Part shown: piece after piece, positions 1-34,030 of the stretch
Layout of the letters: each line of letters opens with the position of its first letter
How positions within the stretch are numbered: position 1 is the stretch's first letter
DNA from: Actinomycetales bacterium
GTDB lineage: Bacteria; Actinomycetota; Actinomycetes; Actinomycetales; Kineosporiaceae
Length of the DNA stretch: 34,030 bases
Assembly: GCA_012719445.1 (NCBI GenBank)
Contig: JAAYAH010000221.1
Coordinates: forward strand, 1-34,030
Direction: 5' to 3'
Program-made: the position numbers and the translations under genes
Notes under the pieces: generated by a model
Told to the model about the DNA's origin: nothing
What the model saw: the letters and a program-made list of their open reading frames with translations, nothing else
The model's database searches: none

Positions 1-247
1 CCTCACGACCAGTGGGCGCACGGTCTGACAGTAGAGCTGCAACGCTCAGTCGAAGGGAGTGCTGACCCACCGGCCGCTACCGGAGCCGAGCCTTCCAGAA
101 CCAGCCCGACAACACCCATTAGTCGAGTCGACTCCATGCCGTGGCGCAGGAGCCGGGCGTGTCGCCGGCGGGTGCTTGGCGCGATGGCGGACTCCCACAT
201 CGGGGAGTGTTCGTTCGACACTTCCCACCTCAGGTCCACGTGTGACG
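1..247. other. Left-edge stretch with no supported gene
   Basis: No reading frame here looks like a real protein: those present are rich in Arg and Pro, have no recognisable motif and no convincing ribosome binding site. The stretch lies downstream of the minus-strand cbiMN pair and of its putative terminator. A gene beginning outside the window cannot be excluded. Confidence 0.5.
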
Positions 248-282
248 GGCACGGTGTGTGATCCGCGTGCCGTCACCGTGCC
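248..282 (-). terminator. Hairpin after the cbiMN pair
   Basis: GGCACGGTG at 248-256 and CACCGTGCC at 274-282 form a perfect 9-bp stem with a 17-nt loop. It begins 19 nt past the stop codon of the CbiN-like gene on the minus strand. There is no clear U tract, which is common for actinobacterial terminators. The call rests on stem quality and position only. Confidence 0.55.
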
Positions 283-300
283 GATGCCGTGTTCGTGGCC

Positions 301-651
301 CTATGTACCGGTGTCCGTGGGGACGGTCTCGGGGATGGGTGTGGTGTCAGGTGTCGGGGAGTCGTTCCGGCGCAGGAGGAGGAAGAGCCCTCCGGCCAGG
401 GTGAGGGTGAGTCCGACGCCGGCAACTCCGGCGATACCGCCGGCCAGTCGGGCGTCGTCCACACCGTGGGTGCCGTAGTCGGCGAAGGGTGAGCTGGCGA
501 GGTCGTGGGCCTGGGCGGTGTCCTCGAAGCCCTTGTCGGCGGCGACCTTCTCCAGGCCGTCGGGGGAGCTGCTGGCGTAGTAGCTGCCGATGCCGGCGAT
601 GGCCAGGCACACCAGGAGCCCGACGAGAAGGAAGGCGCGGTTGCGGGTCAT
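301..651 (-). CDS. CbiN-like PDGLE-domain subunit of Ni/Co ECF transporter
   Basis: A 116-residue membrane protein, probably the small accessory subunit that works with CbiM in cobalt or nickel uptake. Residues 5-24 form a first membrane segment. The family signature SPDGLEKVAADKGF follows at about 29-42 in the extracytoplasmic loop, and a second hydrophobic segment runs at about 70-93 before a polar Pro/Thr tail. The ATG at 651 overlaps the cbiM stop by 4 bp (ATGA), so the two are probably translationally coupled. No CbiQ or CbiO (T component and ATPase) lies next to it. Family knowledge says CbiMN pairs can transport at a low level without them, or share ATPases encoded elsewhere. Whether the metal is nickel or cobalt cannot be read from the sequence; the nickel-related neighbours favour nickel. 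Confidence 0.85.
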   Translation of the reverse strand: MTRNRAFLLVGLLVCLAIAGIGSYYASSSPDGLEKVAADKGFEDTAQAHDLASSPFADYGTHGVDDARLAGGIAGVAGVGLTLTLAGGLFLLLRRNDSPTPDTTPIPETVPTDTGT

Positions 652-1400
652 CGGGACGCCTCCCGGGGTGTGGCGTCCCGCACCGAGGCTCCGGGACCGG
701 ACACCGAGTGGGTGGGTTGGGATACCGGCGGCTCGGTGAGCCGGAGCGGTGGTCGCAGGTGAGTCGCCCCGTGGACGAGGTCGGGTCTGGTCGCCATGAC
801 GGATCCGACGGTCAGCGCCGTGATGAGGGCCTCGCCGATCCCGATGAGCAGGTGGACCGAGCCCATGGCCGCGAACACGGTGCCGACCGGCACCGAGGAG
901 GTCCCGCCCAGGGCGTAGAAGGCGACGAAACCCGTGGCGGCGGCGGGAACGGACACGAACGCCGCGACCGTCGTGGCCACCATGACTCCGGTGCGGTTGG
1001 ACGGCAGCAGTGCCCGCAGGCCGAGGAAGGCCAGGTACCCCACGCCCAGGCCGATGACGGCCATGTTGGTGATGTTGATACCGAGAGCGGTGAGGCCACC
1101 GTCGGCGAAGACCACACCCTGGACGAGGAGGACCACCGACAGGCACAACACCCCCGTCCACGGCCCGACCAGGACCGCGGCCAGCACCGCCCCCAGCAGG
1201 TGGCCGCTGGTGCCCGCGGCGACGGGGAAGTTCATCATCTGCACGGCGAAGACGAACACCGCGACGAGCCCGGCCAGCGGGGCGGTGCGCTCGTTGAGCT
1301 CGCGGCGCGCGCCCCGCAGGCTGACCGCGATGGCACCTGTCGCCACGGCGTAGCCGCCGATGGAGGTGGGAATGTCGATGAAGCCGTCGGGAACGTGCAC
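648..1400 (-). CDS. cbiM: CbiM-type Ni/Co ECF transporter substrate-binding membrane protein
   Basis: A 250-residue multi-spanning membrane protein of the CbiM/NikM family, the S component that binds Co2+ or Ni2+. The mature N-terminus MHVPDGFID is the family's metal-chelating amino end, where the amine and His2 bind the ion. A second conserved His lies in AGTSGHLLGA (about residues 63-72). Six or so hydrophobic helices follow. The GTG start at 1400 is fixed by the MHVPDGF signature and by a perfect AGGAGG seven bases upstream. It forms an operon with the CbiN-like gene and has a Fur-type palindrome 45 nt upstream of the start. No cobalamin biosynthesis gene is adjacent, which together with hypAB favours nickel as the substrate; this last point is inference. 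Confidence 0.92.
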   Translation of the reverse strand: MHVPDGFIDIPTSIGGYAVATGAIAVSLRGARRELNERTAPLAGLVAVFVFAVQMMNFPVAAGTSGHLLGAVLAAVLVGPWTGVLCLSVVLLVQGVVFADGGLTALGINITNMAVIGLGVGYLAFLGLRALLPSNRTGVMVATTVAAFVSVPAAATGFVAFYALGGTSSVPVGTVFAAMGSVHLLIGIGEALITALTVGSVMATRPDLVHGATHLRPPLRLTEPPVSQPTHSVSGPGASVRDATPREASR

Positions 1401-1700
1401 GGTCGTGCCTCCTGCCTCTGCCCGTTGATCCCACCCTCTCGTAACTGCGACTCATTCGCAACAAGCCCGAAATGGTGCCCGGCCTCCTTCGTGCCGGAGG
1501 ACGGCGGGCGCGTGGCTGGCAGCGCTGCACCGGTCGGGCGCGGGGTGGGTTGTCCTCGGGTATGGGAGAAGCCGGGTTCTCGGCGTCCCTCGTCGGGTGG
1601 AGCCGGGTGATGACGGTTCGTGGGCGGGTGGCCGCCCGGACCGCCGTGGCTCGTGGTGACGCATGCCCTCTCGTCGACGGTCGGAGGCGCCTGTCGACGG
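1401..1700. other. Intergenic region upstream of cbiM
   Basis: This 300-bp stretch separates the cbiM start from the stop of the sulfite-oxidase-like gene; both genes are on the minus strand. It holds the Fur-type palindrome at 1445-1461 and the cbiM ribosome binding site. No gene is supported. The 44 nt between palindrome and start codon are too short for a cobalamin riboswitch. Confidence 0.6.
1445..1461 (-). promoter_or_regulatory. Fur/Nur-type operator before cbiMN
   Basis: On the plus strand this reads CTGCGA-CTCAT-TCGCAA, a near-perfect inverted repeat with a 5-nt spacer; on the cbiM strand it is TTGCGA-N5-TCGCAG. It lies 45 nt upstream of the cbiM start. Four more sites with the same half-sites occur in this window, all upstream of metal-related genes. 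The pattern matches my recollection of the Streptomyces Nur box (TTGCAA-N5-TTGCAA type). Binding by the Fur-like protein encoded at 2611 is inferred. Confidence 0.7.
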
Positions 1701-2372
1701 TCAGGGTTCCTGGTAGGAGTAGCGCTCCTGGTTCCAGCACTCCCCGTGCAGGTGGTAGCCGCGTTCCTCCCAGAAGCCGCGGCGGGGTGAGGTGAGGTAC
1801 TCCCAGCCGCGGAACCACTTGGGGCCCTTCCAGCTGTAGAGGTGGGGGACGACGAGCCGGACGGGGTGACCGTGCTCGGGGGTCAGTTCCCGCCCGTCGA
1901 GGTGGGTGGCCAGCAGGGTGCGGGGGGAGGCGAGGTCCTCCAGGCCGATGGTGGCGCTGTAGCCGTACTCGGCGTAGACGAGGACGTGGGTGACGTCCTC
2001 GGCCGGGGGGAACCGGTCGATGACCTCGCGGGCCGCGACACCCTCCCAGACGTTGTCGAGCACGCTCCAGCCCTGGCCGCAGTGCAGATCGGCGACGACG
2101 CGGGTCCGTGGCAGGGTATCCAGCTCACCGAGGGTGAGCGTATGGGCCTCGGTCAGGGACAGGTCCCGGACGGCGCCGACCTCGTTGGAGGTGTGCCCCC
2201 AGAACCGTATCCACCAGGCGTCGCGGTCACGGACCTTGGGCACGGGGCCGTAGTGCATGACGGGCAGGTGCTCGCGGCGCTGCTGTCCCGGCGGCAGAAC
2301 CCGCTCCAGGTACCCGTCGCCCGAGGTGCGGTCGCGATCCGGACGGTCGCCGTCCGGGGCCTGCTCGCCCAT
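1701..2372 (-). CDS. Sulfite-oxidase-like molybdopterin oxidoreductase
   Basis: A 223-residue protein of the oxidoreductase molybdopterin-binding (SUOX/YedY-like) family. The fold core includes HLPVMHYGPVP (about 35-45), the WWIRFWG strand, and ADLHCGQGWSVLDNVWEG (about 94-111), whose Cys98 is the expected molybdenum ligand. Conserved VYAEYGYS, GHPVRLVVPHLYSWKGPKW and a C-terminal GFWEERGYH segment follow. There is no signal peptide or Tat motif and no haem domain, so it is probably a cytoplasmic single-domain enzyme of unknown substrate. The ATG at 2372 is preferred because GGAGGG lies six bases before it; an upstream GTG at 2405 lacks this. It is divergent from the Fur-like gene, but the operator there lies nearer that gene. 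Confidence 0.88.
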   Translation of the reverse strand: MGEQAPDGDRPDRDRTSGDGYLERVLPPGQQRREHLPVMHYGPVPKVRDRDAWWIRFWGHTSNEVGAVRDLSLTEAHTLTLGELDTLPRTRVVADLHCGQGWSVLDNVWEGVAAREVIDRFPPAEDVTHVLVYAEYGYSATIGLEDLASPRTLLATHLDGRELTPEHGHPVRLVVPHLYSWKGPKWFRGWEYLTSPRRGFWEERGYHLHGECWNQERYSYQEP

Positions 2373-2551
2373 GTGATCCCTCCGTCGATCGGCTGGCGCC
2401 ACCACCTGTCCATCCCTGCGACACCTCAGGCACCGGGCCTGGGATCCGGGCCAGTGGGCTGGGATGATCGAGTGGGCTCGGAGTTCTCAGCCCCCGGTTG
2501 CCTGCTCCGAGCTGTCCATGGGGCGCACGGAGCGCATTGCCGGGATGCTTA

Positions 2552-2568
2552 TCGCGACGATGTCGCAG
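2552..2568 (+). promoter_or_regulatory. Fur/Nur-type operator before the Fur-family gene
   Basis: TCGCGA-CGATG-TCGCAG contains the perfect inverted repeat GCGAC-GAT-GTCGC. It lies 42 nt upstream of the chosen GTG start of the Fur-like gene, as expected for autoregulation. The flanking TTA on the left and the half-site sequences match the sites before sod and hypA. Confidence 0.7.
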
Positions 2569-2610
2569 CGATGCTACTGGTGTCGCGCGAGGTGGATCGG
2601 TGGGTGGGTG

Positions 2611-3048
2611 GTGACAGAGGAGTCGCTGGTCGAGGACGTCGCCCACAGGCTGCGGGCCCGGGGCGAGCGGATGACCCGCCCCCGCCGGGCGGTGCTACGG
2701 GCGCTGGCCGCCCACGGCACCCACGTGTGCGCCGAGGACGTCCTGGCCGAGGTGACCCGGCTGGACCCGGGCGTACACCGGGCGAGTGTGTACCGGGCGC
2801 TGGAGGCGCTGTCCGGCGCCGGGATCGTCCAACACGTGCACGTCGGGCACGGCGGGACCGCCTACCACCTGCGCACCGGCGACCGGGAGCACGTCCACGC
2901 CCAGTGCCGCTCCTGCGGGGCGGTGATCGACCTGCCCGACGACGCGCTGGACGGCGTCGCGGCGAGGCTGGAGGCCGACCACGGCTTCGCCATGGATCCC
3001 GGGCACGTCGCCCTGTCCGGTACCTGTACCCGCTGCCGGGCCCGCTGA
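2611..3048 (+). CDS. Fur-family metalloregulator (Nur-, Zur- or Fur-like)
   Basis: A 145-residue DNA-binding repressor of the Fur superfamily. The winged helix runs from about 5 to 80, with MTRPRRAVLRAL and the recognition helix VHRASVYRALEALSGAGIV. The dimerisation domain carries the family metal motif GDREHVHAQCRSCG (about 90-105). A structural zinc site is visible as CRSC plus the C-terminal CTRC. Fur proper usually has a longer His run before the Cys; here it is H-x-H. The GTG at 2611 is chosen because homologous sequence begins there; another GTG sits at 2608, and the ribosome binding site (GAGGTGG, about 15 nt upstream) is weak. The palindrome upstream and its repeats before cbiM, sod, tsaD and hypA make this the likely local regulator. 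Assignment as Nur is inference from neighbours and box sequence. Confidence 0.9.
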   Translation: MTEESLVEDVAHRLRARGERMTRPRRAVLRALAAHGTHVCAEDVLAEVTRLDPGVHRASVYRALEALSGAGIVQHVHVGHGGTAYHLRTGDREHVHAQCRSCGAVIDLPDDALDGVAARLEADHGFAMDPGHVALSGTCTRCRAR

Positions 3049-3220
3049 CCGAGCATCACCCGAGCGATCCTCCAGCCCCGTTGCCACGCCGGAACGACCA
3101 TCATCCCGGCGTACCCGGGCACAGGGGTGCCCGTGTCGACACCGGCCACCTGACCGACCATCTGCGGCGATGAACCCAGGCCGCGGCCCGCGGGGCTACG
3201 GGCGGTGTTCCCGGACGGCG

Positions 3221-3244
3221 TATCGCGACTCGTCGCAGTAATGT
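3221..3244 (+). promoter_or_regulatory. Fur/Nur-type operator with -10-like box before sod
   Basis: TCGCGA-CTCG-TCGCAG (3223-3238) repeats the cluster's palindrome with a 4-nt spacer, and TAATGT at 3239-3244 fits the actinobacterial TANNNT -10 pattern. A repressor bound here would cover the core promoter. The sod start codon lies 93 nt downstream. The same arrangement, TATCGCGAC then a -10-like box, recurs before hypA. Confidence 0.68.
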
Positions 3245-3331
3245 GCTGTGGGTCGGTTTCCGTCACACCGGATCGGGAGTCGTGGCGTCTCGTCGTGACC
3301 GCGTCCTGGACCCACCGTCGTGGAGGTGCTC

Positions 3332-3955
3332 ATGCCCGTGTACTCGTTGCCGGACCTGCCCTATGACTACGCCGCCCTGGAACCGGCGATCACCGGGGAG
3401 ATCCTCCAACTGCACCACGCCAAGCACCACGCGGCCTACGTCACCGGGGCGAACACGACCCTGGAACAGCTCGCCGAGGCCCGCGAGCACAACCAGTACG
3501 GCGGGTTGGTGGGACTGGAGAAGACCCTGGCCTTCCACATCTCCGGGCACGTGCTGCACAGCATCTTCTGGCGCAACCTGTCCCCCGAGGGCGGGGACCG
3601 TCCCGACGGGGAGCTCGCCGAGGCGATCAGCGGGCACTTCGGGTCCTTCGATGCCTTCGCCGCGCAGTTGAGCGCGGCGACGGTCTCGGTGCAGGGCTCG
3701 GGCTGGGGGGTGCTGGCCTGGGAACCCCTCGGGCGGCGCCTGGTCGTGGAGCAGGTCTATGACCATCACGGCAACGTCGGGATGGGCAGTGTCCCGCTGC
3801 TGGTCTTCGACGCGTGGGAACACGCCTACTACCTGCAGTACCGCAACGTCCGCCCCGACTACGTGGCCCGGTTGTGGGACCTGGTGTCCTGGGCCGACGT
3901 CCAGCACCGCTTCGCCCAGGCCCGCACCACGACGGCGCCGACGGTGACCGGGTGA
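3332..3955 (+). CDS. Fe/Mn-family superoxide dismutase
   Basis: A 207-residue cytoplasmic enzyme that dismutates superoxide to oxygen and hydrogen peroxide. The N-terminal helical domain has [12 protein letters not shown] and [11 protein letters not shown]; the C-terminal domain has [10 protein letters not shown] and the signature [15 protein letters not shown]. The expected metal ligands are a His of the LHHAKHH motif, His76, Asp160 and His164. The [14 protein letters not shown] segment resembles Streptomyces iron-type SodF more than Mn enzymes, but metal choice cannot be settled by eye. The ATG at 3332 has GGAGG five bases upstream. In Streptomyces, Nur with nickel represses sodF; the Nur-like palindrome here (3223-3238) would fit that scheme. 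No nickel SOD is in the window. Confidence 0.94.
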
Positions 3956-3957
3956 GC

Positions 3958-4242
3958 ATGAGCGCCCCCGGCCGCGAGGACGCCGCGCCGTTTCCCGACG
4001 CGCAGACCATGGCAGCCGCGGCCCGCACGGCGGTGGGGGTCGTCCTCGCGCACCGGCACCGCGACACCGACGGGCTGCGGGCCCTGTTGGGTGACCTGCC
4101 CGACCCCGACACCCGGGCCACGGCCTTTCTGGTGGTGGCCGACCTGGCGTTGACCCTGCTGGCCCAGGCCACCGGGCAGACGCTGGAGGACTGCGCCCAG
4201 CGCCTCAGCCTCGCCATCGCCCAGGGATGTCAACAGCCATGA
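3958..4242 (+). CDS. Small helical protein of unknown function between sod and def
   Basis: A 94-residue protein with no recognised domain. It is Ala/Leu/Asp-rich and looks all-helical, with a hydrophobic stretch AFLVVADLALTLLAQATG at about 58-75 that is probably a core helix rather than a membrane segment. A GTG at 3952 overlaps the sod stop by 4 bp (GTGA) and adds two residues; either start implies coupling to sod. Its stop overlaps an ATG and it ends 17 nt before def. It is therefore probably co-transcribed as sod-this gene-def. Its position suggests a role linked to the metalloenzymes around it, but nothing in the sequence shows which. Confidence 0.7.
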   Translation: MSAPGREDAAPFPDAQTMAAAARTAVGVVLAHRHRDTDGLRALLGDLPDPDTRATAFLVVADLALTLLAQATGQTLEDCAQRLSLAIAQGCQQP

Positions 4243-4273
4243 GCGGCACGGACCCCACGTGAGTGGCACGGAC
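4240..4273 (+). repeat. Imperfect direct repeat at the def start
   Basis: TGAGCGGCACGGACC (4240-4254) is repeated as TGAGTGGCACGGACC (4260-4274 region), the second copy forming the first codons of def. The first copy also has an ATG in front of it that reads into a TGA after seven codons. It may be a small duplication that displaced the original def start and ribosome binding site. Confidence 0.45.
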
Positions 4274-4789
4274 CGCGGCTGGCTGCTGCCGGCCGACCGG
4301 CGCGCGGTGCGCACCCTGGGCGACCCGGTCCTGCGAACGCCCGCTGCGGTGGTGACCCGCTTCGACGCCCACCTGCCGGGCCTGGCACGGCGGATGTTCG
4401 CGGTGATGCGCTCAGCCGGTGGGGTCGGCCTGGCCGCCAACCAGATCGGCGTGAGCCTGGCGGTGTTCGTTCTGGACTGCGCCGGGATCACCGCGGCAGT
4501 GGTCAATCCCGTTCTGGTCGTGGAGGACCCGGTCCTCGTCGAGGCGGTCGAGGGCTGCCTGTCGGTGCCCGGACATTCCTACCCCACGCCCCGCCCGCGG
4601 ACAGTGACCGTGACCGGATTCGACCCCGACGGAGCGCCGCTGCGACTTCACGGCACCGGGCTGCTGGCCCGGTGCCTGCACCACGAGGTCGACCACCTCA
4701 CCGGGCGGGTCTACCTCGACCGGCTGACCGGCGCCGTCGCCGACCGTGCCCGGATCGAGACCACATCCAGGCCGTCGGCGGCCCGGTGA
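4259..4789 (+). CDS. def: Peptide deformylase
   Basis: A 176-residue enzyme that removes the formyl group from the N-terminal Met of new proteins. All three family motifs are intact: GVGLAANQ (55-62), EGCLS around Cys100, and HEVDH (142-146), with Cys100, His142 and His146 as the metal ligands. The native metal is usually Fe2+, and the family is known to be active with Ni2+ or Co2+. The GTG at 4259 has a poor ribosome binding site, so translation may be coupled to the gene before it. The 3' end overlaps the convergent unknown gene by 79 bp. Its place beside sod, away from the usual def-fmt locus, suggests a second, condition-specific copy; that needs the rest of the genome to confirm. Confidence 0.94.
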   Translation: MSGTDRGWLLPADRRAVRTLGDPVLRTPAAVVTRFDAHLPGLARRMFAVMRSAGGVGLAANQIGVSLAVFVLDCAGITAAVVNPVLVVEDPVLVEAVEGCLSVPGHSYPTPRPRTVTVTGFDPDGAPLRLHGTGLLARCLHHEVDHLTGRVYLDRLTGAVADRARIETTSRPSAAR

Positions 4790-5256
4790 GCCCGGTCGTG
4801 GATCCCGGTCGGCATCCCCACTGCAGATCTCTCGACGGCGTCCCACACCTCGGGGCGCCGGCTGGTCCTGACCGCCTCGGCGATCCCCGGATCGCGGTGG
4901 AGCAGGTCGGCCAGGTGCCGCACCGCGTGCGCGGCCACGTGATGGGAGTGCAGACCCGGCGGGGACGGTCGCAGCGGGTCCCCCGAACACACCACCGCCG
5001 GAGCCGACAGGTCCACGGCCCCCGCGGCCGGGTCCGGATCGGGCACGGCCGCATAGGTCAGCACCACCCGAGCGTCGTCCTCACAGCGCCACGACGTCGA
5101 GTGCACCACCTCGACCTCGGGCCCGGCCACCGCCAGCGCCACCCGATCAGGCCTCTCCTGCCGTCCCAACGTGTGCCGGCGCACCCGGTGACACAGAACG
5201 CCCCCCGACCGCACCCCGAGGAACACGACCTCCACGTCCACCCACCGTGGTGACAC
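4711..5256 (-). CDS. Conserved protein of unknown function, divergent from tsaD
   Basis: A 181-residue protein without a recognised domain. It begins VSPRWVDVEVVFLGVR, continues with HRVRRHTLGRQERPDRVALAV and HSTSWRCEDDARVVLTYAAV (about residues 67-86), and has a later GLHSHHVAAHAVRHLADLL segment rich in His. It looks soluble. I recall similar sequences in other actinobacteria but no function. The GTG at 5256 is chosen because GGGGAGG lies four bases before it. The palindrome at 5281-5297 sits 25 nt upstream and is shared with tsaD, so the gene is probably part of the same metal-responsive set. Its last 79 bp overlap def tail-to-tail, which is unusual but leaves both proteins intact. Confidence 0.7.
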   Translation of the reverse strand: MSPRWVDVEVVFLGVRSGGVLCHRVRRHTLGRQERPDRVALAVAGPEVEVVHSTSWRCEDDARVVLTYAAVPDPDPAAGAVDLSAPAVVCSGDPLRPSPPGLHSHHVAAHAVRHLADLLHRDPGIAEAVRTSRRPEVWDAVERSAVGMPTGIHDRAHRAADGLDVVSIRARSATAPVSRSR

Positions 5257-5278
5257 CCGACCTCCCCACCGCCCCGAC

Positions 5279-5299
5279 TGTTGCGACACGGTAGCAACA
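5279..5299. promoter_or_regulatory. Fur/Nur-type operator shared by tsaD and the divergent gene
   Basis: TTGCGA-CACGG-TAGCAA (5281-5297) lies in the outer inverted repeat TGTTGC-N9-GCAACA (5279-5299), the most complete palindrome of the five. It stands 22 nt upstream of the minus-strand gene start (beyond its ribosome binding site) and 70 nt upstream of the tsaD ATG, so one site could control both directions. Confidence 0.7.
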
Positions 5300-5366
5300 A
5301 GCAGGACGTAGCTCGACCGGGCACGAAGACCCTCCATCACCTTCATCGACCCCGGAGACACCGACC

Positions 5367-6506
5367 ATGGCACTGGTGCTGGGTATCGAGACCTCCTGCG
5401 ACGAGACCGGCGTCGGCCTGGTCCGCGACGGGGTCCTGCTCGGGGAGGGACTTGGCTCCAGCCTTGCCGAACACGCGCCCTTCGGCGGGGTCGTCCCGGA
5501 GATCGCCGCCCGCGCCCACCTCGACGCGATGGTCCCTGCCCTGACCCGTGCCCTGGACACCGCCGGGGTGAGCCTCGCCGAGGTCGACGCCGTCGCGGTC
5601 ACCGCCGGACCGGGCCTTGCCACCGCCGTCCAGGTCGGGCTGGCCGCCGGCAAGGCCCTGGCCCTGGCCCTGGGCATTCCCCTGTACGGGGTGCACCACC
5701 TGGCCGCCCACGCCGCGGCCGACACCCTCGACCACGGGCCCCTGCCCGAACGCAGCGTCGCGCTGGTCGTCTCCGGCGGCCACACCAGCCTGCTGCTGCT
5801 CGGCGACCTGGTCCGTGACCCGATCACCCACCTCGGCGACACCCGCGACGACGCCGCGGGAGAGGCCTTCGACAAGGTCGCCCGCATCCTCGGCCTGCCC
5901 TACCCCGGCGGGCCCGCCATCGACCGCGCCGCCCGCGACGGCAACCCCGCCGCGGTGACCTTCCCCCGCCCGCTGACCCGCCCCACCGACCCCCGCTACG
6001 CCTTCTCCTTCTCCGGGCTGAAGACCGCGGTGGCCCGCCACGTCGAGCACCACCTCGACCGCCACGGCCCGGAGACCCTTCCGGTGGCCGATCTCGCGGC
6101 CTCCTTCCAGGAGGCCGCCGTGGAGGTCCTCACCCGCAAGGCCATCGCCGCCTGCACCGACCACGAGGTGACCACCCTGCTCGTCGTCGGCGGCGTCGCG
6201 GCCAACCAGCGCCTGCGCACCCAGGCCGCCCGGCGCTGCGCCGAGGCCGGGATCACCCTGCGCATCCCCCCGCCCCGACTGTGCACCGACAACGGCGCCA
6301 TGACCGCCGCCCTGGGGGACCTGCTGTACCGCGCCGGCGCCACCCCCCACGGCCTCGGCCTCGCGGCAGACCCCGGCGCGCCCCTGACCACCGCCCTGAT
6401 CGACACGGACACCGGCGCACCGCACACCGCCACCCCGCCCACCGTGGCATCGACCGGTGGATCATCCGCCACACCCCCATCCTGCTATCGCGACCAGCCG
6501 CAATAA
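5367..6506 (+). CDS. tsaD: TsaD/Kae1/Gcp-family tRNA t6A synthase subunit
   Basis: A 379-residue ASKHA-fold protein of the TsaD family, which transfers threonylcarbamoyl to A37 of ANN-decoding tRNAs together with TsaB and TsaE. Visible motifs are [15 protein letters not shown] (4-18), the metal site HHLAAH (His111, His115), [52 protein letters not shown] and [10 protein letters not shown] with the third metal ligand Asp. The catalytic core is intact; the last 35 or so residues are a low-complexity Thr/Pro/Ala tail beyond the usual length of about 340. The TAA stop lies inside the promoter of hypA: the codons for RDQPQ double as the hypA operator. Housekeeping tsaD normally sits with tsaE, tsaB and rimI; their absence here suggests a second copy. 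Confidence 0.92.
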
Positions 6507-6509
6507 CAT
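6486..6509 (+). promoter_or_regulatory. Fur/Nur-type operator with -10-like box before hypAB
   Basis: TCGCGA-CCAG-CCGCAA (6488-6503) is followed directly by TAACAT (6504-6509), a TANNNT -10-like box, the same layout as before sod. It overlaps the last codons and stop of tsaD. The hypA GTG lies 121 nt downstream, leaving a leader of about 110 nt in which I see no gene. Confidence 0.66.
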
Positions 6510-6624
6510 GACTGGTGAGCACCCGTACTGCCTCCACGGAACCGACGTGAGATCCGGTTCAACGACCGCGACCACGTCATCACCCGCGGGGAGGGCAGGT
6601 CGACACACCCCAGGGAAGGCCACG

Positions 6625-7002
6625 GTGCACGAACTGTCCCTCTGCACCTCCGTCGCCGAGATCGTCACGCGCCACGCCGCGGGACGTCACGTCGTGGCCG
6701 TCCACCTCCAGGTGGGACAGCTCCGCCACGTCGTCCCCGAGACGCTGACCTTCTGCTGGGAGATCGCCACCCGGCAGACCCCGCTCGCCGAGGCGACCCT
6801 GGACATCGACCACGTCCCGGTGCGGATCGAGTGCCGCACCTGCCAGGCCCACCACATCCTGGACACCCCGCTGCTGCACTGCCCGACCTGCGCCGGCCAC
6901 GACCTCCACCTGGTGACCGGCCAGGAACTCCACGTCACCTCCATCGAGGTCGACGACACCCCCACCCCGCCGGACCACCCGGCCGCACAACCCCAGGAGT
7001 AG
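6625..7002 (+). CDS. hypA: HypA nickel metallochaperone
   Basis: A 125-residue protein of the HypA/HybF family that delivers Ni2+ to [NiFe]-hydrogenase precursors and in some bacteria to urease. The start is fixed by the obligatory N-terminus (M)HELSLC, whose His2 is the nickel ligand. The zinc domain shows CRTC at about 72-75 and CPTC at about 90-93. GGGAAGG lies five bases before the GTG start. The C-terminus has a short Asp/Pro-rich extension. It is followed after 5 nt by hypB. No hydrogenase or urease gene is visible, so the client is elsewhere in the genome or is one of the neighbouring metalloenzymes. The promoter carries the cluster's palindrome. Confidence 0.93.
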   Translation: MHELSLCTSVAEIVTRHAAGRHVVAVHLQVGQLRHVVPETLTFCWEIATRQTPLAEATLDIDHVPVRIECRTCQAHHILDTPLLHCPTCAGHDLHLVTGQELHVTSIEVDDTPTPPDHPAAQPQE

Positions 7003-7007
7003 CCGGA

Positions 7008-7844
7008 ATGGGCCGCTTCCACCGCCACGATGACGGCACCGTCCACTCCCACGGTGACGGCGACGGACACCCCCACAACCACGACCACCGCGACGGCCGA
7101 CCGACCAGCCCCGCCGGCCCGGCCGGCGGACACGGTGACCTCTCCGGATACGCCACCGGCGCCGAACGCATCCAGGTCCTGGAGGCGATCTTCGGGGAGA
7201 ACGACCGCCTGGCCGCGGCCAACCGCGCCGACTTCGACGCCGCCGGGGTCCACGTGGTCAACCTCATGTCCTCCCCCGGCGCGGGCAAGACCACCCTGCT
7301 CCGGCGCACCCTGGAACACCTCTGCGACCACCTGCGCCTCGGCATCCTCGAAGGCGACATCGAGACCAGCCTGGACGCCGACCGCCTGGAGGGATTCGGC
7401 GCCGCGATCGCCCTGATCAACACCGGCAACGGCTTCGGCGGCGAATGCCACCTCGACGCCCCCATGGTCCGCTCCGCCCTACCCCGCCTCCCGCTGACCG
7501 ACCTCGACCTGCTCATCGTCGAGAACGTCGGCAACCTCGTCTGCCCCGCCGAGTTCACCGTCGGCGAGCACACCCGCGCCATGGTCTACGCCATCACCGA
7601 GGGCGAGGAGAAACCCCTCAAGTACCCCGTCATGTTCCGCGCCGTCGACCTCGTCCTGGTCAACAAGACCGACCTGCTGCCCCACCTCGACGTCGACCTC
7701 GACGCCTTCCACACCAACCTCCACGCCGTGAACCCCGACGTGATCACCATCGAGATCAGCGCCCGCACCGGCACCGGCATCCCAGCCTGGTGCGACTGGC
7801 TCACCAACAGACTCACCACAACCAGTCACGTCGGAGCCCGGTAA
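7008..7844 (+). CDS. hypB: HypB nickel-binding GTPase
   Basis: A 278-residue SIMIBI-class GTPase that works with HypA to insert nickel. The N-terminal region is His-rich (eight His among residues 5-27), a likely nickel store. The P-loop SSPGAGKTT lies at 88-96; the intersubunit metal site GGECHLDAP gives Cys147 and His148, with Cys179 in NLVCPAEF. VNKTDLLP is the guanine-specificity motif and EISARTG is near the C-terminus. The ATG at 7008 is five bases after the hypA stop, with a weak ribosome binding site, so coupling is likely. All nucleotide and metal residues are intact, so the protein should be active. No hypC, hypD, hypE or hypF is in the window. Confidence 0.95.
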   Translation: MGRFHRHDDGTVHSHGDGDGHPHNHDHRDGRPTSPAGPAGGHGDLSGYATGAERIQVLEAIFGENDRLAAANRADFDAAGVHVVNLMSSPGAGKTTLLRRTLEHLCDHLRLGILEGDIETSLDADRLEGFGAAIALINTGNGFGGECHLDAPMVRSALPRLPLTDLDLLIVENVGNLVCPAEFTVGEHTRAMVYAITEGEEKPLKYPVMFRAVDLVLVNKTDLLPHLDVDLDAFHTNLHAVNPDVITIEISARTGTGIPAWCDWLTNRLTTTSHVGAR

Positions 7845-8171
7845 CGCAGTCCCCGGACAGACAACCCATCGCCTCTGTCGGAGACCACGCAGCAGAGATC
7901 CCCGGGTATCACCGACCCGCCGGGTCTCCGACCCCGCAGAGCACCACCCCACGGCTCCATCAGACGAACGAATGGGTTTCCCTCGCGACCGGGAACCTTC
8001 TCGCGGTGTCCCGCAGGGTGGAATGACCCCCAGGTTTGATGGCGCCCGGGCTCATCCATTCGGGGGATATCACCCACTCCCTCCGTATTGATCACTTGGT
8101 GACGAGTAGGACAGAGTGGACATCTTCCAGTGGTGGTCGTCCCCGTGTGGGAGGAACTGGAGCACAAGCCC
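7845..8171. other. Intergenic region after hypB
   Basis: This stretch contains the long hairpin at 7873-7941 and no convincing gene. Base composition is lower in GC than the flanking coding DNA around 8040-8120. No repeat of the Fur-type palindrome was seen here. Confidence 0.5.
7873..7941 (+). terminator. Long-range hairpin downstream of hypB
   Basis: TCGGAGACC (7878-7886) pairs perfectly with GGTCTCCGA (7923-7931). An outer CTCTG (7873-7877) pairs with CAGAG (7937-7941) across a 5-nt bulge. The loop of 36 nt could hold a further small stem. It begins 29 nt after the hypB stop, so a terminator or 3'-end structure is the simplest reading; a structured RNA or recombination site is possible. 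Confidence 0.4.
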
Positions 8172-8405
8172 ATGAACGTCCTCCACGAACTGTTGGCTCA
8201 CTCCCTCATGCCCGTTCCGCGGACAGCCGACAACGCCTCCCACCCCTCCTGGTGTGTCCACCACGGAGCGCACGGGTGTCTCGGCAAGCTGACGACCCTG
8301 CCGGGAAGCAGGGTCACGGTGTGGTTGTCCGCGACCACCCCAACCGACCCCCGGCTGATCATCGATGGGCCGGGTGGCGTCATCGAGGTCCCCGTCGAAC
8401 CCTGA
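8172..8405 (+). CDS. Small protein with HPSWC motif, unknown function
   Basis: A 77-residue protein from the ATG at 8172; an in-frame GTG at 8130 would give 91 residues with VVVPVWEELEHK in front. It has a HPSWCVHHGAHGC motif at about 23-35 followed by a beta-rich segment VTVWLSATTPTDPRLIIDG. The HPxWC motif and following strands recall the DUF6907-type small proteins of actinobacteria, and the motif also occurs in the protein at 13319-13669 (HPEWCDLERC). The Cys and His residues could bind a metal. The ribosome binding site is moderate (CTGGAG, nine bases upstream). The gene stands alone between hypB and another small unknown gene. Confidence 0.5.
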   Translation: MNVLHELLAHSLMPVPRTADNASHPSWCVHHGAHGCLGKLTTLPGSRVTVWLSATTPTDPRLIIDGPGGVIEVPVEP

Positions 8406-8673
8406 CCGTCATCCCCGACACACGACGCGCACCCGCCCGCCGATCGGATCCAATCCCGACAGCGTCGGGACCGGGCATCGGCTCCGGTTCGCTGTCGGGC
8501 CAGTCGGGTCCCTCTGGTCGAGGGATGCAGTCGGGATCTTGTCTGGTTCGCAGTCGTGCCGTGTCGATCGTCAAGGATGGCCTGGGTGTGGTCGATGTCA
8601 CCTCGTTGCCCGAGCCGGGATTGGTGTCCAGACATGGGTCCGGGAGGGGCTCTTCCCGCGAGGGAGGGCGAGG

Positions 8674-9012
8674 ATGCAAGGGAGCACGACGGTGGCAGAC
8701 AACCCGACCGAACGCGTCATCGAGGTCGTCGAGGACGATGCGGTGCTCATCGGTGAGTTCCTGGGTGATCTGAGCCGCAGTCCCAGTCAGTTCGGGGATG
8801 CGGAGTTCACCTGGGCCAACGCCGACCCGAGCCAGTTGGGCGGTCTGCTGCACACCTGGTTGTGGGTGGTCGTGGAGGCGGCACCGGATCTGGCGGCGAG
8901 TCTGGACCGGGTCGATCTCAGCGAGGTCGACTGGGCCGCCGTTGGCGCTCACCTCCAGGCGTTGCTGCAGGCCCGGACGATGCCTGCGGCCCTTGTGCCC
9001 TTGACGGCGTAG
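8674..9012 (+). CDS. Small acidic protein of unknown function
   Basis: A 112-residue acidic protein without recognised domain. It starts MQGSTTVADNPTERVIEVVE and contains LIGEFLGDLSRSPSQFGDAEF, then a Trp-rich helix LHTWLWVVVEAAPDLAASLD and a C-terminal Ala/Leu-rich helix. It has no signal peptide and looks soluble and mostly helical. The ATG at 8674 follows AGGGAGGGCGAGG closely; a GTG at 8692 is the alternative start. Neighbours on both sides are also unknown small genes, so context gives no function. Confidence 0.6.
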   Translation: MQGSTTVADNPTERVIEVVEDDAVLIGEFLGDLSRSPSQFGDAEFTWANADPSQLGGLLHTWLWVVVEAAPDLAASLDRVDLSEVDWAAVGAHLQALLQARTMPAALVPLTA

Positions 9013-9059
9013 CCGGCAGCAGCCTGGGACCTGTCATCGGCCTGAAGCTCGGCGGGGCG

Positions 9060-9287
9060 TTGATCTTGGCGGCCTATCTTGTGTCTGTCGCACGTCTTTG
9101 GCTGATCACCGCGGCCGTGATCACGGCTGGGGCGTGGGCGGTGGGGTTCCCGTGGTGGTGCTGGCGCTGTCTACGCCAGGCCCAGACCCCAGACGCTGGC
9201 CCGGCCCTGCCGGAGCCGACACGGCGAGGTGGCAGCGGGGTGGAGCCCTCACTGCCGCGGTCCTCACCCACGCGCAGGCAACCCTGA
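9060..9287 (+). CDS. Possible small two-helix membrane protein
   Basis: A weakly supported 75-residue frame. It has two hydrophobic segments, LILAAYLVSVARLWLITAAV and ITAGAWAVGFPWWCWRC, followed by a polar Pro/Arg tail. The start is uncertain: TTG at 9060 after GGCGGGGCG, or a later GTG. The hydrophobic profile is unlike the Arg/Pro-rich noise frames around it. It fills an otherwise empty 327-bp gap. Confidence 0.3.
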   Translation: MILAAYLVSVARLWLITAAVITAGAWAVGFPWWCWRCLRQAQTPDAGPALPEPTRRGGSGVEPSLPRSSPTRRQP

Positions 9288-9339
9288 GCCAACCTGTGCG
9301 TCGCCGAGCGTGTTCGCACCGGACTGTGAGTGATGATGG

Positions 9340-10053
9340 GTGAGGTGGTTGCGACGCGGTGAGGATGTGGTGCAGGTGGTGAACGCGTCTGCGGCTTCTG
9401 CTTCCGGCGTGGGGGTCAGCGTCCGCGACCCGGGCGGCTCGCGGGATGTGAGGTTGGCCTCCGGTCTGGAAGCGAGCGCGGCGGTCGAGGCTGGGACGGA
9501 TCTGAGTGGCGCTGACCTGCACGATGTGAAGCTGAGCCGGGCCGACCTCCACGGAGCCCGGTTGCACGGCGCGAACCTGCGGTGGGCGGACCTGCACTGG
9601 GCCGATCTGCGCGGGGCCGACCTGAGCGCGGCGGACCTGCACTGGGCCGATCTGCGCGAGGCGAACCTGACCGGGGCGAACCTAGGCGGGGCGGACCTTC
9701 GGGAGACGGATCTGAGCGGTGCGAACCTATGCGGCGCGGACCTGCGGGGCGCGGACCTGCACTGGGTCAAGCCGTTCGAGGCGCCGCCGCGGGGGGCTGA
9801 CCTGCGAGGCGCCGACCTCCGCGACGCTGATCTCCGCGGAGCGACCCTGAGCGGGACCGACCTGCGGGGCGCGAACCTGACGGGGGCGAATCTCGCAGAG
9901 GCGGAACTGGCCGGGGCATGCTGGTCAGTGGACACCCAGTGGTCGAGTACGAACCTGGCGGTGTGGATGCTGCACCAATCCGACGAGGTCCGCCCTGACC
10001 TCTACCTCGTGAGGACCGGGTGGGGTCTTCCTCCGTCAGAGATCAGTGACTGA
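9340..10053 (+). CDS. Pentapeptide-repeat protein
   Basis: A 237-residue protein built around about 28 consecutive pentapeptide units of the A(D/N)LXX type, roughly residues 53-192, from TDLSG to AELAG. The run should fold as a right-handed quadrilateral beta-helix of seven coils. It is broken once by two degenerate units, VKPFE and APPRG. The N-terminal 50 residues are Ala/Ser/Val-rich and the last 45 residues (ACWSVDTQW to the end) form a capping tail. Some family members mimic DNA and protect gyrase, but most have no known function. The GTG at 9340 has only a weak ribosome binding site; GTGs near 9364 are alternatives. The 3' end overlaps the convergent TadE/G-like gene by 11 bp. Confidence 0.85.
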   Translation: MRWLRRGEDVVQVVNASAASASGVGVSVRDPGGSRDVRLASGLEASAAVEAGTDLSGADLHDVKLSRADLHGARLHGANLRWADLHWADLRGADLSAADLHWADLREANLTGANLGGADLRETDLSGANLCGADLRGADLHWVKPFEAPPRGADLRGADLRDADLRGATLSGTDLRGANLTGANLAEAELAGACWSVDTQWSSTNLAVWMLHQSDEVRPDLYLVRTGWGLPPSEISD

Positions 10054-11378
10054 GACCGATCTGGGTCTGGCGTCGCAGCACACCGGGTGGGACCGGGTCA
10101 CCCTCACCGGGGCCGCTATAGACGTGATCATGGTTACCCCGCAGGTCCACATACCCCACCACGGTCACCCCGTAGCTGGTGTAGGAGCCGTTCCCGCGCA
10201 GGTCGAGGGTGGCGGCGGGAGCGTAGAGCGTGCCGTGCACGGTCAGCGCACCGTTACCCGTCCACCGCAGATCGGTGGCGTTGTTGCGGTCGGCGATCAC
10301 AGCGAAGCCCTGGTAGGGCCCGGTATCGGGGGCCCAGACAGCGGCCGTGCCGTTCCCCGCGCCAGCCAGGCTCGCCCCCGCCTCGCCGTCGGCGCAGGAC
10401 CGGGGGTAGTAGCCGGTCTTCTTCCCACCCGTGACGCAGGTGAGGTAGAACACCACCCCGTGGACCTCAACCCCGCCGTGGATGGTGTGGGAGCCACCGG
10501 CCAGCACGTAGACCCCGGGGGTGAAGGAGGTACACCCGTCGATGCTGGTGTAGTTCCCAGGGGTACACGCGCCGCTGGGGGCGGTCGCGGCCACCGCGGG
10601 GTTCAGCTCCGGCGGCGGCAGCACCAGGGAGGCGAACGGGTCGGTGAACGCCTCCTGCGCCACCGGTGCCGGGCTGAACGACCCGTTGTGGTTCCAGGTG
10701 CCCGCGTAGCCGATGATCCCGCCGACAGCATCGACGATCCCATTGGCGTTGTTGAAGGTCATGTCCCCGTTCACCGCCACGCTCCCGCCGTCCACGCTCA
10801 GGTGTCCGACCTGACCGCGGAAGTCCTCCAGCACGCAGAACACGCACGGCCCCGAGAACACCTCCCGCACGCTCCAGCCCGCCTCGGCCACCGCCTGGAC
10901 ATGGACGTCGTCCTCGCCCAGTACGCCCCCGAGCAGCGCGGGCACCAACCGGCCCGGGATGACCACCCGCGTGCTCCCCGTCGCGGTATTCCACCGAGAT
11001 GCACCCGGTCACAGGATGGACAGGCAGAGCGTGGTCGTCGGTGCACGAGGCCCACTCCGCGGCGGTAACCCCGTAGTTCCTGCTCGCGAAGCTCTCCGCC
11101 CGCGAGACCGCCACCAGGGTGGACTCCCCCTCGGCCAGAGCCACCGCCGCGGCCAGCGCACTACTATCCGCGGCGTTCTGCGCCTGCCCCCTGGTGTCCA
11201 TGGCCAACCCCAGATCAAGCACCAGAGCCGCGACCCCCAACAGCACCACGATGAGCACAGCGACCAGAACGGCCACCGCCCCCTCATCCCCCGACCCACC
11301 GTCACCGAGGCGATCGACGGACTCCGACCCGGTACCCGAGTGCAGAACCCCGGGTCGAGTGAACAGCCACCTGGACAC
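10043..11378 (-). pseudogene. TadE/TadG-like surface or pilus-associated protein, frameshifted
   Basis: Two frames join into one protein of about 440 residues. The N-terminal part (11378 to about 10980) has DEGAVAVLVAVLIVVLLGV and LAMDTRGQAQNAADSSALAA, the hallmark membrane anchor of TadE/G-like Flp pilus-assembly proteins in actinobacteria. The C-terminal part (about 10975 to 10043) has a Gly/Asn-rich beta domain with FTPGVYVLAGGSHTIHGG, CVTGGKKTGYYPRSC and VDLRGNHDHVYSG. Removing one C from CCCC at 10976-10979 restores YRDG-STRVVIPGRLVPALL. The GTG at 11378 has GAGAGG upstream. A one-base error in the sequence is as likely as a true mutation. No other tad gene is nearby. Confidence 0.78.
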
Positions 11379-11795
11379 GCTGGGTCACCTCTCGTGACTC
11401 ATCCACCCGCATCCCGTGGGTAGCCTACCCCGGGTGACCATCCTGTGACGGCATAGCGCGTCTGTTGCCGGGGCAGATACCCCGGAAGGGGAAGACACCC
11501 CGACCGTGCTGTCGACAGACCAGAACCCCTGACCCACTGCACACCGAACCCGAGGGCCACTTGATGCTTGGCGCGCTGACCCGGCCCCACACCAGGGAGG
11601 AAACACGCGGAGCGGACATGGCCACCACCCGAAGACATCGCCGGAACCAACACCCCCCATCATTGCGATCACGGCCAGACCCGGCCAGACCAGCAAGAAC
11701 AACTCGACTGATCACCACGGCGCATCCGGCCATTCGACGGAACCAAACCAGAGCCTGAACGGGCCATGCACCACCAGACGGCCGTCGATCAGCGC
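11379..11795. other. Intergenic region upstream of the TadE/G-like gene
   Basis: No gene is supported in this 417-bp gap. It contains the perfect palindrome at 11418-11430 near the promoter side of the TadE/G-like gene. Possible frames on either strand are short and of Arg/Pro-rich composition. Confidence 0.5.
11418..11430. promoter_or_regulatory. Perfect 13-bp palindrome upstream of TadE/G-like gene
   Basis: GGGTAG-C-CTACCC is a perfect inverted repeat 39 nt upstream of the GTG start of the TadE/G-like gene. Position and symmetry would suit a dimeric repressor site. No second copy was noticed in this window, so the assignment is weak. Confidence 0.35.
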
Positions 11796-12194
11796 CTACC
11801 CCCCGTAGGCGATACACCGCCAGGTGCCATCCGACTCCGGCCCCAGCGGCGTCGGCGCGTAGGCCGCCCACCCAAGGTCGCTGTTCGCCCGGGCCAGCGT
11901 CTCCTCATCGGTGGACATGAACGCCTCGGCGTACCCACCCCGTACCCGCACGTAGACCAGCGCCGTCAACGTCGCGACAGGGCAGGCGACATCCAGCATC
12001 CGCCCGTCGGCGGGACCGCCCTCGAACCGCATCCGGAACACCGCCACACCACCATGATCCCCGAATACCCGGTGCACTATCCAGACCTCCGCCGGATCAG
12101 CCGCAGGACGCCACTCCAGCCACCACCGCCTCACCCGGCTGGCGGAGAGCCCACGCCCCGTCCAACTCGGCGGAGTGATCCCTCTGCGGTTCAC
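11796..12194 (-). CDS. Conserved small protein of unknown function
   Basis: A 132-residue frame with credible composition and no recognised domain. It contains WWLEWRPAADPAEVWIVHRVFGD, split across two strands, then VAVFRMRFEGGPADGRMLDV and a final TWRCIAYGG. It looks like a small soluble alpha/beta protein without signal peptide or membrane segment. The GTG at 12194 gives an Arg-rich leader; a GTG at 12134, giving VRRWWLEWRP as the N-terminus and 112 residues, is perhaps more natural, and neither has a good ribosome binding site. Neighbours do not suggest a function. Confidence 0.55.
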   Translation of the reverse strand: MNRRGITPPSWTGRGLSASRVRRWWLEWRPAADPAEVWIVHRVFGDHGGVAVFRMRFEGGPADGRMLDVACPVATLTALVYVRVRGGYAEAFMSTDEETLARANSDLGWAAYAPTPLGPESDGTWRCIAYGG

Positions 12195-12620
12195 TCCAGC
12201 AGCCCGCTCAAGAAGCCGAGGCGATCGGCCGATGACCCCACTACCTCCCGGGTGAGGCCGGCAGCCATGTCCGGATAGGGTGGCGCGGCCCCGGCCCGCG
12301 GAGCCAGGTCATCGGACTACTGCGGCCGGGGCTGCCCTCTGCTCGGCCACCTCACGGCCCCGGGCGCATAGTCGACCCGCATCCAGACCCCGACTCGGAC
12401 ACCACCACCCCGGCACCGGGTCGGGCCTCACCCCGCTACGAGCATCGGTCCTCTCCACCGCCCAGCAGGGCACTGGAATCGCACCACGGGACGTCCCAGG
12501 TGGTCTACGCCCGCTCGGCGACAGCGTCCGCAACGATCCCGACGACGGGTAGGCCCTCTGCGCGAGAGCCGGGATGTCACGGACGGTCTGCGAACTCGGC
12601 ACCGACCAGACGGGCCCGGG
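12195..12620. other. Gene-free stretch between two minus-strand genes
   Basis: I see no supportable gene, repeat or regulatory site in this 426-bp interval. Frames on both strands are short, Arg/Pro/Ser-rich and without motifs. It may hold the promoter of the gene at 11796-12194 and the 3' trailer of the DUF2637 gene. Confidence 0.45.
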
Positions 12621-13322
12621 TCAAGGCGGGGGCATGGCCAAGACCTCCCGCAGCCGACGAGTGGAGATCCCGATCCGCCGAGCGACCTGCGCCCGCGACA
12701 GCTCCGGCTCGCCCACGAGGATCTCCTCGGCCATCCGCCGGGTCACCTCCGCCGAGCGCCTCACCCGCCGCCGGCCCACCGCCGCAGGCTCCCCACCGAC
12801 GACCGAGGCATCCTCCACAACTTCCGGAACCCTCCTCGCAGCCGCCACAGCTCCTCCCACGTCCACGGCGAGACCAGGATCACCAGCGGAACTCCCGTGC
12901 GGCGGTAGCGAATCCGGAACCGGCGGGACAGACGAGGGCTGCGCCGTGTCCGCCACCACCCTTCCGGTCGTGGCCAGGGTCTCCACCACCAGCAGCAACG
13001 CCACCGCCGGCCAGGCCGCCACCAACCGGGCACCCCACCCCGGCGCCGCCGCCGTCACGTTCGCCGCCACCGAGGCCGACACTCCCACGAGGAACGCCAC
13101 CCGCGCCACCGGCCGCACCCGCCGCCCTGACCGCCGATCATCAGTGATCGCCAGCGAGGCCACCACCAACATGCCGTCCACGCTGAACGGCAGCACCCAC
13201 GCCACCTCCGGGCGCTCCCCGTAGGCCAGGGCCACGTGGACCATGTGCCAGTACGACGACCACGCCGCGATCCCGGCCACCACCCCCGCCGAGACCCCCC
13301 GCGCCACCCGCAACCCGCTCAC
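12621..13322 (-). CDS. DUF2637 membrane protein with C-terminal helix-turn-helix
   Basis: A 233-residue protein of the DUF2637 family, found in actinobacteria and often in plasmids and integrative elements, where SpdB-like spread proteins have similar form. It has four predicted membrane helices in residues 1-130: SAGVVAGIAAWSSYWHMVHV, VAWVLPFSVDGMLVVASLAI, VARVAFLVGVSASVAANVTA and LVAAWPAVALLLVVETLA. A Pro/Gly/Val-rich linker follows. The C-terminus (LSRAQVARRIGISTRRLREVL, broken here for length into LSRAQVARRIGIS and TRRLREVL) resembles a helix-turn-helix. The GTG at 13322 has GGGGAGG seven bases upstream and overlaps the preceding gene by 4 bp. Mobile-element origin is suggested by family, not shown. 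Confidence 0.82.
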   Translation of the reverse strand: MSGLRVARGVSAGVVAGIAAWSSYWHMVHVALAYGERPEVAWVLPFSVDGMLVVASLAITDDRRSGRRVRPVARVAFLVGVSASVAANVTAAAPGWGARLVAAWPAVALLLVVETLATTGRVVADTAQPSSVPPVPDSLPPHGSSAGDPGLAVDVGGAVAAARRVPEVVEDASVVGGEPAAVGRRRVRRSAEVTRRMAEEILVGEPELSRAQVARRIGISTRRLREVLAMPPP

Positions 13323-13669
13323 CACCGCGCCTCCCCGACCGCCACCGCGAGCAGGCCCCCCACCCGATCCAGCACCCCCCGGGCGGTGCACACCGGCACC
13401 GCCGACCGGTGCCCTCCGACCTCCACCCGCAGGTAGGTCTCGCACCCCCACGGCGCCGCCGACCGGCTCAACCACACCGCCCCGGTCCGCGCCAGCCCGT
13501 ACAGATCACCGGGCACCTCCAACGCCACCGGAGCCGACCGGTGCTCCCCCCACCACCGTCGTTCGTCCTTCCTGCCCGGGGGCAGGGCCTCACATCGCTC
13601 CAGGTCACACCACTCCGGATGCACCAGCTCACCAGCGTGGTCGACCTCACATGCCTGCTTACGTTCCAT
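13319..13669 (-). CDS. Small protein with HPEWC motif upstream of DUF2637 gene
   Basis: A 116-residue protein beginning MERKQACEVDHAGELV and carrying HPEWCDLERCEAL at about 17-29, followed by a beta-rich part with VALEVPGDLYGLA and TYLRVEVGGHRSAVPV. The HPxWC motif is shared with the protein at 8172-8405 and recalls DUF6907-type proteins. The Cys and His residues may form a small metal site. The ATG at 13669 is the first start after the stretch of real-looking sequence; its 3' end overlaps the DUF2637 start by 4 bp, so the two form an operon. Function is unknown. Confidence 0.68.
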   Translation of the reverse strand: MERKQACEVDHAGELVHPEWCDLERCEALPPGRKDERRWWGEHRSAPVALEVPGDLYGLARTGAVWLSRSAAPWGCETYLRVEVGGHRSAVPVCTARGVLDRVGGLLAVAVGEARW

Positions 13670-13828
13670 GACTACGGTGAAGAGCCAGACCTCGCGGGCA
13701 CTGGCCACCCTGAGACGCCTCCTCGGCATCACCACGCCGGCCGAGGACGTCGCGCGGACCGACGACATCACGACACCGGTCGACCCGCAGCCGGTCGACC
13801 ATGCACCAGCGCGCACCGGGAGTGAGAG

Positions 13829-15001
13829 ATGACACCGACGAATCTTCGGGAGACCCTGCTCGCGGGGACGGCGAACCCGCCTCCGCCTCGCCACATCGAT
13901 CTCGCCCAGGCGATGGTGCACGGGGGACGGCGGCGGCGCAGGCGCCGCGCGGTGGCCTCGGTCCTGGCCGGCACCGGGGTCTGCGCTCTGGTCCTCGGCG
14001 GGTTCGCCGCCGCGCGGGTCCTCGAGTCGTCCGGTCTGCTGGGCGAACAGGCGATCCCCCCTGCGGCAACGCCTCGGGCGGCGGCCGCCTTCGATCCCCT
14101 GACCATGGGAGTCTCCGTCGGCTGGCTGCCGGAGCCGCTGCGGGCCGATGCCCCGGCCGTGATCTCGATATCCGGCACGGGCTTGGCATCCCAGGCCTTC
14201 TTCGCGAACTCCGAGTCGGAGACCGCCTCGCAGGACGACGGGAAACCCGGCGACGACCGTCTCGAGGTCGACGTCGCCGTGTTCGCTCCGGGACAGGAGA
14301 GCGAGCGGGGTGCGACCAGTGAGGACATGAGGCAGAGCCTGAGCTCGGCCGGGCAGAAGGCCGTGCCCGGCCCGGTGGTCCGGGGCCGGCAGAGTCTGTG
14401 GGTGGCGGACACCGACACCGTCGGCGGATCTCTGTGGTGGCAGTGGGCGCAGAACCAGTGGGCCAAGGTCGAGCTGGGCAACGCCGCGTCGACGGCGGCC
14501 GAGGGGTCCGTCCAGGACGTCGCCAGGAGGATCGCCGAGAGCGTGACCACGGACGGCCGCAAGCCGGTGCGCTTCCCGTTCGGTGTCGAGGCGCCCGCGG
14601 CACCGTTGCGGCTGGTCGAGACGCAGCTCCAGACGGACGGCGACGTCTTCGCCGCCACTGCGCATTTCGGCGCCTCGGACAGTGTGACGTCGTCGGCCCC
14701 GGACCCGACGGGTGAGGTCTACGTCGGGGTGTCACCCGTGGGAACCAGCTACGACTGTTCGGCGGCCGGGTCCCTGACCGAGACCACCACGCCGGAAGGC
14801 CACAAGGCCCTGGTCGGGTACTCCGCCGAGGACGGGTGCGTCGTCCTCCCCGAGTTGGACGGTTACCAGGTCACGGTCATCGTCCGGGAGGCATCGACAA
14901 CCCGTCTCCTCCCACGGAAGGCGGCCCTGGACCTCGCCGACACCGTCCGCCTGGTGGACGACCCGCAGGACGTGGCGTCCTGGGTGACTCCGGTGCGGTG
15001 A
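13829..15001 (+). CDS. Membrane-anchored exported protein of unknown function
   Basis: A 390-residue single-pass protein. The first 40 residues are cytoplasmic and end in an Arg-rich stretch (GGRRRRRRRAVASV). One membrane helix follows at about 41-60 (VLAGTGVCALVLGGFAAARV). The remaining 330 residues should be outside the cell and include WLPEPLRADAPAVISISG, SLWWQWAQNQWAKVELG and two Cys in the last third (YDCSAAG, EDGCVVLP) that could pair. The layout resembles the anchored proteins often encoded after ECF sigma-factor genes in actinomycetes, but no sigma factor lies upstream. The ATG at 13829 has GAGAG close upstream. It is convergent with the MMPL remnant, 13 nt away. Confidence 0.8.
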   Translation: MTPTNLRETLLAGTANPPPPRHIDLAQAMVHGGRRRRRRRAVASVLAGTGVCALVLGGFAAARVLESSGLLGEQAIPPAATPRAAAAFDPLTMGVSVGWLPEPLRADAPAVISISGTGLASQAFFANSESETASQDDGKPGDDRLEVDVAVFAPGQESERGATSEDMRQSLSSAGQKAVPGPVVRGRQSLWVADTDTVGGSLWWQWAQNQWAKVELGNAASTAAEGSVQDVARRIAESVTTDGRKPVRFPFGVEAPAAPLRLVETQLQTDGDVFAATAHFGASDSVTSSAPDPTGEVYVGVSPVGTSYDCSAAGSLTETTTPEGHKALVGYSAEDGCVVLPELDGYQVTVIVREASTTRLLPRKAALDLADTVRLVDDPQDVASWVTPVR

Positions 15002-15014
15002 GGGGAGTCGGAGG

Positions 15015-16839
15015 TCACAGGTCGGGGCCCGCCGCGTCGCGGTGGGCCCCGACCGGGTGCCACCACGCGGCCCGGCCGAGGACGACCAGGAGAGCGGGGA
15101 CCAGTGCCATGACGGCCACCAGCGCGTACAGGGCGATCGCCGTGGCCAGCCCGAACCCGAAGAGGTTGACCACCCGCTGGTCGTTGAGGACGAAGCTCGC
15201 GAAGACCACGACCATCACCGATGCGGCCGCGAGGACGACCCATGACGTCGCGCCCATCGCGTCGACGACGGCGCGCCGCGCGTCCCCCGTCCGTCGGTAC
15301 TCCTCGTGCACCCGGCTCAGCAGGAACACCGCGTAGTCCGTGGAGAGCCCGAACAGGACGGCGAACAGCATCACCGGGGCGAAGGACTCCACCGGTCCGG
15401 GCTCGGCTCCGAGAAGCCCGGCGGGCCACCATCCCCACTGGAACACCGCGACCACCGGTCCGTACGCGGCGCCGACGGCGAGCAGGTTCATCCCGACGGC
15501 GACGAGCGGGACCAGCAGCGACCGGAACTCCACCAGCAACACGAGCAGGGCCAGGCCGACCACCAGCAGCATGAACCAGCCCATCCGCGCGTCCAGGGTG
15601 TCGGCCAGGTCGATGCTGGTCGCCGTCGCCCCGCCGACATGTGTCTCGGCACCGGTCGCTGCCCGGGGCAGCACGGTGGACCGCAGGTCGTGCACCAGGC
15701 CCTCGGTCGACTCGTCCTCGGGGCTGGTCACGGGTACCACGGTCAGCGTCACGGTGGTTCCCGCCGGGTCGATCCGTGGTGGCGACACCTGCCGCACCCC
15801 GTCGGTCGCGGTGATCGCCGCCCGAAGTGCACCGGCACCCCGTTGCACCTCGCCCGACGGGGTTCCGGGTCGGTACGCCGCCGTGACCAGCAGCGGACCG
15901 GTCCAGCCGGGTCCGAAGTCGTCGGCGACGAGATCGTACGCCCGCCGCCACGGTGACCGCGCTGGCCAGCCCGAGGGCGGAGACGAACGGTATGCCGATG
16001 AGGGTGAGGCTGAGGATGGCGGTGATCACCATCACCCCGGCCACCATGACCGCCCGCCCGGCCGTCGACATCGACGTCACGACGGACTCGTCCGGTGCGC
16101 GGCCCTGGGCCAGTCCCTCGCGGTGCCGGGTCACGATCAGCAGCGCGTAGTCGATGCCCACCCCGAGGCCGATCATGGCTGCCACGACGGGACCGGAGGT
16201 GCCGATGGTCACCCAGTTCGTGAGCAGGCCGATCGTGGCCAGGCCGACGCCGAGCGCCGTCAACGCGGTGACGACGGGCACCACCATCGCGAACAGCGAG
16301 CCGAAGGCGAGGAACAGGACGAGCACCGCCGCGACGAGGCCGTACACCTCGCTGCCGGACGGTCCCGACTCCACCTGCACGGCCGGGCCGCCGTACTCGA
16401 CCTGCGCGCCCAGATCGGTGAGTGGATCGAAGGCCGCCCGCGCTCGGTCCACGGCCTCCGGAGGGATGTCCTCGGCGCGGTCGGCGAACTGCACGCTGAC
16501 GATGGTCGTCCGGCCGTCCGGCGAGACGAGGCCTGTACCCGGTGCGTACGGGGACCGGACGGCTGCGACCGCCGGATCGGCCGTGACCTGCCGGATCGCC
16601 CCCTCGACCCCGGCCGGCACCTGCGGCTCGCCGACGCCCTCGCCGTGTCGGACGACAACCTGCATGCCGTCCCCCGCGAGGTCGGGGAAGCTCTCCCTCA
16701 GCGTGTCGTAGGCCTGCTGGGAGTCGGTGCCGGCGAGGGTCAGGTCGTTGGTGAAGGAGCCGGCGAACAGCCGGCTCACCCCCAGCGCAGCCAGGAGCAG
16801 GACGATCCAGGTGATGATCACCGGCCAGCGGTGGCGCAC
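15015..16839 (-). pseudogene. MMPL-family transporter, broken by internal deletion and 5' truncation
   Basis: Two frames are recognisably the halves of one RND/MMPL exporter. The first half (16839 to about 15945) has RHRWPVIITWIVLLLAALG, a periplasmic loop, then IGLGVGIDYALLIVTRHREG and LTLIGIPFVSALGLASAVTV. The second half (to 15015) has AYDLVADDFGPGWTGPLLV, a loop, then FAVLFGLSTDYAVFLLSRVHEEY and a final membrane bundle. At 15941-15950 the first frame stops resembling the family right after AVTVAA and the other frame starts at AYDLVADD. About 100 residues usually found between them (two membrane helices and a linker) are missing, and the frame changes. The N-terminus is also cut: RFSVRHRWP reads into the TetR gene. 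It is unlikely to make a working transporter. Confidence 0.85.
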
Positions 16840-17365
16840 GGAGAAGCGTCTGTTCGTCGAGCGCGGCTACGTCGCGGTACGTGTGGAGGACATCGCCCGC
16901 GCCGTCGGCATCTCCCGGGCGACCTTCTACAAGCACTTCGCCGAGCGCGAGGAGATCCTCGCCGAGCTCTTCGCCCGGCTGCTCGGCCGGCAGGCCGGAC
17001 CGCTGCCACCCGGCACCTCCGCCGAGGCGGTCGAGCGGATCCGTCGGCTGCTGACCGAGACGGCCGCCGCCATGGTCGCCAACGAGCGCCTGGCCAGGTT
17101 CATCTACACCCTGCCCATCCGGCACGCCGCGTTGCTCGACGAGGGCACCCGGCCACCGGTGTTCGAGGTCGTCGAGCGCCTCGTCGAGCAGGGCGCGGCC
17201 GCCGGGGTGGTCCGCCCGGACGTCCTCCCGGGGCTGATCACCGGTCACCTCGCCAGGACGTTCGAGGCGGCCATGCGGGACTGGGCCGAGGGGCGGGTCC
17301 CGGAGGTGACCGCCCACCTCGGCGTGCTCCTGGACCTCGCCTTCCACGGCGCCACGGTGCGGTAG
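16814..17365 (+). CDS. TetR-family regulator with truncated N-terminus
   Basis: A 183-residue frame from the ATG at 16814 showing a TetR-type DNA-binding domain: RLFVERGYVAVRVEDIA, then the helix-turn-helix AVGISRATFYKHFAERE, followed by a ligand-binding domain with ANERLARFIYTLP and GLITGHLARTFEAAMRDWAEG. Normally an extra helix of about ten to fifteen residues precedes RLFVERGY; here that place is taken by ITGQRWRTEK, read from the opposite strand of the MMPL start. The start also overlaps the divergent MMPL start by 26 bp, leaving no promoter. The gene is probably the original repressor of the MMPL exporter, cut at its 5' end by the same deletion, and may not be functional. Confidence 0.75.
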   Translation: MITGQRWRTEKRLFVERGYVAVRVEDIARAVGISRATFYKHFAEREEILAELFARLLGRQAGPLPPGTSAEAVERIRRLLTETAAAMVANERLARFIYTLPIRHAALLDEGTRPPVFEVVERLVEQGAAAGVVRPDVLPGLITGHLARTFEAAMRDWAEGRVPEVTAHLGVLLDLAFHGATVR

Positions 17366-17560
17366 TCGTCCACCCCGCTCTCGACCGCGTCGGAGCCCCC
17401 CCCTGCCGCGGGGTACGACAGGTGATCCGCACGGCGAGCGGCCAGAATGGGGCAGGCGCCGAGATCTCTCGCGCGGAGTCGGCCATCGTTGCTGGCGGCT
17501 TCTCATGGTCGGAACCCATCGCCCGACAGGGCCGCTGGGCGGTGTGCCCGGCGAGACGGT

Positions 17561-17593
17561 GGTGTCCGACACGACGGTGGTGTCCGACGAGCA
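17561..17593 (+). repeat. Short direct repeat upstream of the ABC exporter
   Basis: ACGGTGGTGTCCGAC occurs twice in close succession (about 17562-17576 and 17577-17594, separated by a few bases) shortly before the ABC transporter start. The repeats may be a small slippage product or binding half-sites; the sequence gives no further hint. Confidence 0.4.
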
Positions 17594-17609
17594 GGGGAGC
17601 TGCTGAACG

Positions 17610-19403
17610 GTGCGGAGCCTGATCCGGATCCTCCTGGTGGCCAGGGGGCTGTGGCCGTACTACACCGCGATCGTGGTGACGTCGCTCGCCGTCGTCGGCA
17701 CGAACCTGATGACCCCGTTCATCGTCAAGGGGGCCATCGACGTCGTGGTGGAGGCGGTGAGGGGACAGCCGGCCGGGGTCTCGACGGTCGTCTGGCTCGC
17801 GGTGGCCCTCCTGGCGACGGACCTGGCGAACACCGTGCTCACCAACGTCGGCGGGTACCTCGGCGACGTCATGGCGGTGAAGCTGCGGGCGACGCTGGCC
17901 GGCAGCTACTTCACCAAGCTGTTGTCCCTGCCCCAGCGCTACTTCGACGACGAGCTGACCGGAACGGTGATCAACCGGCTCACCCGGTCGATCACCGAGA
18001 TCACCAACTTCGTCAACGTCTTCGCGAACACGTTCTTCCAGATGTTCCTGACCCTCGCGGCGGTACTGGTGGTCACGGTCTGGTACTCCTGGCCGATCGC
18101 CGTGCTGTTGGCCGTCGTCTACCCCCTGTTCGTGTGGCTGACGACGATCACCAGTGCCAGATGGCAGGCGCTGGAGGCGGAGAAGAACCTGGACCTGGAC
18201 GTCGCAGGCGGCCGGTTCGCCGAGGTCATCGGACAGATCCGGGTGGTGAAGAGCTTCGTCCAGGAGCGTCGTGAGCTGACCGCGTTCCAGGACCGGTACC
18301 GCCGGACGATCCGGACGACCCGGCGGCAGTCGAGGTTCTGGCACGCCATGGACGTCGCCCGGCGCGGCGTCCTGAACCTGATCTTCTTCGGGGTGTTCGT
18401 GGTCATCTTCACCCAGACCGCCCGGGGAGCGTTCACCGTGGGCGTGATGGTGCTGCTCGTCCAGCTGGTCACCATGGCACGCCAGCCGGTGTTCTCGATG
18501 AGCTTCGTCGTGGACGCCTCCCAGCGGGCCGTGGCGGGAAGCCGCGACTACTTCGCCGTCATGGCGGAACCCGGTGAGTGGGAGGAGCTCCCCCCGGCCC
18601 GACCCGCGGGCCCCGCCGCGGCCGGCGGCCCCCAGGGCATCGACTTCACCACGGTGTGCTTCGGCTACGAGGGGGGCGAGAACGTGCTGTGCGACGTCAC
18701 GTTCTCGATCGAGCCGGGGGAGCGCGTCGCGGTCGTCGGCGAGAGCGGGGGAGGCAAGACCACGCTGGTCAGCCTGCTGCTCGGGCTGTACGCCCCGGAC
18801 TCGGGGACGATCCGGATCGGGGGGACCGACCTCGGTGAGCTCAGCCTCGAGGAGGTCCGCTCCCGGGTCGGCGTCGTCTTCCAGGACCCGGCGCTGTTCT
18901 CCGGGACGATCCGCGAGAACATCGCCTACGCCGCGCCGGACGCCTCCCCGGAGGCGGTGACGGAGGCGGCCCGGTCGGCCAACGCCCACGCCTTCATCGA
19001 GCGGTTCCCCGCGGGGTACGAGTCCCAGATCGGGGAGCGGGGGATCAAGCTGTCCGGCGGGCAGAAGCAGCGCATCGCCGTGGCCAGGGCGATCCTCAAG
19101 GACGCACCCGTCCTCGTCCTCGACGAGGCCACCAGCTCCCTGGACTCCAAGGCGGAACGGCTGGTCCAGCAGGGGCTGGAGCGGCTGATGGCAGGCCGGA
19201 CAACCATCGTCATCGCCCACCGGCTGTCGACGATCTCCTCGGTGGACCGGATCGTGACCCTCCGGAACGGGCGCGTCGACGAGATCGGGACACCCGACGA
19301 GCTCGCCGCCACGGGAGGGATCTACGCCGAGCTGCTCGCCCTGCAGGCCTCGGCGACCAAGAAGGACCGCAAGCGGCTCCACCGGTACGACATCCTGGCG
19401 TGA
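17610..19403 (+). CDS. ABC exporter, fused membrane and ATPase domains
   Basis: A 597-residue half-transporter of the MsbA/LmrA type that should act as a dimer. The membrane domain (about 1-320) has six helices, including VVTVWYSWPIAVLLAVVYP and VLNLIFFGVFVVIFTQTA. The ATPase domain shows Walker A GESGGGKTT, Q-loop GVVFQDPALFSGTIREN, signature LSGGQKQRIAVARAI, Walker B VLVLDEATSSLD and H-loop IAHRLST; all residues are intact. The substrate cannot be predicted. The GTG at 17610 has AGGGGAG ten bases upstream. It follows the TetR gene by 244 bp, so it may have its own promoter. A strong nested hairpin 57 nt after the stop probably ends the transcript. Confidence 0.92.
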   Translation: MRSLIRILLVARGLWPYYTAIVVTSLAVVGTNLMTPFIVKGAIDVVVEAVRGQPAGVSTVVWLAVALLATDLANTVLTNVGGYLGDVMAVKLRATLAGSYFTKLLSLPQRYFDDELTGTVINRLTRSITEITNFVNVFANTFFQMFLTLAAVLVVTVWYSWPIAVLLAVVYPLFVWLTTITSARWQALEAEKNLDLDVAGGRFAEVIGQIRVVKSFVQERRELTAFQDRYRRTIRTTRRQSRFWHAMDVARRGVLNLIFFGVFVVIFTQTARGAFTVGVMVLLVQLVTMARQPVFSMSFVVDASQRAVAGSRDYFAVMAEPGEWEELPPARPAGPAAAGGPQGIDFTTVCFGYEGGENVLCDVTFSIEPGERVAVVGESGGGKTTLVSLLLGLYAPDSGTIRIGGTDLGELSLEEVRSRVGVVFQDPALFSGTIRENIAYAAPDASPEAVTEAARSANAHAFIERFPAGYESQIGERGIKLSGGQKQRIAVARAILKDAPVLVLDEATSSLDSKAERLVQQGLERLMAGRTTIVIAHRLSTISSVDRIVTLRNGRVDEIGTPDELAATGGIYAELLALQASATKKDRKRLHRYDILA

Positions 19404-19421
19404 TCGACCTCTGGACGCCGT

Positions 19422-19453
19422 CCCGCCCGACACCGTGCCCGCCCGACACCGTG
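19422..19453 (+). repeat. Perfect tandem duplication of 16 bp
   Basis: CCCGCCCGACACCGTG is present twice without spacing (19422-19437 and 19438-19453), just after the ABC transporter stop and directly before the terminator hairpin. It looks like a recent slippage duplication. Confidence 0.8.
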
Positions 19454-19459
19454 GGCCGT

Positions 19460-19512
19460 CGGTCCCCCGGCCCCGATCCGTTCCGCCCGATCGGCGGTTC
19501 GCCGGGGGACCG
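19460..19512. terminator. Nested bidirectional hairpin between convergent genes
   Basis: CGGTCCCCCGG (19460-19470) pairs perfectly over 11 bp with CCGGGGGACCG (19502-19512). The 31-nt loop holds a second stem, CCGATC (19473-19478) with GATCGG (19489-19494). It lies between the ABC exporter stop (19403) and the stop of the convergent membrane protein (19541), where a terminator serving both strands is expected. Confidence 0.75.
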
Positions 19513-19540
19513 CCGCAACTGGTCCGGTCCGCCGGGGTGC

Positions 19541-20491
19541 TCAGCCGTCGTAGGCGGGATCGAAACTCTTCATGATCTTGGCGATGTCACCCCGCGGGTC
19601 CCCCTCCACGTCGGAGTAGAAGGAGACGAAGAACCCGCCGGCACGCTCGGACGGAACCATGTACGTGGTGACGTAGTTGGTCAGGTCCTCTCCGTCGGGG
19701 TCCTTCAGCGTCATGCTCCCGGTGAGCCGGATCGCCTGCGCTCCCGCCACCGTGGTCAGCTCGGGGAACACGCTGCTCATCCCGGGTTGCGCGGACATGG
19801 CCTTCGCGACCTGCGCCGCGGTCTCGTCGGTGAACTCCGGCAGAGAGCCGGGGGTCTTGACCACCAGGAAGTACTGGAAGGTGGCTTCACCCTGGGTCCC
19901 CGTGTAGACGCCCATCATGGTCATGTTGTTCAAGGCCTGGGTGTTCCGGCTGGACTCGAGGATCTCGGCGAGTTGCGGGTTCTTCTCCGCGGCGTCCTCG
20001 GCCCATTCCCGGAGCTCCTTCGGACTGGTCGGCATCTGCTCCCAGTCCTCGGGCAGGGTGAGGGTCAGCCCGTCCTCGGCCGCGATGACCCGGGTGGTGT
20101 TGTCGGGAGCCTCGGTCGTCCGCTGGGCGATCTGCTCGTTCGAGGGTTCGGGGTCCTCGGTGAGGGACCGCAGCCCCAGGGCGCCGAAGGCCAGGGCACC
20201 CAGCACCAGCACCGAGCCGATGACGGCCAGCACGACGATCTGGGCTCGGTTCCTCGTCGGGAGGGGCTCGGGCGGCTGGGTCCCGTACGGTCCGTGGTGA
20301 CCGGGGACGGGCACGGGCACGGGGCCGGGGAGGGCCGGGACGGCGGCGGGCGCAGCACCGGGGGGCGGGACGGCGGCGGGCGCAGCACCGGGGGCCGGGA
20401 CGGCGGCGGGCGCAGCACCGGGGGCCGGGTCGACGGTGGAACCCGGGGCGGGCGCGGGGTCGGGGAGGGGCGGATCGACGCGTTCCTGCAT
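19541..20491 (-). CDS. Single-pass membrane protein with Pro/Ala repeats and an extracellular domain
   Basis: A 316-residue protein in three parts. Residues 1-75 are cytoplasmic and low-complexity, with three copies of a PAPGAAPAAV-like decapeptide encoded by a 30-bp DNA repeat. One membrane helix follows at about 88-110 (IVVLAVIGSVLVLGALAFGALGL, shortened as VLAVIGSVLVLGALAFG). The outer part begins after an acidic linker with DGLTLTLPEDWEQMP, continues through FQYFLVVKTPGSLPEF and ends with SFYSDVEGDPRGDIAKIMKSF. The outer domain resembles the PsbP/LpqN-like folds common in actinobacterial surface proteins; this is a pattern impression. The ATG at 20491 is chosen because it starts the repeat-containing part. 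It is divergent from the GNAT remnant. Confidence 0.75.
   Translation of the reverse strand: MQERVDPPLPDPAPAPGSTVDPAPGAAPAAVPAPGAAPAAVPPPGAAPAAVPALPGPVPVPVPGHHGPYGTQPPEPLPTRNRAQIVVLAVIGSVLVLGALAFGALGLRSLTEDPEPSNEQIAQRTTEAPDNTTRVIAAEDGLTLTLPEDWEQMPTSPKELREWAEDAAEKNPQLAEILESSRNTQALNNMTMMGVYTGTQGEATFQYFLVVKTPGSLPEFTDETAAQVAKAMSAQPGMSSVFPELTTVAGAQAIRLTGSMTLKDPDGEDLTNYVTTYMVPSERAGGFFVSFYSDVEGDPRGDIAKIMKSFDPAYDG
20339..20428 (-). repeat. Three tandem 30-bp repeats coding PAPGAAPAAV
   Basis: Three nearly identical 30-bp units begin at 20339, 20369 and 20399 with the core GACGGCGGCGGGCGCAGCAC; they differ only at one or two bases in the G run. They lie in frame in the Pro/Ala-rich region of the membrane protein, so copy number can change without a frameshift. 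Confidence 0.85.
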
Positions 20492-20621
20492 GGCCTCGTA
20501 CGGTGCCAGCGATCTTCTCGGAGGACGACCGAAATATGTCACCCGTTGCGCGTTCGTGACGGTTCCCGGGACTCCCGGGAACCCCCGATCCTCGGTCGGT
20601 GCCGTCCACGAACGTCGCGTC

Positions 20622-21424
20622 ATGCAGATCATCGATCTCGCGGACGACCGGAAGGAGCTGTTCAGCCTCTGCCTGGAGGACTGGTCCGACGAGGCAGGGG
20701 AGGCCGGGCCCAAGCGCCGGCAGTGGCTGGACACCTGCCAGCGGTGTCACGGGTTGCGGGCGAAGCTCGCCCTCGACGACGACGGCGTCGAGAGAGGGAT
20801 GATCCCGTACGGTCCCATCGAGAACAGCTACGTGGACGGGACCGGGCTCTACCTCGTGTACGGCATCCACGTCCACGGGTCCGGCGGGGGCGGGGCGACT
20901 TCCGCGGGCGTGGGATGGGCAAGGCCCTGCTCGCTGCGGCCGAGGAGGACGCCCGTCGACTCGGTGCGACCGGTATGGCGGCGTGGGGCGTGCGCCTCCC
21001 GTTCTGGATGCGGGCCTCCTGGTTCCGCCGGCACGGCTACCGGACGGCGGACCGGCAGGGCATCGCCGCGCTGGTCTGGAAGCCGTTCACGGCCGAGGCC
21101 AGCCCACCGCGCTGGTTCCCCGCCACGTCCAGGCTGCCCGACCCGGTCCCGGGGAAGGTGAACGTCGTGGCCTTCACCAGCGGCTGGTGCCTGGCCCAGA
21201 ACCTCGTCTACGGGCGTGCCAGGAGGGCCGCGGCGGAGTTCGGTGACAGCGTCGTCTTCCGGGAGATCGACACGACGTCGAGGTCCGCCGTCGCGGAGTG
21301 GGGCGTCGCGGACGCCGTCCTCGTCGACGGGAGGAACCTGCAGAAGGGGCCCTCGCCGAGCTACCAGGCGATCCACAGGGCCATCGCCAGGCGGGTGGCA
21401 CGGCAGCGGCGCCGATCCCGGTAG
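20622..21424 (+). pseudogene. GNAT acetyltransferase with thioredoxin-like tail, frameshifted
   Basis: The N-terminal part (20622 to about 20885) reads MQIIDLADDRKELFSLCLED and later TGLYLVYGIHVHGS. The rest (about 20887 to 21424) is in another frame: GRGDFRGRGMGKALLAAAEE is the acetyl-CoA-binding loop of a GNAT domain, followed by GATGMAAWGVRLPFWM. A second domain with VNVVAFTSGWCLAQNLVYGRA and VADAVLVDGRNLQKG looks thioredoxin-like, as in two-domain GNAT/YoaP-type proteins. Adding one G to the GGGGG run near 20884-20888 would restore one frame of about 267 residues. Real mutation and sequencing error cannot be told apart here. The gene is divergent from the Pro/Ala-repeat membrane protein with 130 bp between. 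Confidence 0.75.
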
Positions 21425-21669
21425 CTCCCGTGCCCGCGGAGGGGCAGGTGCCCAGCTGCTCACCGGCGGGCAGCTCAACGATCCGCGCCCGGAGGGGTCG
21501 GCGAGGACCCGCAGCACGGTGCCGGTCGCCGGGGAGCCGGTCGGCAGGAACACCACTGGGAGGTGTTGTCGGCGTGAGCTGACCTGCCTGTGGGATACCG
21601 GACACCGGATGCCGTTCCCGGGACGGCTCCCGGCGTGGGCGAGCGCCGAGGACCGGGGCTGAGGGGATC

Positions 21670-24021
21670 ATGGGAGGCGGATGGCGACCGGGACTGCCGG
21701 TCGCCGACGGGGGACGAGGGCGGGGCATGGTGCGACTGCCGAAGGTGGGGCGGAGGGCGAGGCTGCTCGAAGCGCTGGTCACCGCGACGGTGGTGGCCGG
21801 AGCCGTCGTGGGGCCGGTGCCGGGCTCGGCCGCGGCGCCGGCCGGTTCGGCTTTCCCGGCAGCCCTGGCTGCTCCGACGGTCCGATGGGCTTCGGTCTCC
21901 GGCTCCGGTGCCCACACCTGCGCCGTCCGCGTGGACCACAGCCTGTGGTGCTGGGGCCAGAACGTCGCGGGACAGCTCGGGGACGGGACGACGACGCGGC
22001 GGCTGGCTCGGGTCCGGGTCGTGGCCTCGGCCCGGTGGGTGAGCGTCGCCGCCGGCGGGTGGCACACCTGCGGGATCCGGACCGATGGCAGCCTGTGGTG
22101 CTGGGGTGCGAACAACCTGGGGCAGCTCGGAGACGGGACGACGACGCAGCGGCTGGTTCCGGTCCGGATCGGGGCCTCGGCCCGGTGGGTGAGCGTCGTC
22201 ACCGGTAGGTGGCACACCTGCGGGATCCGGACCGATCGCAGCCTGTGGTGCTGGGGCGGCAACTACTCCGGTCAGCTGGGGACCGATCGAGGCGGCGCGG
22301 TCGACACACCCGGCCAGGTCGGGGCGGGCACCGAGTGGATCGGCGTCTCCGCCGGCACCTTGCGCACCTGCGGGATCCGTTCTGACCACAGCCTGTGGTG
22401 CTGGGGCGACGGCATGGACGGGTCGGCCGAGAGGGCAACTCACCTGGTCCGGGTCGGCACGGTCCGGGACTGGACCAGCGTCTCGGTGGGGCTGTACCAC
22501 ATCTGCGCGATCCGTTCCGACCGCAGTCTGTGGTGCTGGGGCAGCAACTACTCCGGTCAACTGGGGATCGGTGGGCGTCGTTCGACCCAGACCCCGATCC
22601 CGGCCCCGACCCGGGTCGGGAGAGCCCGGGACTGGACGACCGTCTCCGCCGGCGGGGAACACACCTGCGCGGCCAGGGCCGGGCGGGGCCTGTGGTGCTG
22701 GGGCAGCAACATCGCCGGGCAGTTGGGGGACGGGACGGCGATCCAGCGCTACCTGCCGGTCCGGGTCGGTGCGGAGACGACCTGGACCGGGGTTGCCACG
22801 AGCATGGTCATGGTCCTGGTCCCCCTGGATGACGAGCCGATCGACCTGACCGGCCGCACCTGCGGGATCCGCGGGGACGGCACCCTGTGGTGCTGGGGAC
22901 ACAACGGGAACGGGGAGCTCGGGGACGGCACCACCATCTCCCCGGGCACGGCACCCGCGCCCGGCCGGGTCGGGACCGACGCGAACTGGGCGCAGGTCTC
23001 CGTCGGCCGGCCGCACACGTGCGCGGTGCGGACGACGCACACCCTGTGGTGCTGGGGACACAACGGGGGCGGGGAGCTCGGGGACGGCACCACGGCCGAC
23101 CGTCGCGTCCCCGTCCGGGTCGGGACGGACGCGAACTGGGCGAGCGTCTCCACCGGAGACGGATTCACCTGTGCGGTGCGGACAACGCACACCCTGTGGT
23201 GCTGGGGACACAACGAGGTCGGGCAGCTCGGGGACGGGACGGACATCTCCCGGCGAGCACCCGTCCGGATCGGTACGGACGCGAACTGGGCGAGCGTCTC
23301 CGCAGGCTCGTTGGGTGGCTGCGCGGTGCGGACCACGCACACCGTGTGGTGCTGGGGTCACGGCATCAGCAACTGGTACCGGGACGGAACGACGCTCCGG
23401 GTCCTCACCGCCATGGTGCGCATCGGCACGGAGGCGGACTGGGCGAGCGTCTCCGCCGGCGAGACCCGCGCCTGCGGGATCCGCCGGGACCGGTCCCTGT
23501 GGTGCTGGCCGACCCACGGGCCGCGGGCGGATCTCGTCCCGGCCAGGGTCGGTGCGGAGGCGGACTGGGCGAGCGTCTCTGTCGGCAGCGGTCACACCTG
23601 CGCCGTCCGGACGACGCACACCCTGTGGTGCTGGGGAGGCAACGAGGTCGGACAGCTCGGGGACGGGACGACGCGGTCACGACCGGCTCCGGTCCGGGTC
23701 GGGACCGATGCGAACTGGGCGGGCGTGTCCGTCGGCGCCGACCGGACGTGCGCCGTCCGCACCACCCACACCCTGTGGTGCTGGGGTGACCGGAGTTCCG
23801 GCGGGCTGTTCTGGCTCACCGGCAGGGCAGGCCGCCGCACCCCCGGGAGGGTCGGGACCGGCGCGGACTGGGCGTCCGTTGCCGTGGCCGTGGCCGCGGA
23901 CCACGAGACGGGTCCTGGTCCTTCCTGCGCCGTGCGGCGGGATCACACCCTGTGGTGCTGGGGGTGGAACGGCTACGGGCAGCTCGGCTACGCGATCTCC
24001 GTGCTGCGCCGGGTGGTCTGA
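21670..24021 (+). CDS. Secreted RCC1-type beta-propeller protein with 14 two-cysteine repeats
   Basis: A 783-residue exported protein. A basic segment (about 20-32) and hydrophobic stretch LVTATVVAGAVVGPVPGSAAA form the signal peptide. Fourteen RCC1-like repeats of 40-65 residues follow, each with W(A/T/V)SVS.G, an HTC(A/G)(V/I)R strand and a (S/T)LWCWG strand; many end in GQLGDGTT. Fourteen suits two seven-bladed propellers. Every repeat has exactly two Cys, ten residues apart, 28 in all, so a disulfide in each blade is likely outside the cell. Repeats 8, 9, 12 and 13 share almost identical DNA (CGCACACCCTGTGGTGCTGG), pointing to recent duplication. The ATG at 21670 has GAGGGG five bases upstream; an ATG at 21727 is possible. 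Binding partner unknown. Confidence 0.88.
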   Translation: MGGGWRPGLPVADGGRGRGMVRLPKVGRRARLLEALVTATVVAGAVVGPVPGSAAAPAGSAFPAALAAPTVRWASVSGSGAHTCAVRVDHSLWCWGQNVAGQLGDGTTTRRLARVRVVASARWVSVAAGGWHTCGIRTDGSLWCWGANNLGQLGDGTTTQRLVPVRIGASARWVSVVTGRWHTCGIRTDRSLWCWGGNYSGQLGTDRGGAVDTPGQVGAGTEWIGVSAGTLRTCGIRSDHSLWCWGDGMDGSAERATHLVRVGTVRDWTSVSVGLYHICAIRSDRSLWCWGSNYSGQLGIGGRRSTQTPIPAPTRVGRARDWTTVSAGGEHTCAARAGRGLWCWGSNIAGQLGDGTAIQRYLPVRVGAETTWTGVATSMVMVLVPLDDEPIDLTGRTCGIRGDGTLWCWGHNGNGELGDGTTISPGTAPAPGRVGTDANWAQVSVGRPHTCAVRTTHTLWCWGHNGGGELGDGTTADRRVPVRVGTDANWASVSTGDGFTCAVRTTHTLWCWGHNEVGQLGDGTDISRRAPVRIGTDANWASVSAGSLGGCAVRTTHTVWCWGHGISNWYRDGTTLRVLTAMVRIGTEADWASVSAGETRACGIRRDRSLWCWPTHGPRADLVPARVGAEADWASVSVGSGHTCAVRTTHTLWCWGGNEVGQLGDGTTRSRPAPVRVGTDANWAGVSVGADRTCAVRTTHTLWCWGDRSSGGLFWLTGRAGRRTPGRVGTGADWASVAVAVAADHETGPGPSCAVRRDHTLWCWGWNGYGQLGYAISVLRRVV

Positions 24022-24935
24022 CCCCTGGCCGGGATCCGCGGCAGGGCGGAGGCGACCCGACCGAACCGGTCGTCGTCCCCGACCCAGGAGGCGTGGGCAG
24101 CGTCTATCTCCGCCCGGCTGCGGGCGACGTAGTTCCACCACATGACGATCGGCTCGTCGAACGGCTCCCCGCCGAGCAGGACCAGGCGCGCCGGCTCACG
24201 GACGTCGAGGCGGAGTTCGGGACGCCCCCGGCCGAGGTAGCCGAGGGTCCCGGGCACCAGCGGCCTGTCCTGCACCCCGACCGTCCCGCGGAGGACGACG
24301 ACGGCGTACTCGAAGTCCGGCCGGAGCCCGACGGTGACCGGTCCGTGCGCTGCCAGGTCGATCCCGACCAGCGGGGTGTCGTGGCGGGCGGGACTCCTCA
24401 GCCCGGCGAAGTCCCCGACGAGCACGGTGGCGACGGCGCCGTCCAGGTCGGCCCGGGGGAGCTCCGGGTGGTGCTCGAACGCCGCCGGTCCGTGCCTGGT
24501 GGTCTCGGGGAGGGCGACCCAGAGCTGGATGCCCTCCAGCGTGCCCCGGTAGTGGCCGGTGGCCTCCTCCGCGTGGGCGACGGCGTGCCCAGAAGTCATC
24601 AGGTTGAGCTGGCCGGGGGCGATGACCTGCTCCGAACCGAGGCTGTCGCGGTGCAGCACCTGACCGTCGACGAGCCAGGTGACGGTCTGCAGCCCGATGT
24701 GCGGGTGGGGTCCGACGTCGAGGCCGCTCTCCTCGGTCACGTCCGCGGGACCCAGGTGATCGGCGAAGCACCAGGCGCCGACCGTGCGCCGTCCCCGGCG
24801 CGGTAGCGCCCGGCGAACCCGGATCCGGCCCACCACCTCCTCCCGGCTCGCGCCGACGTCGAGGCACGGCGGGGCGGGACGGCTCGCACCGGCCGGGGTG
24901 GGCTGGATGTCGACGGCGCTGACCGGACCGCTCAT
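23988..24935 (-). CDS. Pirin-family bicupin protein
   Basis: A 315-residue cytoplasmic protein of the pirin family, two cupin domains in tandem. The N-terminal domain has the family signature GPHPHIGLQTVTWLVDGQ, followed by GQLNLMTSGHAVAHAEEA, which supply the His/Glu metal ligands; the C-terminal domain has VVVLRGTVGVQDRPLVPGTL. The end has EPFDEPIVMWWNYVARS, also conserved in pirins. Some members are quercetinases and others have no known reaction. The ATG at 24935 has GAGGTG six bases upstream. The 3' end overlaps the RCC1 gene by 34 bp, tail to tail. Confidence 0.92.
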   Translation of the reverse strand: MSGPVSAVDIQPTPAGASRPAPPCLDVGASREEVVGRIRVRRALPRRGRRTVGAWCFADHLGPADVTEESGLDVGPHPHIGLQTVTWLVDGQVLHRDSLGSEQVIAPGQLNLMTSGHAVAHAEEATGHYRGTLEGIQLWVALPETTRHGPAAFEHHPELPRADLDGAVATVLVGDFAGLRSPARHDTPLVGIDLAAHGPVTVGLRPDFEYAVVVLRGTVGVQDRPLVPGTLGYLGRGRPELRLDVREPARLVLLGGEPFDEPIVMWWNYVARSRAEIDAAHASWVGDDDRFGRVASALPRIPARGQTTRRSTEIA

Positions 24936-25191
24936 CACGGCACCTCGTCTCTCGGACTCCGTACCTCGACGGGTGATGTGACGATGTTGGACCAATCCGG
25001 TGCCCGGGGCGCCCCGGGGGTCCCGCGGATGCCGCGGATGCCTCCTTTTGTCGTAGTGGCCGGCCTGGTCGTCACACGATCGCAATGATCCTGACGGGAT
25101 GATCGCAACGCTCCCCACGGAGGGTTGTGGTGTTGTCCGGCCGCGGGGGGCGGTGACCGCCGCAGGCCACCACCCAACCTGGAGACGTTCG

Positions 25192-25659
25192 GTGCACACC
25201 AGAGAGAGCGAACGGAACGACAGCCTGAGCACGGTCCTCGACACCGAGGTGCTGCTCGTGGACCGGCACCCGACCGCGTGGGAACGTATCCGGCTGCGCC
25301 GGGCCGTCGGGTGGCGGACGCATGACCCGGCCGCTGTCGAGGAGAGCGTCGACGGCGCGGTGTTCGGGGTCTGCGCCGAGGTGGGCGGGCAGGCCGTCGG
25401 GATGGTGCGGGTCGTCGGCGACGGCAGGACCTGTTTCTACGTCCACGAGGTGATCGTCCACCCCGAGTACCAGGGGATGGGGGTCGGTCGGCGCCTCATG
25501 GACCGGGTGATGGAGCACGTCGCCGAGAACGCCTGTCGCAACGCCTTCGTCGCACTGATCGCCGAGGAGGGCAAGGAGGGCTTCTACGAGCCCTTCGGCT
25601 TCCTCCGACTTCCCTGCGACGGCCATGGCTCGGGCATGGAACGGTACTGGGAGAGATGA
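25192..25659 (+). CDS. GNAT-family N-acetyltransferase
   Basis: A 155-residue single-domain acetyltransferase. The acetyl-CoA site is visible as VHEVIVHPEYQGMGVGRRLMD (Q-x-x-G-x-G/R form; written in two pieces VHEVIVHPEYQ and GMGVGRRLMD), preceded by the strand AVGMVRVVGDGRTCFYV. The C-terminal part GFYEPFGFLRLPCD is the usual last strand. The substrate is unknown; the short form is typical of small-molecule or antibiotic-like GNATs. The GTG at 25192 follows GGAGA closely; an ATG-like start at 25099 would add an unlikely 31-residue leader. It is divergent from the pirin gene. Confidence 0.88.
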   Translation: MHTRESERNDSLSTVLDTEVLLVDRHPTAWERIRLRRAVGWRTHDPAAVEESVDGAVFGVCAEVGGQAVGMVRVVGDGRTCFYVHEVIVHPEYQGMGVGRRLMDRVMEHVAENACRNAFVALIAEEGKEGFYEPFGFLRLPCDGHGSGMERYWER

Positions 25660-25699
25660 ACGGAGCCTCCCCCCGGCGGCCAGGACGGTCCCGGCGGCG

Positions 25700-26314
25700 T
25701 CACGACGTGGGAACCGCCTCGTCCGTGATGTCGAGGCCGTCCGGCCACCGTGCCACCACCAGCGAGCGGTAGTCGCTCGCTCGCAGCGGGCGGGCGGTGA
25801 GCGCACCCCCGGGAAGGGGCGCGTCGAGCGGCTGCCCGTCGAGCGTCAACCGGACGCCGTCCACGGACGGCACGGAGGTGACGGACAGCACGACCTGGGC
25901 GATCGCGGTGGTCAGTTCGGCCGAGGGCGGCCGGTCCCCGACGACGTCGAGTGTCGCCACGCCGTCCGCGACCCGCAGGACGTGCAGGGACATGGTCGGG
26001 GGGAGAGCGGTGCCGAGGCCCTTCGACAGCTCTCCGGCGGCCGGGCCGGCGGTCAGCTCGGCGAGGACCTCCTGGAGCGTCGCGACCGGGGTCGTGACGA
26101 CCACCCCGTGGCGGACACCGACGAGGCGGCCGGAGGGGGTGGTGAAGAACGCGGCCGGGGTCACCGCGGCGTCGGGGGATCGGGTCGGAGCCGGTCGGGT
26201 GGCCCGGTCGCGGGTCACCGGGGGGTCGACGGTGCGGACGGCGCCGTCGGTCGGCACTCCGCAGCCGGCCAGAACCACGATCGTCAGCAGCGCGAGCGCG
26301 AGCCGGCGGGTCAC
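25700..26314 (-). CDS. GerMN-domain lipoprotein (LpqB-like, without propeller)
   Basis: A 204-residue lipoprotein. Its signal is VTRRLALALLTIVVLAGC with lipobox LAGC, so the Cys is lipidated and the protein sits on the outer face of the membrane. A Thr/Pro/Arg-rich linker follows and then one GerMN-type domain with ATLQEVLAELTAGPAAGEL and SLHVLRVADGVATLDVVGD. The start GTG overlaps the kinase stop by 4 bp, giving the order regulator-kinase-lipoprotein of MtrA-MtrB-LpqB. Classical LpqB is about 580 residues with a beta-propeller that is absent here. By analogy it may modulate the kinase, but this is inference. Confidence 0.85.
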   Translation of the reverse strand: MTRRLALALLTIVVLAGCGVPTDGAVRTVDPPVTRDRATRPAPTRSPDAAVTPAAFFTTPSGRLVGVRHGVVVTTPVATLQEVLAELTAGPAAGELSKGLGTALPPTMSLHVLRVADGVATLDVVGDRPPSAELTTAIAQVVLSVTSVPSVDGVRLTLDGQPLDAPLPGGALTARPLRASDYRSLVVARWPDGLDITDEAVPTS

Positions 26315-27678
26315 GGTGCTGCCACGGGGAGGCCGGCGACGAAGCGGGCCCCCCGTCCCGGCCGGTCGGTGCACCAGAGCGTGCCACCGTGCGCCGAGAG
26401 GGTCTTCTCGGCGAGGGACAGCCCTAGCCCGGTGCCCGACGAGGAACCGCGGGCAGTCCTGCTGGTGGCGAAGCGCTCGAAGATGCGCTGCCGGTCCTCG
26501 ACCGGGACGCCCTGGCCCTCGTCGTCGACCACGACGAGCACCTCGTCCTCGTCCCGCTGGACCGTGATCGCGACCAGGCCTTCGCCGTGTCGGTCGGCGT
26601 TGTCCACCAGGTTCGCGAAGGCCCGTTCGAGCAGGACCTTGTCCCCGTGCACGGTGACCCCGGTCGTCTCGTCCCGGAGGAGCCGCGCCGGTTTCCCGGC
26701 ACGGGCAAGGGTGTGCAGGAGCAGCTCCCGCAACGGCACCGGGGCTCTGTCGCTGAGGTCGAGCCCGGCGTCGGTCCGTGCCATGTGGAGCAGGTTGTCG
26801 AGCAGCCGCTGGAGTCGCGCCAGGTCACCGGACACGAGGTCGATCGCCTGGACCGCACGGGCTGGGAGTTCCCGGCGGTGCTGCTCCAGCAGTTCGACGC
26901 TCGCGACCAGCGTCGTCAACGGTGATCGCAGTTCGTGACCGACGTCGGCCGCGAAACGGGCGTCGCTCTCGACCCGCTGCTGGAGGGAGTCGACCATGCT
27001 GTTGAAGGAGCCGACCAGGGTGGTGAGCTCGGGGTCCTCGGTGGCGGGCAGCCGGGTGTCCGGCTGGCCTCCGGCGATCTCGGCGGCGGTCGAGGCCACC
27101 AGGTTGAGCGGTTGGACCACCTTGCGGCTGGCCCACAGTCCCAGCATGATCCCGGCTCCCGCGGCGAGGCAGGCACTGAAGACCAGGACCGTGCTCAGCG
27201 CCCGCAGGGTGTCGTCCAGTTCCGTCAGCGGGGTCACCCGGTAGAACTCGGTGCGGGTCCCCTCCGACGGAACCCCGATGATCATGGTGGGGGAGCCGTC
27301 GACCATGACCCGGACGTACCCCGGCCGTCCCGACCGGATCCGCTGCCGGAGCCCGGCCGGGATCGTCTCCTGACCCGTGCCGAGGGCTGTGGTGAACCAC
27401 TGTCCGTCGCGCCGCACGATCAACGCTCCCCCCTGCGGCGGATCGGCGGCGTCGAGCGCGGCGGGGATCCGGGCACCGGAGCTGCTCAACCGTGCGTGCA
27501 CCAGATCGGCGTCGAGGTAGGTCTGGCGGATCGCGGCCTGCTGACGCTGGTCGAGCAGGTAGTGCCGGGCGATCACGAACGTGGAGGCGGCGAGGGTCGC
27601 CGAGATCAGCAGGGCGCCGCCGCCGAAGACCATCGCGATCCGTCCTCGGAGGCCGGCCGGGCGGGACCAACTCCTCAC
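26311..27678 (-). CDS. Sensor histidine kinase (MtrB-like)
   Basis: A 455-residue membrane kinase. Membrane helices lie at about 13-37 and 161-182 with an extracellular domain of about 120 residues between. A HAMP linker follows (about 183-235). The dimerisation/phosphoacceptor box is FAADVGHELRSPLTTL with His248. The ATPase domain shows the N box FANLVDNADRHGEG, the G1 box VVVDDEGQGVP and G2 GTGLGLSLAEK. All catalytic residues are present. It overlaps the regulator gene upstream and the lipoprotein gene downstream by 4 bp each, so all three are translated together. The signal sensed is unknown; the composition is like MtrB but with a shorter sensor part. Confidence 0.93.
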   Translation of the reverse strand: MRSWSRPAGLRGRIAMVFGGGALLISATLAASTFVIARHYLLDQRQQAAIRQTYLDADLVHARLSSSGARIPAALDAADPPQGGALIVRRDGQWFTTALGTGQETIPAGLRQRIRSGRPGYVRVMVDGSPTMIIGVPSEGTRTEFYRVTPLTELDDTLRALSTVLVFSACLAAGAGIMLGLWASRKVVQPLNLVASTAAEIAGGQPDTRLPATEDPELTTLVGSFNSMVDSLQQRVESDARFAADVGHELRSPLTTLVASVELLEQHRRELPARAVQAIDLVSGDLARLQRLLDNLLHMARTDAGLDLSDRAPVPLRELLLHTLARAGKPARLLRDETTGVTVHGDKVLLERAFANLVDNADRHGEGLVAITVQRDEDEVLVVVDDEGQGVPVEDRQRIFERFATSRTARGSSSGTGLGLSLAEKTLSAHGGTLWCTDRPGRGARFVAGLPVAAP

Positions 27679-28385
27679 TGCGGGTCCAGGCGGTAGCCGA
27701 GGCCGCGGACGGTCACCACCATCCGTGGAGCTCCGGGATCACGCTCGATCTTGGTCCGCAGGCGGCGGATGTGCACGTCGACCAGCCTCTCGTCCCCGAA
27801 GAACCCCTGGTCCCACACCCGCTCCAGCAGCAGTTGCCGGCTCATCACCCTGCCGGGGGCCGTGGCCAGTTCGCAGAGCAGGTTGAACTCGGTCAGGGTG
27901 AGGTGCAGGTCCTCGTCTCCGCAGCGCACCGTGCCGCGGGACGGAGACAGTACCAGTCTGCGGTCGGGTCCCGAGTCCAGCACGAGATCGGCAGCCGGCT
28001 GCTCCCCAGGGGTGACCAGGGACGCAGTCCTGCGGCGCAGCGCCCGCAGCCGGGCTGAGATCTCCTTGATCTGGAACGGCTTGGTCACGTAGTCGTCCGC
28101 GCCGGCCTCCAGCCCGGCGACGATGTCGTGGGTGTCGGTGCGGGCACTGACCACGATGATCGGCAGGTCGCTGGTCCTGCGCACCTCCCGGATGCAGGCG
28201 AACCCGTCGAGCCCGCCCAACATCAGATCGACGATCATCAGGTCGGGTGGGTTCGCCCGGAAGAGCTCGAGGGCGTCCTCGGTGCAGGCAGCCTCCGCGA
28301 CGTCGTATCCCTCGGTCTCCAGGCCCAGTCGCAGAACCGTACGGATCCGATCGTCGTCCTCCACGACGAGCAGTCGAGCCGCCAT
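27675..28385 (-). CDS. OmpR/PhoB-family response regulator
   Basis: A 236-residue two-domain regulator. The receiver has RLLVVEDDDRIRTVL, the phosphoacceptor Asp53 in LMIVDLMLGG, a conserved Ser/Thr in IIVVSART and Lys in DDYVTKPFQ. The winged-helix output domain includes LTLTEFNLLCELA and LVDVHIRRLRTKIERD, then VVTVRGLGYRLDP. The ATG at 28385 begins the receiver directly; its ribosome binding site is weak. It is the first gene of the regulator-kinase-lipoprotein operon and is divergent from the STAS gene with 142 bp between. Confidence 0.94.
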   Translation of the reverse strand: MAARLLVVEDDDRIRTVLRLGLETEGYDVAEAACTEDALELFRANPPDLMIVDLMLGGLDGFACIREVRRTSDLPIIVVSARTDTHDIVAGLEAGADDYVTKPFQIKEISARLRALRRRTASLVTPGEQPAADLVLDSGPDRRLVLSPSRGTVRCGDEDLHLTLTEFNLLCELATAPGRVMSRQLLLERVWDQGFFGDERLVDVHIRRLRTKIERDPGAPRMVVTVRGLGYRLDPQ

Positions 28386-28527
28386 TCGTCCATCGTGGCA
28401 GAGCCGTCCCCGGGTTGCCTGGCGCTGACTCGCCCACATCGGACCGTCATCCGATCGCAAAGCAGGCGACGGGACCGGCGCAAAGCGCGTTGCCGATCCT
28501 GGTGCCACGGCGAGACCTGGAGGGGAG

Positions 28528-28839
28528 ATGACCACCGAGCGCACCGTTCTGGTCAACGACCGCGTCGTCGTCCCCCTGAGTGATGCGATGCTGCGGGACG
28601 GCGTGGCCGACCTCCGGTGGCGGCTGCGGGAGCTGGTGCTCTCCGGGGCCAGGATCATCGTGGTCGACATCGGGTCGGCCGGGGTCCTGTCCTCGTCGGC
28701 GGTCGCCGCGATGCTCAGCGCCCACCGTGCCTGCCGGGCCAGGGGAGGCAGGCTGGTGATCCACAACCCGGACCGGCGCACGCTCGACCTGCTGCGGCGC
28801 ACCGGGTTGTGGCGGGTTCTCCGGCAGGAGCTCACCTGA
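28528..28839 (+). CDS. STAS-domain anti-anti-sigma factor
   Basis: A 103-residue single-domain STAS protein of the SpoIIAA/RsbV type. It shows the strand IIVVDIGSAG, the loop and helix VLSSSAVAAMLSAHRACRARG with the Ser that is normally phosphorylated by an anti-sigma kinase, and LVIHNPDRRTLDLL. GGAGGGG lies just before the ATG at 28528. No cognate RsbW-type kinase or sigma factor is adjacent, so its partner is elsewhere. A weak hairpin (CCGGGA-CACC-TCCCGG, 28891-28906) lies 51 nt downstream. Confidence 0.88.
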   Translation: MTTERTVLVNDRVVVPLSDAMLRDGVADLRWRLRELVLSGARIIVVDIGSAGVLSSSAVAAMLSAHRACRARGGRLVIHNPDRRTLDLLRRTGLWRVLRQELT

Positions 28840-28890
28840 CGGCGCCCGTCGGTCAGCCCCGCTGATCAGCCCTGGATGCCTGCCCGGGAA

Positions 28891-28906
28891 CCGGGACACC
28901 TCCCGG
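28891..28906 (+). terminator. Short hairpin after the STAS gene
   Basis: CCGGGA (28891-28896) and TCCCGG (28901-28906) form a perfect 6-bp stem with a CACC loop, 51 nt after the STAS stop. Two 5-bp stems lie closer (GACGG/CCGTC at 28838-28850 and TCAGC/GCTGA at 28853-28865). The group may act as a terminator; each stem alone is weak. Confidence 0.4.
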
Positions 28907-29106
28907 CGAACGGGGGCGTCCGAGCCCGTGCGGCGGCACTCCTATGATGGGGCGGCTCACGGATCGGGGGGTGTCCCCGGTGGTGACGGCGATCGTGCCG
29001 GGACCACAGGTCAGGACATCCGCACGGGCCGTCGGGCCGAGAGCGGAACCCGTGCGCTCCCGGCTCGGCGCGACGCAGGAGACGACCCCCGAAAGGCACC
29101 CGAGAC

Positions 29107-29490
29107 ATGACGCCCGAGAGCACGACGAACGCGATCATCGACGCGGACACCAGATTCGCCGCTCGGCTCACAGCCGTCGACGACACCTTCGACTACCGGA
29201 TGAAGGCCCTGGAGTCCGCGGAGACGAGGATCAGGGAGCGTGCCAGGACGATCGAGGGCAACCCCGAGAAGTACGCGCGGGCCGAGGTCGACGACCTGGT
29301 CGAGCGCATCCGCCGGCTCAAGACCGCGGAGCGGGAACGCCGCCAGGTGGAGCTCAACCTGATCCACGAGGAGTACCTCAGCGGGGTGGTCAAGGTTCTC
29401 GACGCCTGGCAGCTCCCCGTGGAGCGGAGCTTCGCCGAGGCGCTGCCCGCGCTGGGTTCGCTGGGAGTGCTGGGCGCCCACGCGCACTGA
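29107..29490 (+). CDS. Coiled-coil protein of unknown function
   Basis: A 127-residue soluble protein without recognised domain. It is strongly helical and charged: FDYRMKALESAETRIRERAR, then VDDLVERIRRLKTAERERRQ, suggesting a coiled coil over residues 25-95, with a Gly/Ala-rich tail ending GAHAH. The ATG at 29107 has GAAAGG about ten bases upstream. It is convergent with the next gene, only 12 nt between stops. Confidence 0.72.
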   Translation: MTPESTTNAIIDADTRFAARLTAVDDTFDYRMKALESAETRIRERARTIEGNPEKYARAEVDDLVERIRRLKTAERERRQVELNLIHEEYLSGVVKVLDAWQLPVERSFAEALPALGSLGVLGAHAH

Positions 29491-29502
29491 GGCCGGCGGG
29501 TC

Positions 29503-29937
29503 TCACGGCCAGTCGTCGCCGCCGTCCAGGCGGAGCCGCAGCAGCAGCGCGAGGGACATCGACTCGCCGTCCCGGGCCCCCCGCCCGACGGCCAGCGGCG
29601 GATCGCTCGGTGCCGGGGAGGCACCGACGATCCGGGCCAGGAACGAGGGCGGCACCGTGAGCACGTAGAAGTTCCCCTCGGTGTCGACCGCGAGCGGTCC
29701 CGTGCGCAACAGCAGCCAGCCGCGCAGCCGGGTCCGGTAACTCGCCCTGCCGCTGTAGGCGGTGGCCCGCAGTCGCCGCGGCCGGATCCCACGTCTCGTC
29801 GCCTCCTCGACGAAGGAGGCGACGAGGGCACGGGCCTCCGCGGTCTCGGCCCTGCGTCGGCGTTCCAGCGACTCGGCGTGTGCGGCGGCGGCCAGGCTCC
29901 GCTGCTCCCGCCAGCCGTCGTGATCATCTTTCGGCAC
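29503..29937 (-). CDS. Conserved actinobacterial protein of unknown function
   Basis: A 144-residue protein starting MPKDDHDGWREQRSLAAAAH. The first half is a charged helix ending FVEEATRRGIRPRRL; the second half is beta-rich with LRGWLLLRTGPLAVDTEGNF and YVLTVPPSFLARI, and the end is LALLLRLRLDGGDDWP. I recall similar sequences in actinobacteria but no function. There is no signal peptide. The ATG at 29937 is a natural start, preceded by GAGGGTGC. It is downstream of the AfsR-like gene, separated by 90 bp, and may share its transcript. Confidence 0.75.
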   Translation of the reverse strand: MPKDDHDGWREQRSLAAAAHAESLERRRRAETAEARALVASFVEEATRRGIRPRRLRATAYSGRASYRTRLRGWLLLRTGPLAVDTEGNFYVLTVPPSFLARIVGASPAPSDPPLAVGRGARDGESMSLALLLRLRLDGGDDWP

Positions 29938-30027
29938 CCTCCGACGGTACGCGACGTCCGGTGCCGCGGCGCAGCCGTCGTCCCCGGCCGGATGTCGCGG
30001 GTTCCTGCGCGGCCGTCCCGTCGCGGC

Positions 30028-33009
30028 TCAGGTGGTGGCGGCCTCGACGTCGGCGAGCGGGCCGCCCAGCTCGCGGGCCCGGGCGGCGTGCCGCTCCGCC
30101 TGCTCGGTCCGGCCTGCGTCCCGGTGCAGCCTGGCCAGGCCGAGGTGGGCGCGGGCCCGGTCCGGGGTGTCGCCGGTCTCCTCCGCGATCTCCAGCGCCT
30201 CCTGGTGCGAGGCCAGTGCCCGCTCGGGGTCGCCGAGCATCCGGTAGGTGGCGCCGAGCCCGTTGAGCGTGGAGGGACGGAGGTTGCGGACGCCGACCCG
30301 CTGGGCGAGCGTCCCCGCCTCGGTGAAGCACTCCAGCGCCTGCTCGTACCGCTCCTGACGGAGCCGGACCTCGCCGAGGATCACCAGGGAGCCCGCCCGG
30401 TCCGACGGCCCCCCGATCTCGTCCCAGATGGCGAGGGCGTGGCGCAGGTGCTCCGCCGCCCTCGGGAGATCACCGGTGTCCCGGTACAGCTTGCCGAGGC
30501 CGTCGTGCGCGTCGCCGACCGTGCGTCGGTCCCCCGTCAGCTCGGCGACCTCGATCGCCCCGAGCAGGTGGTCCTCGGCGGCCTCCGGGTCACCGAGCTC
30601 CGCCCTGGCGTGGCCGAGCTGGGAGAGCGCCCCGGCCTGCCCGGTCAGGTTGCCGGTGACCCGCCAGAGGGCCAGCGCCTGCCCGACGTCCTCCTCCGCG
30701 GCCCGGTAGTCACCGGCGCACCACTCCAGCATCCCGATGTTGATCAGGGCCAGGGCGAGGACGTCCTTGTCGTCTCCCGCCTGCGCCAGCCGCAGGGCCC
30801 GCTGGAGGTGGGCCACCGCCTCGTCGTTCCTGCCCCAGGAGCTCAGCGCGCCGCTCACCCCGCGCAGCGCGACGATCTCCCCGGCGACGTCCCCGGCGGC
30901 ACGGGCGGCGCGCAGGGCCGCGGTGAACACCGCGTGGGACTCGGTGAGGAAGGAACCGTTGTACAGGTGGACACCGACGGCCTCGGCGAGGCCGACGGCC
31001 TGGTGGTTCAGCCCGCTGTCCGCCGCGTGCGTCACCGAGCGCACCAGCCCGGGACGTTCGGCGGCCAGCCATGCGGCTGCCGAGGCGGCGTCGTTCACCT
31101 CCGGTAGCGGGACGGCGACCCGCGGGGGCGGGAACAGGCGGGCGGTCACCCGGCGCTCGAAGGGGTCGGCCACGGCGACCGTCGCGGCGAACTGGTAGTC
31201 CAGCAGCCGGGTCAGCGCCGCGAGCCGCTCCTGCTCGCCGTCGACGGTCCTGACCAGGCACCGGGCGTAGTCGCGGAGCAGGTCGTGCACGACGAACCGC
31301 CCGGTGCCCGTCGGCTGGACCAGATGGACCCTGGCCAGGACGTCCAGCGAGCGGCGGGCCGCCGGCAGGGGCTCCCCGGTCAGCGCGGCGAGGGCGGCCG
31401 GCGTCAGGTCGGGGCCCGGGTGCACGCCCAGCATCCGGAACGCCGACGCCGTGCCCGGTTCCAGCTGCCGGTAGGACCAGGAGAAGACCGTCGTCACGGC
31501 GGTGACCGGGTCCCCCGGGACGTCGAGCAGCTCCAGTCGGGACTCCTCGTCCGCGAGCTCGGCGGCCACCTGGCGCAGCGACGACTCCGGCCGGGTCGTG
31601 GCCCGCTCGGCCGCGATGCGCAGGGCGAGGGGGAGCCGGGCGCACCGGTGGACGACGTCGAGCACCCCGGTCGGGTCGGCCGGGGACCGCCCGTGGACCA
31701 GGCTGGTCACCAGCCGGGCCGCGTCGTCGAGCGGCAGCAGGTCGAGGGCGACCCGGCGGGCGCCGTCCCTGACGACGAGACCGGGCAGGTCGTCGCGACT
31801 GGTCACCAGGACGGCGCAGGTCGGTGACCCGGGCAGCAGCGGGCGCACCTGCTCGACGTCCCCGGCGTTGTCCAGCACGACGAGCAGCCGCCTGCCCGCG
31901 GTCAGGGTCCGGAAGCACGAGGCCGCGTCGCCGAGCTCGCCGGGGATCTCGGTGCTGTCGACCCCGAGGGCGCGCAGGAAACCGGCCAGCACCTCGGCGG
32001 GGTCCGCCGGACGCCCCGGTCCGTACCCGTGCAGGTCGGCGAAGAGCTGCCCGTCGGGGAAGCGGTCGCGCACGTGGTGGGCCCAGGTCACCGCGAGCGC
32101 CGTCTTACCGACCCCGGCCGTGCCGCTCACCAGGAGGACCGCGCTCCCCGTCCGTGCGTCGAGCAGGGTGTCGAGTTCGATCAGCTCCCGCTGCCGGCCG
32201 GTGAACGCGGTGACGGGGCCGGGCAGCTGGGTGGGCGGGTCGGCCCGGCGACCGTGGCGCAGGACGTCGTGCAGGGCGATCAGCTCCGGCGACGGATCGG
32301 TGCCGAGCGTCGAGGCCAGCCGTTCCCTGAGGTCGTGGTAGCAGGCGATGGCCTCGGCCCGTCTGCCCATGGCGGCCAGAGCGGCCATCCGGAGCTCGAC
32401 CAGCGGCTCGAGGGCCGGGTGCCGGGTGGCCAGCGGGGCGAGCGCGGTGAGCACGGCCTCGGTCTGGCCGAGCTGCAGCGCGAGGCGTCCCCAGGCGAGC
32501 ACGGCGTCCAGGTACTCCCGTTCGACGGTGGTTCGGGTCACCTCCGCCCAGGGCCCCGGCATCCCGGCCAGGGGCTCGCCCCACAGCGCGACGGCCTGGG
32601 CGAGGGTCGCCGCGCGGGCGGCGTCGTCGAGCTCGGGGTCGTGCCGGGCGGTGCGGACGAGCTCGCGGAAGCGGTGCAGGTCGACGAGGTCCGGCGGCAC
32701 CCGCAGCCGGTACCCGCAGGTGTCCCGCTCCAGGGTGATCTCCCGGCCCGCCGGGAGGGAGGACGTGCCGAGGTCGGCGAGGGAGCGCCGCAACCGGGAC
32801 AGGTGGGCGTAGAGGGAGCCGCGGGAACCCGGCGTCTGGTCCTCGCCCCAGACCCGGTCCAGCAGGGTCTCCACCGGGACGACGCACCCGGCGTCGGCGA
32901 GCAGGGCCGCGAGGACGGCGCGCCGCTGGGCGGGTCCGAGCTCCACCGGCAGGCCGCCGTGCCACGCACCGATCTCGCCGAGCAACCGGAACTCGAGCGC
33001 AGCATCCAT
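30028..33009 (-). CDS. AfsR/SARP-family transcriptional regulator with NB-ARC and TPR domains
   Basis: A 993-residue regulator of the AfsR type. The N-terminal OmpR-like DNA-binding domain (about 1-95) has EFRLLGEIGAWHGG and GSRGSLYAHLSRLRRSLADL; the bacterial transcriptional activation domain follows (about 95-245). The central ATPase has Walker A SGTAGVGKTALA, Walker B LLVVLDNAGD and the NB-ARC motifs TSRDDLPGL and RCARLPLALRIA. The C-terminal third is made of TPR repeats such as ALALINIGMLEWCAGDYRAA and HDGLGKLYRDTGDLPRAAEH. Length and domain order equal classical AfsR. The ATG at 33009 has GGGAGG six bases upstream. Such proteins usually activate secondary metabolism; no biosynthetic cluster is visible here. 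Confidence 0.92.
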   Translation of the reverse strand: MDAALEFRLLGEIGAWHGGLPVELGPAQRRAVLAALLADAGCVVPVETLLDRVWGEDQTPGSRGSLYAHLSRLRRSLADLGTSSLPAGREITLERDTCGYRLRVPPDLVDLHRFRELVRTARHDPELDDAARAATLAQAVALWGEPLAGMPGPWAEVTRTTVEREYLDAVLAWGRLALQLGQTEAVLTALAPLATRHPALEPLVELRMAALAAMGRRAEAIACYHDLRERLASTLGTDPSPELIALHDVLRHGRRADPPTQLPGPVTAFTGRQRELIELDTLLDARTGSAVLLVSGTAGVGKTALAVTWAHHVRDRFPDGQLFADLHGYGPGRPADPAEVLAGFLRALGVDSTEIPGELGDAASCFRTLTAGRRLLVVLDNAGDVEQVRPLLPGSPTCAVLVTSRDDLPGLVVRDGARRVALDLLPLDDAARLVTSLVHGRSPADPTGVLDVVHRCARLPLALRIAAERATTRPESSLRQVAAELADEESRLELLDVPGDPVTAVTTVFSWSYRQLEPGTASAFRMLGVHPGPDLTPAALAALTGEPLPAARRSLDVLARVHLVQPTGTGRFVVHDLLRDYARCLVRTVDGEQERLAALTRLLDYQFAATVAVADPFERRVTARLFPPPRVAVPLPEVNDAASAAAWLAAERPGLVRSVTHAADSGLNHQAVGLAEAVGVHLYNGSFLTESHAVFTAALRAARAAGDVAGEIVALRGVSGALSSWGRNDEAVAHLQRALRLAQAGDDKDVLALALINIGMLEWCAGDYRAAEEDVGQALALWRVTGNLTGQAGALSQLGHARAELGDPEAAEDHLLGAIEVAELTGDRRTVGDAHDGLGKLYRDTGDLPRAAEHLRHALAIWDEIGGPSDRAGSLVILGEVRLRQERYEQALECFTEAGTLAQRVGVRNLRPSTLNGLGATYRMLGDPERALASHQEALEIAEETGDTPDRARAHLGLARLHRDAGRTEQAERHAARARELGGPLADVEAATT

Positions 33010-33146
33010 CCGTCGCCTCCCAGGCCGACCGGGACACAGCCTCGCACGCCCGGCGACGTCCTCACCCGACATCCAGCCCATCGTGCGCATCGGCTCGCCG
33101 ACCGGTCATCCGGGGTGACCCTCGGTGACGCTGGGGGCCGCAGCCG

Positions 33147-33755
33147 TCAGGCTCCGAACGCCGCCTCGACCAGGAGCGCCGTCCCCGCGGCGACCAGCAG
33201 TGCGCCCGCCCCGGCCTGGGCGAGGCGCATCCCGCGCTCGCCGAGCGCGTGCCGCCCGGTGGCCACGAGCGCGGCCATGGCGACCTTGCTGCCCAGCAGC
33301 AGGGCGTAGAAGCCGAGCAGGAAGCCCATCCCGTTCCACCAGGCGTCCTGCCACGCCCGGACGAGGATCGGTGACCCCACCGTGATCCAGAACAGCCAGG
33401 GGTGCGGGGAGAGGACGTTGACCAGCGCGGCCCGCAGCACGGAGACCCGCTGGTCCCTGCCGCCGGCCAGGGGGTCCTGGTAGGCCGCGATCCGGCGCAT
33501 CGCGTCGACGCCGAGCCACACCACGTAGCACCCGCCGACCAGGGCGAGCCCCCGCAGTGCGGGCTCCGGCAGCGACCCCACGGCGAGCACCGAGGCGATG
33601 ACGATGGGGGTGTCCGAGATCAGCGGGGCGAGGGCCACCCGGGCTCCGCCCCGGAACCCTTCCTTGAGGCTCGTCACGAGCACGAGGGCCAGCAGCGGGC
33701 CGGGGGCGACGCCGGAGCCGAGACCCATGGTGAGGCCGAGGGCGAGGTACTGCAC
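33147..33755 (-). CDS. LysE/RhtB-family amino-acid exporter
   Basis: A 202-residue membrane protein with six hydrophobic helices. The family signature is at the start: LALGLTMGLGSGVAPGPLLA followed by a short charged loop LKEGFRGGARVAL. The middle has GGCYVVWLGVDAMRR and VNVLSPHPWLFWITVGSPIL, also typical. It should export an amino acid or similar small molecule; the substrate cannot be assigned. The ATG at 33755 directly starts the first helix. It lies 137 bp downstream of no same-strand gene start and may be expressed alone. Confidence 0.88.
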   Translation of the reverse strand: MQYLALGLTMGLGSGVAPGPLLALVLVTSLKEGFRGGARVALAPLISDTPIVIASVLAVGSLPEPALRGLALVGGCYVVWLGVDAMRRIAAYQDPLAGGRDQRVSVLRAALVNVLSPHPWLFWITVGSPILVRAWQDAWWNGMGFLLGFYALLLGSKVAMAALVATGRHALGERGMRLAQAGAGALLVAAGTALLVEAAFGA

Positions 33756-33798
33756 GCAGGGAGACTACGTGATCAACGAGCCGCGCCCCAGGGGCCGC

Positions 33799-34030
33799 TC
33801 AGATCCAGGACGGCAGCCACATCCGCAGCCCCCACTCGTCCCGGGTGATGATCTCGGCGGCGAGCACCGGATGGAACCAGGCGAAACAGGCCACCGCGAG
33901 CGCGACGAAGCCGCCTGCCCACACGGCTCCGCGGAACTGCCGGTCGGGCGAGGCGTCCCGTGGGCCGAGGACGAGGCCGAGGGTGTAGCTGACGGCGAGG
34001 ACCAGCCAGGGGGTGAAGGCGATGGCGTAG
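33799..34030 (-). CDS. C-terminus of a PMT-like protein O-mannosyltransferase (partial)
   Basis: The frame is open from the window's right edge to a TGA at 33799-33801, giving the last 76 residues. It has two hydrophobic segments, FTPWLVLAVSYTLGLVLG and GFVALAVACFAWFHPVLAAE, and ends with EWGLRMWLPSWI. This ending matches my recollection of the C-terminus of actinobacterial Pmt (dolichyl-phosphate-mannose-protein mannosyltransferase), which transfers mannose to Ser/Thr of exported proteins. The catalytic part is outside the window, so the call rests on the tail alone. Confidence 0.7.
   Translation of the reverse strand, partial: YAIAFTPWLVLAVSYTLGLVLGPRDASPDRQFRGAVWAGGFVALAVACFAWFHPVLAAEIITRDEWGLRMWLPSWI

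Follow-up and report, generated by a model that had tools for sequence, protein, structure and literature searches.

A head-to-head MMPL transporter/TetR regulator locus with two missing segments in an actinomycete draft contig

Introduction

In the 34,030-base contig C195 of an Actinomycetales draft genome, the whole of which is referred to here as the window, an MMPL transporter gene and a TetR-family regulator gene meet head to head with no start codon of either gene left between them. The locus raises the question of whether a promoter region was deleted in the organism or lost from its sequence. An initial annotation, made from the letters of the contig, proposed that a deletion had fused the 5' ends of a divergent pair. 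Together with an internal deletion in the transporter gene, this would make two lesions at one locus or an assembly that had lost sequence twice. The contig belongs to a 5.4 Mb draft genome (G000) of 283 contigs, with a completeness estimate of 99.3%.

Results

Remnants and relatives of the gene pair

The two MMPL parts score 143.3 and 122.4 bits against PF03176 (gathering cut-off 20.5), which places both in the family. No single frame runs through both, as the reading frame shifts between them and a segment is missing. The TetR remnant scores 49.1 bits against PF00440 (cut-off 24) over positions 7 to 47 of 47, whereas the protein of its relative L022 (Actinomadura formosensis) covers positions 1 to 47; a complete TetR_N helix-turn-helix domain is therefore not found in the window. 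All three remnants have open frames, a third-position GC of 0.91-0.95 and family-level matches, which does not indicate long decay.

We scanned one genome per species with the TetR remnant and obtained 38 loci, in five of which (L021 to L025) the TetR gene was translated. The closest relatives are those of Actinomadura formosensis NBRC 14204 (L022, 71% identical) and Actinomadura latina (L021, 70%), followed at 45-51% by L023 to L025, the last of which comes from an Acidimicrobiia MAG. An adjacent divergent pair is present in only two of these five loci, L022 and L025, so that the size of any loss rests on two loci. No MMPL match was found in the 10.5 kb of L021, the TetR and MMPL genes of L023 lie on the same strand, and those of L024 are divergent with about 1.2 kb between them. 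Relative to L022, the 5' part of the MMPL gene is 60% identical across 289 residues and the 3' part 72% identical across 308 aligned columns.

Table 1. Features of the window discussed in the text. Missing lengths are given relative to the relative named.
Feature	Coordinates	Strand	Remarks
TadE/G-like gene, small frame break	10960..10990	-	Scan position 10965; Pfam Tad in 5' part
MMPL transporter, 3' part	15018..15947	-	PF03176 E 2.5e-35 (frame 15015-15950); frame differs from 5' part
Internal MMPL junction	15943..15947	.	Bases fitting either MMPL part; 254 (L022) to 269 (L025) bp missing
MMPL transporter, 5' part, without start codon	15943..16848	-	PF03176 E 1.1e-41
Fortuitous ATG within antisense MMPL, in frame with TetR remnant	16814..16816	+	MITGQRWRTEKRLF at 16814-16855
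MMPL/TetR gene junction	16846..16848	.	142 (L025) to 236 (L022) bp absent in window
TetR-family regulator without start and first DNA-binding part	16847..17365	+	TetR_N positions 7-47/47
GNAT-like acetyltransferase gene, small frame break	20865..20900	+	Scan position 20877

The head-to-head junction

The MMPL residues RFSVRHRW are encoded at 16825-16848 on the minus strand and the TetR residues RLFVERGY at 16847-16870 on the plus strand, with an overlap of 2 bases. Between these landmarks lie 234 bp in L022 and 140 bp in L025, and 236 or 142 bp are thus missing in the window. In both L022 and L025, the missing stretch contains both inferred start codons, together with sites of the ACACRTGT type that resemble a TetR operator. 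The two genes of the window lie on opposite strands with facing 5' ends, as in a divergent TetR/exporter pair, and the promoter/operator region common to both starts is absent. Since the 5' ends abut, the original starts and any spacer are both gone. The proposed loss of the promoter region with both starts is borne out by the divergent L022 and L025 loci, in which the stretch is present. As sequenced in the window, neither the MMPL nor the TetR gene could be expressed from its own start.

The exact position of the join differs slightly from the one first proposed, which had RFSVRHRWPV as MMPL, EKRLFVERGY as TetR, and the two genes meeting around 16841-16848. The MMPL reading, the TetR reading of RLFVERGY and the approximate position all stand. 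The residues that precede RLF are E-K in the window versus A-L in all five translated relatives, which indicates that GAGAAG (16841-16846) is antisense MMPL sequence (S and F codons) and places the join at 16846-16848. The whole of GAGAAGCG as meeting place, or as an 8-base homology common to both genes, was therefore ruled out, GAGAAG reading as MMPL only. The bases that fit both genes number 2, or 3 at most, the third being shared if the codon before R ended in G.

The internal break of the transporter gene

The internal break is located about 0.9 kb from the head-to-head junction, and the reading frame changes across it. In the window, SAVTVAA (15943-15963) and RRAYDLV (15927-15947) have 5 bases in common. 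Their spacing is 249 bp in L022 and 264 bp in L025, so that 254 or 269 bp are missing. The internal deletion assumed in the initial annotation is thus confirmed, the segment being present in both relatives and absent from the window. The two halves of the gene are also about 270 bp apart in all seven same-family loci (L176-L182), as opposed to overlapping in the window; these loci are only 38-46% identical and lack this TetR in their vicinity, and they were rejected as intact references and used only to support the internal loss. The comparison with TetR/MMPL loci of relatives, which had been put forward as a check, therefore finds both missing stretches in L022 and L025, and the choice between two lesions at one locus and an assembly that lost sequence twice is upheld.

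Putative operator sites

In L022, the inferred start codons are 102 bp apart and the sites ACACATGT, ACATGTGT and ACACGTGT are located at 4834-4853. ACACATGT and ACACGTGT also occur at 4910 and 4932 of L025 (region 4910-4939), positions at the inferred start of the TetR gene and shortly within it. In L023, the two precede the TetR match (2480-2510). No ACACRTGT-type site was found in L021, and L024 has one only, 3.5 kb off the query match. Matches of this type are expected 0.115 times on average in a shuffled 10.5-kb sequence. The ACACRTGT-type sites are taken here as the likely operator of this TetR branch. The sole match in the window, at 15637, is within the MMPL gene.

Distribution and search for the missing pieces

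No close TetR relative was found in the 12 other genomes of the family (best 2.3e-9), and none reached E <= 1e-25 among 393 further class genomes, in each of which 8 candidates were scored. This absence, together with best relatives in Actinomadura and Acidimicrobiia, suggests that the MMPL/TetR locus is accessory and perhaps horizontally gained.

The missing pieces were also searched for in the own genome. The L022 MMPL protein as query recovered the split gene and apparent paralogues (the long ones 33-40% identical), and no separate copy of the missing MMPL segment. The operator pair pattern had no match, nor did the 34-residue TetR N-terminus of L022, in what was a weak search with a short query and no positive control.

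Other frame breaks

We performed a frame scan trained on the own genome. It detects a change of frame on one strand where the segments on either side span 150 bases or more, and it misses in-frame losses as well as the head-to-head junction. Fourteen places were flagged in 1,035 kb of the draft genome, four in the window and ten in the other 1,001 kb. Five were kept by eye, three in the window (10965, 15938 and 20877) and two outside (L200 9657 and L088 696). The nine that were dropped are eight apparent gene-to-gene junctions and window position 20489, the coding status of which is unclear. Control scans with the same script flagged one place in 400 kb of each of the complete genomes G010 and G013, and a pair of neighbouring places in the 249 kb scanned from the draft genome G005.

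Two of the breaks kept in the window affect genes unrelated to the pair. The DNA of the TadE/G-like gene aligns colinearly, at 72%, with that of a paralogue in the own genome (contig C15, 37209-38123), which is 66% identical and has an open frame. The DNA of the GNAT-like gene, with a Pfam GNAT match in its 3' part that scores at or under the gathering cut-off, is colinear at 73% with G005 and G001, both of which have an open frame. Four lesions, namely the two MMPL/TetR losses and these two small breaks, are thus found within 10 kb of the 34-kb contig. The figure for this clustering is 1.4e-4 with four kept events and about 3e-4 with five, post hoc both ways. GC in 300 bp around the four breaks is 0.70-0.73, and the median of the window is 0.72.

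Elsewhere in the draft genome, a PilZ-domain gene is split over two frames at 9650-9660 of L200 (contig C197), a sure break, and a frame break at about 696 of L088 (contig C150), upstream of a phage-integrase SAM-like domain, is probable only. In the complete genome G010, the 5' part of an apparent sensor kinase is fused, by eye, to a response regulator in a different frame (L105, about 19072).

Discussion

We regard loss in the assembly or consensus as somewhat likelier than recent decay of the efflux locus in the organism. The source locus would be an ordinary divergent pair, with an MMPL/RND-type exporter on the minus strand, a TetR-family repressor on the plus strand and a short promoter/operator region between them which, by analogy, the repressor would occupy until released by ligand. 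Stretches of about 140-236 and 254-269 bp would be unrepresented in the draft contig, with their edges joined at a handful of matching positions. The surrounding stretch would be poorly resolved, hence the two small indels in neighbouring genes, and the promoter and starts would be absent from the assembly and present in the organism. Such a loss is favoured by the concentration of breaks in one contig, by the fact that two small ones affect unrelated genes, and by how well the remnants are preserved; the fragmentation of the draft also counts for it. The few breaks in the rest of the sampled genome count against it, as they indicate that the assembly is not generally bad, and so does the fact that the missing segments are not known as repeats. 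The four breaks have a local GC typical of the window, which likewise counts against loss, and high-GC drop-out was rejected as its cause. The two small breaks in unrelated genes tilt the balance to the assembly, short of proof.

A real and recent pseudogene is a less probable explanation that nevertheless carries considerable weight. Two distinct deletions, with 2-5 matching bases at each join, would have left both genes dead or nearly so, the second being neutral because the first had already silenced the pump. The few bases that fit both sides at each junction are as in short-homology deletions, and the pair looks dispensable, given that a close TetR relative is present in 0 of 12 family and 0 of 393 class genomes. 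The complete control genome G010 likewise has one flagged frame break, and its kinase/regulator fusion seems genuine, which implies that real events of this kind occur. However, the explanation requires two deletions within 1 kb in remnants that have no further stop codon, and it leaves the small breaks in two nearby unrelated genes unexplained. It is very unlikely that a real deletion produced a working rearrangement in which the TetR remnant is translated from the ATG at 16814 with a replaced N-terminus. This ATG does precede the junction in frame, and the frame is open, but at 72% GC open frames are to be expected by chance. Moreover, TetR_N begins at position 7, which truncates the DNA-binding domain in its first helix, and the operator-like sites and the pump promoter are gone from the junction. 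Least credible of all, real deletions might have left a TetR remnant that is made with a lost or changed DNA target and acts elsewhere or titrates ligand.

The main relevance of the locus is for annotation. Gene callers could list two products for which open frames exist: a 658-residue MMPL protein (14863-16839) ending in a nonsense tail, and a TetR protein of 212 residues (16727-17365) with a false N-terminus. If the deletions are real, the locus is an ordinary instance of efflux locus decay. In addition, the relatives point to a candidate operator motif in this branch of TetR proteins.

Errors of assembly or consensus have a precedent in Vibrio fischeri ES114, for which PMC2330054 reports that 75 of 82 suspected loci were confirmed as errors, mostly frameshifts, and that the genome was corrected. 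As in the window, frame breaks and large length errors were recognised there against a relative. Unlike in the window, the large errors described in that paper were mainly extra sequence rather than losses, and the relative used for comparison was of the same species.

The original pair is an ordinary ActR/ActA-type arrangement, ActA being an MMPL-type exporter. Like ActR/ActA (actII-ORF1/ORF2) of Streptomyces coelicolor, it combines a TetR-family gene and an MMPL/RND-type exporter gene that point away from each other across a short common region; in contrast to ActR/ActA, the window lacks that region, the start of either gene and an internal part of the transporter. The NCBIfam name of the MMPL subfamily TIGR00833 is 'actII', and scores against it are far under the cut-off of 874.7 (67.7 for the window part and 170.6 for L022). 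The pair of Actinomadura formosensis NBRC 14204 has the same orientation as that of the window, at the identities given above (TetR 71%, MMPL 60% and 72%), and differs from it in that the missing stretches are present. According to PMC3511530, actR and actA are 110 bp apart, ActR binds between them and represses actAB, and ActR and four other TetR-family proteins encoded less than 200 bp from a divergent neighbour repress that neighbour. By analogy, the TetR protein of the intact locus would bind the sites between the genes and repress the pump, and a ligand would relieve this repression.
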